From positions 1,815,001 to 1,879,000 of the forward strand of contig CP076354.1 of the NCBI GenBank assembly GCA_018798825.1: 64,000 nt of DNA, read 5' to 3'. The notes beneath the pieces were generated by a model. It saw only the letters and a list, made by a program, of their open reading frames with translations. It was not told the DNA's origin and made no database searches. Source of the DNA: Ochrobactrum sp. BTU1 (GTDB lineage Bacteria; Pseudomonadota; Alphaproteobacteria; Rhizobiales; Rhizobiaceae). Positions 1-64,000 of the stretch are shown in pieces; within the stretch, counting starts at the first letter, position 1, and each line of letters begins with the position of its first letter. The position numbers were made by a program, and so were the translations under genes.

Positions 1-761
1 ACATTATCCGCCAATGCACGCACCCGCGCGCCCATCGTCTCAACAATCTCCGACCGAGCCTCAACCGCCATCATCGATAACGCAATCCCAGCCGAAGGAT
101 GATTGGGTCGATCACAGATCGAAGCGCCTATGCAGAACATACCTTCGCGCAACTGGCCATCATCAACCGAATAGCCCCTCTTCTTTACGTCCGCTATTTC
201 AGAACCAAGCTGCTTCAAAGATTGAACACTCGAAGGCGTAATAGGCGTCGGCCAATCGGAAGGTAGGTGGCGAGCAAGCTCCTGCTCAGACATTGCCGCC
301 AACATCGCCTTACCCGTCGCAGTAAAGACAGCCGGTACGCGCATACCAATACGGAACGTGATACCAAGCGGTGCAGAAGAGTTGCGGCAGGACAGATAGA
401 TGACTTCTGGGCCTTCAAGGTGGGAAAGCGTCAATGTATATGCACCAAGCTCTTCCGCTTCTGCCACCGCTTCATGAAACGCATCCACAATATCGCTGCT
501 TGCCAGAAAGACATTGGCCCAGCGAACCGACTGCGCGCCCATTGTAAAGCTTCCATCGCTATTGAGCTTCAATAACTTCAAATGCGCAAGAGTCTGGCAA
601 AGACCGTGAACACTGCTTTTGGGCAGGCTGGTCTGGCGAACGAGATCGGAAAGTTTGATGCCTTCGCGGCTCTCGGCAACGCAATCAAGAATTTGCGCTG
701 CCCTGACCACAGCCGGAACCAGTTTCAAGGAACTTTCTTCATCGAGTACGGTTTTGTCCAT
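1..761 (-). CDS. IclR-family transcriptional regulator (3' end cut by window edge)
   Basis: About 253 codons read open from ATG at 761 to the window edge with no stop, so the C-terminus is missing. The N-terminal region has the IclR winged-helix layout (VVRAAQILDCVAES, then LSDLVRQTSLPKSSVHGLCQTLAHL), followed by the effector domain (GMRVPAVFTATGKAMLAAM and the GYSVDDGQLREGMFCIGASI stretch). IclR proteins are usually about 250-270 residues, so only a few residues should be lost. It is divergent from the succinate-semialdehyde dehydrogenase gene and probably controls it, and an 18 bp palindrome lies between them. The effector is unknown. Confidence 0.9.
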   Translation of the reverse strand, partial: MDKTVLDEESSLKLVPAVVRAAQILDCVAESREGIKLSDLVRQTSLPKSSVHGLCQTLAHLKLLKLNSDGSFTMGAQSVRWANVFLASSDIVDAFHEAVAEAEELGAYTLTLSHLEGPEVIYLSCRNSSAPLGITFRIGMRVPAVFTATGKAMLAAMSEQELARHLPSDWPTPITPSSVQSLKQLGSEIADVKKRGYSVDDGQLREGMFCIGASICDRPNHPSAGIALSMMAVEARSEIVETMGARVRALADN

Positions 762-834
762 ATGCCCTCTTTGACCAATCGACAGACGAATTGACTTTAG
801 CGCTGTCGGCTGATTTATTCAGTATATCGTATGT

Positions 835-852
835 CGTTCAATATAATGAACG
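835..852. promoter_or_regulatory. 18 bp palindrome between the iclR-type gene and gabD
   Basis: Perfect inverted repeat CGTTCA-ATATAA-TGAACG in the divergent intergenic region. Its size and place fit an IclR-type operator. It would lie inside the coding region if gabD began at the upstream ATG at 831, which argues for the start at 888. Binding by the neighbouring regulator is inferred. Confidence 0.5.
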
Positions 853-887
853 ACCGTCTGACGCAACATCGGGATGGAATATCAAAT

Positions 888-2339
888 ATGCTCGCTTTGA
901 AAGACCCCTCACTGCTTAAATCGCAATGCCTTGTGGATGGAAACTGGATCGATGCAGCAGACGGCAAGACCATTGACGTAACCAACCCGGCAGATGGTTC
1001 TGTCATTGGCACCGTTCCTTCCCTCTCTGTCGATACTATTAAAGAAGCAATCAACGCTTCGAACAAGGCACTTCCGGCATGGGCTGCGAAGACCGCCAAA
1101 GAACGCGCTGGAATCCTGCGCAAATGGTTTGATCTGATGGTCGCCAATGCAGACGACATTGCCCTTATCATGACATCGGAACAGGGCAAACCACTCGCCG
1201 AGGCGCGTGGTGAAGTTCTTTATGCTGCATCTTTCATTGAATGGTTCGCAGAAGAAGCCAAACGCGTCTATGGCGACACAATTCCGGCAACACAGCCCGG
1301 CCAGCGCTTGACCGTCATCCGTCAGCCAGTCGGTGTGACCGCTGCAATCACGCCATGGAACTTCCCCGCGGCAATGATTACGCGAAAGGCAGCGCCCGCA
1401 CTGGCTGCTGGCTGCACGATGATCGTCCGCCCGGCTGATCTCACCCCGCTAACCGCGCTTGCGCTTGGCGTTCTGGCTGAAAAGGCTGGCATTCCTGCAG
1501 GCGTTCTGCAGATCGTGACCGGCAAGGCCCGCGAAATCGGCGCCGAACTCACCAGCAATGACATTGTCCGCAAGCTTTCCTTCACCGGCTCGACCGAAGT
1601 TGGCCGCCTGCTGATGGCGCAGTGCGCCCCGACCATCAAGCGCATCTCACTTGAGCTTGGCGGCAATGCACCTTTCATCGTGTTCGACGATGCAGACATC
1701 GATGCTGCTGTGGACGGCGCGATGCTTTCCAAATATCGCAATGCCGGTCAGACCTGTGTTTGCGCCAACCGCATCTATGTTCAGCGCGGCGTTTACGACA
1801 AGTTCGCTGAAAAGCTGGCAGCGAAAGTGAAAGAGCTGAAAGTCGGCAACGGCACCGAGCCGGGCGTCGTCATCGGCCCGATGATCGAAGAAAAGGCCAT
1901 CACCAAGGTCAAAGCGCATATTGAAGATGCGGTTTCAAAAGGTGCAAAGCTCATCTCAGGCGGCAAGGAACTGGGTGGCCTGTTCTTTGAACCGGGCATT
2001 CTGACCGGCGTCACCTCGGACATGCTTGTTGCCAAGGAAGAAACCTTCGGCCCGCTCGCACCACTCTTTGCCTTCGACACAGAAGAAGAAGTGATCGCTG
2101 CTGCCAACGACACGATCTTCGGTCTGGCTGCCTACTTCTATACCGAGAACTTCAGCCGCGCGATCCGCGTCAGCGAAGGCCTGGAATATGGCATGGTCGG
2201 ACACAATACCGGCCTGATCTCCAACGAAGTCGCACCATTCGGCGGCGTGAAGCAGTCGGGCCTCGGTCGCGAAGGCTCGAAATATGGCATCGAGGAATAT
2301 CTCGAAACAAAGTACATCTGCAGCGCCTACAAGCGCTGA
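888..2339 (+). CDS. gabD: succinate-semialdehyde dehydrogenase (NAD(P)+)
   Basis: Aldehyde dehydrogenase superfamily protein that should oxidise succinate semialdehyde to succinate (GABA and related catabolism, cytosol). From ATG 888 it has 483 residues, the usual GabD length. Catalytic Cys290 lies in the SSADH-type motif NAGQTCVCANR and the general base is Glu256 in LELGGN. The nucleotide-binding loop FTGSTEVG is present. The usual cofactor-contacting Lys of the KPA motif is Arg here (RPADLTP, near residue 181). ATGs at 831 and 846 are in frame, but they add residues not seen in GabD and would cover the operator palindrome. Probably controlled by the divergent IclR protein. Confidence 0.88.
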   Translation: MLALKDPSLLKSQCLVDGNWIDAADGKTIDVTNPADGSVIGTVPSLSVDTIKEAINASNKALPAWAAKTAKERAGILRKWFDLMVANADDIALIMTSEQGKPLAEARGEVLYAASFIEWFAEEAKRVYGDTIPATQPGQRLTVIRQPVGVTAAITPWNFPAAMITRKAAPALAAGCTMIVRPADLTPLTALALGVLAEKAGIPAGVLQIVTGKAREIGAELTSNDIVRKLSFTGSTEVGRLLMAQCAPTIKRISLELGGNAPFIVFDDADIDAAVDGAMLSKYRNAGQTCVCANRIYVQRGVYDKFAEKLAAKVKELKVGNGTEPGVVIGPMIEEKAITKVKAHIEDAVSKGAKLISGGKELGGLFFEPGILTGVTSDMLVAKEETFGPLAPLFAFDTEEEVIAAANDTIFGLAAYFYTENFSRAIRVSEGLEYGMVGHNTGLISNEVAPFGGVKQSGLGREGSKYGIEEYLETKYICSAYKR

Positions 2340-2363
2340 AATTACGCTTAGCGACATTAAAAG

Positions 2364-2394
2364 GTGGCACGCATTGTTCGTGCCACTTTTTTTA
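2364..2394 (+). terminator. Rho-independent terminator of gabD
   Basis: Stem GTGGCACG/CGTGCCAC (8 bp, 7 nt loop) followed by a run of eight T, 24 bp after the gabD stop. Confidence 0.85.
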
Positions 2395-2452
2395 TTTATA
2401 GACGACGCAGACAATCCCTGGGTGCTTGCCCGCAAAAAATCCGGAAAACTTC

Positions 2453-3043
2453 ATGCTGCGCCGACTCTATGACTGGACGATCTCGCTTGCTGCCCGAAAG
2501 TCTGCCGAATATTGGCTTGCTTTCATCGCTTTTGTAGAAAGCTCAGTGTTTCTGGTGCCAGCCGATGTGCTCTATCTGCCGATGGCGCTTGCCCGCCCGG
2601 AGCGAGCCTACCGCTATGCGCTCGTCGCAACCATTTTTTCCGTTCTTGGCGGCATAGCGGGCTGGTATCTCGGCTATCATGCCTATGAGCAGGTCGCAAA
2701 GCCTGTGCTTGAAATGTATGGCAAGCTCGACACGTTCGAGCAAATGCGCGGGACGACCAGCGCCGACATGATTCTGCTGATGCTCATCACATCAGGCCTC
2801 GCACATCTGCCGCCGATCAAGGTTGTCACCATTCTGTCAGGTGCTGCGGGCATCAATATCTGGCTGTTCATCGCATCGGCCATCATTGCGCGCGGCGCAC
2901 GCTTCTTCTTCCTTGCATGGCTGTTGAAGCGTTATGGCGAACCAATCCGCGGCTTTATTGAAAAGCGCCTCGGCCTGCTGGCCGGTTTGGTTGCCGTCGT
3001 GCTAATTGCACTCTTTTTTGCGGTTAAGTATCTTCACGCCTGA
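2453..3043 (+). CDS. YqaA/DedA-type (SNARE-associated family) inner membrane protein
   Basis: 196 residues from ATG 2453. The sequence MLRRLYDWTISLAARKSAEY followed by a FIAFVESSVFLVPADVLYLPMALA segment is typical of YqaA-family proteins (COG1238), relatives of DedA. About four hydrophobic segments are visible, including a glycine-rich one (VLGGIAGWYLGYHAYE). DedA-type proteins are linked to lipid flipping and envelope homeostasis, but the role of YqaA members is not settled. An in-frame TTG at 2426 is a weaker start; ATG 2453 follows GGAAAA. The gene stands alone after the gabD terminator. Confidence 0.8.
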   Translation: MLRRLYDWTISLAARKSAEYWLAFIAFVESSVFLVPADVLYLPMALARPERAYRYALVATIFSVLGGIAGWYLGYHAYEQVAKPVLEMYGKLDTFEQMRGTTSADMILLMLITSGLAHLPPIKVVTILSGAAGINIWLFIASAIIARGARFFFLAWLLKRYGEPIRGFIEKRLGLLAGLVAVVLIALFFAVKYLHA

Positions 3044-3105
3044 TTTTGCCTCAAGCCGGTCAAAATAAATTGCTTGGAGACGAAGCAGTATTTTTGATTA
3101 GTAGA

Positions 3106-3149
3106 GCGCATCCCGAAAAGTGGGAACCGGTTTTCGGAACAAGATGCGC
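3106..3149. repeat. palindromic intergenic repeat, family A
   Basis: Ends GCGCAT and ATGCGC form the base of a hairpin. The interior CCCGAAAAGTGGGAACCGG is followed by TTTTCGG, giving nested pairing. The same core (AAAGTGGGAA, GGTTTT) recurs at 12226, 26800, 56437 and 59821. The 3' end is 40 bp before dsbB. Confidence 0.85.
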
Positions 3150-3189
3150 GAAAAAATAGACAGAGCCAGTGTGGCGCAGGAAATTTCAT

Positions 3190-3714
3190 ATGGCATTTGC
3201 ACTTAACAAACCGGTTGGCAAAACGCAGGCTTGGACCGCAGGCATCATGACGCTGGGCCTTGCCGCAACTGTTGGAACGGCTTTAGGCTTTGAGCATCTG
3301 GCTGGTTTCATGCCGTGCAAACTCTGCCTTGAAGAGCGCACACCTTATTATATCGGCGTCCCGGTTCTGGCTGCGGCCTTTATTTCCTATGTCTTGAAAC
3401 TGCCACCGGTGCTGATACGTGGTCTCATCCTGATCGGCGCGCTGCTGATGACCTTTGGTTTAGCGCTTGCCATCTATCACACCGGCGTCGAACTCAAATA
3501 CTGGCCAGGTCCGGCTGATTGCAGTGCGGCCACCATGAAGGTCACACTCGATGCAGGCAATCTGCTCGGCGATCTCAACGCGACCCACCCGCCTGCATGT
3601 GACAGCGCACCGGGCTTCTTCCTCGGCCTGTCATTTGCCGGCTGGAACGTCGTCGCAAGCCTGCTCTTTGCAGCGATTGGCTACTACGGCGCTTTTGCAA
3701 AAGGTGGGAAGTAA
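3190..3714 (+). CDS. dsbB: disulfide bond formation protein B
   Basis: 174 residues with four predicted membrane segments. It should re-oxidise the periplasmic thiol oxidase DsbA and pass electrons to quinone. The first periplasmic loop carries the redox pair Cys43-Cys46 (PCKLC, followed by EERTPYY) and the second loop carries Cys111 and Cys137, the DsbB arrangement. ATG 3190 is preceded by CAGGAAA at suitable spacing; an upstream GTG at 3169 is in frame but has no ribosome site. A family A repeat sits just upstream. No dsbA is visible in the window. Confidence 0.87.
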   Translation: MAFALNKPVGKTQAWTAGIMTLGLAATVGTALGFEHLAGFMPCKLCLEERTPYYIGVPVLAAAFISYVLKLPPVLIRGLILIGALLMTFGLALAIYHTGVELKYWPGPADCSAATMKVTLDAGNLLGDLNATHPPACDSAPGFFLGLSFAGWNVVASLLFAAIGYYGAFAKGGK

Positions 3715-3771
3715 GAGCGAATTCTGAGGAAGTTTTTCTTTCTTCGCAAGAGCTCAAATATCTTGATCAAA

Positions 3772-3899
3772 AAACGGCAGGCCGTGGCGAAAATGGTGAT
3801 TTTCGAGTACCGAAGCGGAGTGTACTTTTGGGTACATGAGCATCGGAACGCAGACCAATTGCCATTTGCAGACCGGCATGGCGACTTTTGGAACAGATA
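3772..3899. other. hairpin-rich intergenic sequence of unknown nature
   Basis: Between the dsbB stop and the HNH stop. It holds two clear hairpins: CGAAAAT-ggtg-ATTTTCG (3788-3805) and TGTAC-ttttgg-GTACA (3821-3836). CCG at 3810-3812 and CGG at 3843-3845 can extend the second stem. A short open frame on the plus strand (from ATG 3794 to the TAA at 3901) coexists with the hairpins and is probably accidental. It could be an intergenic repeat, a bidirectional terminator or a small RNA. Confidence 0.4.
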
Positions 3900-4472
3900 C
3901 TAAGGCTCCAATTCGACATCCCAGTAAAGAAAGTCGAGCCAGCTGTCGTGGAGATGGTTGGGTGGGAAAAGACGCCCATTGTTATGCAGATCCTGCACAG
4001 TGGGCTGGACCGGCTTCTGGCGCGGCCACATATGCGCGCTTGCCGGCATCAAGCCGCCTTTGCGCAGATTGCATGGGGAACATGCGGCGACCACATTTTC
4101 CCACGTCGTCTCGCCGCCATGGCAACGCGGGGTGACGTGATCGAACGTCAGATCATGCGGTGAGCCGCAGTACTGACATTCAAAACGATCACGCAGAAAA
4201 AGATTGAAGCGCGTAAACGCCGGATAGCGCGGCGGCTTCACATAATCCTTCAGACAGATCACGCTTGGCAAACGCATGGAAAACGATGGCGAGGATACGA
4301 CCTGATCGTATTCCGCCACGATATGCACACGTTCAAGAAAGACCGCCTTGATCGCATCCTGCCAGGACCAGAGCGATAAAGGATAATAGCTGAGCGGCCG
4401 ATAATCCGCATTGAGAACCAGAGCAGGCAAACCACTGCTCGAAACGGTTCGGGGAGAGACGGCTACATTCAA
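3900..4472 (-). CDS. HNH endonuclease family protein
   Basis: 190 residues. The C-terminal half has a complete HNH fold: CQYC, then the catalytic stretch LTFDHVTPRCHGG, an Asn in WENVVAAC, and a second zinc pair in CSPCNLRKGG. The N-terminus (LVLNADYRPLSYYPLSLWSWQ) matches the chromosomal HNH nuclease family widespread in alphaproteobacteria. The biological role of these stand-alone proteins is not established, so restriction activity should not be assumed. No methyltransferase or toxin-like partner is adjacent. Its end overlaps the hairpin-rich sequence shared with dsbB. Confidence 0.85.
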   Translation of the reverse strand: MNVAVSPRTVSSSGLPALVLNADYRPLSYYPLSLWSWQDAIKAVFLERVHIVAEYDQVVSSPSFSMRLPSVICLKDYVKPPRYPAFTRFNLFLRDRFECQYCGSPHDLTFDHVTPRCHGGETTWENVVAACSPCNLRKGGLMPASAHMWPRQKPVQPTVQDLHNNGRLFPPNHLHDSWLDFLYWDVELEP

Positions 4473-4600
4473 GGGCGCACCTCCTTCAGAGCAACTCCGA
4501 AAGGAAAAGTGCGAATGGCTTTCCGTACGGAATTGCGCTCTTCATCGAAGCGCCGCGCGTCCATTCTGGGCGCAACCTACAACGCTCCAACCTTGTAATA

Positions 4601-4680
4601 GCATTCCCAGCAAAAGTGCGAAGCGGTTTTGCGTAGGATAATGCGTAGAAACAGATGGTTACAGCGGGGCCACCGCTGTA
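4601..4680. repeat. palindromic intergenic repeat, family B plus trailing hairpin
   Basis: Core 4601-4644 runs from GCATTCCCAGCAAAAG to GGTTTTGCG and ends ATGC. It is followed by the hairpin TACAGCGG/CCGCTGTA (4660-4680). The same core occurs at 24203 and 34707. It fills the middle of the 345 bp gap between the HNH and alkA-type genes; I see nothing else supportable in that gap. Confidence 0.85.
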
Positions 4681-4817
4681 AGGCGGCAGTGCGATAGGCA
4701 GGATACCAAGTTTCTGCGAATCGAAATGCCGTCATTCACCTGATGCAAATAATGTAATCCCGACGTGACAGCATTGTGAAGCAGAAACGCATTTATGTCC
4801 CCGGAAACACGCAACTT

Positions 4818-5462
4818 TTACAGAAGGGGAGCCGCCTCCCGTCCCTTGATCGCAGCGTAATATGCCCAGAACAAACGTGCTGCCACACCGCGCCATGGCG
4901 CCCAGTCTTCCGCAAGCAAGCGAAGCGCCTTTGTATCCGGTCTCGTTTCATGCGCAAAAGCATGGCCGACAGCCGTTTGCAACGCCACATCGCCAGCCGG
5001 AAATACGTCGGGATGACCAGCGGCAAACAGCAGATAGACTTCAGCCGTCCATGGACCGATGCCCTTGATAGCGGTCAGCGCCTTGATCGCTTCTTCGGCA
5101 GGCAGATCGCACAGCCCATGCAGATCGATTGCTTCTTCTGCCAAAGCTTCACTCAAAGCAAAAAGCGTTCTCTGTTTTGGTCGCGAAAGCCCGGCAAAAC
5201 GCCATGCCTCTTCCCCGCCTGCAATATAAGCCTCCGGTGTCATCGGATCGATCACCTGCTTAAACCGCGCCCATATTGCTGCCGCGCTTGCAGTTGAAAC
5301 CTGTTGCGCAACGATAATCGAGGCAAGACTTTCAAAGCCCGGCTGAGACCTTCGAAGCGGAACAGCGTGGGACCGACTGCGGATATCAAGCAACCGTGCG
5401 TCGGCTAATCCCAGTGCTTCGAGCCCGGCTTCAATATCGTCCAATGTATCGATCCGCCGCAT
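4818..5462 (-). CDS. DNA-3-methyladenine glycosylase II family (HhH-GPD)
   Basis: 214 residues from ATG 5462, which follows GGCCAGG; a second in-frame ATG at 5477 is possible. Base-excision repair enzyme that should remove alkylated purines. The helix-hairpin-helix is IKGIGPWTA (132-140) and the catalytic Asp is Asp158 in FPAGDVALQ. Length fits bacterial AlkA-type proteins that lack the Ada domain. It has no iron-sulfur cysteine cluster, which separates it from MutY/Nth. A composite palindromic repeat lies just upstream, in the promoter region. Confidence 0.85.
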   Translation of the reverse strand: MRRIDTLDDIEAGLEALGLADARLLDIRSRSHAVPLRRSQPGFESLASIIVAQQVSTASAAAIWARFKQVIDPMTPEAYIAGGEEAWRFAGLSRPKQRTLFALSEALAEEAIDLHGLCDLPAEEAIKALTAIKGIGPWTAEVYLLFAAGHPDVFPAGDVALQTAVGHAFAHETRPDTKALRLLAEDWAPWRGVAARLFWAYYAAIKGREAAPLL

Positions 5463-5482
5463 CGCCTGGCCTTTCATTTCAG

Positions 5483-5584
5483 TTAGAGCGCCGTGCGTCC
5501 TTTCGGACGCACAAAGGACGCTCTAAACTATTGAAACTACGCATCGTGCTTTCCGAAAATCGATTCCGATTTTCGGGCCGATGC
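5483..5584. repeat. composite palindromic repeat (family D hairpin plus A-like hairpin)
   Basis: First hairpin 5483-5526 starts TTAGAGCGCC and ends GGACGCTCTAA, like the second hairpin of the 103-106 bp family D elements. The second, 5541-5584, pairs GCATCG with CGATGC around CCGAAAATCG/CGATTTTCGG. It lies in the divergent gap between the alkA-type gene and gluQ. Confidence 0.8.
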
Positions 5585-5628
5585 TGTAACTGCAAAGTAC
5601 CAATGCAATCAGATGACAATCAACTGAC

Positions 5629-6504
5629 ATGATCATGACCCAGCCCGTATATCGCTTCGCTCCAAGCCCCAATGGGCAATTGCATCTTGGCCACGCCTAT
5701 TCCGCACTTCTCAATGCACAAATGGCACGGACAAGCGAAGGGCGCTTTCTGCTTCGCATGGAAGACATCGACACCGCCCGCTGCACACTAGCGCTTGAAC
5801 AGGGCATCTACGATGATCTCCACTGGCTCGGGCTTGAATGGGAACAGCCGGTACGCCGCCAGTCAGAGCATTTCGGCGAATATCGCAACGCACTGACCAA
5901 GCTTGCCGACAAGGGGCTCGTCTATCCCGCCTTTCTGAGCCGCACAGAAGTGCGCGAGATCATCGGCGAAGCACATGCCAAAGGCCAGGAATGGCCCGCC
6001 GACCCTGACGGTACACCGCTTTATCCGCAGGGTGAACGAAACTTGAGCGAAAAGGAACAGATGGAACGCATCGTCTCCGGTGCCCCCTATGCATGGCGGC
6101 TCAATATGGAGAAAGCGCTCGAGATGGCTGGCGAAACGCTGTTCTGGAACGAAATCGGCACCCAAATCAGCACTGGGCCTATTGAGGCAAATCCTGCGCA
6201 ATGGGGCGACGTGGTGATCGCCCGCAAAGATACCCCCACCAGCTATCATCTTTCCGTTGTGGTGGATGATGCGCTGCAAGGCATCACGCATATTGTCCGC
6301 GGATGCGATCTGTTTCATGCAACATCCGTGCATCGACTTCTGCAAAAGCTTCTGGGCCTGCCGGAACCGCTTTATCATCATCACGATCTGGTGCTGGGCG
6401 ACGATGGTTTGAAACTATCCAAAAGCCGCAAGGATACGGCACTCAGCAGCTTGCGCGAACAGGGCTTTACGCCTGACGATATCCGCGCAAGACTGTCACT
6501 GTAA
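5629..6504 (+). CDS. gluQ: glutamyl-Q tRNA(Asp) synthetase
   Basis: 291 residues. A paralogue of the GluRS catalytic core without the anticodon-binding domain; it attaches Glu to queuosine at position 34 of tRNA(Asp). The HIGH-type motif is HLGH in FAPSPNGQLHLGHAYSAL and the KMSKS-type motif is KLSKS in DGLKLSKSRKD. RMEDIDTARC is the GluQ-typical amino-acid pocket. The length of about 290 residues, against about 470 for GluRS, supports GluQ. ATGs at 5629 and 5635 are both possible. Confidence 0.9.
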   Translation: MIMTQPVYRFAPSPNGQLHLGHAYSALLNAQMARTSEGRFLLRMEDIDTARCTLALEQGIYDDLHWLGLEWEQPVRRQSEHFGEYRNALTKLADKGLVYPAFLSRTEVREIIGEAHAKGQEWPADPDGTPLYPQGERNLSEKEQMERIVSGAPYAWRLNMEKALEMAGETLFWNEIGTQISTGPIEANPAQWGDVVIARKDTPTSYHLSVVVDDALQGITHIVRGCDLFHATSVHRLLQKLLGLPEPLYHHHDLVLGDDGLKLSKSRKDTALSSLREQGFTPDDIRARLSL

Positions 6505-6646
6505 AAACTATTTTCGCCGCAGCGTCACAGATGATGTGCCCGCACGCTGATTGACGAAAGCGCGCTAAAGCGGTTCAAAGACAGCATGATAGCTGGCACT
6601 GAAGAGTGCTGGCGGTGATTTTGTTTATTTTGAAGGAGGCAGAGCC

Positions 6647-8833
6647 ATGGTTTCTCAGAAAGCCGGTAACTACGTTGAGATAGAAGGCTTGCGCGTTGCC
6701 CCTGAACTGGTGGAGTTTCTGGCCAAGGAAGCCGCACCCGGCACTGGCGTTGAACCAGACGCCTTCTGGAAGGGCTTCGCCGCCATCATCCGCGATCTCG
6801 CACCGAAGAATCGCACCCTCCTCAAGAAGCGCGACGACCTGCAGGCCAAGATCGATGCCTGGTACAAGGACAATCGCGACAAAGGCTATTCGCAGGCTGA
6901 TTACCAGCAATTCCTGAAAGATATCGGCTATCTCCTGCCCGAAGGCGGAGAGTTCAAGGTCTCGACCGCCAATGTCGATCCGGAAATCATGCATATTGCA
7001 GGACCGCAGCTTGTCGTTCCGGTCATGAATGCCCGCTATGCGCTCAATGCTGCCAATGCACGCTGGGGTTCGCTCTATGACGCGCTTTACGGCACCGATG
7101 CTATTTCTGAAGATGATGGCGCGGAAAAAGGCAAAGGCTACAACCCGAAGCGCGGCGAAAAAGTCATCGCATGGGCCAAGAATTTCCTCGACGAAAGTGC
7201 ACCGCTCAATGCGGGCAAGTGGGCCGACGTCACCGGCCTTTCCGTCACGGACGGCAAACTCGCTGTAACGCTTGCCGACGGTTCGAGCACCGCCTTGAAG
7301 GACGGCAGCCAGTTCAAGGGATATAATGGCGATGCGGCGGCACCGACCAATGTGCTGCTGGCCAAGAACAACATGCATGTTGATATCGTAATCAATGCGG
7401 ACAGCCCGATCGGCAAGACCGACCCGGCGCATATCGCAGACATGGTTCTGGAATCGGCCGTCAGCACGATCCAGGATTGCGAAGATTCGATTGCAGCAGT
7501 GGATGCGGAAGACAAGGTTGCCGTCTACCGCAACTGGCTCGGCCTGATGAATGGCAAGCTCGAAGACACCTTCGAGAAGGGCGGCAAGCAGATGACGCGC
7601 CGCCTTAATGGCGATCGCAGCTATAAGGCTGCCGATGGCTCTGAACTCAGCCTCAAGGGCCGTTCGCTGATGCTGGTGCGCAATGTCGGCCACCTCATGA
7701 CCAATCCGGCAATCATTGATGCCGAAGGTCACGAAGTGCCGGAAGGCATCATGGATGCCGCCTTCACCAGCCTGATCGCACTGCATGATATTGGCGCGAA
7801 TGGTCGCCACATGAATTCGCGCGAAGGCTCGGTCTATATCGTCAAGCCAAAGATGCACGGGCCGGAAGAAGTGGCATTCGCCAATGAAATCTTCACCCGC
7901 ACCGAAGAGTTGCTTGGTATGAAGCCGAACACGCTGAAAATCGGCATCATGGATGAGGAACGCCGCACCACGGTTAACCTCAAGGAAGCGATCCGCGCTG
8001 CCAAGGAACGCGTCGTCTTCATCAATACCGGCTTCCTTGATCGCACCGGCGACGAAATCCATACCTCGATGGAAGCTGGCCCGATGATTCGCAAGGGCGA
8101 CATGAAGCAGGCTGCCTGGATCGGCGCTTATGAACAGTGGAATGTCGATATCGGTCTTGAATGCGGCCTTTCCGGCCATGCGCAGATCGGTAAGGGCATG
8201 TGGGCCATGCCGGACCTGATGGCTGCGATGCTGGAACAGAAAATCGCCCATCCGAAGGCTGGTGCGAACACCGCCTGGGTGCCATCGCCAACCGCTGCAA
8301 CACTCCACGCAACTCATTATCATCAGATTGATGTTGCAAGCGTTCAGGAAAAGCTGAAGAGCCGCCCACGCGCCAAGCTCGACGATATTCTGTCGGTGCC
8401 GGTCGCCCCTCGTCCAAACTGGACGCCGGAAGACATCCAGCACGAAATCGACAACAACGCACAGGGCATCCTCGGCTATGTCGTGCGCTGGGTTGATCAG
8501 GGCGTTGGCTGCTCGAAAGTGCCGGACATCAACAATGTTGGCCTGATGGAAGATCGTGCAACGCTGCGTATCTCGGCACAGCACATCGCCAACTGGCTCT
8601 ATCATGGCGTGGTTTCGGAAGCACAAGTCATGGAAACGCTTAAGCGCATGGCAGCCGTCGTGGACAAGCAGAATGAAGGCGATCCGCTTTATCGTCCGAT
8701 GGCCGCAAACTTCGACAAGTCGATTGCTTTTCAGGCCGCTTGCGATCTTGTTTTCAAGGGCCGCGAACAGCCGAATGGTTACACCGAGCCAGTCCTGCAT
8801 CGTCGCCGGTTAGAGCTAAAAGCTCAGGGTTAA
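6647..8833 (+). CDS. glcB: malate synthase G
   Basis: 728 residues, the full length of the G isoform. It condenses glyoxylate with acetyl-CoA to form malate, supporting growth on acetate, glycolate or fatty acids. Visible family features include [17 protein letters not shown], the active-site region [31 protein letters not shown] and [11 protein letters not shown]. The start follows a strong AGGAGG (6634-6639). It is monocistronic, with its own terminator at 8860. A long antisense open frame across this gene is a composition artefact. Confidence 0.95.
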
Positions 8834-8859
8834 TCAGGATTATTCAGACAGAAAGAATG

Positions 8860-8890
8860 CGGCGGGAGAAATCCCGCCGTTTCTGTTTTC
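8860..8890 (+). terminator. Rho-independent terminator of glcB
   Basis: Stem CGGCGGGA/TCCCGCCG (8860-8879, 4 nt loop) followed by TTTCTGTTTT. Confidence 0.88.
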
Positions 8891-8933
8891 GAAATCGCTT
8901 GACTCCATGATAATAGATATTAATTCTAAGATA

Positions 8934-9515
8934 ATGGAAAATATAAATGAGCATCTAGACAACGCCATTGGCGAAAATCTGCGCCGCCTGCGCCTTGCGC
9001 AAGGTATGACGCTGGATACGCTTGGTGACGCGTCAGGTGTCAGCCGCGCCATGATCTCGCGGATCGAGCGTGGCGAAACCAGCCCGACCGCACAGCTTCT
9101 GGCGCGCATTTGTGCAGCGCTCGGCACATCGCTCTCAGCCTTCTTTGCCGATGCGGAAGCCCCCGCCTCTCCCTTGCTCACGCATGATCGCCAGCCAGTC
9201 TGGCGTGATCCGGATACGGGCTATATCCGGCGGTCTGTTTCACCACCGGCAACGGGGTCGAATGTCGACATGATCGAGGTCGAATTTCCCGCAGGCGCCA
9301 GAGTGACCTTCGCACCACAGGCGGCCAATGCAGGCATCACACAGCATTTGTGGCTCCTGAATGGGCAGATGGAAATCACCGTTGGAGCAACCGCCTATCA
9401 GCTCCATACCGGCGACTGTCTTTATATGCCGCTCGTTGAAGGCATCACCTTTCATAATCCCGGCACCTCGACCGCACGTTATACAATCGTACTCGAACGC
9501 CGCGGCAGTCTCTGA
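8934..9515 (+). CDS. XRE-family regulator with C-terminal cupin domain
   Basis: 193 residues from ATG 8934. The N-terminal helix-turn-helix (GENLRRLRLAQGMTLDTLGDASGVSRAMISRIERGE) is followed by a cupin fold near the C-terminus (HLWLLNGQMEITVGATAYQLHTGDCLYMP). Such proteins usually repress neighbouring metabolic genes in response to a small ligand; the ligand is unknown here. An in-frame ATG at 8907 lies only 2 bp after a possible -35 (TTGACT, 8899-8904), so 8934 is preferred, though neither start has a good ribosome site. The two GNAT genes follow within 9 bp and are probably co-transcribed. Confidence 0.85.
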   Translation: MENINEHLDNAIGENLRRLRLAQGMTLDTLGDASGVSRAMISRIERGETSPTAQLLARICAALGTSLSAFFADAEAPASPLLTHDRQPVWRDPDTGYIRRSVSPPATGSNVDMIEVEFPAGARVTFAPQAANAGITQHLWLLNGQMEITVGATAYQLHTGDCLYMPLVEGITFHNPGTSTARYTIVLERRGSL

Positions 9516-9524
9516 AAGTACAAT

Positions 9525-10034
9525 ATGATTCGTGTCCTTAACTACGAAGATGCTGGCTCCTCGCTTCTCCCACTGGCAGAAATCCTGACCGATTGCGTTA
9601 ATGATGGCGCGTCAGTTGGTTTCATGGCGCCATGTGAATGGCAGGGCTTCATCCCGTACTGGAACCGCGTCTTTAATGAAGTAGAGCGAGGCGACGCGGC
9701 CCTTCTGGTTGCCGAACATAAAGGCGAAATCGTCGGTACGGTTCAGCTTGGTCTCACACAAATGCCCAATCAGCCGCATCGTGCCGATCTTAAAAAACTG
9801 CTGATCCATCGTAAGGCGCGCGGCCTTGGTCTTGCACGCAAGCTGATGGAAGCCGTTGAAGAAGAAGCACGTAGCCGACGCAAGACACTTCTCTGCCTGG
9901 ACACCGCAACCGGCAGTCCGGCGGAAGCAATTTACACCCATCTCGGCTGGGAGCGGGTGGGCGTTATCCCGAATTACGCGCTTTATCCCGACGGAAGCCC
10001 CTGCGCGACCACACTTTTCTATAAAGGCCTCTGA
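9525..10034 (+). CDS. GNAT family N-acetyltransferase
   Basis: 169 residues. The acetyl-CoA binding motif A is visible as LLIHRKARGLGLARKLMEAVEEEARSR, preceded by the strand GEIVGTVQLGL and followed by CLDTATGSPAEAIYTHLGWERVG. The substrate cannot be read from sequence. It sits 9 bp after the XRE-cupin regulator and 1 bp before a second, unrelated GNAT gene, so the three probably form one operon, perhaps for detoxifying an amino compound. Confidence 0.85.
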   Translation: MIRVLNYEDAGSSLLPLAEILTDCVNDGASVGFMAPCEWQGFIPYWNRVFNEVERGDAALLVAEHKGEIVGTVQLGLTQMPNQPHRADLKKLLIHRKARGLGLARKLMEAVEEEARSRRKTLLCLDTATGSPAEAIYTHLGWERVGVIPNYALYPDGSPCATTLFYKGL

Positions 10035-10035
10035 A

Positions 10036-10530
10036 ATGACCCTCACCATCCGCTTTGCCAACGAAGCTGACCTCCCTGCTCTGCTTGCGATCTACAATGA
10101 TGCAGTCGAGAACACGCTCGCCATCTGGAACGAAACACTCGTCGATCTGGAAAACCGTCGCGAATGGCTCAAAGCCCGCAACCGCGACGGCTTTCCGGTT
10201 CTGGTGGCCGAACGCGAGGAACAGGTCGTCGGCTATGCGAGTTATGGCCCTTTCCGCCCGTTTGAAGGCTTCCGCCACTCATCGGAACTCTCTGTTTATG
10301 TGGCAAGCGATGCGCGCGGCGGCGGTATCGGACGCGCACTTCTGGCAGAGCTTGTGGAAGAAGCACGCGAGCGTAAAGTCCATGTGCTGGTGGCAGGCAT
10401 TGAAGCAGGCAACACCGCATCCATCGCTTTGCACAAATCTCAGGGTTTTTCAGATTGCGGCACGCTGAAACAGGTCGGCCAGAAATTCGGACGCTGGCTT
10501 GATCTGACCTTCATGCAAAAGATACTCTAA
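10036..10530 (+). CDS. GNAT N-acetyltransferase, phosphinothricin/methionine-derivative type
   Basis: 164 residues from ATG 10036. The sequence layout (IRFANEADLPALLAIYNDAVENTLAIWNE, GYASYGPFRPFEGFRHSSELSVYV, RGGGIGRALLAELVEEA, IEAGNTASIALHKSQGF) is that of the Pat/MddA group, which acetylates phosphinothricin, methionine sulfoximine or related amino acids. The CoA-binding RGGGIGRAL loop is intact. It directly follows the previous GNAT gene (1 bp gap) and ends at a strong terminator. Confidence 0.85.
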   Translation: MTLTIRFANEADLPALLAIYNDAVENTLAIWNETLVDLENRREWLKARNRDGFPVLVAEREEQVVGYASYGPFRPFEGFRHSSELSVYVASDARGGGIGRALLAELVEEARERKVHVLVAGIEAGNTASIALHKSQGFSDCGTLKQVGQKFGRWLDLTFMQKIL

Positions 10531-10547
10531 TCAGCACCGTGCAATAG

Positions 10548-10585
10548 AAAGCGCTGCGGGCCATTGCCCTGCTGCGCTTTTTTTG
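10548..10585 (+). terminator. Rho-independent terminator of the XRE-GNAT-GNAT unit
   Basis: Stem AAAGCGC/GCGCTTT (10548-10554 with 10574-10580), with an inner GGGC/GCCC stem, followed by a run of T. Confidence 0.85.
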
Positions 10586-10604
10586 TTTATACAGGCGTAT
10601 TCGC

Positions 10605-10660
10605 AAGGACCCGGTGAAAGCCCGGGTGGCTCTTCTGGCCGCCTATCCGCCAGACAACGC
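10605..10660 (+). ncRNA. structured leader upstream of the SulP transporter (possible sul1-type motif)
   Basis: Two stem-loops follow the preceding terminator: ACCCGG/CCGGGT (10609-10614 with 10622-10627) and TCTGG/CCAGA (10634-10638 with 10650-10654). They lie about 85 bp before the SulP start. A conserved RNA called the sul1 motif is known upstream of SulP genes in Alphaproteobacteria; assignment to it is a guess from position and structure, not an alignment. Confidence 0.4.
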
Positions 10661-10740
10661 AACAACATCCCCCATTTTTACAATCGGCCATGTTGAATCG
10701 GACGGCTCTCAACGCCCGTCTTCTATTTGCGGAAAATTCA

Positions 10741-12225
10741 ATGACAAGTCTTGCTGCCTACCGCCGCGAGTGGTTCTCCAATATTCGCGGCGATATTCTT
10801 TCCGGCATCGTCGTAGCACTTGCCCTTATCCCGGAAGCCATCGGCTTTTCGGTCATCGCTGGCGTCGACCCCAAAGTCGGCCTCTTCGCCTCTTTCGCCA
10901 TTGCCTGTGTTTCCGCCTTCACTGGTGGACGTCCTGGCATGATCTCTGCTGCAACCGCTGCAACTGCTGTGGTGATGGTCTCGCTCGTCAAGGAACACGG
11001 GTTGCAATATCTCTTTGCAGCCACGATCCTGATGGGCATTCTGCAAATCTTTGCAGGCTTCCTCAAACTCGGGCGCCTGATGCGGTTTGTATCGCGCTCG
11101 GTCATCACCGGCTTCGTCAATGCGCTTGCTATCCTCATTTTCATGGCGCAGCTTCCGGAACTCATTCATGTTCCGGTTGAGACCTACTGGATGATCGCAG
11201 GCGGTCTCGCCATCATCTATCTCTTCCCGCGCTTAACCAAAGCCATCCCCTCGCCGCTCGTTGCCATTGCCGTGCTCACAACGCTTGCATGGACCAGCGG
11301 CATGGATCTGCGAACCGTTGGCGATCTCGGAGAGTTGCCATCCGCATTGCCGATCTTCGCGCTTCCACAAGTGCCGCTAACGCTGGAAACGCTGCAGATC
11401 ATCCTGCCATATTCAATCACGCTGGCAGCTGTCGGCCTGCTTGAATCGCTGATGACGGCCCAGATTGTCGATGACATGACGGATACCAACAGCAACAAAA
11501 ACCAGGAATGTCTTGGTCAGGGTACCAGCAATATCGCATCCGCCATGATTGGCGGCATGGGCGGTTGCGCCATGATCGGACAGTCGGTGATCAATGTGTC
11601 GTCCGGCGGTCGCGGCAGGCTTTCAACTTTTGTTGCTGGCTCTTTCCTGCTGTTTCTCATTCTCGTTCTCGACGATCTGGTGCGGATCATTCCGATGGCC
11701 GCACTGGTGGCCGTGATGATCATGGTATCGATTGGCACCTTCTCATGGCGCTCGATCCTCGATCTGCGCCGCAACCCGCCGTCCTCCTCCATTGTCATGC
11801 TGGCAACCGTCATAACGGTGGTTTCCACCCATGATCTTGCCAAGGGTGTTCTGGTTGGCGTGCTGCTTTCCGGTGTGTTCTTCGCAGGAAAGGTCGCCAA
11901 GATGTTCCGCGTGAGTGAAACAACGAGCGAAGATGGAACCGAACGCACCTATACCGTTCAGGGCCAGATCTTCTTTGCCTCGGCACAAAACTTCATTGCA
12001 GCTTTCGATTTTTCATCACCTGCAAAAAGGGTAACGATCGATGTCAGCCATGCCCATCTGTGGGACATCACCTCGGTCGGTGCGCTCGACAAAGTCGTGC
12101 TGAAATACCGTGCCAGCGGTACGGATGTTTCGGTGATCGGCTTTAATGAAGCAAGTAGCGATATGATCGACCGCTTCGCTGTCCATGATAAGGAAATCGG
12201 TGCCGCAAAACTGGCGGTACACTAG
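10741..12225 (+). CDS. SulP family anion transporter with STAS domain
   Basis: 494 residues from ATG 10741. The inner-membrane core has the SulP signature start ([41 protein letters not shown]) and about 10-14 hydrophobic segments. The C-terminus is a STAS domain ([21 protein letters not shown], then [15 protein letters not shown]). Members move sulfate, bicarbonate or dicarboxylates, and the substrate is not decided here. The length is short for the family but complete. An upstream ATG at 10690 is in frame but lies in the leader. The stop TAG directly abuts a family A palindromic repeat. Confidence 0.88.
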
Positions 12226-12273
12226 AGCATGTCTCCCAAAAGTGGGAACTGGTTTTGGTACAAAGACATGCTT
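12226..12273. repeat. palindromic intergenic repeat, family A, abutting a stop codon
   Basis: Terminal arms AGCATGTCT (12226-12234) and AGACATGCT (12264-12272) pair perfectly around CCCAAAAGTGGGAACTGGTTTTGG. The repeat begins at the first base after the SulP stop codon. Confidence 0.88.
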
Positions 12274-12283
12274 AAAAACAAAG

Positions 12284-12312
12284 AAAAAGGGCCGCTTTTG
12301 CGGCCCTTTTTT
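12284..12312. terminator. bidirectional terminator between the SulP and MHS genes
   Basis: Stem AAAAGGGCCGC/GCGGCCCTTTT with loop TTTT (12285-12310), flanked by A-rich and T-rich runs, so it works for both convergent genes. Confidence 0.88.
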
Positions 12313-12313
12313 A

Positions 12314-13666
12314 TCAGTTCGGCTGTGGAACGGCAGTCCCGGTCGAAAGCTCGGTCAGACCGATATCACCTTCAACCTGATCGCTGCGGGCCATCAGGTA
12401 GAGGCCGAGCACAGAGGTCAGAACTGCGATGAACACCAGATACCAGGCGTGTGCCATCGGGTTGACCGCCAGAAGCGAGGTTACGATCACCGGCGTCAGT
12501 CCACCAAAAACCGCATAGGAAATATTGTAGGAAAACGACAGGCCCGAGAAGCGAACAGGTGCCGGGAATGCTCGCACCATCACATAAGGGACTGCGCCCA
12601 CCATGCCCACCGAAAGACCCATCACCGCATAAAGCGCGAACAGAACAGGCAGGGAAACCGCCGCATAGGTGTAGAACACGAAAGTTGCAACACCGAAGAA
12701 AATGCCTGCAACCGCAAAGAAGCGGCCGCTTCCAATGCGATCAACGATCGCGCCCGCACTCACCGTTCCGAACATCAGAAACAGCGTGCCGAAGCTTGTG
12801 GCGGCAAGCGACTGCAAAGGCGTGTAGCCATAAAGCTTCTGCAGGAACGTCGCAGTCATCAATGTGGTGACGACGATGCCAGCCGACAGAATCCATGTCA
12901 GCAGCACGGAAATGATAACGCCATGCATGTGGTTGCGCAGAACAGTGCCGAGCGGCAGCTTATCTTTCAGAAGATGGCTGTTCTTCATCTCGGTAAAGAT
13001 CGGCGTTTCAGCCAACCAACGGCGCAGGTAAACGGCGAACAGGCCGAAAATACCGCCGATGAAGAACGGAATGCGCCATGCGTAACCGGCAAGCTCTTCC
13101 GGCGTGAAAATCCAGTTGATGGCGGTCGCGATCAGCGAGCCGATCATGATGCCGAGCGTCAGGCCCGAGCACAGGAAACCACACGCCATGCCAACACGAT
13201 TGGCGGGAACATGCTCCGCCACAAAGGTCCATGCGCCGGGGACTTCACCACCGATGGCAGCGCCCTGCAACATGCGGAAGATAATCAGCAGGATCGGCGC
13301 GCCAACACCAAGCGTTGCATAGGTTGGCAGGCAGGCCATGGCCAATGTCGAGATCGACATCAGAAACACCGAGAACGCGAAGACGCGCTTGCGGCCAAAC
13401 TTGTCGCCAAAATGCGCCAGCACGATGCCGCCAATCGGGCGCACCAGATAGCCAGCTGCGAAAATGCCAAAAGTCTGGATCAGCACCAGCCAGTCCGGCA
13501 TGTCGGGCGGAAAAAACAGATGTCCGATAACGCTCGCGAAAAATACGAAGATGATGAAATCATAAAACTCCAGCGCGCCACCCAATGCCGAAAGGCCAAG
13601 GGTGCGAAAATCCTGCCGGTTTAGCGGTCGGGGATTGATGCTTGTAGGGGAGTTTGTCGATGCCAT
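12314..13666 (-). CDS. MFS transporter, metabolite:H+ symporter (MHS) family
   Basis: 450 residues and 12 predicted membrane segments. Family marks: LEFYDFIIFVFFASVIGHLFFP after TM1, the loop 2-3 motif GDKFGRKR, and GGEVPGAWTF near TM5 (MHS members often have GGEFGGA). MHS symporters take up citrate, alpha-ketoglutarate, proline/betaine or shikimate; the substrate is unknown here. ATG 13666 follows AGAAGAGAACGA. It is convergent with the SulP gene across a shared terminator and divergent from mbfA, whose ICE box lies in the shared upstream region. Confidence 0.88.
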   Translation of the reverse strand: MASTNSPTSINPRPLNRQDFRTLGLSALGGALEFYDFIIFVFFASVIGHLFFPPDMPDWLVLIQTFGIFAAGYLVRPIGGIVLAHFGDKFGRKRVFAFSVFLMSISTLAMACLPTYATLGVGAPILLIIFRMLQGAAIGGEVPGAWTFVAEHVPANRVGMACGFLCSGLTLGIMIGSLIATAINWIFTPEELAGYAWRIPFFIGGIFGLFAVYLRRWLAETPIFTEMKNSHLLKDKLPLGTVLRNHMHGVIISVLLTWILSAGIVVTTLMTATFLQKLYGYTPLQSLAATSFGTLFLMFGTVSAGAIVDRIGSGRFFAVAGIFFGVATFVFYTYAAVSLPVLFALYAVMGLSVGMVGAVPYVMVRAFPAPVRFSGLSFSYNISYAVFGGLTPVIVTSLLAVNPMAHAWYLVFIAVLTSVLGLYLMARSDQVEGDIGLTELSTGTAVPQPN

Positions 13667-13756
13667 CGATTCGTTCTCTTCTGATCGGGTATCCTGATAT
13701 GAAGCCCTGTTGAAGGGCTTCGGTTTAATGCGCCAATTGTGCCTTCGCTGCAAGGC

Positions 13757-13784
13757 TTGACTTTAAGCCAACAAAACTTATTTT
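13757..13784 (+). promoter_or_regulatory. putative mbfA promoter
   Basis: -35 TTGACT (13757-13762) and -10 TATTTT (13779-13784) with 16 bp spacing. The -10 overlaps the ICE palindrome, a geometry suited to repression. Confidence 0.5.
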
Positions 13785-13798
13785 AGAATTATTCTAAA
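13782..13798. promoter_or_regulatory. iron control element (ICE), probable Irr site
   Basis: Perfect TTTAGAA-TTA-TTCTAAA palindrome, 15 bp before the mbfA start. This matches the ICE consensus to which Irr binds in rhizobia and Brucella. Irr represses iron storage and export genes when iron is low, which is the expected control for mbfA. Confidence 0.8.
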
Positions 13799-13813
13799 CT
13801 ATGGATTTGAGAA

Positions 13814-14797
13814 ATGCTCAGCCGGTTCTTCAATAATGGTCGTCGCCCCTTTGATTCACTCTCCGAACAGGAGATTCTAGCGCTCGCAATTTCGTCCGAG
13901 GAAGACGATGCGCGCATCTATCTTGCCTATGCGGATGGGCTGCGCGACGAGTTCCCGCAATCGGCGAAAATCTTCGAACAGATGGCCGCAGAAGAGCATG
14001 AACATCGCGATGCATTGATTGAGCGGCACCGCGCACGCTTTGGCGACCGCATCCCGCTTATTCGTCGCGAACATGTCAGCGGCTACTACGAGCGCAAGCC
14101 GGACTGGCTGGTACGCCCGCTTGGCATCGACAAGGTGCGCGATGCAGCAGCGCAAATGGAAGAGCAGGCCTATCGCTTTTACATTGAGGCCGCAAAACAT
14201 GTGACCGATGCACAGACCCGCAAGCTTCTGGGCGATCTGGCACAGCAGGAAAAGAAACACGAAGCCAAGGCTGAGTCGCTTGAGAACGAACTGACACCGA
14301 ATAATGTGCAGGACGACGAGCGTGCGGCGGAACGCAAGCAATTCATCCTGACTTATGTGCAGCCGGGTCTCGCGGGATTGATGGATGGTTCCGTTTCCAC
14401 CCTCGCACCAATCTTCGCAGCAGCTTTCGCCACTCAGGATACATGGCAGACGTTCCTCGTCGGCCTTTCAGCCTCGGTCGGTGCGGGTATTTCGATGGGT
14501 TTCACGGAAGCCGTGCATGATGATGGCAAACTTTCGGGCCGCGGTTCACCGATCAAGCGCGGCATTTCCTGCGGCGTGATGACGACACTGGGCGGCCTTG
14601 GCCACACCCTGCCCTATCTCATCAAGGATTTCTGGACCGCAACAAGCATCGCTGCAATCCTGGTTTTCTTCGAGCTCTGGGCCATCGCCTTTATCCAGAA
14701 CCGCTATATGGAAACGCCGTTCTTCCGCGCAGCCCTTCAGGTTGTCTTCGGCGGCGCGCTTGTTCTGGCAGCAGGCATATTGATTGGTAGCGCTTAA
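13814..14797 (+). CDS. mbfA: membrane-bound ferritin-like iron exporter
   Basis: 327 residues: an N-terminal ferritin-like four-helix domain (1 to about 165) fused to a C-terminal VIT1/CCC1-like membrane domain. Di-iron ligand candidates are Glu29/Glu30 (SSEEDDARIY) and Glu60-Glu61-His62 (AAEEHEHRDA), with further EEQAYRFY and EKKHEAKAE motifs. The membrane part begins YVQPGLAGLMDGSVSTLAP and has about five hydrophobic helices. In Agrobacterium and Bradyrhizobium MbfA exports iron and protects against iron and peroxide stress under Irr control. The upstream ICE box fits this. Its stop overlaps the stop of the convergent amidotransferase by 4 nt. Confidence 0.9.
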   Translation: MLSRFFNNGRRPFDSLSEQEILALAISSEEDDARIYLAYADGLRDEFPQSAKIFEQMAAEEHEHRDALIERHRARFGDRIPLIRREHVSGYYERKPDWLVRPLGIDKVRDAAAQMEEQAYRFYIEAAKHVTDAQTRKLLGDLAQQEKKHEAKAESLENELTPNNVQDDERAAERKQFILTYVQPGLAGLMDGSVSTLAPIFAAAFATQDTWQTFLVGLSASVGAGISMGFTEAVHDDGKLSGRGSPIKRGISCGVMTTLGGLGHTLPYLIKDFWTATSIAAILVFFELWAIAFIQNRYMETPFFRAALQVVFGGALVLAAGILIGSA

Positions 14798-15603
14798 ACC
14801 CGCACTTCGTCACGAGGCTGAGAAACCGGGCCTTCAAAGACATCAATCGCAATGCGGCCCTGCCGGGAAACGGTGACGAAACTGTTTGCCGGCACAGCCA
14901 TCCAGTTGGCAGCCTCACCGTCAAGCGGCTCGGATACAACACAGATGCCTGATACACTGCCCAGCGTCGCCGTATAAAGCGTCGGCGCAAAGGCATCGGT
15001 GGCATAACGGATTGCATAAAGCTGATTGCCATCCGAAAAAGCAGCCGTCAGTCGCAAGAATGGTGGCACCCCGGCGCGCACGGCCTCTTCCACGATTGTC
15101 CCGACCATGCGCTTCATAGCGAGAACCGGATCACTTTCGAGACCAAATTCCAGCATCAGCAGAAAGATCAGCTCGGAATCCGTTGCGCCATGCTTCTGAA
15201 CATAAATCTCATCGCTCAGGTGGCTTTCAAGCCTGCGCCGCAGCCGGTCAAAATCCCCGATCTGTCCATTATGCATGAAGCTCCAGCGCCCCGAGACAAA
15301 CGGATGGCAGTTGGAACGACTTGTCAGCCCACCTGTTGAGGCGCGGACATGCGCAAGAAAAAGGCGCGACCGGATTTGCCGTGCAAGGCTGCGTAAATTC
15401 TGATCGGACCAGGCGGGCAAAATATCCCGATAAAGCCCCGGCTCGCTTCGGTTGCCATACCAGGCGACGCCGAAGCCATCGCCATTGGTACGCGTTTTCG
15501 CTTCATGCGCGTCGTGGCTTTGCGCCACGAGCGAATGACATGGAGACGATATGATGTCTTCCAGATAGGTTTCAGGTCCGAGATAGGCGGCCCAACGACA
15601 CAT
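14794..15603 (-). CDS. class II glutamine amidotransferase (YafJ/EgtC-like)
   Basis: 269 residues beginning Met-Cys2, so the N-terminal nucleophile cysteine is in place after Met removal (MCRWAAYLGP). The class II fold motifs NGDGFGVAWYG, HVRASTGG and FMHNGQIGDF are intact. It resembles the stand-alone YafJ/EgtC group that hydrolyses glutamine or gamma-glutamyl amides; the actual substrate is unknown. The DUF6356 gene lies directly upstream (14 bp between its stop and this start), so the two probably form an operon. It ends tail-to-tail with mbfA, sharing 4 nt and leaving no room for a terminator. Confidence 0.86.
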   Translation of the reverse strand: MCRWAAYLGPETYLEDIISSPCHSLVAQSHDAHEAKTRTNGDGFGVAWYGNRSEPGLYRDILPAWSDQNLRSLARQIRSRLFLAHVRASTGGLTSRSNCHPFVSGRWSFMHNGQIGDFDRLRRRLESHLSDEIYVQKHGATDSELIFLLMLEFGLESDPVLAMKRMVGTIVEEAVRAGVPPFLRLTAAFSDGNQLYAIRYATDAFAPTLYTATLGSVSGICVVSEPLDGEAANWMAVPANSFVTVSRQGRIAIDVFEGPVSQPRDEVRV

Positions 15604-15617
15604 TTTCGATCCGGTGT

Positions 15618-15833
15618 TTACCGGCCCCGGTTATGAGTCCGCTCATAAAGCTGGCGAACGATTGTGCTCGCAGTCTTCTCGAACAAAAATGGCAAAATTG
15701 CATGAATGAGTGCGGCGAAGGCTGCACAAAAAAGCTTGAATGAAAAGCGACCAGCAAAGGCCATATGCTGAAAATAGGTTTCGTCAACTGACTCTGGATG
15801 TTCAGTAAAGAGGCGTGTGATGCGAGTGGTCAT
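15618..15833 (-). CDS. DUF6356 family small membrane protein
   Basis: 71 residues from ATG 15833, which follows GGGAG at good spacing. The pattern TRLFTEHPESVDETYFQHMAF, followed by a hydrophobic helix (CAAFAALIHAILPFLFEKTAS) and ending LYERTHNRGR, is that of the DUF6356 family in alphaproteobacteria. Function is unknown. It is the first gene of a likely pair with the class II amidotransferase. An upstream palindrome at 15895 may be its operator or that of the divergent Lrp gene. Confidence 0.75.
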   Translation of the reverse strand: MTTRITRLFTEHPESVDETYFQHMAFAGRFSFKLFCAAFAALIHAILPFLFEKTASTIVRQLYERTHNRGR

Positions 15834-15894
15834 TGGAAATACTCCCGTCAATGAGCAATTCGTTCCCTTTTGTCCGGTGCTCTAAAGCGCCTTA

Positions 15895-15911
15895 CTAGAA
15901 AATCATTCTAG
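15895..15911. promoter_or_regulatory. palindrome in the DUF6356/lrp divergent region
   Basis: CTAGAA-AATCA-TTCTAG is a perfect 6 bp inverted repeat about 60 bp from the DUF6356 start and 70 bp from the Lrp start. It resembles an ICE but has a 5 bp rather than 3 bp centre, so an Irr assignment is not supported. Confidence 0.35.
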
Positions 15912-15980
15912 CAAAAGCAGACGAGATGAAATCTCAATTTATCCTTGATAATTGACATTTTATGAGACAATCATCCCAAT

Positions 15981-16451
15981 ATGAAACTCAATTTAGACGA
16001 AATTGACCGCAAAATCTTGGATGAGTTGCAGATTGACGGCACTCTGTCTGTTGATTCTCTCTCCGAGCGCGTGCATCTTTCCCGCAATGCCTGCTGGCGA
16101 CGGGTCAAGCGCATGGAAGACGCAGGGATCATCAAGGCGCGTGTCGCTCTGATTGATGCCGAGATGGCTGGTTGCGGCCTATCCGTCTTCATTCTGGTTC
16201 GCACATCGAGCCACGACCCCGATTGGCTTGGCAAGTTTCGCAGCGCCATGGCGCGCTTTCCGGAAATCGTCGGCGTCTACCGCATGACCGGCGATCTCGA
16301 CTATGTGCTCAAAGCGCGCGTTTCCGACGTCAAAGCCTATGACCGCCTCTATCAGCGATTGATTGCCAGTGTACCCTTATCGGATGTATCAGCGTCTTTC
16401 GTCATGGAGGAGATCAAGGAAACGACAGCCGTGCCGCTCGATACGATTTGA
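15981..16451 (+). CDS. Lrp/AsnC family transcriptional regulator
   Basis: 156 residues. The N-terminal helix-turn-helix (LDEIDRKILDELQIDGTLSVDSLSERVHLSRNACWRRVKRMEDAGII) is followed by the RAM ligand-binding domain (FPEIVGVYRMTGDLDYVLKARVSDVKAYD). Such proteins sense amino acids and control transport or catabolism. The next gene, an SDR enzyme, begins 38 bp downstream on the same strand and may be a target or operon partner. Effector unknown. Confidence 0.88.
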   Translation: MKLNLDEIDRKILDELQIDGTLSVDSLSERVHLSRNACWRRVKRMEDAGIIKARVALIDAEMAGCGLSVFILVRTSSHDPDWLGKFRSAMARFPEIVGVYRMTGDLDYVLKARVSDVKAYDRLYQRLIASVPLSDVSASFVMEEIKETTAVPLDTI

Positions 16452-16489
16452 GTGCTGCGCGACCGTCACGCAACAGCAAGGACATCCAG

Positions 16490-17230
16490 ATGAGCCGGTT
16501 TCACAATAAGCGCATTCTGATCACAGGCGGAACGAGCGGCATGGGCCTGGCGGGTGCCCGCCGGATCATTGCTGAAGGCGGTCATGTTGTTCTGACCGGT
16601 ATGAACAACGAACGAATTCACTCAGTCCGTCAGACGCTCGGTGAGAAGGCTGAAGTCATTCGCAATGACGCTGCCGATCCTGATGCAGCAAACAGTCTCG
16701 CTGAAGCGGTGAAAGCCATTGGTCCGCTTGATGGGCTTTGGCTGAATGCAGCCTTTGCTTCGCTGGGAGCGCCTGAAGACATCACGGCTGCGGATTTCGA
16801 TGCCATGATGGCAACCAATGTTCGCGGGCCAATGCTCCAACTGGCCAGCCTTTCGCTATATCTCAATCATGGCAGCTCGGTCGTCGTCACATCGTCCAGC
16901 TCAACCTATGAAGGCGCTGCAGCCACCAGTCTTTACGCTGCAACCAAAGGTGCGGTCATTGCCATGACACGCTCCTGGGCGTCCGCGCTCGCACCCCGTG
17001 GCATCAGGGCCAACGTCATCGTGCCCGGACCAATAGAAACGAATTTCCGGCATTTTCTGCCCGATGAGGCGCGAAGCGGATTTGAACGTTTTGTCGTCGA
17101 TCAGGTGCCGCTCGGGCGTGCAGGTACGGCTGATGAAGCAGCAGCCGTGGCTCTTTTCCTGCTTTCTGATGACGCATCCTATGTTACCGGCAGCCAGTAT
17201 GCTGTGGATGGCGGGCTCATTAAATACTGA
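16490..17230 (+). CDS. short-chain dehydrogenase/reductase (classical SDR)
   Basis: 246 residues from ATG 16490, preceded by AAGGA. The Rossmann motif TGGTSGMG (TGxxxGxG), the catalytic Tyr and Lys in YAATK, and the upstream SSSS stretch that supplies the catalytic Ser are present. The NNAG motif appears as LNAA, a small departure. The C-terminal PLGRAGTADEAAAVALFLLSDDASYVTG is typical of the OAR/FabG-like SDR group. Substrate unknown. Probably in one unit with the Lrp-type regulator. Confidence 0.87.
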   Translation: MSRFHNKRILITGGTSGMGLAGARRIIAEGGHVVLTGMNNERIHSVRQTLGEKAEVIRNDAADPDAANSLAEAVKAIGPLDGLWLNAAFASLGAPEDITAADFDAMMATNVRGPMLQLASLSLYLNHGSSVVVTSSSSTYEGAAATSLYAATKGAVIAMTRSWASALAPRGIRANVIVPGPIETNFRHFLPDEARSGFERFVVDQVPLGRAGTADEAAAVALFLLSDDASYVTGSQYAVDGGLIKY

Positions 17231-17356
17231 TCCATCAGCAAAAAGCATGATCCTGTGCCGCACTATCATTGCAAAACTGAAAATAGGCGGTACACCTTTC
17301 ATGTGTTTTCACGTATGAGCGTCGCCAATTTAACTTCACGTAGGAAAGGCCCCCTC

Positions 17357-17815
17357 ATGACAGCACCAACGCTCGGCATCATTCGCCTTGAACATGCGGA
17401 AGGCCTTGAACTCCCCGCTTACGAAACTTCCGGTTCCGCTGGCATGGATCTTCGAGCCGCCGTTGCCGAAGACCGCCAGATCGTACTTCTGCCGGGTCGC
17501 CGCACTCTGGTGCCAACCGGTCTCATCTTTGAAATCCCGGAAGGCTATGAAGTGCAGATTCGCCCTCGTTCGGGCTTGGCTTTCAAGAACGGCATCACCT
17601 GCCTCAACACGCCCGGCACAATCGATTCTGATTATCGTGGCGAAGTGAAGGTACTGCTCATCAACCTGAGTGACGACGATTTCCGCATCGAACGCGGTAT
17701 GCGCATTGCACAGGCCGTCTTCGCGCCAGTCGTCCAGCCAAAGATCGAAGAGCGCTCACAGGTCAGCGAAACCGCACGCGGCGCTGGCGGCTTCGGTTCA
17801 ACCGGCACAGCCTGA
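17357..17815 (+). CDS. dut: dUTP diphosphatase
   Basis: 152 residues. Homotrimeric enzyme hydrolysing dUTP to dUMP and PPi, keeping uracil out of DNA and feeding dTMP synthesis. The conserved motifs run in order: [34 protein letters not shown] and the C-terminal GAGGFGSTG that closes over the active site. ATG 17357 follows AGGAAAGG; an upstream in-frame ATG at 17315 is less well placed. It is followed by a strong terminator. Confidence 0.94.
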
Positions 17816-17840
17816 TTAGGCAATCCAACCATTATGATAA

Positions 17841-17870
17841 AAAGCCGGAACCTCGTTCCGGCTTTTTTAT
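17841..17870 (+). terminator. Rho-independent terminator of dut
   Basis: Stem AAAGCCGGAA/TTCCGGCTTT (17841-17850 with 17856-17865), then a T run. Confidence 0.88.
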
Positions 17871-18016
17871 ATGCACTCTCTAAAGCACCATTTTTAACAG
17901 AGCCCAAGCCTATGACCATTAGGCGCATGACAAATAATTAAGATGAATTCCTGAGTTGGTCGGCATAGATATCCGCAGAACACTATTTTTTATAATGAAT
18001 TCTCAGGGGTTGCAGG

Positions 18017-19246
18017 GTGCTTAGATCCACCGATTCACAGGCCACAGGTCCAAAGACGACCGCATCAGGTAAACGCGCATCGCGTGGGCGTAACCGCTTG
18101 TGGGTCTGGCTGCCGATAGCAGCCATTGCCTTGGGTGCAGGCTGGTATTTCCTGAGCGGGCGAGAAGCCGGCAGCCAGAAAAGCACCTATCTGGCTGAAA
18201 CCGTTGAACGCGGCAACATCGAAAACTCGATCACCGCAGTCGGCACCCTGAGTGCGCTGCGCAGCATCAATGTTGGCGCGCAGGTCTCGGGACAGCTGAA
18301 AAGCGTCAAAGTTGAGATCGGCGACGAGGTCAAGCAGGGCGATCTGATTGCCGAAATCGACCCATCACCGTTCGAAAAGAAGGTCGAGATTGCCAGCGCA
18401 CAGCTCGATAATCTCAAGGCACAGCTTCTGAGCAAGCAGGCGCAGCTGACATTGAAAAAGTCCAATGCCGCTCGCCAGCGCTCACTGCTTGCGACCCGCA
18501 ACGCATCGCAATCGACCATCGATCAGGCCGATGCCGATCTCGCCATGGCGGAAGCCGATGTGAAAGCCCTGAGCGCGCAAATCCGTCAACAGGAAGCACA
18601 GCTCGCCAGCGACAAGGTCGATCTCGGCTACACCAAGATCTACAGCCCGATGGTCGGCACCGTCGTCGATCAGAGCGCCAAGGAAGGCGAAACGCTCAAC
18701 GCAGTGCAGAGCGCACCGACAGTTGTCACAGTCGCTGACCTCAAGGTCATGACCGTTGAAGCACAGGTTTCGGAAGCCGATATCAGCAAGTTGAAGCCCA
18801 ATATGCCGGTCTACTTCACATTGCTCGGTCAACCAGACAAGCGCTTTACCGGAACTCTGCGTCAGATCAAGCCTACCCCGCAGACCGACAACAACGTCGT
18901 TCTCTACTACGCGCTGTTCGACGTTCCGAACCCAACCGGCGAACTCATGATCAATATGAGCGCACAGGTCTATTTTGTTCTCGACCACGCAGACAATGTG
19001 CTGATTATTCCAACTGCCGCGCTGAACCAGAAACGCGAAGGTACCGGCAAGCCACAAACGACCGTTCAGGTCGTGGATAAGAGCGGCGCAACCGCAGAAC
19101 GCGTTGTGGAAATTGGCGTTCGTAATCGCGTGCAGGCAGAGGTTAAAAGCGGCCTTGAAGAAGGCGACAAGGTGGTCGTCACATCCGCATCTGCGACGGC
19201 AGGCTCAACCCAGCGCGGCCGCAGACCGGGCGGCATGTTCTTCTGA
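18017..19246 (+). CDS. macA: MacA-type periplasmic adaptor (membrane fusion protein)
   Basis: 409 residues from a GTG start preceded by CAGG. One N-terminal membrane anchor ([18 protein letters not shown]) is followed by the adaptor layout: barrel-sandwich half ([25 protein letters not shown]), a long coiled-coil hairpin (about 120-205) and the returning lipoyl half ([16 protein letters not shown]). It bridges the MacB-type ABC transporter and an outer membrane channel, exporting macrolides, heme, peptides or other substrates; the true cargo is unknown. Its stop overlaps the macB start (TGATG). Confidence 0.87.
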
Positions 19247-21201
19247 TGAGCACCGCCATGAATGACGCGCCCCTCATCAGATTGCAGGACATCCGCAAAA
19301 CCTATCACAATGGCGATTTAGCCGTTGAGGTGCTGCACGGGATAACGCTCGACATCAGGGCCGGTGAATTCGTCGCCATCAAGGGTGCGTCCGGCTCCGG
19401 CAAGTCAACACTGATGAACATTCTGGGCTGTCTGGACAGCCCCAGCGGTGGACAATATCTGCTCGATGGCGAAGACGTATCGACGCTTGATGCAGATGAG
19501 TTGGCAGCACTACGCCGCCGCACTTTCGGCTTCGTCTTCCAGAGCTACAATCTGATAGCAACATCGACCGCGCAGGAAAATGTCGAGGTTCCGGCTATCT
19601 ATGCGGGTATGCCTGCCGCAGAACGTCACGAACGCGCAGCCGAGCTTCTGGGATCGTTGAAACTGGGTGACCGGCTGGACCATCGGCCCAATCAGCTTTC
19701 TGGCGGCCAGCAACAGCGCGTCTCGATTGCGCGCGCCTTGATGAATGGCGGACGCATCATTCTCGCCGATGAACCGACCGGTGCGCTCGATAGCCAGAGC
19801 GGTGAAGACGTCATGGCGCTTCTGCGTTCCATGCATGAGCAGGGTCATACGATCATCGTCATCACCCATGCGCGCGAAGTTGCGGAACGGGCTGACCGCC
19901 TGATTGAAATCCGCGATGGTCAAATCCTGTCCGACACCACCAAGCGTGAAATGCCGGATACTGATGCGCCTAAAACGCTGCAACAGATGACCCAAAGCGG
20001 CGCTGCTCATATCGCCGATATTTCTGAAGCGGTCAAAATGGCGATGCGTGCGCTGCGCGCCAATATTTTCCGCACGGTCCTGACACTGCTTGGCATCATC
20101 ATCGGTGTTAGTTCGGTTGTCACCATGCTGGCAATCGGCACAGGGGCCCAGAACTCCATTCTGGATCGCATCAATGCGATGGGCACCGACCTTGTTCTCA
20201 TTCGACCGTCGATGCCCGGCTTTCGGGGTTCTGGCTCCGTCGCAACACTTGTCCCAGCTGATGCCGATGCAATCCTGCAATTGCCAAATGTGAAGACAGC
20301 CGTCCCGGAAGTGACCGGCAGCGTAACCTTGCGGCGTGGCAATGTTGATTATCAATCGCAGGCCAATGGCACGGTTGCAGCTTTCTCTGAAGCCAAGTCG
20401 TGGAAAGTTACAACGGGTGACTTCATCACCGAACATGACATGGAAACCTATGCGCCGGTTGCCGTGCTTGGCTCGACTGTGGTCAAAACCCTGTTCCCTG
20501 ATGGCTCGAACCCGATCGGCCAATATATCCTGATCCAGAAAATACCGTTTCAGGTGATCGGCACTCTGGAATCAAAAGGAGCAGGTTTCGGCGGTTCCGA
20601 TCAGGATGACGTGGTTATCGTCCCGCTATCAACCGGCAATCTCCGGCTCTTTGGTCAGAAATATGTCCGCACCATCACGGTTCAGGTCAAAGATCCCGAT
20701 CTGATCGACACGACACAGGACCAAATTCAGGAGCTTCTTGACCAGCGCCATAAGCAACGCGACACGATGATAACCAACATGTCGTCCATTCGTGACGATG
20801 CGGCAGCCATGGGCAGTACGCTCACACTGTTTCTGGGATCGGTGGCAGCAATATCGCTGCTGGTCGGCGGCATTGGCGTGATGAATATCATGCTTGTAAG
20901 CGTAACCGAACGCACCCGCGAAATCGGTGTCCGCATGGCCACAGGCGCGCGCCGGCGCGACATTCTGCTCCAGTTCATCACCGAGGCTCTTACAGTCTCT
21001 GCGATTGGCGGTGCGTTTGGCGTAATACTGGGTGTTGGTGCAGCAACCCTCATATCGCTTGCAGGCGTATCGGTAGCCTTCAGCGCAGGTCCTGTATTGC
21101 TTGCATTCACCTGTGCGTTCGCGACAGGTCTGGTATTTGGCTTCCTGCCAGCCCGCAAAGCTTCACGGCTGTTACCGGCAGTGGCACTGTCGTCTGAATA
21201 A
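19246..21201 (+). CDS. macB: MacB-type ABC transporter, fused ATPase and permease
   Basis: 651 residues. The ATPase domain (about 5-230) has Walker [10 protein letters not shown], signature LSGGQQQR, Walker [13 protein letters not shown] and the H-loop VITHA. Then comes one membrane helix, a large periplasmic region and three C-terminal helices (FtsX-like). This is the MacB layout, which uses ATP-driven mechanotransmission to push substrates through a TolC-type channel. It is translationally coupled to macA by a 1 nt overlap. No outer membrane factor lies nearby. Confidence 0.88.
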
Positions 21202-21222
21202 AACCAACTGCATCCGGAACGT

Positions 21223-21256
21223 AAAAAGCCGGTCTGGAGACAGACCGGCTTTTTTA
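21223..21256. terminator. bidirectional terminator between macB and tonB
   Basis: Stem AAAAAGCCGGTCTG/CAGACCGGCTTTTT around a GAGA loop, one of the strongest in the window. The convergent tonB gene can use it as well. Confidence 0.9.
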
Positions 21257-21273
21257 TTGAGAGATTGCGTTGC

Positions 21274-22191
21274 TTACTTGAAAAGCAATGGCAGAGTAAT
21301 CGGCATACGCGCTTTCGCTATTGCTGCAGGAGGTGCAGGAACCGGAGAGGCGCGGCGCGCAGCTTCCAGTGCCATCTGATCCACAGTTGGATCGCCCGAT
21401 GACCCTGCAAGGCGCGCAGACAGCACGTTGCCCGACGGATCGATGACGAAAGTAACCTGCACCAGCCCCTTGGAATTTCTGCTCGCCTTACGCTGCAAGA
21501 ACCGTACATTACGCGCCATATGGGCTTGCAGCTTGGAGGTCCACTTGGCGGAACTCACACCGGCTGAGGCATTATTCTCACCACGGCGATTGGCTGCAGC
21601 CCTGGCGCCGTTATCGGCATCCATACGCGGAGCGCTGGCCTGTCTGGTTTCCTTGGCTTTTTCAGCCTTTTTGGGCTTGGGTTTTTCAACCTTCTGCACC
21701 GGCTTAGGCTTTTCAGGCTTAGGCTTTTCAACTTTCTTTTCAGGCTTTGGTTCAGGCTTTTCAATCGGCAGCGGCACGGCCACTTCCGGCTTAGGCGCTT
21801 CAACCACATCCGGAACAACTTCTTCAGGTTCCTGAACAGGTTCTGGCTCAGGCTCCGGTTCCGGTTCCTTGATTTCTTCAGGTACAGGCTCAGGCTCGAC
21901 CTGCTCTTCAGGCTCGGCAGCGGTTTCCTGCTGCGGTGCTTCTGATACCTGCTCTTCCATCGGCGCTTCGGGCTCGGGAGCAAGCTCAATCACCATCGCG
22001 GCGATCTGCGCGCCATCCGGCTGGTCTTCGTCCCTGGTCATATGCACGGCATAAGCGCCAGCCGCATGAACGCTGAGCACGATAATGCCTGCACCAAGCC
22101 AACGCCCTGCATCATGCCAAAAGGAATTATGATGGCTATCAGCCGACGCCACATTCTTTATTGGGGGATGTTCGGGCGGAAGCCTGCTCAT
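21274..22191 (-). CDS. tonB: TonB energy transducer
   Basis: 305 residues from ATG 22191, one base after the exbD stop. Near the N-terminus is a single membrane helix (WLGAGIIVLSVHAAGAYAVHM). A long Pro/Glu then Pro/Lys-rich periplasmic spacer (about 70-195) follows, then a C-terminal TonB domain (SSAKWTSKLQAHMARNVRFLQ and GLVQVTFVIDPSGNVLSARLAGSSGDP). It passes proton-motive energy from ExbBD to outer membrane receptors for iron complexes. It is the last gene of exbB-exbD-tonB, an operon with an IRO-like palindrome upstream. Confidence 0.88.
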   Translation of the reverse strand: MSRLPPEHPPIKNVASADSHHNSFWHDAGRWLGAGIIVLSVHAAGAYAVHMTRDEDQPDGAQIAAMVIELAPEPEAPMEEQVSEAPQQETAAEPEEQVEPEPVPEEIKEPEPEPEPEPVQEPEEVVPDVVEAPKPEVAVPLPIEKPEPKPEKKVEKPKPEKPKPVQKVEKPKPKKAEKAKETRQASAPRMDADNGARAAANRRGENNASAGVSSAKWTSKLQAHMARNVRFLQRKASRNSKGLVQVTFVIDPSGNVLSARLAGSSGDPTVDQMALEAARRASPVPAPPAAIAKARMPITLPLLFK

Positions 22192-22192
22192 T

Positions 22193-22690
22193 TTACTGTG
22201 CTCCCTGCGTCGCTGGAGCTTGTGTAGCGGGCGCTTGTGTAGCGGGAGCCGAACCATCGGGAGTCGTCGCTCCGAGTGTTTCAAGGCCCACCAGCGCAAT
22301 CTTGAGATAGCCTGCTTCACGCAACAGGTTCATCACACGCATCAACTCGCCATAGCCGACATTTTTGTCGGCGCGCAGGAAGACGCGTGCTTCCTTGTTC
22401 TTTTCGGATACGACGTCGAGTTTTGGTCCAAGACCTTCACGAACCACAGTGTCGTTGCCAACGCTGATGCTGAGATCTTCTTTGAGCGTCACATAAATCG
22501 GCTTGTCAGGGCGCGGCGCAGGTGTTGCGCTCGAAGCAGGCAAGTCCACATTGATGTCAACCGTTGCCAGTGGTGCGGCAACCATGAAGATGATCAGCAG
22601 AACCAGCATGACGTCGATAAACGGCGTCACGTTGATTTCATGGTTCAGCTCCAGATCGTCGCCGCCGCCTTCGCGAATTTTGCCAGCCAT
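22193..22690 (-). CDS. exbD: biopolymer transport protein ExbD
   Basis: 165 residues. The membrane helix contains the functional Asp in [20 protein letters not shown], the residue that responds to the proton gradient. The periplasmic domain follows (LGPKLDVVSEKNKEARVFLRADKNVGYGELMRVM). The C-terminus has an unusual tail of three APATQ units, encoded by a 15 bp near-perfect tandem repeat. It lies 5 bp after exbB and 1 bp before tonB. It differs clearly from the tolR copy at 55.9 kb. Confidence 0.9.
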   Translation of the reverse strand: MAGKIREGGGDDLELNHEINVTPFIDVMLVLLIIFMVAAPLATVDINVDLPASSATPAPRPDKPIYVTLKEDLSISVGNDTVVREGLGPKLDVVSEKNKEARVFLRADKNVGYGELMRVMNLLREAGYLKIALVGLETLGATTPDGSAPATQAPATQAPATQGAQ

Positions 22691-22695
22691 ATTGC

Positions 22696-23748
22696 TTACT
22701 CCGCAGCGTGTAGCTTGCCTTCAGACACACCAGCTGTTCTGAAGTCGAGATCACGGCTTACGAGGCGTTCAACGCCTGCCCCGGCATCAGCCAGCAGCGA
22801 GCGATAACCGGTGATGGCGCGGGCAAACACGTTATAGATCACAACAGCCGGGATAGCGGCAACGAGGCCAATGGCTGTTGCCAGCAACGCCTCAGCGATA
22901 CCAGGGGCAACAACTGCAAGGTTGGTGGTCTGCGCCTGGCTGATGCCGATGAACGAGTTCATGATACCCCAAACAGTACCGAACAGGCCGACGAAAGGCG
23001 CGACCGAGCCGATGGTTGCAAGAACGCCCGTACCTTTGGAAAGGCGGCGGCCAGCCTTGGCTTCAATTCGCGACAGACGCGAAGAAACACGTTCTTTAAG
23101 TCCTTCGCCACCGGCGCGAGCCAGAGCAGGACCGGAGAGGCGCACTTCGTCTTCCGCCGCACGCACGAGGATTGCAGCAGGTCCTTTCGCACCTTCAAGC
23201 GAGCGAACTGCGTCTGACAGCGTTGCAGAATGTCCGATGATCTTCAAAGCGCGCTTGGCACGGCTGCGTGCGCCAGCCAGTTCGAGCGACTTGGCAACCC
23301 AGACGGTCCAGGTTGCAAGCGATGCAAGAGCAAGGCCGATCATGACCGACTTGACCACCCAGTCAGCCGCCATGAACATGCCCCAAGGCGACAGATCGTG
23401 TGGCAGTACAAATGCAGGCGCTTCTGCTGCAGGCGCAATTGGCTGCGCTGCTTCAGGCGCTGGCTGCTGTGCGGCGGCTGGTTCAGTCGCTGGCGCCGGA
23501 TTGGCGGCAGGAGCCTGCGATGCAGGTTCCTGGGCAGCTGGCGCCGGGGTTGCAGGCGCTGGTGCCGGATTGGTCGGCGCTGGCGTTGCTGGCTCGTTTG
23601 CAGCGGGCGCTGCTGGTGCAGGACTGGTCGCAGCCGGATTATTGGTTGCAGGTTCAGGCGCGCTTTGCGCAAGTGCAGAACCCGCAAATGCCAGCAGCCC
23701 CACGCCCATCGCCGCAGCCGTGAAGCCTTTTCGCCAGAAACCAGTCAT
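22696..23748 (-). CDS. exbB: biopolymer transport protein ExbB with Ala/Pro-rich N-terminal extension
   Basis: 350 residues, far longer than enteric ExbB (about 244). A signal-peptide-like segment (to about residue 27, ending SALAQS) is followed by about 85 residues almost wholly of Ala, Pro, Glu, Thr and Asn. The MotA/TolQ/ExbB channel core comes next ([64 protein letters not shown]). The extension should be periplasmic and is typical of the alphaproteobacterial ExbB type. It opens the exbB-exbD-tonB operon; a TGA-N9-TCA palindrome about 100 bp upstream suggests iron control. Confidence 0.9.
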
Positions 23749-23844
23749 TTTGATCGCCTTTTGATTGTTCAGGTCCGAGCGCGCATAACAGATGGTCCAT
23801 GCAGACCGTTGCGCCGCTTGTTGGGCCTTTTCTTACCTCTCATT

Positions 23845-23867
23845 AACATGATGATGCAAGTCATGTT
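23845..23867. promoter_or_regulatory. IRO-like palindrome upstream of exbB (probable RirA site)
   Basis: AACATGA-N9-TCATGTT, a perfect 7 bp inverted repeat whose core is TGA-N9-TCA, the iron-responsive operator consensus for RirA in Rhizobiales. It lies 97 bp before the exbB start and 170 bp from the small plus-strand gene at 24039. Confidence 0.65.
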
Positions 23868-24038
23868 TTGAATTTAGTGACAATTTCCCGCAGTCAGGAG
23901 CCCAAAATCTAGGTAGAGCACGTAAGAAATACCTATTGCATAAAAACTTCAAATCAGACGTGATATAGATAAGACGGACAGACCTGACATTTCTCATGAA
24001 TTGCGCGGGTTTGCGTGAGGCTTGTGGAGGACATGCCA

Positions 24039-24197
24039 ATGATGCTCAAGGATATTCAGGTGCTCGAAAATGCAGCACGCACAGCCATGGCAGGCAATGA
24101 AGATCCAATGCCTGTGCAGCAGCGCCTGCTCAAGCCAGCGCATTACGGTCTTGCAGTCATCACGATCCTCGGTGCTGCTTACCTGCTCTTCGCTTGA
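24039..24197 (+). CDS. small single-pass membrane protein, unknown function
   Basis: 52 residues from ATG 24039, which lies 8 nt after a clear GGAGG (24026-24030); the ATG at 24033 would be only 2 nt from it. The N-terminal half is hydrophilic (IQVLENAARTAMAGNEDPMPVQQ). A C-terminal hydrophobic helix follows (YGLAVITILGAAYLLF). I do not recognise a family. The good ribosome site and the family B repeat just after the stop support a real gene. Confidence 0.55.
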   Translation: MMLKDIQVLENAARTAMAGNEDPMPVQQRLLKPAHYGLAVITILGAAYLLFA

Positions 24198-24202
24198 TTA
24201 AA

Positions 24203-24301
24203 GCATTTCCAGCAAAAGTGCGAAGCGGTTTTGCGTCGGATAATGCTTAGAAACAAAAAGATAGAGCGGTTTCAATGATTCCTATTAAATGGAACCACTC
24301 T
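24203..24301. repeat. palindromic intergenic repeat, family B plus trailing hairpin
   Basis: Core 24203-24246 (GCATTTCCAGCAAAAG to GGTTTTGCG, ending ATGC), then a hairpin pairing AGAGCGGTT with GGAACCACTCT (about 24263-24301). It begins 5 nt after the stop of the 52-residue protein. Confidence 0.85.
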
Positions 24302-24377
24302 CAGTGAGCGCATCTGACGATATTTACCATGACTGATAGAAGGTCGTGCATTGAGTTGCTGTTGCGCCTCTTTGCAT

Positions 24378-24402
24378 GCAACCATTGGGCCTGACCAACG
24401 TT
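24378..24402 (+). promoter_or_regulatory. possible EcfG promoter for the DUF883/YqjE-like pair
   Basis: GCAAC-N16-CGTT, one mismatch from the EcfG consensus GGAAC-N16/17-CGTT, 54 bp before the DUF883 start. The gene lies inside the stress locus, but the match is imperfect. Confidence 0.35.
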
Positions 24403-24455
24403 ATATTGGCTGAACAACAGATGTTGCAGACCAGTGATCGAACAGGAGGCCTGAC

Positions 24456-24809
24456 ATGGCGCGCGGAACAACCAATACGCGTAAGATCGAGGAAAAGATC
24501 GAAGAAGCACTGACCGATTCGACAACCGAAGACCTTCAGGCTCAGGTCGAACAGCTCAAAGAAGATATCGCAGCCATTGCTGCAACCCTGGCAAATCTCG
24601 GCACGCAGACGGTTCGCGACGCCAAGCGCACCGCCAAGGAAACCTATAAAAGCGCATATCATCAGAGCGAAGATGTTGTCGGCGACTTGAAGAACAAAGC
24701 GCAGGACGTCGAAGCACAGCTTACTGAAACCATCCGCGAACGCCCGATTGCATCGATAGCGACAGCACTTGGCGTCGGCTATCTTCTTGCGCTCCTCTCG
24801 CGCCGCTGA
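24456..24809 (+). CDS. DUF883 family protein (ElaB/YqjD-like)
   Basis: 117 residues. A charged, helix-forming body (EEKIEEALTDSTTEDLQAQVEQLKEDIAAIAATLANLG, then a KRTAKETYKSAYHQSEDVVGDLKNKAQD stretch) precedes a short C-terminal membrane helix (IASIATALGVGYLLALL) ending in Arg-Arg. In enterobacteria YqjD/ElaB/YgaM are stress-induced, inner-membrane-anchored and ribosome-associated. It is followed after 8 bp by the holin-superfamily gene, the same pairing as yqjD-yqjE. Ribosome site AGGAGG at 24443-24448. Confidence 0.82.
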   Translation: MARGTTNTRKIEEKIEEALTDSTTEDLQAQVEQLKEDIAAIAATLANLGTQTVRDAKRTAKETYKSAYHQSEDVVGDLKNKAQDVEAQLTETIRERPIASIATALGVGYLLALLSRR

Positions 24810-24817
24810 TCCGCGCC

Positions 24818-25249
24818 ATGCTGAAACTTCTCGCGCCAGTCGTGGCATCCCTTGCCGGTGAAGAGCTGAAGCTCCTCACCGGACGCGCCAAGCGCGCCGC
24901 TATTTTCGGTGCGGCAATCGCTGTCTTCGGCCTTATCGCGGTGGTGTTTCTTTGTGTTGCTGCTTTTCTGGCGCTTGCAGAGAATTACGGTGGACCGATT
25001 GCAGCGCTCATTCTGGCGGGCTTGTCGCTAATCCTCGCTCTGCTCATTCTCGCAGTTCTGAAAATTCAGGCTGCAGCTGAGGAGAAGAAGCGCAAACAAC
25101 GCATCGAAGCAGATAAGTCGGCTTTGATGGCCACTGCAGCCATTGCAACTGTACCTTCGATTTTGAAACGGCCGATTTTGGCAGTCGCGTTACCACTTGC
25201 AGGTATTGCTTTGGTTAGTCTGCTTTCAGACAAAAAGAAGCGCAAATAA
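24818..25249 (+). CDS. phage holin superfamily / YqjE-like membrane protein
   Basis: 143 residues with two long hydrophobic helices (IFGAAIAVFGLIAVVFLCVAAFLALA and IAALILAGLSLILALLILAVL) joined by a short Asn-Tyr-Gly-Gly turn, and a basic Lys-rich C-terminal half. This matches the actinobacterial/proteobacterial holin-X (YqjE) group, which in chromosomes is not lytic. It is paired with the DUF883 gene; together they resemble yqjDE. No endolysin is nearby. Confidence 0.75.
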   Translation: MLKLLAPVVASLAGEELKLLTGRAKRAAIFGAAIAVFGLIAVVFLCVAAFLALAENYGGPIAALILAGLSLILALLILAVLKIQAAAEEKKRKQRIEADKSALMATAAIATVPSILKRPILAVALPLAGIALVSLLSDKKKRK

Positions 25250-25254
25250 TATCG

Positions 25255-25291
25255 GACGGCTATGGTCGATAATAGCCATAGCCGTCTTCTT
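25255..25291. terminator. hairpin between the YqjE-like and kinase genes
   Basis: Perfect 11 bp stem GACGGCTATGG/CCATAGCCGTC (25255-25265 with 25276-25286), followed by TTCTT. The T-tract is weak. It is placed to serve both convergent genes. Confidence 0.6.
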
Positions 25292-25306
25292 CATTGCTAA
25301 TCAATT

Positions 25307-26731
25307 TTACTTTGCTGTGTCTTCAGATTTCACGTTTGCGAGGGATGCGAGCCGCACGATGACGCGCGTGCCTGAGCCGTTCTCAGCCAAAGCATAGACC
25401 GGCTTTTCGCCAAACTGCATACAGAGCTGCTCGACAACCAGCGTTCCGAGACCCGTCTGTTCCTTAACATCCGCCGTGCTGTTCTTCTGCCAGCCCACGC
25501 CGTTATCCTCTACGATCAACGCAGGGGTTCCGGTATTGTCATCCAGCGTGAAGCTTACGGAAATCTCACCTTCGGAACGACCCTTGAAGGCGTGCTTGAC
25601 GGCATTGGTTATAAGCTCGCCCAAAATGATGCCGATGGTGGTGACATCTCGCGCCTTCAGATCAAGCGGTGCAAAATCCGTATGGAAGCTGATCTTGCGG
25701 TCCTCGCCAATGGCATTGCGAATATCTTCGATAACAGTCTCGAGGAATTCATCGACACGGGTCGATTCCATATCTTCGCCAAGCCTTAGCCTGCGATGCG
25801 CCGTCGAAACGGTCTGAACTCGGTCGCGTGCAGCAGACAGCGCAGCGCGTGCTTCTTCACTCTGTGTCTGGCGCAATTGCAGCCCAAGCAGTGACGACAC
25901 TGTTGCCAGCGAATTGCCGATGCGATGATTGGAATCCTGCAACAAAATCTCGACGCGCTTGCGCTCGTGTTCAGCGATGGCGCGTTCCTGTTCCAGTTCC
26001 ATCGTCCGTTCTCTCACACGATCTTCAAGAAGCTCCTTCTCCGAGCGCAACACAGTCTGCCCTTCAATGAGGGCGCGCGCTGTACGCTGAACGCGTGTGA
26101 AAAGCAAAAAGCCCAGCATGACAGCCGATATCAGCGCAACGATCGACGCAGCGGTCATCCAGTAGCGCATCCGATCAATATGCGCGTTGCGTTCAGCCAG
26201 TTCACGTTCTTCGATATCGATAAACTGGGAAACGGTATCGGAGAGCTGGTCCATGAGGATTTTGCCCTCATCACCCCTCACCTTGTTGATCGCCTCCTGC
26301 ACCTTACCGGCCTTGGCAAGATTAATCGTTTCACGCACGTCATCATGCGCGCGCTCGACCAGCGCTTTTATCTTTCGAACACGAGCATCCTGTTGTGGAT
26401 TGTCCTGCGTCAGCGCCGCAAGATCGGACATGGTCTGATCGATGTTCACGATAGAGCGCTGATACAGTTCAAGATAGGTATCATCGAGCGTCAGAAGATA
26501 GCCGCGCCGGCTCATCTCGATGTTATAAGCAATTCTGGTCACGCGTCCGACTTGCTCACGCAGCTCGAAATTCTTCGATATATCAACGACCTGACTGTTA
26601 ACGCCGGAAGAAAGAAACAGCGTTATCAATGCCGAAAGCAAAACCAGACTGAGCGACACGATAAGAGCAATCGGTCGCCATGACGGCTTAATAACACGGT
26701 TTGAAAAGGCTGCTGGCAAAGGTCGGTCCAC
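25307..26731 (-). CDS. sensor histidine kinase, CHASE3 plus HisKA_2
   Basis: 474 residues from a GTG start without a clear ribosome site. Two membrane helices (about 20-42 and 190-213) enclose a periplasmic CHASE3 domain (LREQVGRVTRIAYNIEMSRRGYLL). A coiled region leads to the HisKA_2 histidine His269 (QDSNHRIGNSLATVSSLLGLQ) and an ATPase domain with N-box ELITNAVKHAF and G-box EDNGVGW. HisKA_2/HWE kinases commonly phosphorylate PhyR, and this gene lies next to ecfG-nepR on the same strand, so it is a likely general-stress input. A composite repeat sits 14 bp upstream. Confidence 0.87.
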   Translation of the reverse strand: MDRPLPAAFSNRVIKPSWRPIALIVSLSLVLLSALITLFLSSGVNSQVVDISKNFELREQVGRVTRIAYNIEMSRRGYLLTLDDTYLELYQRSIVNIDQTMSDLAALTQDNPQQDARVRKIKALVERAHDDVRETINLAKAGKVQEAINKVRGDEGKILMDQLSDTVSQFIDIEERELAERNAHIDRMRYWMTAASIVALISAVMLGFLLFTRVQRTARALIEGQTVLRSEKELLEDRVRERTMELEQERAIAEHERKRVEILLQDSNHRIGNSLATVSSLLGLQLRQTQSEEARAALSAARDRVQTVSTAHRRLRLGEDMESTRVDEFLETVIEDIRNAIGEDRKISFHTDFAPLDLKARDVTTIGIILGELITNAVKHAFKGRSEGEISVSFTLDDNTGTPALIVEDNGVGWQKNSTADVKEQTGLGTLVVEQLCMQFGEKPVYALAENGSGTRVIVRLASLANVKSEDTAK

Positions 26732-26744
26732 GATAAATCTAATA

Positions 26745-26843
26745 GAGCATTTCCTGCTTTGATTGGATCATTGAAAATGCTCGATCCGTTTGTTTTTACG
26801 CGCATCTTGCTCCGAAAACCGCGTCGCACTTTTCGGAATGCGC
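26745..26843. repeat. composite palindromic repeat upstream of the CHASE3 kinase
   Basis: A hairpin pairing AGCATTT with AAAATGCT (26745-26782) is followed by a family A copy (26800-26843, GCGCAT to ATGCGC). In the 443 bp gap 26732-27174, this element, the family D copy at 26996 and the hairpin at 27117 account for most of the sequence. Confidence 0.78.
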
Positions 26844-26995
26844 TTTAAGCTTTGGCCTCGCGTTTCACGCATCCCTATCTGGTCCGCACGTCAACGTTTT
26901 GAAGCTGCAAACCAGCGCCAGAGAGCGTGAACGTTCTCTGGCGCTGGTATAGTTAACAAATATTAGTAAAGCGAAATCTTCAAGTCGATAAAGCC

Positions 26996-27100
26996 TACAG
27001 CATAATTCCTTAAACTTGAATCAGTTTAAGGTAAAATTATGCTGTAAATATAGGTGTTAGAGCGACCTTTGTGCGCCCAAGAGGGCGCACGGCGCTCTAG
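26996..27100. repeat. 105 bp palindromic repeat, family D (Bru-RS-like)
   Basis: Two joined hairpins: one built on TTAAACTTGAATCAGTTTAA with arms ACAGCATAAT/ATTATGCTGT, the other AGAGCGACC...GGCGCTCT around GTGCGCCC/GGGCGCAC. The size equals that reported for the Brucella Bru-RS palindromes. Sister copies: 30825, 43478 (inverted) and 57551 (inverted). Confidence 0.88.
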
Positions 27101-27116
27101 TGGCCGTTTTTAGTTC

Positions 27117-27157
27117 CAACATTTGCTCAGCGCATGAGCCGCAGGAGGCAAATGTTG
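27117..27157 (-). terminator. hairpin downstream of ecfG
   Basis: 10 bp stem CAACATTTGC/GCAAATGTTG with a 21 nt loop, 17 bp after the ecfG stop. It lacks a T-tract on the minus strand, so it is a weak terminator or an mRNA 3' stabilising structure. Confidence 0.4.
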
Positions 27158-27174
27158 AAGTCAGACGACGACTG

Positions 27175-27747
27175 TCAGGCAAAACTTCTCAAAGTTACGC
27201 GAGAGGAATCGGCATCCGGACCATAATCGCCATCGCCTTCGATCTTCAAAATCTCTTGCAGACGCGTACGGGCGCGGCTCACACGGCTCTTGATTGTGCC
27301 AACAGCACATCCGCAGATCTCTGCCGCTTCCTCATAGGCAAAGCCCGATGCACCAATCAGAATAATGGCTTCGCGCTGGTCATCCGGCAACTGTTCAAGA
27401 GCTGCCTTGAAATCCTGCAGATCTAGCGTGCCATATTGGGAAGGATGCACTGCAAGCTGTTCGCTGAAGATACCATCCGTATCTTGCACTTCGCGACCAC
27501 GCTTACGCATCTGCGTGTAGAATTCATTGCGCAGAATTGTAAACAGCCAAGCCTTCATGTTGGTGCCCAACTCGAAAGAATCCTGCTTGGCCCAGGCTTT
27601 CATGATTGTGTCCTGAACGAGATCGTCGGCGCGGTCATGCTTACCGATCAACGATACTGCAAACGCGCGCAAGCTAGGCAAGGACGCGAGCAGTTCGCGC
27701 TTGAACTGCGCCAACTCCTCAGCCGACGGAACCAGTGTTCTGCTCAC
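27175..27747 (-). CDS. ecfG: general stress response sigma factor EcfG (RpoE1)
   Basis: 190 residues from GTG 27747, which follows AGGAGAG. Sigma region 2 (SLIGKHDRADDLVQDTIMKAW, NMKAWLFTILRNEFYTQMRK) and region 4 (LEQLPDDQREAIILIGASGFAYEEAAEICGCAVGTIKSRVSRAR) are complete. EcfG factors read GGAAC-N16/17-CGTT promoters and are held inactive by NepR until phosphorylated PhyR binds NepR. The gene overlaps nepR by 29 nt, which should couple their translation. An in-frame TTG at 27765 lacks a ribosome site. Confidence 0.92.
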   Translation of the reverse strand: MSRTLVPSAEELAQFKRELLASLPSLRAFAVSLIGKHDRADDLVQDTIMKAWAKQDSFELGTNMKAWLFTILRNEFYTQMRKRGREVQDTDGIFSEQLAVHPSQYGTLDLQDFKAALEQLPDDQREAIILIGASGFAYEEAAEICGCAVGTIKSRVSRARTRLQEILKIEGDGDYGPDADSSRVTLRSFA

Positions 27748-27946
27748 GCATACTCTCCTGTTCAACCTGATCGAGTTTTTCCAGCAAATCCAGAAAACGA
27801 TCCGGAATGGTCTCGTCCTGTATCGAAGTATAAAGCGCTTTTAGTTTGAGACCCACTTCGCAGTTCGGACCCAAAATGTCCTTCCGGACGCGCCCGTTAA
27901 GCCGTAACCCGGCCCCGTTCGCATGAAGGTTTTTCTTTTCAGTCAT
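27719..27946 (-). CDS. nepR: anti-sigma factor NepR
   Basis: 75 residues. The conserved NepR core is present: a hydrophobic segment LKLKALYTSIQDE, then IPDRFLDLLEKLDQVE. It binds EcfG and blocks it; the sigma-like domain of phosphorylated PhyR captures NepR and frees EcfG. The tail beyond the core is short. It is the first gene of nepR-ecfG, overlapping ecfG by 29 nt and divergent from phyR, the standard alphaproteobacterial arrangement. Minus-strand GGAAC boxes occur in the intergenic region, but without a perfect CGTT partner. Confidence 0.9.
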   Translation of the reverse strand: MTEKKNLHANGAGLRLNGRVRKDILGPNCEVGLKLKALYTSIQDETIPDRFLDLLEKLDQVEQESMREQNTGSVG

Positions 27947-28054
27947 CTCTAATTAAATCCAGGCATCAAGCCATGTTCCACTGTTACCAAGCCCCTGCTC
28001 GACAGCCTAAATGCACCCGATCTCAAAAAGTTCCCTAATTTATCGCATCTGCAT

Positions 28055-28079
28055 GGAACTTTTTTAAATCCGTGGCGTT
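28055..28079 (+). promoter_or_regulatory. EcfG-type promoter of phyR
   Basis: Perfect GGAAC (28055-28059)-N16-CGTT (28076-28079), 105 bp before the phyR start. This implies positive feedback of EcfG on phyR. Confidence 0.75.
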
Positions 28080-28183
28080 TTGAGTACCATAATGCCGCGC
28101 TCTATAACATTCTCCAGAAACTTTCGGGTTTCAGCGGTGTATGTAGAAAAACAAGAATTGCGGCAGTGAGGAGTCTCAGAATC

Positions 28184-28978
28184 ATGACGTTATCGACGCG
28201 TATTGCGCCGCACCTTCCCTATCTTCGCCGTTTTTCGCGCGCCCTCACCGGGTCGCAGGCTTCGGGTGATGCATATGTAGCAGCCACATTGGAAGCCCTG
28301 ATCGCAGATATAAGCATTTTCCCGCAAGCCTCCGCGGACCGGATCGCGCTTTATCGACTTTTCTGCAATCTTTACAAAACGGCCTCTGTTCAAATTCCGG
28401 AACCCGCTTCCGAGTTTGCATGGGAAAAACAGGCAGCGCGCAATCTCTCACATATTGCCCCCTTGCCGCGACAGGCATTTCTCCTCGTCGCAGTCGAAGG
28501 TTTCAACGATCGTGAAGCAGCCGAAATTCTTGAACTCGAAGATGGTGAGTTCGGGCGAATTCTTGCAGCAGCTTCCACCGAAATCTCGAAGCAGGTTGCA
28601 ACCCGCATCATGATTATCGAAGACGAGCCGCTCATCGCCATGGATATCGAGCAGATGGTGGAGAGCCTCGGCCATGAGGTCGTGGGTATTGCACGCACCA
28701 AAGATGAAGCGCTTGAGCTTTATCGCAAAGAAAAGCCGCGCATGGTCCTCGCCGACATCCAGCTTGCCGATGGCAGTTCGGGTATCGATGCAGTCAACGA
28801 AATTTTGCAGGACGATACCGTTCCCGTGATCTTCATCACGGCCTTCCCCGAACGCCTCCTGACGGGAGAACGACCAGAGCCGACGTTCCTGGTGACGAAG
28901 CCATTTAACCCGGACATGGTCAAAGCGCTCATAAGCCAGGCTCTGTTCTTTGAGGAAGCTGCGCAGGTTGCTGCGTAA
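28184..28978 (+). CDS. phyR: response regulator PhyR (anti-anti-sigma factor)
   Basis: 264 residues from ATG 28184 with GAGGAG 9 nt upstream; a GTG at 28166 is in frame. The N-terminal sigma-like domain (about 1-135) mimics EcfG regions 2 and 4 and binds NepR. The C-terminal receiver (about 140-262) has acidic pocket Glu146-Asp147, phospho-acceptor Asp191 (MVLADIQL), Thr219 and Lys239 (FLVTKPF). Divergent from nepR-ecfG and preceded by a perfect EcfG promoter. It is the hub of the general stress response. Confidence 0.93.
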   Translation: MTLSTRIAPHLPYLRRFSRALTGSQASGDAYVAATLEALIADISIFPQASADRIALYRLFCNLYKTASVQIPEPASEFAWEKQAARNLSHIAPLPRQAFLLVAVEGFNDREAAEILELEDGEFGRILAAASTEISKQVATRIMIIEDEPLIAMDIEQMVESLGHEVVGIARTKDEALELYRKEKPRMVLADIQLADGSSGIDAVNEILQDDTVPVIFITAFPERLLTGERPEPTFLVTKPFNPDMVKALISQALFFEEAAQVAA

Positions 28979-29184
28979 AGTTTCTGCACATAGAGCGACC
29001 TTTGTGCTGTAGCCGGTAAGTTAGCCCCCCCTGTAAAGATCCGCTCTTTTCAGGGGGATTGGCTTTAAAGCGCATAGCGAAAGACCTGAATTCGCTTTCT
29101 CATAGCTGCGCACGAGGCAAATAACCATCCGTTTGAAAAAGCGTGATTTTTTTGGGGGCGGGACCTGTAAATTGTCTATTTCGA

Positions 29185-29210
29185 GGAACCAAAAGCATAG
29201 ATCGAACGTT
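29185..29210 (+). promoter_or_regulatory. EcfG-type promoter of the DUF1328 gene
   Basis: Perfect GGAAC (29185-29189)-N17-CGTT (29207-29210), 31 bp before the start codon, so the leader is only about 24 nt. Confidence 0.78.
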
Positions 29211-29241
29211 TCTCTTTCAATCAGTGAAGAGGAGATTCAAA

Positions 29242-29406
29242 ATGCTTTATTACGCTCTCGTTTTTCTCGTCGTAGCTCTGGTAGCAGGTGCTCTGGGCTT
29301 CGGTGGTATCGCCGGTGCTTCAGCAGGTATCGCCCAGATTCTGTTCTTCGTATTCCTTGCCCTGTTGGTCGTATCTCTGATCGCTTCGGCTATTCGCAAG
29401 GCGTAA
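29242..29406 (+). CDS. DUF1328 family small membrane protein (YtjA-like)
   Basis: 54 residues and almost wholly hydrophobic: two helices ([20 protein letters not shown], then [22 protein letters not shown]) around a GGIAGASAG turn. This is the DUF1328/YtjA family. The ribosome site GAAGAGGAG (29226-29234) is strong. Its perfect EcfG promoter makes it a general-stress gene; members of this family are often among the most stress-induced small proteins in alphaproteobacteria. Molecular function unknown. A 13 bp stem hairpin follows the gene. Confidence 0.85.
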
Positions 29407-29467
29407 TAGACAGAAATCTGCTTACAGGCGGGGGGCGCTATATCGCCTTCCATAAGCCCAAAGAACC

Positions 29468-29512
29468 ATCGCGCCGTTGTATGGCCTCAAACAACGGCGC
29501 GATTATTGGTTT
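29468..29512 (+). terminator. terminator-like hairpin after the DUF1328 gene
   Basis: 13 bp stem ATCGCGCCGTTGT/ACAACGGCGCGAT (29468-29480 with 29491-29503), then TATTGGTTTT. Confidence 0.75.
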
Positions 29513-29655
29513 TCATAACAAATCAAAACCTTTGAGTCCTATGACAGTCAGCATCCATCCAAACACAATGCCGAGTGTCGTTCATTTTTCCAGTACCAGC
29601 TTTTATAAATCACCAGTCAATTTTGATTCTAAAACGGGCGGCAGTTGAGGCATTC

Positions 29656-30663
29656 ATGGCAGCATCACACCAATCCCTCAAAGACACAGAGCCCGATGCT
29701 TCACGTTTGCGCGCACTGCTGAGAGCTGTCCGTAACAGCAATGTTTGCGTTCTGTATCAGACGCCCGACCTTTTCTATGCCTGGGGTGAAAATATTCCAT
29801 CCTACTGGCAGGAAAAATGGAGAGTTGGCGGTCAGGATTGCGATTTCATTTTCTCAACCTCCATGTCCCGGCTCGATCACGCCAAACGCACAGCGTTGGA
29901 AAGTGGAACCGCACAGAATGTCGAGCTCGCCATCAACGACGGCGACAAGCTGCGCTGGATAGAATTTCACATCGACTGCGATCGTGATTCTGAGGGCAAT
30001 GTGCTCGGTCTTGTTACGACCGCACTTGAGATCAGCGAAATGAAACGCCGTGAGCAGGTGTTAAAAACACTGCTCCGCGAAGTCAGTCACCGCTCCAAGA
30101 ATCTGCTCGCCATCGTGCAAAGCATTGCGAGCCAGACCGCTCGCTTCACCGATTCTGTTGATGATTTCCTTCTCAAGTTTCGCGGCCGCATACAGTCCCT
30201 CTCCTATTCACAGGACCTGGTGACGGATTCCAATTGGCACGGAGCGTTGTTTCTCGACCTCGTTCATTCGCAGATCGAGAAATATATCGACATCAATGAT
30301 GACCGCCTGACTGTCGAAAGTGATAATCCCTATCTCTTCCCGGGCGCGGCTTTGCATGTCGGCTTGGCGCTGCATGAACTGATTATCAATGCGACCTCTT
30401 TTGGCGGCCTCTCTATCCCTTACGGTCGCGTGGTGATTTCTGCAAAAATCCACCGCTCCGAAAAAGGCGATGAAGAACTCGTCATCCATTGGGAAGAAAC
30501 CAATCCGGCCATGCCAGAGGTTTATAATCATGACCCGCGCTTTGGCAGTGCAGTCCTGCAACGGATCGTGCCAGCAGCAGTCGGCGGCAAGGCAGATTAC
30601 CGCGTTGATGGCGCAGGTGCCGTCTATTCCCTGACAGTGCCGGCCGAACAGTTCGATTCCTGA
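29656..30663 (+). CDS. cytosolic HWE-type sensor histidine kinase with N-terminal PAS-like domain
   Basis: 335 residues from ATG 29656 with TTGAGG upstream. A PAS-like region (about 20-130, ending LGLVTTALEISEMKRRE) leads to the phospho-acceptor His145 (LREVSHRSKNLLAIVQSIASQTAR). The HWE marks follow: His240 in LALHELIINATSFGGLS and Trp279-Glu280 in VIHWEETN. There is no membrane segment. The N-box region is less conserved than usual (INATSFGGLS rather than the common NAAKYGALS), so activity may be modified. Its place beside phyR suggests it feeds the general stress response. Confidence 0.83.
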   Translation: MAASHQSLKDTEPDASRLRALLRAVRNSNVCVLYQTPDLFYAWGENIPSYWQEKWRVGGQDCDFIFSTSMSRLDHAKRTALESGTAQNVELAINDGDKLRWIEFHIDCDRDSEGNVLGLVTTALEISEMKRREQVLKTLLREVSHRSKNLLAIVQSIASQTARFTDSVDDFLLKFRGRIQSLSYSQDLVTDSNWHGALFLDLVHSQIEKYIDINDDRLTVESDNPYLFPGAALHVGLALHELIINATSFGGLSIPYGRVVISAKIHRSEKGDEELVIHWEETNPAMPEVYNHDPRFGSAVLQRIVPAAVGGKADYRVDGAGAVYSLTVPAEQFDS

Positions 30664-30755
30664 ACTGCATATTTTAAACATCAATTATACCAAGGCGGCT
30701 CAAGATGCTGAGGCATCACGCGCGGAACAAGTGCAGTTGCCACTTGAGCTCGAAC

Positions 30756-30787
30756 AAAACTCCATGAGTCATACTCGTGGAGTTTTT
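30756..30787 (+). terminator. Rho-independent terminator after the HWE kinase
   Basis: 14 bp stem AAAACTCCATGAGT/ACTCGTGGAGTTTT with one G-U pair and a 3 nt loop, then TTTTT. Confidence 0.85.
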
Positions 30788-30824
30788 GCATTAACGCGCC
30801 TACCGGAAAGGGTTAAACGCGCTC

Positions 30825-30927
30825 TACGGCATAATTCCTTAAACTTGCATCAGTTTAAGGAATTATGCCGTAAATATAGAGTGTTAGAGCGACCTTTATG
30901 CACCCAAGAGGGCGCATGGCGCTCTAA
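30825..30927. repeat. 103 bp palindromic repeat, family D (Bru-RS-like)
   Basis: First hairpin pairs GGCATAATTCCTTAAACT with AGTTTAAGGAATTATGCC exactly (18 bp). The second pairs AGAGCGACC with the GGCGCTCT end around ATGCACCC/GGGCGCAT. The left end of the gap 30664-31132 holds this repeat and the kinase terminator; the right end holds the small RNA gene. Confidence 0.9.
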
Positions 30928-30935
30928 AGCTGGAT

Positions 30936-31100
30936 AAAAGAAAAGCCGTTATGGTCCTCACCACAACGGCTTTTCTTTGAATATGCGGAACGCCAGCTGC
31001 ATAAACGGGGGCGTCTGCGCGGCATTCTCGCTGCCCACTTCATACGGGGAGATTGAAGCGGGCGATGAAGACCACTTGCGGGGCGGGTTGTGGTCTTCAT
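30936..31100 (-). ncRNA. EcfG-dependent small RNA candidate (GsrN-like)
   Basis: About 165 nt on the minus strand. A perfect EcfG promoter (31131-31107) predicts a 5' end near 31100. The transcript would begin with an 11 bp hairpin (ATGAAGACCAC at 31100-31090 with GTGGTCTTCAT at 31075-31065) and a 14 nt loop containing CCCGCCCCGC. A second small hairpin (31058-31038) exposes CTCCCCG, and an unpaired CCCCC lies at 31011-31007. A terminator stem follows at 30974-30941. No open frame with a ribosome site is evident. In Caulobacter the sigma-T-dependent RNA GsrN has a 5' hairpin with a C-rich loop that binds target mRNAs; this looks like the Brucellaceae counterpart, but homology is inferred from form and control only. 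Confidence 0.65.
30941..30974. terminator. terminator of the small RNA (bidirectional)
   Basis: Stem AAAAGCCGTT/AACGGCTTTT (30941-30950 with 30965-30974). On the minus strand it is followed by CTTTTAT, and on the plus strand by CTTTG. Confidence 0.82.
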
Positions 31101-31106
31101 ATGCAA

Positions 31107-31131
31107 AACGCCGATGAGCGATTTTAGTTCC
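31107..31131 (-). promoter_or_regulatory. EcfG-type promoter of the small RNA
   Basis: On the minus strand GGAAC (31131-31127)-N16-CGTT (31110-31107), a perfect consensus match lying directly after the mur stop codon. No protein gene lies downstream before the terminator at 30974. Confidence 0.75.
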
Positions 31132-31132
31132 G

Positions 31133-31558
31133 TTAGGATTTTATTTTTTTACAATAAAGTTCGAGACGGTGATGAACGATCTCATAACCGAGCGTGCGGG
31201 CGATCTCTTCCTGCAGTTTTTCGATCTTGTCGGAGCGAAATTCGACGACCTCGCCACTGTCCATATCGATGATATGGTCATGATGGGCGCCACTCGCCTG
31301 TTCAAAGCGCGACGGCCCGCCAGCAAAAGCATGACGATGAATTGCGCCGCGCTCTTCCAGCAGCTTCATTGTCCGATAGACAGTCGAAAGCGAAATGCTG
31401 GTATCGATCTCGACCGCGCGCCGAAAAATCTCAAGCGCATCCGGATGGTCTTCCGTTTCGGTCAAAATATTGAGAATGATGCGGCGTGGCCGTGTAATTC
31501 GGACCCCAGCCTGCCGCAGCTCATACTCATAATCGGGTTTTTTGTGCGATTCACTCAT
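31133..31558 (-). CDS. mur: Fur-family regulator, probable Mur (manganese uptake regulator)
   Basis: 141 residues from ATG 31558. The winged helix ([56 protein letters not shown]) and the metal-binding His-rich HHDH motif (92-95) are intact. The CxxC structural zinc motifs of many Fur proteins are absent; only Cys136 is present. This fits the Mur branch of Rhizobiales, which answers to manganese. In Brucella the mur gene lies beside the phyR/ecfG locus, as here. A 26 bp palindrome 25 bp upstream suggests autoregulation. Confidence 0.82.
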
Positions 31559-31582
31559 AGCGCGATTATGCACCTCCCGAGC

Positions 31583-31608
31583 GCCAGTTGCAAATTTTCG
31601 CAACTGGC
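31583..31608. promoter_or_regulatory. 26 bp palindrome upstream of mur
   Basis: GCCAGTTGC (31583-31591), 8 bp centre, GCAACTGGC (31600-31608). The inner TTGCAAATTTTCGCAA resembles Fur/Mur/Zur-type operators of alphaproteobacteria. It lies 25 bp before the start codon and is likely an autoregulatory site. Confidence 0.55.
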
Positions 31609-31672
31609 ATTGGAACATCTCCCCAGACCATTTATCGCTCACGCCTGCTGAGGAACCCTTTTCATCGTGTAA

Positions 31673-31930
31673 TCACAGATAGACAAGGGGCGAAAAGCTT
31701 AGAACCAGCCCTAGGAAAGCAACAGAGCTGCGCCAGTAAAACAGGCCCCAAAGACCAAAAAGGATCCCTACCGGCGCCGTATAAACACAGAAAATGACGA
31801 GGTAGCCGTCGCTACCCACGCCGAAGAAGACAATGTAATAGAAAATGAATGCCGTCACGGCCCCAAAAATCAGGGATATGATCGCCGCGAAGCACCAATT
31901 CCGCTTTCTGACAGATTTCGATTGGTTCAT
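31673..31930 (-). CDS. small membrane protein, unknown function
   Basis: 85 residues. A basic N-terminus (MNQSKSVRKRNW) precedes about three hydrophobic helices (CFAAIISLIFGAVTAFIFYYIVFF, YLVIFCVYTAPVGILFGLWGLFYW, SVAFLGLVLSFSPLVYL), an aromatic-rich make-up expected of an inner membrane protein. AGGAA lies 10 nt before the ATG. No family is recognised. It stands alone between the LprI-like gene and mur. Confidence 0.5.
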   Translation of the reverse strand: MNQSKSVRKRNWCFAAIISLIFGAVTAFIFYYIVFFGVGSDGYLVIFCVYTAPVGILFGLWGLFYWRSSVAFLGLVLSFSPLVYL

Positions 31931-31999
31931 GCCCGGCCAGTTCCTCGATTAAGTTCCTGAGCAGAACATAACATAATGGCACGCCGGCAATATCAGCGG

Positions 32000-32671
32000 C
32001 TAAGGGGCACCCATCCGGAAATACGTGCCAGCCGCAGTGCCAAAGCCACCTGATGTTGTCTCATCGCAGAACGGTGTCGGAACATTGAGCGTGGCCCCGT
32101 CGAGACGCAACACCAGAGGGCCACCATCACCTTTGAATTCAGCCTCACTGGCTGATTTCTGCTCAAGCGCACCACTGAAGCTGCATACCCAGGTGCCGTT
32201 TGCCTGATCGGCAACATCAAGGCTCACGGTGAGCTTTCCAGATTGGTCCTTCTCGACATTAATGACGCCCCAGGCATTGCTCCATTTGCCTTCAAGCGAA
32301 GTGTTGTCGACAACCGACACCCAGTTCAGGAACTCTGCACGCATCTCTGTCCGGTCATGCAAGCCGGTCAGTCTGTTGTCCAGATTGGACAAATTGCTTT
32401 CAAATGCTTCAGACCGGGTCTTGATAAAGGCGGCCTGATCGTTGCGAAGCGCTGTCTTCAAGGCCGGGCTGGATCTCTCAAGCAGTGCAGAATAGGCCAG
32501 CGACATCGCGCGATCCGCTTCGGCAATATCCGGCTTAGAGCAAATTGCTTTTTCCGTTGCGCTCGAAGCTTTACCACAGTCGAACCCGGCCTGAGCCAGT
32601 GCCGGAACCTGCAAGGGTGCGTAAATTCCCAAAGCGGCGCTTAAGATAAAGGCGTATTTCGTAAGACGCAT
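32000..32671 (-). CDS. secreted LprI-type (DUF1311) protein
   Basis: 223 residues with a signal peptide (MRLTKYAFILSAALGIYAPLQ, cleavage after ALA near residue 27). The mature N-terminus has the lysozyme-inhibitor LprI domain pattern: FDCGKASSATEKAICSKPDIAEADRAMSLAYSALL, with paired cysteines. The C-terminal half (EGKWSNAWGVINVEKDQSGKLTVSLDV to ETTSGGFGTAAGTYFRM) resembles a beta-rich domain common after DUF1311. It is likely periplasmic. LprI proteins inhibit lysozyme in some bacteria, but that activity is not assured here. Confidence 0.75.
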   Translation of the reverse strand: MRLTKYAFILSAALGIYAPLQVPALAQAGFDCGKASSATEKAICSKPDIAEADRAMSLAYSALLERSSPALKTALRNDQAAFIKTRSEAFESNLSNLDNRLTGLHDRTEMRAEFLNWVSVVDNTSLEGKWSNAWGVINVEKDQSGKLTVSLDVADQANGTWVCSFSGALEQKSASEAEFKGDGGPLVLRLDGATLNVPTPFCDETTSGGFGTAAGTYFRMGAP

Positions 32672-32833
32672 TTTTTCACTCTCAGTATTCTAGCGGTTCG
32701 ACTTGTGTCGACCTGTCTTTAATCGGGAGTAGATTTGTCGCAAACATTATCAGTTACTTATTTCATTAAGCGACGTTGAGATGGAATGCTAGAGACATCA
32801 GGCATCTCAAAAAGTGCGCGTGCATGTTTGCCA

Positions 32834-32856
32834 CAAATTGACGTCATATCAATTTG
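32834..32856. promoter_or_regulatory. palindrome between the LprI-like gene and tRNA-Glu
   Basis: CAAATTGA-N7-TCAATTTG, an 8 bp perfect inverted repeat 163 bp upstream of the LprI-like start. No known regulator is matched. Confidence 0.3.
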
Positions 32857-32892
32857 CAAGTCGATCGATTTGATTGAGGTTGTTGAAATGGC

Positions 32893-32967
32893 TGGTACGC
32901 CCAAGGGGAATCGAACCCCTGTTTGCGCCGTGAGAGGGCGCCGTCCTAACCGCTAGACGATGGGCGC
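32893..32967 (-). tRNA. tRNA-Glu (anticodon CTC)
   Basis: 75 nt with encoded CCA. Acceptor arms GCGCCCA/TGGGCGT (the first pair is G-U), D-arm GTCTAGCGGTTAGGAC, anticodon stem GCGCC/GGCGC with loop CTCTCAC (anticodon CTC at 34-36), T-arm GGGGTTCGATTCCCC. It reads GAG codons. Confidence 0.93.
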
Positions 32968-33040
32968 GGAGCAAAAGCTACTGCCGATATAAGCCTGAAA
33001 AGGCCCGAGTGCAATCAAGAGCACAATAATATGATAAAAT

Positions 33041-33065
33041 TGGAAAAGGCGGCATCGCTGCCGCC
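33041..33065 (-). terminator. Rho-independent terminator of the 160-residue membrane protein gene
   Basis: On the minus strand, stem GGCGGC/GCCGCC (33065-33060 with 33053-33048), then TTTTCCAATTTT. Confidence 0.75.
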
Positions 33066-33079
33066 CTCAAACTCATCGA

Positions 33080-33562
33080 TTACTCGACATTGCCGAGTTT
33101 AATACGGCCAACGATGCGAGATTCGCGATAGTCGTAAACGATAATTTCCGTGCCGCCATCCGGCAACAATGTTTCCAGCGAAAGCTGCTGACCAGAAAGG
33201 CTCTGTGACAACAGGCGTGTGCCCGGTGCAAGTTCGATCTGCGATTCGATCAACTTGACTGGTTCCGGCTGAGGGGGTGCAATTGCAGCCTGTCCTGGAA
33301 TGTCGGAACGGGCAGCTTCGGTCTCTGTTGCGTCCGGAGCACGATTGATCTTGTAGACAACTGCGACAAGCACAGCCATAAGACCAATCAACATAACACC
33401 GATGGAAACCGCAAGCAGACGGATCATCTTGCGACGGACTTTCTCCATCGCTGGATCAAGCGGGGGTTCCGGCTGTTGCTCTTCCGGATAATAGCCCTGC
33501 TGATAGTCCTGATATCCGGAATCCTGCTGATTCTGATATCGGGGATAGTGTGGATCCTGCAT
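33080..33562 (-). CDS. conserved single-pass membrane protein, unknown function
   Basis: 160 residues from ATG 33562 (GGAG 7 nt upstream). The N-terminal 35 residues are rich in Gln, Tyr and Pro (QDPHYPRYQNQQDSGYQ). One membrane helix follows (LLAVSIGVMLIGLMAVLVAVVY), then a periplasmic part ending YDYRESRIVGRIKLG. The layout suggests a membrane-anchored protein with a small periplasmic domain. No family is recognised. It is divergent from the RluD-type gene with very little spacing. Confidence 0.7.
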   Translation of the reverse strand: MQDPHYPRYQNQQDSGYQDYQQGYYPEEQQPEPPLDPAMEKVRRKMIRLLAVSIGVMLIGLMAVLVAVVYKINRAPDATETEAARSDIPGQAAIAPPQPEPVKLIESQIELAPGTRLLSQSLSGQQLSLETLLPDGGTEIIVYDYRESRIVGRIKLGNVE

Positions 33563-33619
33563 TAAATGACTCCGGTTCATGCACCCGCGTGGGCGCGTGA
33601 TAACGAAGGGAAGAGACAA

Positions 33620-34624
33620 TTGAAAGAACTAATTGCCGACCTCGATGCTGCAGGCAAAAGATTAGACCAGTGGCTGGCCGCAGCATTGGGGCCGGAACTC
33701 TCCCGCAGTCGCGTCCAGTCCCTGATTGCTGATGGCCATGTGACCATCGATGATGTCCCTGCCAGTGGTGCAAAGCAAAAGCTGCGCGAAGGTATGAAGA
33801 TTACCGTCGTGCTGCCAGAGCCTGAACCTGCCGACCCGCAAGGCGAAAACATCCCGCTGGATATTCTCTATGAAGACGATGATCTCATCGTCATCAACAA
33901 GCCCGCAGGCCTGGTTGTCCATCCGGGCAACGGCAACTGGACGGGAACGCTCGTCAATGCCCTCATATATCATTGTGGCGATAGCTTGTCCGGCATCGGA
34001 GGAATCCGTCGTCCGGGCATCGTTCACCGTCTCGACAAGGATACCAGTGGCGTCATGGTCGTTGCCAAGAACGACCATTCCCATCGGCATTTAAGCGAGC
34101 AGTTTGCCGATCATGGCCGTACCGGCGATTTGGAACGCGCCTATCTCGCACTTGTCTGGGGCATGACCGAGCGTCCGCAGGGCAATATCGACGCCCATCT
34201 TGGCCGCTCGCATCGCGACCGCACCAAACAGGCAGTCGTCAACGAAGAACGTGAAGATGCGCGCCATGCCATCACACACTATTCGACGATTGAAAAATTC
34301 GCCCCGCGCGAAGATGCGACAGCCTTGGCCTCGCTCGTCGAATGCCGCCTTGAGACCGGACGCACCCACCAGATCCGCGTCCACATGGCTCATATCGGCC
34401 ATCCGCTCGTCGGCGACATGGATTATGGCAGCGCATACAAGACCAAGGCAAACAAGCTGCCTGAGCCACTGAAAAACGCGGTGCAGGGTTTCCATCGTCA
34501 GGCGCTACATGCCTTTTTGCTGGCATTCACCCATCCGACAACGGAAGAAATCATGCGTTTTGAAGCGGATGTGCCCGAAGATATGGAGCAGCTTCTGGAA
34601 AATTTCCGCCAGCACTCTATATAA
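33620..34624 (+). CDS. rluD: RluA/RluD-family 23S rRNA pseudouridine synthase
   Basis: 334 residues from TTG 33620 (GGGAAGAG upstream). An S4 RNA-binding domain (RLDQWLAAALGPELSRSRVQSLIADGHVTID) precedes the catalytic domain with the active Asp in GIVHRLDKDTSGVMVVAK, and ETGRTHQIRVHMAHIGHPLVGD. RluD modifies helix 69 of 23S rRNA and assists ribosome assembly; the paralogues RluC and RluD are hard to separate by eye. An ATG at 33566 gives 352 residues but is only 4 bp from the divergent start codon and has no ribosome site. Confidence 0.85.
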   Translation: MKELIADLDAAGKRLDQWLAAALGPELSRSRVQSLIADGHVTIDDVPASGAKQKLREGMKITVVLPEPEPADPQGENIPLDILYEDDDLIVINKPAGLVVHPGNGNWTGTLVNALIYHCGDSLSGIGGIRRPGIVHRLDKDTSGVMVVAKNDHSHRHLSEQFADHGRTGDLERAYLALVWGMTERPQGNIDAHLGRSHRDRTKQAVVNEEREDARHAITHYSTIEKFAPREDATALASLVECRLETGRTHQIRVHMAHIGHPLVGDMDYGSAYKTKANKLPEPLKNAVQGFHRQALHAFLLAFTHPTTEEIMRFEADVPEDMEQLLENFRQHSI

Positions 34625-34706
34625 TATTGATAAATCTAGCAGTTTCACACTGCATGAAACGACCTGTAAAAACTGCATTTTCAGGGCGGAAACACGGTAT
34701 CGTATG

Positions 34707-34801
34707 GCATTTCCAGCAAAAGTGCGAAGCGGTTTTGCGTCGGACAATGCGTAAAAATAGTTTCAGCGGTTCCAACGATTCAGTCTTAACTGGAACCGCT
34801 G
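34707..34801. repeat. palindromic intergenic repeat, family B plus trailing hairpin
   Basis: Core 34707-34750 (GCATTTCCAGCAAAAG to GGTTTTGCG, ending ATGC), then a perfect 11 bp stem CAGCGGTTCCA/TGGAACCGCTG (34764-34774 with 34791-34801). The 379 bp gap 34625-35003 otherwise holds the rpoH leader. Confidence 0.87.
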
Positions 34802-34889
34802 TAAAAGGTTGCAGCCCATTCGGTGCGGCCCTTTAAGCTTGGGCAACTGTTCACATTCTAGTGACACATTGTTTCATGAGGTTAAGGAT

Positions 34890-34917
34890 CGTGTTTTCGC
34901 CAAAATCATACCTATAT
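34890..34917 (+). promoter_or_regulatory. possible sigma-32-type promoter of rpoH
   Basis: CGTG (34890-34893)-N17-CCTATAT (34911-34917), close to the alphaproteobacterial RpoH consensus CTTG-N17-CyTATnT. It would make rpoH partly autoregulated. Confidence 0.4.
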
Positions 34918-35003
34918 ATGTAAGCTCACGATGGAAGTGCAGGAGGCAGCCAGCGTGACAGGTTCGCCAAAAGGGAGCCTGAAATTATAAAGGAGGGTGC
35001 TCT

Positions 35004-35915
35004 ATGGCCCAGGTTAATCTCCCAAGCATCACATCCGGTGACGGTGGCCTAACCCGTTATCTGGAAGAAATTCGCCGCTTTCCAATGCTTCAGCCGCAGG
35101 AAGAATACATGCTGGCGAAGCGCTATCACGAGCACACTGATCCGAAAGCCGCACACAAGCTGGTGACCAGCCATCTTCGCCTCGTCGCGAAGATTGCAAT
35201 GGGCTATCGCGGTTATGGCTTGCCAATTGGCGAAGTCATCTCCGAAGGCAATGTCGGTCTCATGCAGGCAGTCAAGCGCTTCGAGCCGGAACGCGGCTTC
35301 CGCCTGGCCACATATGCGATGTGGTGGATCAAGGCTTCGATCCAGGAATATATCCTGCGTTCGTGGAGCCTTGTGAAGATGGGTACGACTGCCAACCAGA
35401 AGCGCCTGTTCTTCAATCTGCGCAAGATGAAGAGCAAGATTCAGGCGCTGGACGATGGCGATCTCAACCCGGATCAGGTCAAGCAGATTGCGACCAAGCT
35501 GAAGGTTAGCGAAGACGAAGTGGTTTCCATGAACCGCCGTCTGTCGGGTGACGCTTCGCTCAATGCGCCACTGCGCGCAAGCGAAGGTGAATCGGGCGAA
35601 TGGCAGGATTGGCTCGTTGACGATAGCAGCAGCCAGGAACAGGTTCTGATCGAGCAGGACGAACTGGAAAGCCGCCGCTCGCTGCTTGAACAGGCCATGG
35701 ACACGCTTAACGAACGTGAACGTCGCATCTTTGAAGCCCGCCGCCTTTCGGAAGACCCAATGACGCTGGAAGACCTTTCCGGCGAGTTTGGCATCAGCCG
35801 TGAACGCGTGCGCCAGATCGAAGTGCGTGCCTTTGAAAAAGTACAGGCTGCCGTCAAGGCTGCAGCTTTTAAACAGCAGAAGGCGTTGAACCATGTCGAG
35901 GAAGCTCACGCCTGA
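35004..35915 (+). CDS. rpoH: RNA polymerase sigma factor RpoH (sigma-32)
   Basis: 303 residues. Sigma-70 region 2 (SHLRLVAKIAMGYRGYGLPIGEVISEGNVGLMQAVKRFEPERGFRLATYAMWWIKASIQEYILRSWS) is followed directly by the RpoH box (QKRLFFNLRKMKSK). Region 4 (LNERERRIFEARRLSEDPMTLEDLSGEFGISRERVRQIEVRAFEKVQ) is complete. It directs heat-shock transcription. Strong ribosome site AAGGAGGG. Many alphaproteobacteria carry two rpoH genes; which one this is cannot be told. Monocistronic, with a terminator. Confidence 0.93.
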   Translation: MAQVNLPSITSGDGGLTRYLEEIRRFPMLQPQEEYMLAKRYHEHTDPKAAHKLVTSHLRLVAKIAMGYRGYGLPIGEVISEGNVGLMQAVKRFEPERGFRLATYAMWWIKASIQEYILRSWSLVKMGTTANQKRLFFNLRKMKSKIQALDDGDLNPDQVKQIATKLKVSEDEVVSMNRRLSGDASLNAPLRASEGESGEWQDWLVDDSSSQEQVLIEQDELESRRSLLEQAMDTLNERERRIFEARRLSEDPMTLEDLSGEFGISRERVRQIEVRAFEKVQAAVKAAAFKQQKALNHVEEAHA

Positions 35916-35940
35916 AACTGATAATTTTCAGACCCTTCTA

Positions 35941-35981
35941 CTGCCGCAAAGTGGGAAACCGTTTTGCGGCAGTTTGCTTTT
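35941..35981 (+). terminator. Rho-independent terminator of rpoH
   Basis: Stem CTGCCGCAAA/TTTGCGGCAG (35941-35950 with 35963-35972) with loop GTGGGAAACC, then TTTGCTTTT. The loop resembles the core of the family A repeats, from which it may derive. Confidence 0.85.
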
Positions 35982-36059
35982 GAAATGTATCAAGAAAAAC
36001 AAAGTCTGATTTTCATGCAGGATCGGGTTTCGATCCGCCGAAGCATCATTCGATGCAAC

Positions 36060-36099
36060 CTGTCATCTAACCGATAAAAAACCGTCAAATAACTGTAAT
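36060..36099 (+). promoter_or_regulatory. Pho box array upstream of the exported pyrophosphatase
   Basis: Four 7 bp units at exactly 11 bp spacing: CTGTCAT (36060), CCGATAA (36071), CCGTCAA (36082), CTGTAAT (36093), with A-rich 4 bp spacers. The PhoB site is direct repeats of CTGTCAT separated by 4 bp. The first unit is a perfect match, the fourth has one mismatch and the third two; the second is weak. It ends 52 bp before the start codon. Confidence 0.7.
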
Positions 36100-36151
36100 G
36101 GAATGGCTTTAGGCAACGTGACGTGTTTCACCGAAGCCTGAAGGTCTCCCA

Positions 36152-36754
36152 ATGAAAAAGCTCCTGCTTGCTGCAACGCTCGCTCTTACTGCTGCCACTG
36201 CTGTATCTGCGTCTGAATATGTCTCTTATCTGGACTATCCTCAGAAAGAGCAGGACGGAAAAGAATTCTTCACTGCCATTGAAATCCCACAGGGCAGCTT
36301 CACCAAATACGAAATCAACGACAAGACCGGCCACATCATCGTCGATCGCTATCAGTCGATGCCAGTCGTCTATCCGGCCAATTACGGCTCGATCACCAGC
36401 ACGCTGGCAGGCGACGGCGATCCGCTCGACGCGCTCGTCTACACCCGCGAACCAATCGTTCCAGGCGCAATCATCAAGGTTCGCCCAATCGGCGTTCTCA
36501 AGATGATCGATGGCGGCGAGACCGACGACAAGATTGTCGCTGTCCCTACCTCGAAGATCGACCCGACCTATGACAACATCAAGGAAATTGCTGATCTGCC
36601 AAAGATCGAGCAGCAGCGCCTTGAAGCTTTCTTCCGCGTTTACAAGCAGCTGCCGGAAGGCCGCAAGTCTGTTGAACTCGGCGGCTTCGATACTGCTGAA
36701 ACCGCAGCAAACGAAGTAGCCAAGGCGATCAAGGCTTTCTCTGAAAAGAAATAA
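36152..36754 (+). CDS. ppa: exported inorganic pyrophosphatase
   Basis: 200 residues. A family I soluble pyrophosphatase with a clear signal peptide (MKKLLLAATLALTAATAVSA, cleavage near residue 20). The active-site signature DGDPLDALV and the flanking VDRYQSMPVVYPANYGSI, DDKIVAVP and KKFF-like EAFFRVYK elements are present. It should hydrolyse pyrophosphate in the periplasm, unlike the usual cytosolic enzyme. The upstream Pho box points to induction under phosphate starvation, so PPi would be a phosphorus source. It ends at a strong terminator. Confidence 0.87.
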   Translation: MKKLLLAATLALTAATAVSASEYVSYLDYPQKEQDGKEFFTAIEIPQGSFTKYEINDKTGHIIVDRYQSMPVVYPANYGSITSTLAGDGDPLDALVYTREPIVPGAIIKVRPIGVLKMIDGGETDDKIVAVPTSKIDPTYDNIKEIADLPKIEQQRLEAFFRVYKQLPEGRKSVELGGFDTAETAANEVAKAIKAFSEKK

Positions 36755-36776
36755 TCAAGCGTATATCGCTGAAACG

Positions 36777-36804
36777 AAAAGGCCGCTCAAAGCGGCCTTT
36801 TTTA
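36777..36804. terminator. terminator between the pyrophosphatase and the next (minus) gene
   Basis: Stem AAAAGGCCGCT/AGCGGCCTTTT with a 3 nt loop, and T/A runs on both sides. Confidence 0.88.
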
Positions 36805-36815
36805 TTTCGTCTCGT

Positions 36816-38258
36816 TTAGCTTGCGCCCAGAACGTCATTGAAGACTTTCTCGCCCGGAACACCTTTTTCAAGGCTGATCAGTGCGCGACGGCCATTGCGA
36901 TAGGAAATCGGAATATCGATCCACTGCAAACGACGCATCAGCGAAAGATTGGTATCCTGTGCAGTCTTTGCGTCATTAAGCCAGATAATGAAGAAATTAT
37001 CCGCAATCTTGGAAGGAACTGCAATCAGCGGATTGCCAGCTGCCTGTTCCGTATCTTTGAACGTTATACGCTGCACATTATCGACGACACCGCCGGCAAA
37101 ATTATCCGGAACGGTGAAGACCATTTCGATCAGATGGCTCGCTGGAATCGACTGATCCGTATTTTTGCGAACCGTCATTTTCAGCTCAACCTTGCTGTCA
37201 GGCATGGTGACGCTGGCGCGAATAGCTGGAGCTGCAGGCTCACCTTCACTCGGGCTTTCCTGAATCTCCGACCAGACGACATTGCCACGTTCAACAGAAC
37301 CTGATTCCGTGCCGCCACGCTCTTCATAAAGAAGCGCCTGCTGGCCAACGGCCACGGCCTGCTGAGGCTGCTGCTGATTCTGGGTATTGGTTTGTTCGGC
37401 ACCAGGCGTTGAAGCCGCTGTCGACTTGCCTTCACCCAAACCGTTCTGACCGCCCGATGGACCGTCATCGACTTCGCTGCCATCCGGCATCAGACGCTGC
37501 GTCATCTTCTGTTCTTCAGGCGTTGACGGCTGCTGACCGGTTTGTGTCTCGCCCGTCTGCGGCTGTTCGGAGCCTGCAGTCTGTCCCGCCGGAGGCGTTT
37601 GCCCGTCAGGCTGTTGCGCTGTACCGCTATCCCCGCTTGCCGGTGCGTCGCTGCGACCAAGGCTTGATGCCAATTCCTGAAGCTTGTCCTTGTTTGCCCA
37701 AACGCCATAGCCTGCGCCACCAAGAGCGAGTACAGCAATAAGACCGATGATTAGCCCCTTGTAGGAACGCTTTTCCTTCGGGCTGCTGCGTTCGGTATAT
37801 TCACCGCGACGTGCAAAGGCCTTCTCGTCTGCGCGATTCTGGTCGCGTTCCACTCCCCAGTCATCGCGACGATCGGGCTGAACCTGCGATGCTTCATCTT
37901 CTTTGTCATGGTCATCATCCGAGTAGCGGGGCTCGGTTGCGATCTGCGGTTCGCGATCAGCATAAGAAGATGCGTTTGCCGCACGCGTTGATTCGTGTAG
38001 AAAATCTTCCAACGGATCGGTCTGGGGTTCTTCAAAAGCCGCTTGGGAAGCTGGAGGCGCATAAAAGGCTTCAACTTCTTCAATAGCGTCTTCGAGGATT
38101 TTGCGCTGGCGAACAGCGACAACTTGCGAGGCATTCGCCGTCACAAGCTTCTGTTCAATCGTCGCGCGTGCCTTTGCATAGACACGCTGCCGCAGTTCAG
38201 GCGATTTGTCTGCCTGCGCATCGATTGTCTTTTTCAGAACCGCTACAAAATCCGCCAT
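36816..38258 (-). CDS. large single-pass membrane protein, unknown function
   Basis: 480 residues. The cytoplasmic N-terminus (about 1-165) starts with a helical region (MADFVAVLKKTIDAQADKSP, then ELRQRVYAKARATIEQKL) and becomes acidic. One membrane helix (GLIIGLIAVLALGGAGYGVWA) is followed by a low-complexity Gln/Gly/Pro/Thr-rich linker (about 200-310). A folded C-terminal periplasmic domain contains VVWSEIQESPSEGEPAAPAIRASV and ends ALISLEKGVPGEKVFNDVLG. It is conserved next to purA in Rhizobiales as far as I recall. No domain with known function is recognised. Confidence 0.72.
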   Translation of the reverse strand: MADFVAVLKKTIDAQADKSPELRQRVYAKARATIEQKLVTANASQVVAVRQRKILEDAIEEVEAFYAPPASQAAFEEPQTDPLEDFLHESTRAANASSYADREPQIATEPRYSDDDHDKEDEASQVQPDRRDDWGVERDQNRADEKAFARRGEYTERSSPKEKRSYKGLIIGLIAVLALGGAGYGVWANKDKLQELASSLGRSDAPASGDSGTAQQPDGQTPPAGQTAGSEQPQTGETQTGQQPSTPEEQKMTQRLMPDGSEVDDGPSGGQNGLGEGKSTAASTPGAEQTNTQNQQQPQQAVAVGQQALLYEERGGTESGSVERGNVVWSEIQESPSEGEPAAPAIRASVTMPDSKVELKMTVRKNTDQSIPASHLIEMVFTVPDNFAGGVVDNVQRITFKDTEQAAGNPLIAVPSKIADNFFIIWLNDAKTAQDTNLSLMRRLQWIDIPISYRNGRRALISLEKGVPGEKVFNDVLGAS

Positions 38259-38387
38259 GCCGTTTTACCCAGTTTCCGCGAGTTCGAAATGCAGTAAATG
38301 TCTCAATAATCACAATAATCGATGGAAAGCAAAGGTTGCGGCAACGATTAAGTGAACGCTTTCAAAATGATCGCGAAAAAACCTTAA

Positions 38388-38425
38388 AAAAATACCCGGT
38401 CCGCCATGATGACAAACCGGGTGTT
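38388..38425 (-). terminator. Rho-independent terminator of purA
   Basis: On the minus strand, stem ACCCGGT (38422-38416) pairs with ACCGGGT (38400-38394), then ATTTTTTT. Confidence 0.8.
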
Positions 38426-38455
38426 TTATTTTTGCAGAACCGAAGTTCAGATCAA

Positions 38456-39745
38456 TCAATCCTGAAATGGATCGGTAACGAGGATCGTGTCTTCGCGTTC
38501 AGGGCTCGTCGAAAGCATTGCAACCGGCGCGCCGATCAGCTCTTCGATGTGGCGGACATATTTGACAGCCTGCGCTGGAAGATCGTTCCACGAACGCGCA
38601 CCAGCTGTCGTTTCCGACCAGCCCGGCAGCGTTTCATAGATCGGCTTCACGCGAGCCTGCGCACCCATCGAGGATGGCAGATAGTCGATGCGCTTGCCAT
38701 CAAGCTCATAGGCCACGCAGATCTTGATTTCTTCAAGACCGTCGAGAACATCAAGCTTGGTCAGTGCAATACCGGTGATGCCCGAAGTGCGAACCGTCTG
38801 GCGAACGATAACGGCATCGAACCAGCCGCAACGACGCTTACGACCCGTCACCACGCCAAATTCATGGCCCTTGGTGCCAAGGAATTCGCCGATTTCATCG
38901 TTGAGTTCGGTCGGAAACGGACCTTCACCAACGCGAGTGGTGTAAGCCTTGGTAATGCCGAGAACATAACCGATTGCTGTCGGACCAAGACCCGAACCGG
39001 CAGCTGCCTGACCGGCAACAGTGTTGGACGAGGTGACGAACGGATAGGTGCCGTGGTCGTTATCAAGAAGCGCGCCCTGCGCACCTTCGAAAAGGATGCG
39101 GTCGCCAGCCTTGCGGCGTTCGTCGAGAACGCGCCAGACCTGATCGATATAAGGGAGAATCTTGTCTGCAACCGAGGTCAGCTCTTCAATAATGGTCGCA
39201 ACCGCGATTTCCTCAAGGCCCATGCCGCGACGCAGCAGATTGTGGTGAGCAAGCAGACGCTCAACCTTTGGCTCTAAGGTGTCTAGTTCGGTCAGATCGA
39301 TGACGCGGATCGCACGACGGCCAACCTTGTCTTCATATGCAGGGCCGATACCGCGCTTGGTGGTGCCGATCTTGAGGCCTTCGGTAGCGCCTTCACGCAT
39401 CGCATCCAGTTCGCGATGAACGGACAGAATAAGCGGTGCGTTTTCTGCAATACGCAGAACTTCAGGGGTGATTTCGATGCCCTGGCCGCGCAGCTTTTCG
39501 ACTTCCATGACGAAATGATGCGGGTCAACCACAACACCATTGCCGATCACGCTCAGTTTGCCGCGTACAAGGCCGGATGGCAGAAGCGAAAGCTTGTAGC
39601 TGACGCCATCGATGACAAGCGTATGACCCGCGTTATGACCGCCCTGATAGCGCACGATCACATCGGCGCGCTCGGACAACCAGTCCACGATCTTTCCCTT
39701 GCCCTCGTCGCCCCATTGCGACCCGACGACAACTACATTCGCCAT
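38456..39745 (-). CDS. purA: adenylosuccinate synthetase
   Basis: 429 residues, the standard length, from ATG 39745 behind GAGGAG. It joins IMP and aspartate with GTP hydrolysis to adenylosuccinate, the first committed step to AMP. The N-terminal P-loop-like [18 protein letters not shown], the QGGHNAGHT motif, [14 protein letters not shown], and the C-terminal [12 protein letters not shown] and [14 protein letters not shown] are all present. Two 13 bp direct repeats lie upstream at 39904-39938. It is followed by its own terminator. Confidence 0.95.
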
Positions 39746-39988
39746 TGAGAAAACTCCTCGGTACGGCATCTCAGCCGTAAATATAGCCCAAGGATCGCAA
39801 GCAAACCCCGTCAATGAAACGCGGGGTGCTGATCCCTCGTCTCTATACAGACTCAATCCCGCTTGCGCGACTCTTTCATGCAGAAAATGCGAATATTTTC
39901 ACCAAAACGTGGAAAAGCGGCTCGCAAAACGTGGAAAACCATGGCTAAGAGGTGTCAGGAATATGGCGATTTAGCGGCAAAACGCCTT

Positions 39989-40498
39989 TTAGCCGGCGCG
40001 GACCATATAGAGCGCCTCGTCCGAATAGCCTTTCAGCTTTTCTTCGAGTGCGATCACATCACGGGTAACAAAGCCCTTTTTCTCCCAGAATCCCTGAGAA
40101 CCATTCACCGCAACAAGAGCCATGGTGACGAAACCATCCCGCTCTGCCTGAGCAGCCATCAGTTCGACCACACGCGATGCCTGACCGCCTGAGCGGACCA
40201 CCGGCAGAAGTGCGATGTCGTGAATATAATAGGTGCTGGTTTCCTTCGGCAGCTCACCGAGAATCGAATTCAACGCAGGCACCGAATCGAGTTGCCATGG
40301 ATGGCTGATGCCGTAACCGAGAATTTCGCTGCCATTGGCCAGCACAAAACAACCGGCCGGATAGACTTTGAAGCGGTCCCGGAAGACCGCCTCATCTTCG
40401 AAGAAGTCGGGATGAACGACATTGGCCACGGCTGTTACGCGCGCTATGTCCTGCGCTTGCATTCGCCGCCATTCTGCCTGTTCAATCCCGTCTGTCAT
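39989..40498 (-). CDS. GNAT family N-acetyltransferase
   Basis: 169 residues from ATG 40498, with GAGGAAG 9 nt upstream inside the end of serA. The CoA-binding region is RSGGQASRVVELMAAQAERDG, preceded by YYIHDIALLP and followed by VNGSQGFWEKKGFV. Substrate unknown. Its start lies 5 bp after the serA stop, so it is probably the third gene of serC-serA-GNAT. Confidence 0.83.
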   Translation of the reverse strand: MTDGIEQAEWRRMQAQDIARVTAVANVVHPDFFEDEAVFRDRFKVYPAGCFVLANGSEILGYGISHPWQLDSVPALNSILGELPKETSTYYIHDIALLPVVRSGGQASRVVELMAAQAERDGFVTMALVAVNGSQGFWEKKGFVTRDVIALEEKLKGYSDEALYMVRAG

Positions 40499-40503
40499 GT
40501 CGC

Positions 40504-42105
40504 TCAAGCTTCCTCGATGTTAAATTCCAAAGGTCTTGCCGCCTTGATTGCCTCTTGAGCAATGAGTTCGTCAAGTGCTGCTTGTGGAATCCTGTCATCG
40601 ACATAAAGCATCGCAATGGCATCACCGCCCGGATGATTACGTCCGAGAGCGAAGTTTGCGATGTTGATGTTGTGCTTGCCGCAGATCGTTCCGAGCAGAC
40701 CGATCATGCCTGGAATGTCGACATTGGTGACATAAAGCATGTGCGGACCGACTTCCGCATCAAGGTTGATTCCCTTGATCTGGATGAAACGGGCCTTACC
40801 GTCAGAGAAGCACGTTCCTGCAATCGAGCGTTCACGTTCAGTGGTCTTCACGGTCAGCTTGATATAGCCGTCGAAGATACCGGACTTATCGCGCTTGATT
40901 TCCGAAACGATGATTCCACGTTCTTTCACCATAATCGGTGCGGAAACCATGTTCACATCAGCCACCTGCGGACGGATCAGACCGGCAAGTGCTGCACTGA
41001 CCAGAGCGCGTGTGTTCATGCCAGCTGTGGAGCCGTCAAAAAGCACTTCGACTTCCTGAATTGGCTCGTCCGTCACCTGACCGACAAAAGCGCCCAGAAC
41101 TTCTGCGAGCTTGACGAATGGCTTGAGACGCGGCGCTTCCTCTGCAGTGATCGACGGCATGTTGATTGCGTTGGAAACAGCACCCTTGACCAGATAATCC
41201 GACATTTGCTCGGCCACCTGGATCGCCACATTTTCCTGCGCTTCGGAAGTCGAAGCACCAAGATGCGGTGTGCAGACCACGTTGGGCAGATTGAACAATT
41301 CGTTGTCTGTTGCGGGCTCAGTCTCGAAAACATCGATACCAGCACCGGCAACATGGCCGGATTTCAGTGCTGCAACCAGATCCTTTTCAACGATCAGACC
41401 GCCGCGTGCACAGTTGATAATGCGGACACCCGGCTTGGTCTTAGCCAGTGCGTCGGCATTGATGATGCCGCGTGTCTTGTCGGTCAGTGGCGTGTGCAGT
41501 GTGATGAAATCGGCACGCGCCAGAAGCTCATCAAGCTCCAGCTTTTCGACGCCAAGTTCCTGCGCCCGCGCTTCCGATAGAAACGGATCAAACGCAACAA
41601 CATGCATCTTGAGGCCGATACCACGCGCTGCAACAACAGCGCCGATATTGCCGCAACCAACCACACCAAGCGTTTTGCCTGTGATTTCCACGCCCATGAA
41701 GCGGTTCTTTTCCCACTTGCCAGCGCGCGTGGAAACGTCAGCTTCGGGAAGCTGACGCGCAACTGCAAACATCAGTGCAATTGCATGTTCTGCAGTGGTG
41801 ATCGAATTGCCGAAAGGCGTATTCATCACAATAATACCACGGCGCGATGCTGCCGGAATATCGACATTGTCCACGCCAATACCGGCGCGACCAATGACCT
41901 TGAGCTTCGTTGCTGCTGCTATCAGCTTTTCCGTTGCCTTGGTGGCGGAGCGGATAGCAAGACCATCATATTGGCCGATGACTTCGAGCAGCTTTTCTTT
42001 GTCCTTGCCAAGATCTGGCAGGTAATCAACTTCAACGCCGCGGTCTTTGAAAATCTGAACGGCGGTCGGCGACAATTTATCGGATACGAGTACGCGAGGT
42101 GCCAT
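40504..42105 (-). CDS. serA: D-3-phosphoglycerate dehydrogenase
   Basis: 533 residues, the long form with substrate, NAD, ASB (intervening) and ACT domains. The NAD-binding fold has GKTLGVVGCGNIGAVVA, followed by NCARGGLIVEKDLVAALKSGHVAGAGIDVFETEP and the catalytic His in CTPHLGASTSEAQENVA. The C-terminal ACT domain (YVTNVDIPGMIGLLGTICGKHNINIANFALGR) should give serine feedback. It catalyses the first step of serine synthesis, downstream of serC (87 bp gap), with AGGAGG before the ATG. Confidence 0.94.
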   Translation of the reverse strand: MAPRVLVSDKLSPTAVQIFKDRGVEVDYLPDLGKDKEKLLEVIGQYDGLAIRSATKATEKLIAAATKLKVIGRAGIGVDNVDIPAASRRGIIVMNTPFGNSITTAEHAIALMFAVARQLPEADVSTRAGKWEKNRFMGVEITGKTLGVVGCGNIGAVVAARGIGLKMHVVAFDPFLSEARAQELGVEKLELDELLARADFITLHTPLTDKTRGIINADALAKTKPGVRIINCARGGLIVEKDLVAALKSGHVAGAGIDVFETEPATDNELFNLPNVVCTPHLGASTSEAQENVAIQVAEQMSDYLVKGAVSNAINMPSITAEEAPRLKPFVKLAEVLGAFVGQVTDEPIQEVEVLFDGSTAGMNTRALVSAALAGLIRPQVADVNMVSAPIMVKERGIIVSEIKRDKSGIFDGYIKLTVKTTERERSIAGTCFSDGKARFIQIKGINLDAEVGPHMLYVTNVDIPGMIGLLGTICGKHNINIANFALGRNHPGGDAIAMLYVDDRIPQAALDELIAQEAIKAARPLEFNIEEA

Positions 42106-42192
42106 AAGGGCCTCCTTCGAATTGTACGATAATGAAAGGCAAGCAGGCTATGGCCGTCCCAACTCCGGCCACAGCACTGTCATCGCTTGCGA

Positions 42193-43368
42193 TTATGCAG
42201 CGGCTTTCAGAGCAGCTTTCTGTGCAGCAAAGGCCCAGTCGAGCCATGCAGTCAGGGCTTCAAGATCAGAAGCTTCAACCGTAGCACCCGCCCAGATACG
42301 CAAACCGGAAGGCGCATCGCGATATGCACCGATGTCGAAGGCAACGCCTTCTTTTTCGAGCGCCGAGACGATGCCCTTGGCAAAAGCTGCCTGTGCATCA
42401 GCCGAAAGCGCCGTCACTTCCGGATCAACAATCGTCACGCAAACAGATGTGTTGGAGCGCGTTTCAGGCTTCTGAGCCAGATTAGCGATCCATGGCGTCC
42501 GCTCGATGAAAGCATCAAGCACAGCGAAATTTGCATCCGCACGTCCGACAAGACCGTCGAGACCGCCGACAGAACGCGCCCAGCTCAGTGCATCGAGATA
42601 ATCTTCAACGCAGAGCATTGAAGGGGTGTTGATTGTTTCGCCAACGAAGATGCCTTCGATCAGCTTGCCGCCAGAAGTCAGGCGGAAAATCTTTGGCAGC
42701 GGCCATGCTGGCTTATAGCTTTCCAGACGCGCAACAGCGCGTGGGGAAAGAATGAGAATGCCGTGTGCGCCCTCGCCGCCAAGCACTTTCTGCCATGAGA
42801 AAGTGACAACATCGAGCTTTGCGAAATCAAGGCGCTGCGCGAAAGCAGCCGAGGTCGCATCGCAAATGGTCAAGCCTTCACGATTTGCAGGAATGAAATC
42901 GGCATTGGGCACGCGAACGCCGGATGTGGTGCCGTTCCAGGTGAAAACGACGTCACGGTCGAAATCAACCTCAGCAAAATCAACCAGTTCGCCATAGGGC
43001 GCAACAAAGCTGCGGGTATCTTCCAGCTTGAGCTGCTTGATCACATCTGTGACCCAGCCGGAGCCGAAGCTTTCCCACGCGACCATATCAACGCCGCGCT
43101 CACCGAGCAGCGACCACAAGGCCATTTCAACCGCACCCGTGTCGGATGCAGGCACGATGCCAATGCGGTAATCAGCCGGAACGCCGAGAATTTCGCGGGT
43201 AAGGTCGATGGCTTCTTTCAGCTTGGTCTTGCCGATTTTCGCACGGTGCGAACGGCCAAGCGGCGCATCGGCAAGCGCTTGAAGCGACCAGCCGGGGCGT
43301 TTAGCACAGGGACCTGAAGAAAAATTAGGGTTAGCCGGGCGAACTGCCGGCTGCGCAATCGTCGTCAT
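42193..43368 (-). CDS. serC: phosphoserine aminotransferase
   Basis: 391 residues from ATG 43368. PLP-dependent enzyme converting 3-phosphohydroxypyruvate to phosphoserine. Family features: [45 protein letters not shown], and the PLP lysine in [19 protein letters not shown]. It is the longer SerC type common in alphaproteobacteria. First gene of serC-serA-GNAT. Two tight hairpins lie just before the start, matching the position of the serC RNA motif. Confidence 0.93.
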
Positions 43369-43376
43369 TTTGTTTC

Positions 43377-43416
43377 CTATCCTCTCAGATAGCACGCGCC
43401 TCGTTGGGGAGGCGTG
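43377..43416 (-). ncRNA. serC leader, two hairpins (serC-motif-like)
   Basis: On the minus strand a hairpin pairs CACGCCTC with GAGGCGCGTG (43416-43393). It is followed at once by CTATC-tgagag-GATAG (43392-43377), whose loop and 3' arm carry purine-rich sequence 9 nt before the serC ATG. A serC RNA motif is known upstream of serC in alphaproteobacteria. Its position and compact shape agree, but no alignment was made. Confidence 0.55.
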
Positions 43417-43477
43417 GCCCGCTGATGAAAATATCGGAAAGCAAAAATTTCACAAGACCGTCCAAGGCTTATTTTTT

Positions 43478-43583
43478 CTAAAGCGCCATGTGCCAGAACA
43501 GGTGCACAAAGGTCGCTCTAACACGCTAAAATTACAGTATAATTTCACCTCAAACTGACTCAAGTTTAAGGATTTATGCTGTA
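43478..43583. repeat. 106 bp palindromic repeat, family D, inverted orientation
   Basis: Reads CTAAAGCGCCATGTGCC, then GGTGCACAAAGGTCGCTCTAA, then a degenerate long hairpin TTACAGTATAAT/TTTATGCTGTAA with CTTAAACTT-type interior. It lies between the BASS transporter stop and the serC leader. Confidence 0.85.
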
Positions 43584-43625
43584 AACCCGCCGAAATAGCA
43601 CCGGCGGGTTCGAATGCCAGAGAAT

Positions 43626-44567
43626 TTACTTCTCGGATGGCTTTTCTTTCATGCGCGCATAATAGCTTGCGATGAGCGCACCGGAAACATTGTGCCACAC
43701 ACTGAAAACGGCACTCGGAACTGCCGCCAAGGGTGAGAAATGCGCATTCGCAAGAGCTGCACCAAGGCCACTGTTTTGCATGCCTACCTCAATGCTGATT
43801 GCCTTGCGCTTTGCCAGAGAAAGGCCCGCAGCGCGTGCGGCGAAATATCCCAACAGCAAACCAAAGCCGTTATGCAGAACGACGACCGCGAAGATCAATG
43901 CACCAGACTGGGCAATTGCAACCTTATTGACCGCAACAACAGCTGCGACGATCAAAACAATGCCGATGACCGACACCAGCGGGAGCATTGGCACAGCTGC
44001 CTTCACAAGGCTTGGCATCAGCTTCTGCAGAATGAAACCAAGTGCAAGGGGTACGAGAATAACCTTGAGAATGCTGATGAACATGCTCATTGCGTCAACC
44101 GGCAAATACTGGCTTGCAAAGAACCAAACCAGAAATGGCGTTACCAGCGGGGCCAACAAGGTGGTCACGCTTGTGCAAGCAACGCTAAGGGCCACATCGC
44201 CTTTGCTGAGATAGGTCATCACATTGCTTGCCGTGCCACCCGGGCAACAGCCAACTAGAATTACGCCCGCAGCAACTTCCGGCGACATCGGAATAATGCG
44301 CGTCAGCAAAACTGCAAGGAGCGGCATAATCAGGAATTGGGCGAAAACACCAATCAATACTTCAAACGGTCGTTTGGCGACCTCCGCAAAATCCTTGGTC
44401 GAAATCGTAAGTCCCATGCCAAACATGATGATGCCCAGCAACACGACAATCCAAGGCGCGAAAACACTGAACGTCGATGGCAACAAAAAACCAAGTACGG
44501 CGAAGACGATAATCCAGACAGCAAAAGAGCGGCCGACAAAATCTGAAAAAGCTACAAGCGCTTTCAT
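43626..44567 (-). CDS. bile acid:sodium symporter (BASS) family transporter
   Basis: 313 residues from ATG 44567 behind GGGAGAG. About nine to ten hydrophobic segments. Family marks are FGMGLTISTKDF, VGCCPGGTASNVMTYLSKGDVALSV (the crossover region that binds sodium and substrate) and IEVGMQNSGLGAALANAHF. Bacterial members carry pantoate, pyruvate-like acids or bile acids; the substrate here is unknown. It is transcribed toward serC, separated by a family D repeat. Confidence 0.87.
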   Translation of the reverse strand: MKALVAFSDFVGRSFAVWIIVFAVLGFLLPSTFSVFAPWIVVLLGIIMFGMGLTISTKDFAEVAKRPFEVLIGVFAQFLIMPLLAVLLTRIIPMSPEVAAGVILVGCCPGGTASNVMTYLSKGDVALSVACTSVTTLLAPLVTPFLVWFFASQYLPVDAMSMFISILKVILVPLALGFILQKLMPSLVKAAVPMLPLVSVIGIVLIVAAVVAVNKVAIAQSGALIFAVVVLHNGFGLLLGYFAARAAGLSLAKRKAISIEVGMQNSGLGAALANAHFSPLAAVPSAVFSVWHNVSGALIASYYARMKEKPSEK

Positions 44568-44724
44568 TTCTCTCCCTTCAGACTGCGTACAGTCTCGAAA
44601 AATGCTTCTATAAGGCAACGCCTCTCTGATGCGGCCTTCTAAGGGCATTTCGGAAGATATGAAATAAAAAATAGCCAGATTGCTAATTTATGGGCAATTT
44701 TGACGGGCTTATGGGATATAAAAT

Positions 44725-44757
44725 GAAAAAAGCCCGGGAGGTTCCGGGCTTTATTTC
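44725..44757 (-). terminator. Rho-independent terminator of the porin gene
   Basis: Stem AGCCCGG/CCGGGCT (44731-44737 with 44744-44750). On the minus strand it is followed by TTTTTTCATTTT. Confidence 0.85.
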
Positions 44758-44770
44758 AGGTTACAGTGTT

Positions 44771-45508
44771 TTAACCACCGAACATGTAGCGAAGACCCAC
44801 ACGGACATCGTGGATGTTCATGCCCTTGTCGTAGCCGTCGCCAACGCCATAGTTTCCGTTGAACATCTTGCCGCCGTTGATATGGCGGAAGCGATAACCA
44901 GCATCAAGCTTGAGATTGTGTGTCAGATCAACTGACGCACCAGCCATAAGCGCGTAGGTGAAGCGCCAGTCAGCATCACCTTCGAGAACACCACCATTGG
45001 TGGTATCGACTAGGTCGTTCCACTTGACGCGAGTGCCACCAATACCGGCACCGACGTAAGGTGTAACGCCGCCGAAATTGCCGAGATCGACATAGGCGTT
45101 AGCCAGAAGCGATAAAGCAGACATCTTGCTTTCATCGCGATCGCTCGTGAATTTAGCGCGCGTCATATAGTCGAGCGTCAGGTCGGTACGGAAATAATCA
45201 GTGACCTGATAACCAACACCACCGCCCAGCAAGAACGAACCCTTCAGCTTGCCGCCATGAATTTCTGGGTCGCCTTCACCACAGGTGTTACAGCCACCGC
45301 CACCCGGCAAGGTGTAGGTTGCGCCACGGAATTTCGCTGCGGAATAACCGATATCGCCACGCAAATACCAACCACCAACGGCTGGAGGAGCGACAACCAC
45401 TTCCGGCACTGGCTCGATATAATCTGCAGCGAAAGCCGCAGGAGCCATTGCCGTCAGGGCAGCCGATACAGCAAGGCTTGCGCAAAAGGTTTTAATAAGA
45501 CTGTTCAT
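44771..45508 (-). CDS. outer membrane beta-barrel protein, Omp25/Omp31 type
   Basis: 245 residues with a signal peptide (MNSLIKTFCASLAVSAALTA, cleavage after AFA near residue 27). The mature start ADYIEPVPEVVVAPPAVGGWYLRGDIGYS and the eight-stranded barrel pattern (FLLGGGVGYQVTDYFRTDLTLDYM, VTPYVGAGIGGTRVKWND, LKLDAGYRFRHINGG, IHDVRVGLRYMFGG) match the Brucellaceae Omp25/31 family. A Cys pair (GGGGCNTCGEGD) in an early loop is unusual for the family. It is a single gene with its own terminator. Confidence 0.85.
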   Translation of the reverse strand: MNSLIKTFCASLAVSAALTAMAPAAFAADYIEPVPEVVVAPPAVGGWYLRGDIGYSAAKFRGATYTLPGGGGCNTCGEGDPEIHGGKLKGSFLLGGGVGYQVTDYFRTDLTLDYMTRAKFTSDRDESKMSALSLLANAYVDLGNFGGVTPYVGAGIGGTRVKWNDLVDTTNGGVLEGDADWRFTYALMAGASVDLTHNLKLDAGYRFRHINGGKMFNGNYGVGDGYDKGMNIHDVRVGLRYMFGG

Positions 45509-45660
45509 TCATCTGCCCCATCAATCTGTCACGCCACAACCGCGTCGGAACCGAGTTTTCAAAGGCAGAATATTCAGGAAAAGTTAAATACAACTTAACC
45601 TTGTTTTTTAACTACGTTTATTAACAGTTGCTAAACTACAACCTCTGCTGCACCGGACAA

Positions 45661-45690
45661 AAAAATAGCGCGGACAAGCCGCGCCATTTC
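45661..45690 (-). terminator. Rho-independent terminator of glmM
   Basis: Stem GCGCGG/CCGCGC (45668-45673 with 45679-45684), followed on the minus strand by TATTTTTTT. Confidence 0.83.
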
Positions 45691-45709
45691 TATTGAGATC
45701 GATGTTTTA

Positions 45710-47062
45710 TCAGGCTGCAGCACTTTCCGAAGAAATCACGTTGATGATGTCATTGACGACCTTTTCAACGAGTGCGCGGTCATCGCCTTCCGCCATGACC
45801 CGGATGAGCGGTTCAGTTCCGGATGGACGAATAACCAGACGTCCCTGCGAACCCAGACGATCAGTCGCTTCGTCAATAGCGCTCTTGACCTTCTTGTTCT
45901 CAAGCGGTTTTCCGCCAGCAGTACGAACATTCTTGAGGAGCTGCGGCACTGGCTCGAACTTGCGACACAATTCGCTTAGCGGCTTGTTCTCTTCCTGGGC
46001 AACAGCAAGAATCTGTAGCGCAGACACCAGACCGTCGCCAGTCGTTGCAAAATCCGACAAAACAATATGACCGGACTGTTCGCCACCAACATTGAAGCCA
46101 TGCTCGCGCATATGTTCAACCACGTAGCGGTCGCCAACCTTGGTACGGGCCAGCGTCATATTGTGATCATGCAGGAAGCGCTCAAGGCCGAGATTGGACA
46201 TGATCGTCGCGACAATACCGCCGCCCTGCAGACGGTCCGATTTAGCCCATGATTCGGCAATAACTGCCAGAAGCTGATCGCCATCGATCACGGTGCCGTT
46301 TTCATCGACAAGCAGAACGCGGTCCGCATCGCCATCCAGTGCAATACCGACATCGGCGCGCACTTCATGCACCTTCTTCATAAGGCCAATCGGATGGGTC
46401 GAGCCGCAATCCTCATTGATATTGATGCCGTTCGGCTCATCATTGATGGTGATGACTTCTGCACCAAGTTCCCAAAGAGCTGCAGGCGCAACCTTGTAGC
46501 CCGCGCCATTGGCGCAATCGACCACAACGCGAAGACCATTAAGCGAGATATTGCGCGGCAGCGTGCGCTTAGCAAATTCGATATAGCGATAGATATCGCC
46601 GTCGACGCGCTTGGCCTTGCCCACTTCACCGTGGCTTGCGAGATGCGCGGACAGATCGCTGTCGATCAGGCTTTCAATCTTAAGCTCGATCTCATCGGAC
46701 AGCTTGAAGCCATCAGGGCCAAACAGCTTGATGCCATTATCATAGAAAGGATTATGCGAAGCCGAGATCATCACGCCAATATCCGCACGCAAGGAACGGC
46801 AGAGCATGGCGACCGCAGGCGTTGGAATTGGACCAAGCAGAAACACGTCCATACCGGCGGCAGTGAAACCTGCAACCAGTGCGTTTTCCAGCATATAACC
46901 GGAACGGCGCGTATCCTTGCCGATCACGACGCGCGAGGCCTGGCCTTTGCGGCGGAAAATATGCCCGACAGCCATACCAACTTTCATGGCAATATCAGGC
47001 GTCATCGGAAAGCTGTTGGCCTTGCCGCGAATGCCGTCGGTTCCAAAATATTTACGTGTCAT
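45710..47062 (-). CDS. glmM: phosphoglucosamine mutase
   Basis: 450 residues from ATG 47062; in-frame ATGs at 47086 and 47104 would add 8 or 14 residues. It converts glucosamine-6-phosphate to the 1-phosphate for peptidoglycan and LPS. The phosphoserine is Ser102 in [17 protein letters not shown], the metal loop is [11 protein letters not shown], the sugar loop is GGEQSGHI and the phosphate loop is [12 protein letters not shown]. It lies about 300 bp downstream of ftsH, an order common in bacteria. The gap 47063-47365 holds the ftsH terminator and no gene I can support. Confidence 0.94.
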
Positions 47063-47320
47063 ATTCTTAGCCTTGCGTTGCGCCATAGAGCTGTCTCGAA
47101 CCAATCAAATACAGTCGCTGTTAATCCGTGAGACGGCAATGGCATCCGGGATTGTTAGCCCGGTAATCGATTGTCTGCGTTATTACCGCAAAACCACCTG
47201 TCATTGCAATTTCGCCTTTCGGAGAAACAAACTACTTTAAAGCGTGAAACTCCAAATCTTTCCTATGATGCGCCGAAATCATTAACCGAGCCTTTCTCAT
47301 CTCGTCTGCCAAAAAAGCAG

Positions 47321-47350
47321 AAAAGCCGGACAGACTGCCCGGCTTTTCGT
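47321..47350 (-). terminator. Rho-independent terminator of ftsH
   Basis: Stem AAAAGCCGG/CCGGCTTTT (47321-47329 with 47339-47347). On the minus strand it is followed by CTGCTTTTTTGG. Confidence 0.85.
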
Positions 47351-47365
47351 AATTTTTGCAGATGC

Positions 47366-49300
47366 TTATTGCGGCTGCGGGTTTGGTTCGATGCCAGGTT
47401 CACCACCTGGCTCCTCACCCTTGCGCTTGCGCGGGCTACCGGCTTTCGGCACGCCCGAACCGCGTGACGGCGTATCATTGCCCTGATCACGCGATGGCTT
47501 GTTGCCCGCAATCAGTTCTTTGATTTCATCGCCGCTCAGCGTTTCGTATTCGAGCAGACCTTCGGCCAGAGCAATCCAGTCCTCGCGCTTTTCAGTCAGG
47601 ATGCGGGTTGCTTCGGCATAGGCTTCATCAACCAGACGACGCACTTCACCATCAATGATCTGCGCGGTTGCTTCCGAGATATTCTGCGTGCGCGAAACCG
47701 AATGGCCCAGGAACACTTCTTCCTGATTGTCGCCATAGGCAACGCGACCGAGCTTGTCGGAATAACCCCACTGCGTCACCATCGAGCGCGCAAGCTTGGT
47801 TGCCTGCTGAATATCAGAGGATGCACCGGACGTGATGTTTTCCTTGCCGAATTTCAGCTCTTCCGCAACGCGGCCACCCATCAGGATCGCAAGGCGCGAT
47901 ACCATCCAGGTATAGGTTGCCGAATAACGGTCGCCTTCAGGAAGCTGCATCACCATACCCAGCGCACGACCGCGCGGAATGATTGTCGCCTTATGAACAG
48001 GATCGGTGCTCGGTACGTTGATCGCAACGATGGCGTGACCTGCCTCATGATAAGCCGTATTGGCCTTTTCCTGCGGCGTCATGGCGGAACGGCGTTCCGC
48101 ACCCATCATGATCTTGTCCTTGGCGTCTTCAAATTCCTGCATGGTCACGAGACGCTTGTTGCGACGCGCAGCCATAAGAGCAGATTCATTAACGAGGTTT
48201 GCAAGATCGGCACCGGAGAAGCCCGGCGTACCGCGTGCGACAACCTTGAGATCAACATTGGGTGCAAGCGGCACATTGCGCACATGCACTTTGAGGATCT
48301 GCTCACGACCAACGATATCCGGGTTCGGAACTACGACCTGACGGTCGAAACGGCCCGGACGCAAGAGCGCTGGATCAAGAACGTCAGGACGGTTGGTTGC
48401 AGCAATCAGAATGATTGATTCGTTTGCTTCAAAGCCATCCATCTCAACCAGAAGCTGGTTGAGTGTCTGTTCGCGTTCGTCGTTACCGCCACCAAGACCG
48501 GCACCACGATGACGACCGACAGCATCGATTTCGTCGATGAAGATAATGCAAGGCGCGTTCTTCTTGGCCTGTTCGAACATGTCGCGGACGCGGCTTGCAC
48601 CAACACCGACAAACATTTCAACGAAGTCCGAACCGGAGATCGTGAAGAACGGAACATTGGCTTCGCCTGCAACAGAGCGCGCGAGCAAAGTCTTACCGGT
48701 TCCGGGAGGGCCTACGAGCAGAACGCCGCGTGGGATTTTACCGCCCAGACGCTGGAACTTCTGCGGATCGCGCAGGAATTCGACGATTTCTTCGAGATCC
48801 TGCTTGGCTTCTTCAACGCCTGCAACGTCCTGGAACGTCACACGACCATGCGCTTCGGTCAGAAGCTTGGCCTTCGACTTGCCAAAGCCCATCGCACCGC
48901 GCGAGCCACCCTGCATCTGGCGCATGAAGAAAATCCACACGCCGAGAATAAGGATCATCGGCAACCATGAAAGCAGAATGCCAAGGAGCGAGCTGGAGCC
49001 GTCGCTTTCAGGACGAGCGGTGATTGCAACGCCCTTCTCTTCAAGACGAGAAACCAGTCCGGTATCACCCGGCGAATAGGTCTGGAAGGTCGATCCGTTA
49101 TCGGCAAACGTACCGCTGATCCGTTCACCAGTGATGGTGACCGCTTTCACGCGTCCGTTTGAAACGTCATCGATAAATTGGGAGTAAGAAACTTCACGGG
49201 AATTCGTGCGCTGGCCAGGACTCTGGAACAGGTTGAACAGCGCTATCAAAAGTAGAGCAATGATCGCCCAGAGGGCGAAGTTGCGATAGTTCGGATTCAT
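47366..49300 (-). CDS. ftsH: ATP-dependent zinc metalloprotease FtsH
   Basis: 644 residues from ATG 49300 ([11 protein letters not shown]). Two N-terminal membrane helices enclose a periplasmic domain. The AAA+ module has Walker A GPPGTGKT, Walker [12 protein letters not shown], pore motif FVGVGA and [23 protein letters not shown]. The zinc protease site is HEAGH, with a later Asp in the SDIQQAT region. The C-terminal tail is rich in Pro and charged residues. It degrades misfolded membrane proteins and, in many bacteria, RpoH and LpxC. Downstream of tilS, as in most bacteria. Confidence 0.96.
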
Positions 49301-49418
49301 ATCGGGTCCAATCGATACCACGGCCACCCGAGAAAAGGGCGGTACGATGTTTCGGCTTAACATAGGATCGAAGGAAGGCCTTGCCAAGGCGCGAGAGCCC
49401 CCTCACCTTCGATTCTTG

Positions 49419-50774
49419 TCAATCTGGTTTATAAAAATTAGGACATTCACGGCCAAACCGCTTTTCAACGGCATTTGCCAGCCCAAAATCATAGCCCGGA
49501 AGCACATGATCGAAGATTGCGAAGTGTTTCTCGACAGTGATTCCTGCAGGCAGCTGCTGCCCGTTAACTGCTGGAAGTTGCAATAGTTTGCCGTTTTCAT
49601 AGATAGCAGGCAAAACCAGCAAAGCGTCTCTTTGAACGGAATCGACGTCGAGTTCGGAAAGCTCTATGAAATCTGCCAGCTCTTGGCGATCCGGGCTCCG
49701 TATCTCCAGCGTGCGGTTGCCCTCATTTGTGAAACGAAACCGCCCGTCCCAGATAATCCGCTGACCTGTCTCAATCCGCATAATCGGCAGGTTGCGCCTC
49801 TCACGACGAAACCGGTGCGGCAATCCTCTTCGCCCAAGTTCGACGAGTGCTCCAAAAACCGTCATACGATCAGTTTTTTCATTCCCGGACAAAACTCTTT
49901 CAATGCGTGATCGCTCGGCATCGCCGGGGAGAAAACGTCGTCCGCCTGCAATAGATGCAAGCAGGCCTGAAAATAGACGTCGAACATTTTCTGGCAATGC
50001 TGCATAAATTTCCGCGTCGACCGAGATCGTGCCGAGAGGGCTCATCTTCACACAGTCTGGATCAGCCAGCGCTGACATCAGCGCCGCGTTGTCGCGTTTA
50101 CGTGCAGCACCTGCCAAAGCGATCTGTGCGAGGATCGTTTCCGGATCTGCTTCTGCAGCGGAAGTAAGCCTTACACGCGGACGCTCATAGCTGGTATTGA
50201 CGTTGCTTGGATCATCTATCCAGCGGATACCCTTCTTCGTCAGTTCATCACGTAACGTCATGCGCGACTGATCAAGAAGGGGGCGGATCAATTCAACAGA
50301 ACTCTCCAGCCATGAACGGGGAGCCATGGCGGCAAGTCCACGCGCTTCCGAATGAGAGCTTCGCTCCTGACGCATCAGAAACGTCTCTATCTGATCGTCG
50401 CGCGTATGACCTGTCGCGATAAAATCAGCGCCCACTTCCTGTGCGGCCTGAACCAGCAAGCGGTAGCGCGCCGACCGCGCTGCTGCCGCAATGCCGGTCT
50501 TGGGCTTGGCTTCTTCCCAGGCAAAAACACGATGTGCAATGCCGTGAGCATGGCACAGTTTGCCGACATTTTCTGCTTCATCGGCGGATTCAGCGCGCAG
50601 GCGATGGTCGATGGTAACAGCTGTCAGTGGCGGCGGATTTTCCAATGTCGCCAGATGATCTTTGAGGAGGAAAAGGAGCGCAAGAGAATCGCTGCCACCT
50701 GAAACAGCAGCAACAATTCCTTTTGCACGCTCAAGTCCGAAGGGTTCAAAAATTTTGATCGGGGAAAGCCCCAC
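49419..50774 (-). CDS. tilS: tRNA(Ile)-lysidine synthase
   Basis: 451 residues from GTG 50774 with GGAGA upstream. The ATP-binding PP-loop is SGGSDS (25-30). [14 protein letters not shown] and the [12 protein letters not shown] linker follow in the N-terminal domain, with a more variable C-terminal part. It adds lysine to C34 of tRNA-Ile(CAU) so that AUA is read as Ile. It lies 15 bp after cpoB and 118 bp before ftsH; the three are probably co-transcribed. Confidence 0.92.
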
Positions 50775-50789
50775 TCATAGTCTCCAAAA

Positions 50790-52256
50790 TCAGCATTTAA
50801 TGCGCGTGCGCTCGTCCGTGACCCGCTTCAAAACTGCCGGCGCTGCATTCGGATAGCGGTCCGGAATCTGCTTGAACGTCGCACATGCAACATCGTGATT
50901 ATCCATTTTCTCAAGCGTCATACCGAGCTTGAACATATTCTCTGGCGCGCGTTTTGAATCCGGATAATCGCGCTGCGTATCGATGAATACCGTCGCAGCT
51001 TCCGGGAAACGTGATTGACCGTAAAGCGATTCACCCAGCCAATAACGCGCCTCAGCTGTCGTGGGGTCCGCAGGGTAGCGTTTGATATGCTCACGGAAAC
51101 CAGTCTCGGCGGCCTTGTAATCGCCCGACATCAGATACTGATAGGCAGCCTGATAGAGCGAGTTTGGATTGTCGTCGGTCGGCAGAGAAGCGACAGCCTG
51201 CCCTGCAGGAAGTGCTGGCCCATGTTCAACCGGGCGCGGCTGAGCATTGATCGTTTCGCCGATTACATTGCCATTGTTATCGAAACGAATGGAGCCGAGC
51301 GACTGTGGCGGCTCCCCACGCTGCGGGCCGCCCTGAGGAGCTGTGCCAGAACCAATAGCAGTGGAATCGGCGCCCGATGGATTGTTCGCCGCCGTTTGAG
51401 AAGAAGAACCGAAATTACCATCTGACGAAGCACCACCTGAAACCCCGTTATCGGGGTTTCCAGCCGGAGCTGCATCAGCCAGCGATGTACCGTTGTTGCC
51501 ATCTGTCGGCGCACCAACGGCATCCGCACGACCACCATTTTCCAGCGCCTGGAAACGGCGTTCATTTTCTTCCTGCATCTTCTGCATCTGGTCCTGCAAT
51601 TCGAGAACCTGGAAGTTCATGGCTTCAGCGCGAGCGCCAAGCGTATCGGCAATAGCTGTAGGATTCGGCATACCCTGTGCGCAAAGATCGCTGCCCGGCG
51701 GCGGCGTAACGGGAGCATCCTGACCAGCGCTTGCCTGTGCAGGTGTCGAACCGCCCTTTTTCTTTTCAAGCTCTTCAAAGCGGAACTGGTTGTCGTCCTG
51801 CGTCTTCTGCAGCTGTTCGTTGGTGAACGAAATCTGAGCATCCACATCCTCTACCTTACCGGTGAGATTGCGGATCACTTCCTGCTGCAAGCCGGGACTT
51901 TGCTGATAGCCACCCTGACCGCCAGCACCATTATCGCGCATCGCGTCGTCAAGAATAGCCGTTGAGCCGATGCTCACATGATTCTGTGCGCCGCCTCGGC
52001 CCTTTTCGAGTGCCTGAAAGCGGGTTTCATTGTCGCGCTGAATTTTAAGCATCTTGTCGCGCAACTGCAGAATGCGTGCATAAGACTGCGCATTCTGGTG
52101 CGCAAGATTACATACCTGCTGCGCGAACTGGTCACCGCCGGGATTACCCGCCTGCGCCAGCTGGATTTGCCCCTGCTGCGAAGAAACAGATGCCGCCAGA
52201 ACCGGAGCACTTGCCAAAAGCGGCAACATGGCAAAAGCCAGTGTCACTTTCCTCAT
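50790..52256 (-). CDS. cpoB: CpoB/YbgF Tol-Pal accessory protein with three coiled-coil units
   Basis: 488 residues from ATG 52256 (GAGGAA 6 nt upstream); the ATG at 52268 is too close to its ribosome site. Signal peptide to about residue 22. The N-terminal half has three related helical units, each ending in a motif such as RDNETRFQALE, QDDNQFRFEELE or EENERRFQALE, separated by low-complexity Gly/Ala/Pro/Asn linkers. The C-terminal 130 residues are TPR-like (LYQAAYQYLMSGDYKAAETGFREHIKRYP). CpoB links Tol-Pal to peptidoglycan synthesis; enteric CpoB has a single coiled coil and 263 residues. Confidence 0.87.
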   Translation of the reverse strand: MRKVTLAFAMLPLLASAPVLAASVSSQQGQIQLAQAGNPGGDQFAQQVCNLAHQNAQSYARILQLRDKMLKIQRDNETRFQALEKGRGGAQNHVSIGSTAILDDAMRDNGAGGQGGYQQSPGLQQEVIRNLTGKVEDVDAQISFTNEQLQKTQDDNQFRFEELEKKKGGSTPAQASAGQDAPVTPPPGSDLCAQGMPNPTAIADTLGARAEAMNFQVLELQDQMQKMQEENERRFQALENGGRADAVGAPTDGNNGTSLADAAPAGNPDNGVSGGASSDGNFGSSSQTAANNPSGADSTAIGSGTAPQGGPQRGEPPQSLGSIRFDNNGNVIGETINAQPRPVEHGPALPAGQAVASLPTDDNPNSLYQAAYQYLMSGDYKAAETGFREHIKRYPADPTTAEARYWLGESLYGQSRFPEAATVFIDTQRDYPDSKRAPENMFKLGMTLEKMDNHDVACATFKQIPDRYPNAAPAVLKRVTDERTRIKC

Positions 52257-52622
52257 TGGTTTCCTCATTCCCTTTTGCCCCTATCGCTCATTTCCGAAAA
52301 ATGATGGTGCCCTGAAATTATGGCCGCGATAAATATCGTCATGTTCCCGATGTTCAGGTATCGCGCCTGAATATTATCTGAACACCCGATTTCTCACGGC
52401 TCTTCTCAGCTTTTAGAGAAAATCCATAAAAAGCAAAGATGCTTTCCCTATGACACAGGCGACTTCGGCCAAAATTTGTCGAAGCGGCTAATATGCGCCT
52501 GCCAAAACGAAAAAAGCGGCCAAAAGGCCGCCTTTTCCGTATGAGTGTTGCGATATCGCATATCCAGTGAAGGCGCGAACGCAATCAAACGAGATGAGGT
52601 GTTAAACACCTCATTCTGTTTA
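52257..52622. other. intergenic region between cpoB and pal
   Basis: 366 bp, both flanking genes on the minus strand. It contains the pal-side palindrome ATGAGGTGTT-A-AACACCTCAT (52592-52612), a terminator (52511-52540) and a short hairpin TTCAGG/CCTGAA near 52352-52371. It must hold the cpoB promoter, but I see no confident -35/-10 pair. Confidence 0.5.
52511..52540 (-). terminator. Rho-independent terminator of pal
   Basis: Stem GCGGCC-AAAA-GGCCGC (52516-52531). On the minus strand it is followed by TTTTTTCG. Confidence 0.83.
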
Positions 52623-53129
52623 TTAGCTGCCAGCACCGTTAAGAACGGTAACGGCACGACGGTTCTGAGACCAGCACGAGTCGCTATCGCAAACAGCGAT
52701 TGGACGTTCATTACCGTAGGAAACGGTACGCATACGGCTGGTTGGAACGCCACGAGCTGCAAGGAAGTCACGGGTTGCAGCTGCACGACGCTGGCCGAGT
52801 GCCAGGTTGTATTCGCGTGTACCGCGTTCGTCGGCATGGCCTTCAACAGTGATCGAGTACTGTGGGTAGCGCTGCAGCCACTGAGCCTGCTTCGACAAGG
52901 TCTGCTGTGCATCGGCACGGATCAGCGAAGAATCGAGATCGAACAGAATGCGGTCGCCAACATTCACAGTGAAATCCTGCGACGAGCCGGGCGTAGCAGC
53001 GCCACCAGCAAGGCCAAGATCACCGGCATTGTTTGGAAGGTTCTTCTTGGACGCACAACCAGCAACGGCGAGCGTCATGAAAAGGGCAATAGCGATAGGG
53101 CTACGTGCAATCGACTGGAAACGGCGCAT
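52623..53129 (-). CDS. pal: peptidoglycan-associated lipoprotein Pal
   Basis: 168 residues from ATG 53129 behind AAGGAG. Lipoprotein signal with lipobox LAVAGC (acylated Cys25), a short linker, then the OmpA-like peptidoglycan-binding domain (ILFDLDSSLIRADAQ, TVEGHADERGTREYNLALGQRRA, VSYGNERPI). It anchors the outer membrane to peptidoglycan and is moved by TolB and TolQRA during division. Separated from tolB by 327 bp with a terminator, so it probably has its own promoter. Confidence 0.95.
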   Translation of the reverse strand: MRRFQSIARSPIAIALFMTLAVAGCASKKNLPNNAGDLGLAGGAATPGSSQDFTVNVGDRILFDLDSSLIRADAQQTLSKQAQWLQRYPQYSITVEGHADERGTREYNLALGQRRAAATRDFLAARGVPTSRMRTVSYGNERPIAVCDSDSCWSQNRRAVTVLNGAGS

Positions 53130-53456
53130 GGGCCGGAGCTCCTTAAGATTTGATGTTCCTGCGTAACCAACCAATAATCATATTTAGGTTAAGGCAGGCT
53201 CAAGAAGTATGGTTAACGATTTCTTTCGGCCAAATGCAAACCGGTTTTTCCGGCAGCAATTCTGTTTCTAGCCCTTGATGGCTAAATGCGGCAGAAACAC
53301 GGCCCAAAGGCTAAGATTGTGGCAATTTGAGCATAATCAGCCAATCTAGAGCTCTGTTCGCTCCTAACTCGCCTGTAGCTCTGTATTGGTCGTGCAAAAT
53401 AAAAGGCGCGAAACAGAAGTTTCGCGCCTTGTTAAATATCAATGCAGCTGACGGCA
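53130..53456. other. intergenic region between pal and tolB
   Basis: 327 bp, both neighbours on the minus strand. It contains the tolB terminator at the tolB end. The remainder should hold the pal promoter; I see no repeat element or open frame worth calling. Confidence 0.5.
53396..53430 (-). terminator. Rho-independent terminator of tolB
   Basis: 12 bp stem AAGGCGCGAAAC/GTTTCGCGCCTT (53403-53414 with 53419-53430) and loop AGAA. On the minus strand it continues TTATTTTGC. Confidence 0.87.
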
Positions 53457-54788
53457 CTATTCGAGCAGTGGCGACCATGCCGGATCGGAACCGAAGTTCG
53501 GAGTCTGGATCTGGCGCTCGTTACGACCGGTCAGATCAATCGTGAACAGCTTTGGTCCACCAGCACCCGCAGCTTTGCGGAAGAACATCAGGACGCGACC
53601 GTTTGGAGCCCAGGTCGGACCTTCATTGTGGAAGCCAGAAGTCAGCAGACGTTCACCTGTACCATCGGTCTTCATGACACCGATCGAGAACTGGCCCTGC
53701 GACTGCTTGGTGAAGGCGATCAGATCACCGCGTGGCGACCAGACAGGGGTCGAGTAGCTGCCATCACCCGCCGAGATACGGCGTGGATTGGAGCCATCAG
53801 CGCCCATGACATAAAGCTGCGGACGGCCACCACGGTCGGACGAGAAGACGATCTGCGAACCATCAGGCGAATAAGACGCACTCGTGTCGATTGCCTGACT
53901 GCTGGTGAGACGGGTTGTCGAGCGATTACGCAGGTCCATCGTGTAGACGTTCGCACTGCCATCGTCCTGCAGCAGGCTCATTACAACTTTCTGACCATCT
54001 GGCGAGAAGCGTGGCGCAATCGACATGCCGGGGAAGTTGCCGACAAGTTCGCGCTGACCGGTTTCAAGCTGCAGCAGATAAACGCGCGGCTGACCACCAG
54101 CAAACGACATATAGGTGACTTCCTGACGGTTCGGCGAGAAGCGTGGTGTCAGAGCAATGTCACGGCCATCGGAAAGATAGCGCACATTCGCGCCGTCCTG
54201 ATCCATGATCGCAAGACGCTTGACGCGCTTCTGTGCCGGACCCGATTCATCGACAAACACGATACGTGTATCGAAATAGCCCTTTTCACCGGTCAGGCGC
54301 TCATAAATCGCATCGGCGATGATGTGCGCAACACGACGCCAGTTATCCGGCGTGGTGAAAAACTGCTGGCCGATCATCTGCTGACCGCCAAACGTATCCC
54401 ACAGGCGGAACTCAGCCTTCAAACGGCCATCTGGCTGCTTGGTAATGCGGCCCGTCACCAGTGCCTGCGCGTTGATAACTTTCCAGTCTTCAAAACGCGG
54501 CGATGCATCGGGATTGGAAATCTTTTCGATGAACGCGCCTTTGTTGATTGGCGCAAAAAGGCCAGAGCGCTCAAGATCCGCAGCAATGACAGAAGTGATG
54601 TTCGGTCCAAGCTGATCTGCCGACAGGAAGTCGGTGATAGCAATTGGCAGTGGCTCGACCACACCCTTGTTGATGTTGATTTCCACCACCGCGCGAGCAG
54701 GCATGGTGGAAACAAGACTTGCAGCGATCACACAGGCGAAAGCCGACAAGGCTGCGCGGATCTTTGTTTTCATGATGCCTATTTTCAT
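53457..54788 (-). CDS. tolB: Tol-Pal system beta-propeller protein TolB
   Basis: 443 residues from ATG 54788; ATG 54773 is also in frame. Signal peptide ending MPARA (about residue 33). The N-terminal alpha/beta domain ([30 protein letters not shown]) is followed by a six-bladed propeller with repeated [38 protein letters not shown] and [11 protein letters not shown] units. The periplasmic TolB couples TolA and Pal. It lies 57 bp after tolA and ends the tolQRAB transcript at a strong terminator. Confidence 0.95.
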
Positions 54789-54845
54789 ATCTTCTGGGAC
54801 CTCTTTTGTCCTTGGCATTCAACTTGTTTGCGACCGGAAATCCGA

Positions 54846-55916
54846 TCAGAACATTTCGCTCGGGTCGAAGTTGACGATCACTTCCGACCATGAATCATAT
54901 TTGTCTGCTGGCAGATTGTATGGTGCGCAACGCGCCACAGCGCGCTTGGCGCTTTCAGCTGCCGCACGGCCCACACCGTCACCACCGCCACCAGATGTTA
55001 CCTCAGGAGAACCCTGGATAGAGCCGTCCTGATTAAGACGCATCTTCACCGTCACGACCAGACCTGGAGCGTCTGCCACACCGGCAGGCACATTCCAGCA
55101 CTTGGAAATCGCACCACGAAGGGCATCCATTTCATTCTGGCTCAGCTTCGAGCCACCTGTATTCTTCTTGCCGCCCAACGATGCCTGATCGGTGGAACGC
55201 TTTGCGCCGCCGCCCGATGCCTTCTGCTTGTTGAGGAGTGCTGCCACTTCATCAGCAATGGCGTCATTCTTCGACTGCGAGGTCTGCGAGGCGGACTGCG
55301 TAGGCTTCTTTTCTTCCGTCGGCTTGCGATCAGGCGTCTTTGCCGTCTGCGCCTGCGGAGGTTTAGGCTTTGCCTGTGGTGCCGGAACATTATCCGGCAA
55401 TTTTGGAGCCGTCTGATCAGGTGCTTCCGCCTGCTTCTCGATTGCTTCCGCAACCGGATCCGGCTTCACTTCCTGCTTTTCTTCAGGCTTGGTCTGAACT
55501 TCGGTCGCCGGCACCGGTGTCGGCTGTTCCTGCGGCTTGGGTTCAGGTTTTGGATCTGGCTTCGGTTCCGGCTTTTTCACCGGCTCCGGCTGTGCTTTTG
55601 GTTCCTCAGCCGCTTCAATGGGTTTCGCCTTGTTATCAGGCTTTGGAGGCGTCTGAAGATCGACGTCGTTGTCGCCGACGTTTTGAGCATCGGGAACGAC
55701 ATTCGGCTTTTTCGTCGGAACAGGTGCCGACTTTTCCTTCATCGGCGCAGTCTTATCGCCCTGCTGGATCTGGGTAATCGATTCGATCGGCACGATGTCG
55801 ACCGGAAACGACTCCGAATCCTGCACGTCGAAAGCCTTCGGCGAGGAGAAGGAGAAAAGCCCCAACGCGATAACGACGGTATGGAGGGCTACAGAAGATG
55901 TCAGGCCAGCCTTCAT
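54846..55916 (-). CDS. tolA: Tol-Pal energy-transducing protein TolA
   Basis: 356 residues. One N-terminal membrane helix (LTSSVALHTVVIALGLFSF) with the SxxxH-type motif that contacts TolQR. A long Pro/Lys/Glu-rich periplasmic arm (about 60-230) follows, then a C-terminal domain (LSQNEMDALRGAISKCWNVPAGVADAPGLVVTVKMRLNQDGSIQG) with paired cysteines (KCWN and RCAPY). The arm is Pro-rich rather than the Ala/Lys helix of enterics. It lies 7 bp after tolR. Confidence 0.92.
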   Translation of the reverse strand: MKAGLTSSVALHTVVIALGLFSFSSPKAFDVQDSESFPVDIVPIESITQIQQGDKTAPMKEKSAPVPTKKPNVVPDAQNVGDNDVDLQTPPKPDNKAKPIEAAEEPKAQPEPVKKPEPKPDPKPEPKPQEQPTPVPATEVQTKPEEKQEVKPDPVAEAIEKQAEAPDQTAPKLPDNVPAPQAKPKPPQAQTAKTPDRKPTEEKKPTQSASQTSQSKNDAIADEVAALLNKQKASGGGAKRSTDQASLGGKKNTGGSKLSQNEMDALRGAISKCWNVPAGVADAPGLVVTVKMRLNQDGSIQGSPEVTSGGGGDGVGRAAAESAKRAVARCAPYNLPADKYDSWSEVIVNFDPSEMF

Positions 55917-55923
55917 GATGGCG

Positions 55924-56376
55924 TCAGCTATCCTGCTCCTGGAGTGTCACAAGGCCGATATTCTTGAAACCGGCGGCGGAAATGCGAGCCATGACCTTCA
56001 TGACGGTGCCGTAATCGGCAGCCTTGTCACCGCGCACGAAAATGCGCTCTTCGTAACCGGTCTTGGCAATCGCCTGAAGTTTGGCAACAACTTCATCGAG
56101 CGGAATTTCAGTTTCCTGCAGATAGATCTTGCCGTCATTGCTGACCGATACAGTGATCGGCTGCGTGTCGGCATTCATGGCTTTCGCCTGCGTATCCGGC
56201 AGATCGATAGGCACGCCAACAGTCAGAAGCGGAGCAGAGACCATGAAGATGATAAGCAGCACCAGCATCACGTCCACGAATGGCGTAACGTTGATTTCGC
56301 TCATCAATGCCTTCTTGCGACCACGCCTGCGGCGTCCGCCCGATTGCATTCCCTGATTTCCAACTGACATGCCCAT
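55924..56376 (-). CDS. tolR: Tol-Pal ion-channel protein TolR
   Basis: 150 residues. A basic Arg-rich N-terminus ([10 protein letters not shown]) precedes the membrane helix with the functional Asp ([24 protein letters not shown]). The periplasmic domain follows ([42 protein letters not shown]). Partner of TolQ in the proton channel that drives TolA. Here tolR is separated from tolQ by 106 bp carrying a family A repeat, whereas tolR-tolA is tightly spaced. Confidence 0.93.
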
Positions 56377-56436
56377 TTCAATATTCCCGAAGGCTCGATT
56401 TAGCTTTGATGCCGGAACGCTCTATTTTGTTTTCAC

Positions 56437-56482
56437 GCTTGTCGTTATCGGAAAACCGGTTCCCACTTTTCCGCGACATGCT
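56437..56482. repeat. palindromic repeat, family A, inside the tol operon
   Basis: Arms GCTTGTCG (56437-56444) and CGACATGC (56474-56481) with a core GGAAAACCGG/TTCCCACTTTTCC. It sits between the tolQ stop and the tolR start and begins at the base after the tolQ stop codon. Confidence 0.85.
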
Positions 56483-57193
56483 TTAGCTGCGCGGCGTCAG
56501 CTTCTCATCAATTTGGCGCGACAGTATGGCAGAGAACTCATCCGCAAAGCCTTCGAGCCTGCCATTGACCTTACCCGCGTCACTCGACAGCTTGTTGTAG
56601 GCAATAACCGCAGGGATAGCGGCCAGAAGACCGATAGCAGTAGCAAGCAGCGCTTCCGCGATACCCGGCGCCACGACGGCGAGATTGGTGTTTTTGGATG
56701 CCGCAATTGCCTGGAAGGAGGTCATAATACCGACAACCGTACCGAAAAGACCGATAAAAGGTGCCGCTGAACCAATCGTTGCAAGGAAGCCGAGCCGCGA
56801 TTCCAGCTTTTCGCTTTCACGCGCCAGCGCCACATCCATCGCCTTGTCGATACGCATCTGAAGTGCAATCGGAGACCGCGCACCCTTCTCAAATGACTTT
56901 TTCCACTCACGCATGGCAGCCATGAAGATGGAGGCCATGCCCGTTGTGCGACGATCATTGAGATTGCGGTAGAGCTCTTCCAGCGACTGACCGGACCAGA
57001 AAGCCTGCTCGAAGCGATCAATTGCGCGGCGTGCGCGACCGTAAGCGACAATCTTGTCTACGATGATCGCCCAGGTCCAAACCGATGCAACGATCAGACC
57101 AAGCATAACAAGCTTAACGACCCAGCCTGCCTGCATGAACAGGCCCCAGAGGGTAATATCGGCGGCAGGGGCCGCAAGCGCAACATTTTCCAT
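56483..57193 (-). CDS. tolQ: Tol-Pal ion-channel protein TolQ
   Basis: 236 residues with three membrane helices: near residue 20-42 (WVVKLVMLGLIVASVWTWAIIV), and two in the C-terminal half (GSAAPFIGLFGTVVGIMTSFQ and [24 protein letters not shown]), the MotA/TolQ/ExbB channel signature. The DRRTTGMASIFMAAMREW cytoplasmic loop is typical of TolQ. It lacks the long N-terminal extension seen in the ExbB copy at 22.7 kb. First gene of tolQRAB; its TAA stop abuts a palindromic repeat. Confidence 0.94.
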   Translation of the reverse strand: MENVALAAPAADITLWGLFMQAGWVVKLVMLGLIVASVWTWAIIVDKIVAYGRARRAIDRFEQAFWSGQSLEELYRNLNDRRTTGMASIFMAAMREWKKSFEKGARSPIALQMRIDKAMDVALARESEKLESRLGFLATIGSAAPFIGLFGTVVGIMTSFQAIAASKNTNLAVVAPGIAEALLATAIGLLAAIPAVIAYNKLSSDAGKVNGRLEGFADEFSAILSRQIDEKLTPRS

Positions 57194-57637
57194 CGATCTA
57201 CCGTCCTCGAATCCAAACGCCCGGCGTCATAACCGGGCGGCATCGCAAATTCTTCTAGAAACGTCCGTTTCCGAACGCCCCAACCTGCGCAGCTTTATCT
57301 AACGAGCTTTTTGCACACCCTGACGGATATGCTGACGCTCTGCGCCACAACCGCCATATCGGATTTCAACTTTAAATCCTCACAGCGCTTGTTACGGTTA
57401 ATTTTGGTGAAAGGAAGGCGCTGCACTTCAACCCAGCCTCTCAACCGATTCCGTCAGCATGATTAATGGAATATTATGGTTAAGGATGCGTTATCATTTA
57501 AAGAGAAGCGCCATGTACCCGTTAATTATTGCGGGCGTTTCTGAAACTATTAGAACGCCTTGCACCCTCCTGGGCACACAAAGGTCGCTCTAACACTCTA
57601 TCTTTACAGCATAATCTTACCTTAAACTGATCCAAGT
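57194..57637. other. intergenic region between tolQ and ybgC
   Basis: 444 bp. The ybgC side carries the family D repeat 57551-57655. The rest is AT-richer and must hold the tolQ promoter; no convincing -35/-10 pair or other feature was found. Confidence 0.5.
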
Positions 57638-57655
57638 TTAAGGAGTTACGCTGTA
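57551..57655. repeat. 105 bp palindromic repeat, family D, overlapping the end of ybgC
   Basis: Inverted copy: TAGAACGCC, GGGCACACAAAGGTCGCTCTAA, then the long hairpin TTTACAGCATAATCTTACC/GGAGTTACGCTGTA with CTTAAACTGATCCAAGTTTAA. Its last 18 bp are translated as the end of ybgC. Confidence 0.88.
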
Positions 57656-58096
57656 GTCAGCTTTCGTGAAAGCTTCACGCCATTCATCGGGAATACGGCG
57701 GGGATGACCTTCCTTGGTGATCATCACCGCCTCGACCTTGGCTTCTGACAGCAATCGTCCATCACAGGTGATCTTCTGCGCCATAATGACCCGTGCCCCA
57801 CGAATTTCGCTGACACGGGTTTCGATCAGGATGAGGTCGTCCATCTTTGCAGGCGATTTATAGTCGATCTCCATGCGGCGAACGACCCAGACCATTTCCT
57901 CACCAAGCGAACCTTCAGCAAGCTCGATATGGTGAACATCCTGAAGACGCAGGAAATCGGTGCGACCGCGCTCGTAAAATTCGAGATAGCGACCGTGATA
58001 AACGAAGCCCGAGAAATCCGTATCGGCATAATAGATGCGGGCATAGAGATGATGGGTCCCGTCTTTCAGTTCGCCCGCAACCTGCGCATGATCCAT
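57638..58096 (-). CDS. ybgC: acyl-CoA thioesterase YbgC (Tol-Pal associated)
   Basis: 152 residues, single hot-dog fold (4-hydroxybenzoyl-CoA thioesterase family). The catalytic signature RIYYADTDFSGFVYHGRYLEFYERGRTDFLR includes the conserved Asp in YADTDFSG. YbgC acts on acyl-CoA or acyl-ACP near the envelope and sits upstream of tolQ in most proteobacteria. It is 2 bp after ruvB. The last five residues (YSVTP) and the stop come from a family D repeat, so the native C-terminus has been replaced. Confidence 0.9.
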   Translation of the reverse strand: MDHAQVAGELKDGTHHLYARIYYADTDFSGFVYHGRYLEFYERGRTDFLRLQDVHHIELAEGSLGEEMVWVVRRMEIDYKSPAKMDDLILIETRVSEIRGARVIMAQKITCDGRLLSEAKVEAVMITKEGHPRRIPDEWREAFTKADYSVTP

Positions 58097-58098
58097 AA

Positions 58099-59142
58099 CT
58101 ATTCGTCTTCCATGAAAAGGCCGAACTGCGACTGTTGTGTCACCTCAGCAGGCGCGGCCAGTCCCATATGTTGCCAGGCAAGTGCCGTCAAAACACGTCC
58201 TCGTGGGGTACGCTGCAAAAAGCCTTGCTGGATCATATAGGGCTCGATGATGTCTTCGATTGCGTCTCGCGGTTCAGACAATCCCGCTGCAATTGTTTCG
58301 ATACCGACCGGACCACCGCCAAAATTGCGTGCGATCATTTCGAGATAACGCCGGTCAAGCTGATCAAACCCGCGATTATCAACCTCAAGCCGCGAAAGCG
58401 CTTCATCGGCGATCTTGCGATCGATCACATCGGCACCTGCGACCAGCGCGAAATCGCGCACCCGGCGCAACAAACGGCCTGCAATACGTGGTGTGCCGCG
58501 AGAACGACGCGCGACTTCCAGCGCACCATCTGGCGAAATGCCCATCTGCATGATGCGCGCGCCACGGCGCACGATATATTCAAGCTCTTCGACCGTATAG
58601 AAATTGAGCCTGACCGGAATACCGAAGCGATCCCGCAATGGCGTGGTCAGCAGCCCAAGACGGGTGGTCGCTGCAACCAGCGTAAATTTCGCAAGATCAA
58701 TCTTCACCGAACGCGCCGCCGGACCTTCACCAATGATGAGATCGAGCTGAAAATCTTCCATCGCCGGATAGAGAATTTCTTCGACAGCCGGGCTCAAACG
58801 GTGAATTTCATCGATGAACAGAACATCGCGATCTTCGAGATTGGTCAGAAGTGCTGCGAGATCACCAGCCTTGGCGATCACCGGACCAGAGGTCGAGCGG
58901 AAATTAACGCCAAGTTCTTTGGCCATGATCTGCGCAAGCGTGGTTTTTCCCAGTCCCGGAGGCCCGACAAACAGCACATGGTCCAGTGCTTCGCCACGTA
59001 CTTTGGCGGCTTCAATAAAGACTTTTAGATTAGCGCGCGCAGCCGCCTGCCCCACAAAATCATTAAGCGTTTGCGGGCGTAGGGTGCTATCGGCGTCTTC
59101 AGCGCTGATATCAGCATCAATAAGAGGGTTGCGGTCGCTCAT
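58099..59142 (-). CDS. ruvB: Holliday junction branch migration helicase RuvB
   Basis: 347 residues. AAA+ motor that drives branch migration with RuvA. Walker [11 protein letters not shown], Walker [17 protein letters not shown], sensor region [19 protein letters not shown] and the C-terminal winged helix ([21 protein letters not shown]) are present. It is 40 bp after ruvA and 2 bp before ybgC, giving the ruvC-ruvA-ruvB-ybgC order common in alphaproteobacteria. Confidence 0.96.
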
Positions 59143-59182
59143 GCCAGTCCTCTCGCATGAACATTAACCTGAGACAAGTATC

Positions 59183-59800
59183 TCACCGCGACAGCTCCTT
59201 CAAACCAAGGCGAATGAGCTTGGCCGAATCTGCATCTTCTCCGGCTTCTCTAAGTGCTGCGGCCACCGCATTGGCCGCCTGATCGCGTGAATAGCCCAGA
59301 TTGGATAGCGCTGAAACCGCATCGCTCACTGGTGCAGAAGCCGCACCCGCGCCGATTTCCTGCTTAAGCCCGATCGTGCCGCTGGCTTCTCCCGCAAAGG
59401 CCGGTGCCTTGTTCTTCAACTCGGTAACTATACGTTCGGCCACCTTCTTGCCAACGCCCGGTGCACGCGACACCATATTGATATCACGCAAAGCAATCGC
59501 ATTGGCGAGTTCCGGCACCGTCAATGTACCCAGAACGGCAAGTGCCACCTTGGCACCAACGCCCTGCACATTCTGCAACAGGCGGAACCATTCGCGCTCA
59601 AGCTGCGATGCGAAACCATAAAGGCGGATCATGTCCTCGCGCACATAGGTCTCGATAAACAGAACAGCCGCTTCACCTGCCCCGCCCAGATTACCAAGTG
59701 TACGGGCCGAACAAAAAGCAACATAGCCAACGCCATGCACGTCGATGACAGCATGATCCTCAGCGATTTCATCGATCACGCCCTTGAGCTTGCCGATCAT
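59183..59800 (-). CDS. ruvA: Holliday junction DNA-binding protein RuvA
   Basis: 205 residues. N-terminal OB fold ([29 protein letters not shown], then [19 protein letters not shown]), two helix-hairpin-helix motifs ([34 protein letters not shown]) and a C-terminal UBA-like domain ([23 protein letters not shown]) that contacts RuvB. Ribosome site AGGATAGG. A family A repeat separates it from ruvC. Confidence 0.95.
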
Positions 59801-59820
59801 TTGATACCTATCCTGCTAAA

Positions 59821-59866
59821 AGCACATCCCGAAAAATATGTAACGGTTTTCGGAACAAGATGCGCG
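59821..59866. repeat. palindromic repeat, family A, between ruvC and ruvA
   Basis: Arms GCACATC and GATGCGC around CCCGAAAAAT/GGTTTTCGG. The element ends on the base next to the ruvC stop codon (59867-59869) and lies 20 bp before the ruvA start. Confidence 0.85.
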
Positions 59867-60385
59867 TTAACTTAGAAGCGCCTGCAATCTGCGTGCGCTG
59901 ACAATGCTCTGACGGTGATGTGCATGGCAAATGGCAATGGCGAGCGCATCGGCAGCATCGCTCGTATCGAACGTTGCGCGCGGCATCAGAACCTTCACCA
60001 TCATATGAATTTGCTGCTTTTCACCATGGCCGACACCAATGACCGCCTTCTTGACGGCGTTGGGCGCATATTCTGCAACAGGAAGCCCCGCCTGAGCAGG
60101 CGCCAGAAGTGCAATACCGCGCGCCTGACCGAGCTTGAGCGTAGCAGTTGCATCCTTGTTGACGAATGTATGTTCGACGGCGGCTTCATGCGGCATGAAG
60201 TCATGCAGAACTTTTGCGAGCCCCTCATGCAACTGGCAAAGCCGTGAAGCGAGATCCATCTCGGCATTCGACGTCACCGTGCCGGAGCCGATAAAATGCA
60301 GGGAATTTCCAAGCGATTCGACGATGCCCCAGCCGGTACGGCGGAGCCCCGGATCAATACCAATGATGCGAATCGTTTCTTTCAT
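59867..60385 (-). CDS. ruvC: crossover junction endodeoxyribonuclease RuvC
   Basis: 172 residues. Resolves Holliday junctions. RNase H-like fold with catalytic acids in [15 protein letters not shown] (Asp12), [23 protein letters not shown] (Glu) and the C-terminal [15 protein letters not shown] (paired Asp). A 9 bp inverted repeat in the leader abuts the ATG and encloses its ribosome site, so initiation may be structure-controlled. First gene of ruvCAB-ybgC. Confidence 0.95.
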
Positions 60386-60416
60386 AAGTGAACCCTATCC
60401 TCAGACAGGTTCACTT
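60386..60416. promoter_or_regulatory. inverted repeat enclosing the ruvC ribosome site
   Basis: AAGTGAACC (60386-60394) and GGTTCACTT (60408-60416), with the ribosome site GAGGATAGG at the loop. A third GTTCAC lies farther upstream. It could be an operator or an RNA hairpin. It does not match the alphaproteobacterial LexA box GTTC-N7-GTTC. Confidence 0.45.
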
Positions 60417-60477
60417 GACAGCATAAATGTGAACAAAAGAGAAACATGCGCGCCGGGAAGCGCACATCAAAAAAATA

Positions 60478-61005
60478 TCAGGAAGCGCCGAAAGCCGTCT
60501 TGAGCAGCACAATCTGATCCGACACCGGATTGCCGCGTGGTGTGGTCTGCAGCGAAACGACTTCGCCATAGACATTGCGATCCATGCGGCGCACGCGTGC
60601 CTGAAGTCGGATCGAACGCTCGATAAGTTCAACGAAGGCGAAAGGAAGTTCATTCCAGCCTGCCGCTACATCGCCTGCCGATGGCGTATCAAGACGAACC
60701 TTGGCCTTTTCGGATTCAACCTGCTGGCGGGACATTTCGCCATTGCGGGCAGCGCGCTGTAGCAGAAGCCATGAAGCAACCTGCATTAGGCGGGTGGTCA
60801 GGCGCATCGATTCGGCAGCATAAAGGGTTGCGGCAACTCGCGAGAGAGTGCGCGCTTCTTCACGGCCTTCTCCATCGAGGTAGCTGGCCGCTTCCTCAAC
60901 CATATCCATGCCTTCACTGTAAATCGGCTTAAACGAATCCGAGAAAACCATGCGCTCAGCGAGGCTGATCATATTGCCCGGCATCTGTCCCTGTTCGCTA
61001 ATCAC
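60478..61005 (-). CDS. rcdA: RcdA family protein (DUF1465), regulator of CtrA degradation
   Basis: 175 residues from GTG 61005 with AAGGTGG upstream; ATG 60984 is also in frame. The all-helical DUF1465 pattern is visible: SLAERMVFSDSFKPIYSEGMDMVEEAASYLDGEGREEARTL, then AESMRLTTRLMQVASWLLLQRA. In Caulobacter RcdA is an adaptor for ClpXP-driven destruction of CtrA and other cell-cycle substrates. It is upstream of ruvC (92 bp gap) and may share its transcript. Confidence 0.85.
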   Translation of the reverse strand: MISEQGQMPGNMISLAERMVFSDSFKPIYSEGMDMVEEAASYLDGEGREEARTLSRVAATLYAAESMRLTTRLMQVASWLLLQRAARNGEMSRQQVESEKAKVRLDTPSAGDVAAGWNELPFAFVELIERSIRLQARVRRMDRNVYGEVVSLQTTPRGNPVSDQIVLLKTAFGAS

Positions 61006-61361
61006 TGCTCTGCCACCTTACATGAACGCATCAGCGTCCATTTTGTTGCTCGCACACCGTCAAATGCGTGCGAATGAATTTCTTGAACCGCTGTTCGATC
61101 ATGGGGAGAGCGAAGACGGAACAGCCGCTTTTAATGAGTCCACGACAAACTGCACCTTCATGCACTGTCGCGCAAGAATATGTTTAATGAAGAGTTAATA
61201 TTTTTGGGAGGATTTTCAATGATGGTAAACGACTAAAGCCAGTCGCGGAAAGACCGGAGCTGGCTTTCCGATAACGATATGCGCGAAAACAAAGAGATAA
61301 GCGTGCAGCGGGCGCAATCAAACGCGTGACGCTCTGAAAACTCTGCCCGCAAGAAGAGCAT

Positions 61362-61510
61362 AAAAAAAGAGCCGCAAAGGCGGCTCTCAGGAGTTTAACA
61401 GGGAGGCGTCAAACAGAGTGGCTAAACCACTCGGTAAGAATCCAGCCGAACTGGATGTAAACCATTTAACGCCGTTAAGATTAATGAAGCGTTAATTTTG
61501 GGCTCAAGCT
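61362..61510 (-). ncRNA. possible small RNA ending at an orphan terminator
   Basis: A minus-strand intrinsic terminator AGAGCCG/CGGCTCT followed by TTTTTTTA (61387-61362) lies 160-180 bp beyond the opgC terminator with no open frame between. Just upstream are C-rich stretches (CCTCCC, CTCCTGAG) able to pair with ribosome sites. The 5' end is unknown; the alternative is a second, back-up terminator for opgC. Confidence 0.3.
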
Positions 61511-61545
61511 GTGGAAGTTTCCGCGCCCTGTCAGCAAGCCCAAAT

Positions 61546-61571
61546 AAAAAAGCCGCCCGAAGGCGGCTTTT
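61546..61571 (-). terminator. Rho-independent terminator of opgC
   Basis: Stem AAAAGCCGCC/GGCGGCTTTT (61548-61570) with loop CGAA. On the minus strand it is followed by TTATTTGG. Confidence 0.85.
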
Positions 61572-61584
61572 AAAAATCACTCGA

Positions 61585-62826
61585 TCATACCCGTTGCAAA
61601 GCAGGTTTCGGGTTTGAAGTGGCCGGAACCTTGGTGCCTTCGGCCGTTGCAGGCTTTGCCGCTGGCTTCTTGCCCCAACCGATCGTTGGCAGCCACTCAA
61701 GATAATAAGCCAGTGCGAACTGCATCACCACACCCGTTGCAATCAACAGCGTATCATATGGCAGACCACCCGGATTAACGAGCTTCATCACCTGCGCGAC
61801 CATTGCCAGCAACGTACCCGCAATGAAGACCGGGAGCGAATGCTTACCCAGAATGGCAAGCGGATTATCAGAAGACGTGCGCGCAATACTGTTCAACGAC
61901 GGCACAACCGCGATCAGATAAGCCATCGCCAGCACATGCAGTAGACGCGGAGCCGAAAGGAAGGTTTTGTCAAAGCCAGTCAGGACCGCAGGCATTCCCA
62001 TCGAGGCATCAATGCCCCAGAGCGGAATGCGAACCCAGGCCAGCGACAGAACCAGATAACCGACAGCAGCTGCAATCAGCGCAGGATGTGCCGGGATTTT
62101 ATCACCGCGACGCACATACATGACACCGGCAATACCGATCGCAAACAGGAACTGCCAGGACAGTGGGTTCAAGAACCAGACGCCGCCAGTCGGGTAGTTG
62201 ATCGGTGCAACACCATAAAGTCCCGACAGAAGCCAGACTGTACCCGACACAGCAACCATCAGCGAAAGGCTGATGCGTGCAAGCAGCAGCAGCAATGGCG
62301 TCATCAGAAGCATGACGGCATACATCGACAGAATATTGTTGTAGCCGAGCTGATGTCCAAGCGTGACGAGACCAAGCAGAGCTTCAACCGGCTGCTTGAC
62401 CAGCGGGCCGATATTGATCTGCGTGAGCAGCTCACGATGCTTGAGGAAAATGGCGGCGGCGGCAAAAATACCAATCGTCGCAAGCGTCGTCATGATGTGC
62501 GCAGTATAAAGCACACAGGCGCGACGCCACATTTTCAAGGTCAGCACGAGACGATTACCCGGCGCAAACTTGCCGCCATAGGCCAAAGCCACCGCCATGC
62601 CTGAAATCAGAACAAAAGCTTCAGCGGAATCAGAGAAGCCGAGATTCTTGTGCGTGAAGTGCTCGAAAATCGTTCCGGGTACATGATTGATGAAAATCGT
62701 AAGCAGTGCCAGCGCGCGGAACACGTCGATACGTGTATCGCGAACCTTTGGCACTATTTTCGCCGTTTCACTCGTCATTTCACCTGCCTGCCGTTTGTTT
62801 TCCGTCTGCAATAGCGCAGCACTCAT
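61585..62826 (-). CDS. opgC: OpgC family membrane acyltransferase
   Basis: 413 residues and about ten membrane helices, beginning with the acyltransferase-3/OpgC pattern RDTRIDVFRALALLTIFINHVPGTIFEHFTHKNLGFSDSAEAFVLISGMAVALAYGG. OpgC proteins add succinyl groups to periplasmic glucans; in Brucellaceae cyclic glucan is the expected target. The C-terminus ends with a Pro/Ala/Lys-rich cytoplasmic tail. ATG 62826 and ATG 62778 are both possible starts. Its own terminator follows. Confidence 0.85.
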   Translation of the reverse strand: MSAALLQTENKRQAGEMTSETAKIVPKVRDTRIDVFRALALLTIFINHVPGTIFEHFTHKNLGFSDSAEAFVLISGMAVALAYGGKFAPGNRLVLTLKMWRRACVLYTAHIMTTLATIGIFAAAAIFLKHRELLTQINIGPLVKQPVEALLGLVTLGHQLGYNNILSMYAVMLLMTPLLLLLARISLSLMVAVSGTVWLLSGLYGVAPINYPTGGVWFLNPLSWQFLFAIGIAGVMYVRRGDKIPAHPALIAAAVGYLVLSLAWVRIPLWGIDASMGMPAVLTGFDKTFLSAPRLLHVLAMAYLIAVVPSLNSIARTSSDNPLAILGKHSLPVFIAGTLLAMVAQVMKLVNPGGLPYDTLLIATGVVMQFALAYYLEWLPTIGWGKKPAAKPATAEGTKVPATSNPKPALQRV

Positions 62827-63019
62827 TGCCGCCTATATAGCTGGTAATTCGGGCGGAACCCGGTTGGTTCCAATCAACTTTCGTTCCAGTGGATAACATA
62901 ATGCCAGAACACGACCGTCCGGCCCTTCAACAAAGGCGCGCTAATGCAAAAGGACTGTTCAACGAAGTCCTCTTACTTTATGCCCGAATTCCATCAACAT
63001 CTTTCGCTAGGTTTGGTTT

Positions 63020-63685
63020 ATGAACACGCCCAATACTTCACAGGAAAATGAACGCTGCCGCCTTTTGCTGGTCGCACCACCGCTTGCCGATGGTGATGCG
63101 CTGGCAAAGCTTTTGTCTGCAGCGCTCTCAGGTGGCGATGTAGCGAGCGTGATTCTCGACGGTGGCGATCTGGATGAAGCCGCTTTTCAGGCATCAGCCC
63201 AGAAAGCCGTTTCCGTCATTCAGGAAAATGGTGTGGCGGCTATCATTCTCAATGATACCCGCATTGCAGGTCGCGTCGGTGCCGACGGCATACATATCGA
63301 AGGCAAAGCCAGTGAACTTGCTGAAGCCATCGAAAAGCACACGCCAAAATTTATCGTTGGCACGGGCAATCTTCGTGATCGTCACGGCGCGATGGAGATC
63401 GGCGAACTGCAGCCCGATTATGTTTTCTTTGGCAAAATTGGTGCAGACAATAAGCCCGATGCTCATCCTCGCAATCTTGCGCTGGCTGAATGGTGGGCTG
63501 AAATGGTCGAAATTCCAAGTATTGCACAGGCCGGCAATACGATTGAAAGTGTTGTTGAAGCAGCACAAACCGGCGCTGATTTCGTGGCCCTCGGCCGTGC
63601 AGTCTTTGAGGCCGAAGATCCTGCAAAGGCTGTCGCTGAAGCCAACAGGCTTCTCGATGAAAATGCACCCCGCTTTGAAAATTAA
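63020..63685 (+). CDS. ThiE-like thiamine phosphate synthase family protein
   Basis: 221 residues with a TIM-barrel pattern like ThiE/TenI: LLVAPPLADGDALAKLLSAALSGGDVASVILD, NDTRIAGRVGADGIHIEGKASELAEA, KFIVGTGNLRDRHGAMEIGELQPDYVFFGKI and GADFVALGRAVFEAEDPAKAVAEANRLL. The usual GVHLGQ loop is GIHIEG and the substrate-binding Ser/Thr residues are poorly kept, so it may be a diverged paralogue. No other thi gene is nearby; 25 bp downstream lies the Sel1-type gene. Confidence 0.78.
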   Translation: MNTPNTSQENERCRLLLVAPPLADGDALAKLLSAALSGGDVASVILDGGDLDEAAFQASAQKAVSVIQENGVAAIILNDTRIAGRVGADGIHIEGKASELAEAIEKHTPKFIVGTGNLRDRHGAMEIGELQPDYVFFGKIGADNKPDAHPRNLALAEWWAEMVEIPSIAQAGNTIESVVEAAQTGADFVALGRAVFEAEDPAKAVAEANRLLDENAPRFEN

Positions 63686-63710
63686 ATCCGCCAAGGTTTT
63701 GTACGCCCCC

Positions 63711-64000
63711 ATGAAGAGCAGAATTCTTCTCGCTACGGCTTTGATCTTTGTTGCATCTGCCCCCGCTGCAATGGCTGCGGGTGAACCGACAGGCGCACAA
63801 ACAAACCATGACAGCAGGGGCGACAAGCCTGCGGAAAAGCCCAAAATGCTGCCGCAACCGGCATCAACCAGAACGCTTCCGGCGATCGATCCAAGCCGGT
63901 TTGGCGACAAGCCTGCGGATGAGGCTTTCGGTGCGTATCAGCGTGGGCTTTACCTGACTGCATTCAACCTCGCAAAACCGCAGGCTGAAAAAGGCGACCC
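63711..64000 (+). CDS. exported Sel1/TPR-type repeat protein (3' end cut by window edge)
   Basis: About 96 codons read open from ATG 63711 to the window edge without a stop. Signal peptide MKSRILLATALIFVASAPAA, cleavage near AMA. A Pro/Lys-rich stretch follows, then DEAFGAYQRGLYLTAFNLAKPQAEKGD, the start of a Sel1-like repeat. In Brucellaceae a long periplasmic Sel1-repeat protein follows the ThiE-like gene as far as I recall. It should continue well beyond the window. Confidence 0.65.
   Translation, partial: MKSRILLATALIFVASAPAAMAAGEPTGAQTNHDSRGDKPAEKPKMLPQPASTRTLPAIDPSRFGDKPADEAFGAYQRGLYLTAFNLAKPQAEKGD

What the first reader, a model, noticed from the sequence alone, without database searches (positions are those of the whole stretch)
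30936..31131. EcfG-driven small RNA gene next to the general stress locus, shaped like GsrN
Seen: on the minus strand a perfect GGAAC-N16-CGTT sits right after the mur stop. About 7 nt downstream begins an 11 bp hairpin with a 14 nt C-rich loop, then a second hairpin exposing CTCCCCG, a CCCCC run, and an intrinsic terminator; there is no protein gene. Known: Caulobacter GsrN is a sigma-T-dependent sRNA whose C-rich 5' loop binds katG and other leaders. Inference: this is the Brucellaceae counterpart, giving the stress response a post-transcriptional arm encoded within its own locus.
Basis: partly seen in the sequence, partly recalled or inferred. Interest (0 to 1): 0.88.

Follow-up and report, generated by a model that had tools for sequence, protein, structure and literature searches.

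The report
Stress-induced small RNA, twin C-rich loops
Next to the master genes of the general stress response, this soil-type Brucella/Ochrobactrum genome carries a well-conserved small RNA gene with a stress promoter and two C-rich loops; it is very likely real and is a new, better-documented member of a kind of RNA already predicted or seen in related bacteria, rather than a new kind.

Summary
At 31131-30937 (-) an exact EcfG-type box (GGAAC-N16-CGTT) starts 1 nt after the fur/mur stop and is followed by four stem-loops; the first two expose AACCCGCCCCGCAA and CUCCCCG (fold z -9.5). The stems covary (16 of 43 pairs change on both sides; 0 of 500 shuffles) while the CCCC of both loops never varies in 20 sequences. 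The RNA is in 31 of 35 genomes of the genus. Outside it the sequence fades, but the plan persists: a box plus tandem C-loop hairpins in 14 of 40 PhyR loci of the family, 11 of them pointing at the 3' end of the PhyR-side kinase gene.

The kind is known: Tien 2018 predicted a Brucella abortus GsrN near this locus, R. etli ReC64 is an EcfG-dependent RNA downstream of the kinase gene beside phyR, and Bsr6 of B. abortus needs RpoE1 (= EcfG). Whether Bsr6 or Bmsr1 is this RNA I could not settle. The katG idea fails: this genome has no katG. The third C run is not conserved (7 of 20). Most likely it is a C-loop, base-pairing stress RNA with unknown targets.

The parts
31107..31131 (-). EcfG-type promoter box GGAAC-N16-CGTT (-35/-10)
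   Evidence: box columns 100% identical while spacer columns average 55% (the 20 rows had been picked by a box pattern); exact box upstream of 30 of 30 CM hits, of which 23 repeat a row used to build the model and 7 do not
30937..31101 (-). predicted small RNA, about 165 nt (start inferred from the usual box-to-start distance; end at the terminator)
   Evidence: fold z -9.5; 98.6% of pair cells kept over 20 sequences, 16 pairs with changes on both sides, 0/500 shuffles; 31 of 35 genomes of the genus
31065..31100 (-). stem-loop 1, 11 bp, 14-nt loop AACCCGCCCCGCAA
   Evidence: 6 of 9 pairs with changes on both sides; loop CCCC invariant in 20 of 20
31033..31063 (-). stem-loop 2, 10 bp, loop with CUCCCCG
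   Evidence: 6 of 8 pairs with changes on both sides; loop CCCC invariant in 20 of 20
30985..31031 (-). stem-loop 3, long stem whose 5' arm begins GCGAGAAUGCCGCGC (7 of 14 pairs never vary); the CCCCC in its loop region is not conserved
   Evidence: CCCCC in 7 of 20
30937..30978 (-). stem-loop 4, intrinsic terminator
   Evidence: 99.6% paired; not flagged by the simple scan
31133..31642 (-).
   Evidence: PF01475 E 4e-40; stop codon 1 nt before the box
29575..30663 (+). HWE-family sensor kinase gene (HK2), convergent with the RNA
   Evidence: PF07536; an HK2-like gene is the usual neighbour of the RNA in other genera
28166..28978 (+). phyR, with an EcfG box at 28055-28079
   Evidence: NF006623 above its cut-off; box
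27175..27765 (-). ecfG, the general stress sigma factor gene
   Evidence: NF009169 above its cut-off (named only 'RNA polymerase sigma factor'); identification as EcfG from the phyR neighbourhood

Best explanation
This is a stand-alone small RNA gene of the general stress regulon. When PhyR frees EcfG from its anti-sigma factor, EcfG transcribes an RNA of about 165 nt from about 31101 to a terminator at 30937. Two hairpins at its 5' end hold C-rich loops open; these pair with G-rich stretches, chiefly ribosome-binding sites, of several target mRNAs and change their translation or stability, probably with Hfq. It thus works like Caulobacter GsrN and sits where R. etli ReC64 sits, but it is a separate, fast-evolving lineage with two C-loops and with targets other than katG. 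Shown here: box, structure, covariation, conservation, place, absence of katG. Inferred: EcfG dependence in this organism, start site, Hfq, pairing and targets.
For: Structure and covariation: stems change with compensation, loop C runs do not, as expected of loops that pair with something. The RNA is in 31 of 35 genomes of the genus by DNA search and by model R1; in the 30 whose loci I held the exact box is upstream in all, but 23 of these repeat rows that built R1 and had been picked by a box pattern, so the independent count is 7 of 7. The 31st (Falsochrobactrum ovis, L059) has CATT for CGTT. Built without them, R1 also hits the six Pseudochrobactrum-type loci at the same spot, weakly (E 1e-4 to 0.5). 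Box-blind test: in 80 PhyR-anchored loci, 16 of 29 tandem C-loop hairpins have a box (at most 1 mismatch) within 95 nt upstream, against 2.9% of background windows, 0 of 29 for the reversed box and 0 of 9 tandem G-loop hairpins. Literature: ReC64 is EcfG1-dependent, start mapped, activated by EcfG in E. coli, downstream of kinase gene tcrY (PMC3892343, passages); a B. abortus GsrN was predicted from expression data (PMC5869019, section 14); Bsr6 needs RpoE1 and has its box (PMC12772402, section 4 part 1).
Against: No transcript data for this organism. No target found: exact 11-nt complements of either loop occur nowhere else in the genome; leaders of five GSR-locus genes (starts approximate) do not pair with loop 1 better than shuffles in 23 relatives (median ranks 0.31-0.93). 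No katG. In four of 35 named loci with the neighbourhood the RNA is missing, and tandem C-loop RNAs with a box were not detected in 26 of 40 family loci, so it is dispensable or moves. A published deletion of Bsr6, if that is this RNA, had no mouse phenotype.
Confidence: 0.72

Rival explanations
1. It is GsrN in the strict sense: an orthologue of the Caulobacter RNA by descent, with the same leading role in peroxide survival through a catalase-peroxidase mRNA.
For: Same promoter class, C-rich 5' loop, nearness to the GSR locus; Tien 2018 lists B. abortus among predicted homologues.
Against: No katG in this genome. Tien's BLASTn hits stopped at Caulobacteraceae. In 397 order genomes R1 gave, besides the window's own, only 21 weak places in 20 genomes, none with a box immediately upstream (that search used stricter filters that lose weak matches). 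Of two monofunctional catalases, the leaders give no convincing loop pairing: the best match lies at that gene's own EcfG-like box.
Confidence: 0.12
2. It is a 3'-UTR or terminator region of the fur-family gene: the hairpins end or stabilise that mRNA and the box is chance.
For: The box starts 1 nt after the stop codon, so the RNA could also be cut from the upstream mRNA.
Against: Box kept while its spacer drifts; in Phyllobacterium leguminum and B. endophytica box and RNA stand about 0.8 kb from the fur-family gene, beside the kinase gene, and in other family members beside the kinase with no fur-family gene found in the stretch.
Confidence: 0.06
3. A short leaderless protein (58 codons from the ATG at 31100).
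For: The ATG lies at the expected start; some relatives keep about 29 similar residues.
Against: 3 of 23 lack an ATG in the first 20 nt and indels shift the frame among the others; the ATG is part of a conserved stem.
Confidence: 0.03
4. The RNA acts mainly in cis, by convergent transcription on the kinase gene HK2, damping its own inducer.
For: 11 of 14 tandem C-loop RNAs of the family loci point at the 3' end of an HK2-like gene, two more at phyR.
Against: The terminator ends about 270 nt short of the HK2 stop; conserved C-loops are not needed for antisense action; leader pairing of loop 1 to HK2 is no better than chance.
Confidence: 0.07

Closest known systems
ReC64 of Rhizobium etli
   Same: EcfG1-dependent non-coding RNA with EcfG box and mapped start, downstream of the kinase gene tcrY in the ecfG1-phyR region (PMC3892343, passages; Northern in PMC2881028, passages)
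   Different: 88 nt against about 165 nt predicted here; its sequence and its orientation to tcrY were not seen, so no sequence or structure comparison
GsrN of Caulobacter crescentus and predicted GsrN of Brucella abortus
   Same: EcfG/sigma-T promoter, C-rich 5' loop, GSR locus neighbourhood in most predicted cases (PMC5869019, section 14)
   Different: BLASTn likeness limited to Caulobacteraceae (same section); two conserved C-loops here; no katG target in this genome; I could not see Figure 9A to confirm that the B. abortus prediction is this very interval
Bsr6 of Brucella abortus
   Same: requires RpoE1 (EcfG), with its box in the promoter (PMC12772402, section 4 part 1)
   Different: coordinates are in a supplement and on a web site I could not open; identity open; deletion had no mouse phenotype
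Bmsr1 of Brucella melitensis M28
   Same: flank pattern -> -> <- fits fur-family gene, RNA, kinase (Table 1 of PMC9751625); the flank tags BME_RS01840-01835 are roughly where the GSR locus would fall if BMEI0371 is rpoE1 (recalled) and tags scale evenly
   Different: 121 nt; identity not established
AbcR1/AbcR2 of Brucella
   Same: C-rich seed (CUCCCA, PMC9751625 section 6 part 1) like loop 2 (CUCCCCG)
   Different: other flanking genes (same table) and other regulators; no Rfam family matches the interval here

Membership tests
GsrN (Tien 2018) | direct EcfG/sigma-T promoter | tested here: met
   exact box in the window and in relatives; sequence only, not expression
GsrN (Tien 2018) | exposed C-rich 5' loop, highly conserved | tested here: met
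   CCCC of loops 1 and 2 invariant in 20 of 20; stems covary
GsrN (Tien 2018) | near ecfG/nepR/phyR | tested here: met
   phyR 2 kb, ecfG 3 kb away; nepR not sought
GsrN (Tien 2018) | sequence homology to Caulobacter gsrN | not tested
   no Caulobacter gsrN sequence at hand; model R1 finds nothing credible among 396 other order genomes
GsrN (Tien 2018) | pairs with the katG leader and raises KatG | tested here: not met
   no katG-type peroxidase in the genome, control positive in Caulobacter vibrioides
GsrN (Tien 2018) | cleaved to a stable 5' form; Hfq affects full length | not testable with these tools
   needs RNA work
ReC64-type RNA | EcfG box and place just downstream of the PhyR-side kinase gene | tested here: met
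   window; family survey
ReC64-type RNA | sequence or structure homology | not tested
   ReC64 sequence not available here
Any Rfam family | covariance match above gathering score | tested here: not met
   four matches in the window, none here

The most novel reading that the evidence does not exclude
The general stress response of the Rhizobiaceae-Brucellaceae carries a positionally fixed but fast-evolving class of twin (sometimes triple) C-loop RNAs, driven by EcfG and pointed at the PhyR-side kinase gene; each loop serves its own set of G-rich mRNA sites, and the katG circuit of Caulobacter is only one lineage's use of it.
Probability: 0.4. Interest if true: 0.6.

Novelty: new member of a known kind. 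Interest (0 to 1): 0.46.

Why it matters
It turns a prediction made for one Brucella species into a defined RNA with anatomy, covariation and a species range, and shows that the same design (EcfG box, tandem C-loop hairpins, same place) recurs in part of the family after sequence likeness is gone. That makes it testable whether alphaproteobacterial general stress responses share a post-transcriptional arm that does not rest on katG, and gives a search rule (position plus design) that sequence search lacks.

Tried and rejected
katG as target: rejected, gene absent. Catalase leaders (the first try, read the wrong strand and is void): of 14 tests the best is loop 2 with one catalase gene (2 of 300 shuffles as good), but that G-tract is part of an EcfG-like box GGAAC-N16-AGTT and so probably outside the mRNA; loop 1 with the other catalase gene reached 14 of 300 at one possible start. 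Exact loop complements in the genome: only the gene itself. GSR-locus leaders as targets: no signal for loop 1 (loop 2 not tried there). Protein from the ATG in stem 1: rejected. Homologues in the order by model R1: 21 places in 20 other genomes at E <= 0.01, none with a box immediately upstream, taken as chance. Same-strand boxes downstream of HK2 in other genera: in 5 of 9 such loci they precede a similar short reading frame, and no C-loop RNA. Two small-genome loci of the family (L194, L197): no such RNA seen. My automatic detector misses members: of the 23 RNAs known, one search scored 6 not at all and 1 only at its second hairpin, so 14 of 40 is probably a lower bound. Model R1 does not find the C-loop RNAs of L063 and L072 at E <= 1. 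Bsr6 and Bmsr1 identity: left open.

Full report
What was claimed and what is there. All of these are in the sequence at the stated place. The box GGAAC-N16-CGTT is at 31131-31107, 1 nt after the stop codon; stem-loop 1 is at 31100-31065, stem-loop 2 at 31063-31033, stem-loop 3 at 31031-30985 and the terminator hairpin at 30978-30937. The 178-nt segment folds at -84.5 kcal/mol against -45.8 (sd 4.1) for shuffles (z -9.5). No Rfam family matches here.

Surroundings. The neighbours are a Fur-family regulator (PF01475), an HWE sensor kinase (HK2, PF07536), a DUF1328 gene, phyR (NF006623 above cut-off), the ECF sigma gene (NF009169 above cut-off) and a second kinase with a CHASE3 domain. Exact boxes also stand before phyR (28055) and before DUF1328 (29185). 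The pattern is not enriched over the whole genome (92 matches, 173 for the reversed pattern), so a box alone proves little; three within 3.1 kb and the comparative evidence below carry the case. The closest named genome is Brucella (Ochrobactrum) pseudogrignonensis: its fur-family protein is 100% identical over the 143 residues searched.

Conservation inside the genus. By DNA similarity the gene is in 31 of 35 same-genus genomes (own included) and 0 of 25 others. An alignment of 20 named sequences (A1) gives four helices with 43 pairs: 98.6% of cells pair, 16 pairs have changes on both sides, and no shuffle of 500 reaches any of the five measures. Slid controls fall to 30-51% paired. The CCCC in loops 1 and 2 is invariant in 20 of 20, whereas the promoter spacer and the stretch before stem 1 average 55-57% identity. 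The CCCCC of loop 3 is in 7 of 20 only. These rows had been picked with a box pattern, so the box cannot be judged on them alone. Model R1 was built on hairpins 1 and 2 without the promoter (A2, 23 sequences). R1 finds 31 of 35 same-genus genomes at E <= 3.2e-17, one strong hit each; two of them have an extra weak hit (E 0.007 and 0.009). In the 30 of these 31 whose loci I held, the exact box lies immediately upstream in all 30. But 23 of the 30 have the same sequence as a row that built R1; the 7 that differ from all rows also carry the exact box. The 31st, the same place as L059 (Falsochrobactrum ovis), reads CATT instead of CGTT.

Neighbouring genera with names. Of 35 named loci that hold this neighbourhood (34 with a phyR hit plus the short contig L092), 31 carry the RNA by my reading: 23 with clear homology, six Pseudochrobactrum-type loci with two C-rich hairpins at the same spot, and Phyllobacterium leguminum (L063) and B. 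endophytica (L072), where it stands beside HK2 and not beside the fur-family gene, with an exact box. It is missing in B. gallinifaecis (L048), one MAG (L051) and two Paenochrobactrum loci (L071, L074). R1, built without them, puts hits on all six Pseudochrobactrum-type loci at that spot, weakly (E 1e-4 to 0.47, among chance hits of E 0.05-1 elsewhere in the 58 sources searched); it does not find the RNAs of L063 and L072. In the six the box reads GAAAC in place of GGAAC; the five long loci each hold three or four GGAAC boxes elsewhere, and two of them also one or two further GAAAC matches.

Beyond sequence likeness. In 397 genomes of the order, R1 gives, besides the window's own hit, 21 places in 20 genomes at E <= 0.01, none with a box immediately upstream (stricter filters, weak matches may be lost). 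I then fetched phyR-anchored loci: 40 from the family, one per genome and genus, and 40 from other families of the order, chosen by hand from 73 and 67 genomes with phyR hits (own included in each). A fixed detector (two hairpins with CCCC in the loop, 20-75 nt apart) gave 29 sites in the 80 loci; 16 have a box with at most one mismatch within 95 nt upstream, 10 of them exact, against 704 of 24526 background windows (2.9%) and 0 of 29 for the reversed box; the same detector for GGGG loops gave 9 sites, 0 with a box and 1 with the reversed box. Fourteen of the 16 are in the 40 family loci, two in the 40 others. Of the 14, 11 point at the 3' end of an HK2-like gene (best tblastn hit beside phyR, 39-54% identical), two (L168, L175) at the 3' end of phyR where no HK2-like gene is next to it, and one (L201) lies elsewhere. 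Two more family loci show C-loop RNAs at the HK2 position by eye (L174 with an exact box; L177 with a weaker box). In the 700 nt downstream of the HK2 hit, 12 of 32 loci have two separate C-loop hairpins on the convergent strand; on the other strand none, if the overlapping double count in L196 is taken as one, and 7 with a single one. Four loci have a third C-loop (L169, L170, L171, L190). So position and design last longer than sequence, in part of the family. The detector misses known members, so these counts are probably lower bounds; hairpins were called on single-sequence folds of short stretches, which is a limit.

How it most likely works. Loops that keep their C runs while stems change with compensation point to intermolecular pairing. 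Loop 2 (CUCCCCG) is complementary to Shine-Dalgarno-like GGGGAG; loop 1 (CCCGCCCCG) to G-rich stretches. In Caulobacter, GsrN is thought to use six C in its 5' loop to pair with G-tracts, among them the katG leader (PMC5869019: abstract, passages and section 14 seen). Here that target does not exist: no PF00141 protein in the genome, while the control search rings in Caulobacter. There are two monofunctional catalases; I found no sound pairing with their leaders, and one has an EcfG-like box of its own, so the sigma factor may act on it directly. No target can be named. EcfG dependence, Hfq and target pairing are inference.

What is already known. Tien et al. 2018 predicted GsrN homologues in R. 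etli, S. meliloti and B. abortus from general-stress-dependent expression, an EcfG box and nearness to the locus, and others by weaker criteria (section 14; Figure 9 itself not held). Jans et al. 2013 showed that R. etli ReC64, downstream of tcrY beside phyR, is EcfG1-dependent, with mapped start and activation by EcfG in E. coli (PMC3892343, passages); ReC64 also rises on salt shock (PMC4167512, passages). Caudill et al. 2025 showed by Northern blot that Bsr6 of B. abortus needs RpoE1 and has its box, and that its deletion did not alter mouse colonisation (PMC12772402, section 4 part 1). Bmsr1 of B. melitensis has fitting flank orientation (PMC9751625, Table 1), and the review reports reduced virulence on its deletion; if Bmsr1 and Bsr6 were the same RNA these reports would disagree, one more reason to leave identity open. 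Searches for GsrN, Bsr6, Bmsr1, ReC64, EcfG with Brucella small RNA, RpoE2 small RNAs and locus tags were made in an open-licence library; in the parts I read I saw no description of the twin C-loop design, while a place downstream of the kinase gene is in print for ReC64. Most listed papers I did not open, and most subscription papers are not in the library.

Verdict. The finding is real and well seen. It is a new member, with good comparative support, of a known kind: EcfG-driven C-loop RNAs of the general stress locus. It works like GsrN in design, but it should not be filed as GsrN proper, because the target that defines GsrN's best-known function is absent here and sequence homology is not shown.

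Noticed in passing
window 30815-30935: A dispersed palindromic repeat of about 100 bp lies between the RNA's terminator and the kinase gene; 43 matches in the genome, some of them the two arms of one palindrome.
   Followed up: partly
window 29185-29210: An EcfG-type box (spacer 17) stands before a small DUF1328 protein gene in the same locus.
   Followed up: no
window 61362-61504 (-): Rfam match to BjrC1505, another alphaproteobacterial small RNA.
   Followed up: no
window 10604-10659 and 43372-43424: Rfam matches to the sul1 RNA and the serC leader.
   Followed up: no
L247, upstream of the catalase gene: One of the two catalase genes has an EcfG-like box with one mismatch, GGAAC-N16-AGTT, about 55-60 nt before one possible ATG start (read).
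   Followed up: partly
L087, L090, L092, L093, L095, L096: In Pseudochrobactrum-type genomes the RNA's box reads GAAAC in all six loci, while the five long loci each hold three or four GGAAC boxes elsewhere, as if this promoter were tuned or changed.
   Followed up: partly
L176, L183, L192, L193, L204: In these loci without a convergent C-loop RNA with box, a small reading frame (MEHIAA or MEHVAA, read by eye) preceded by an EcfG-like box on the same strand lies downstream of the HK2-like gene.
   Followed up: no
L169, L170, L171, L190: These loci show three successive C-loop hairpins instead of two.
   Followed up: no
L087: Record titled Bacillus subtilis SK6B4, but the contig looks Pseudochrobactrum-like, so mislabelled or contaminated.
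   Followed up: no
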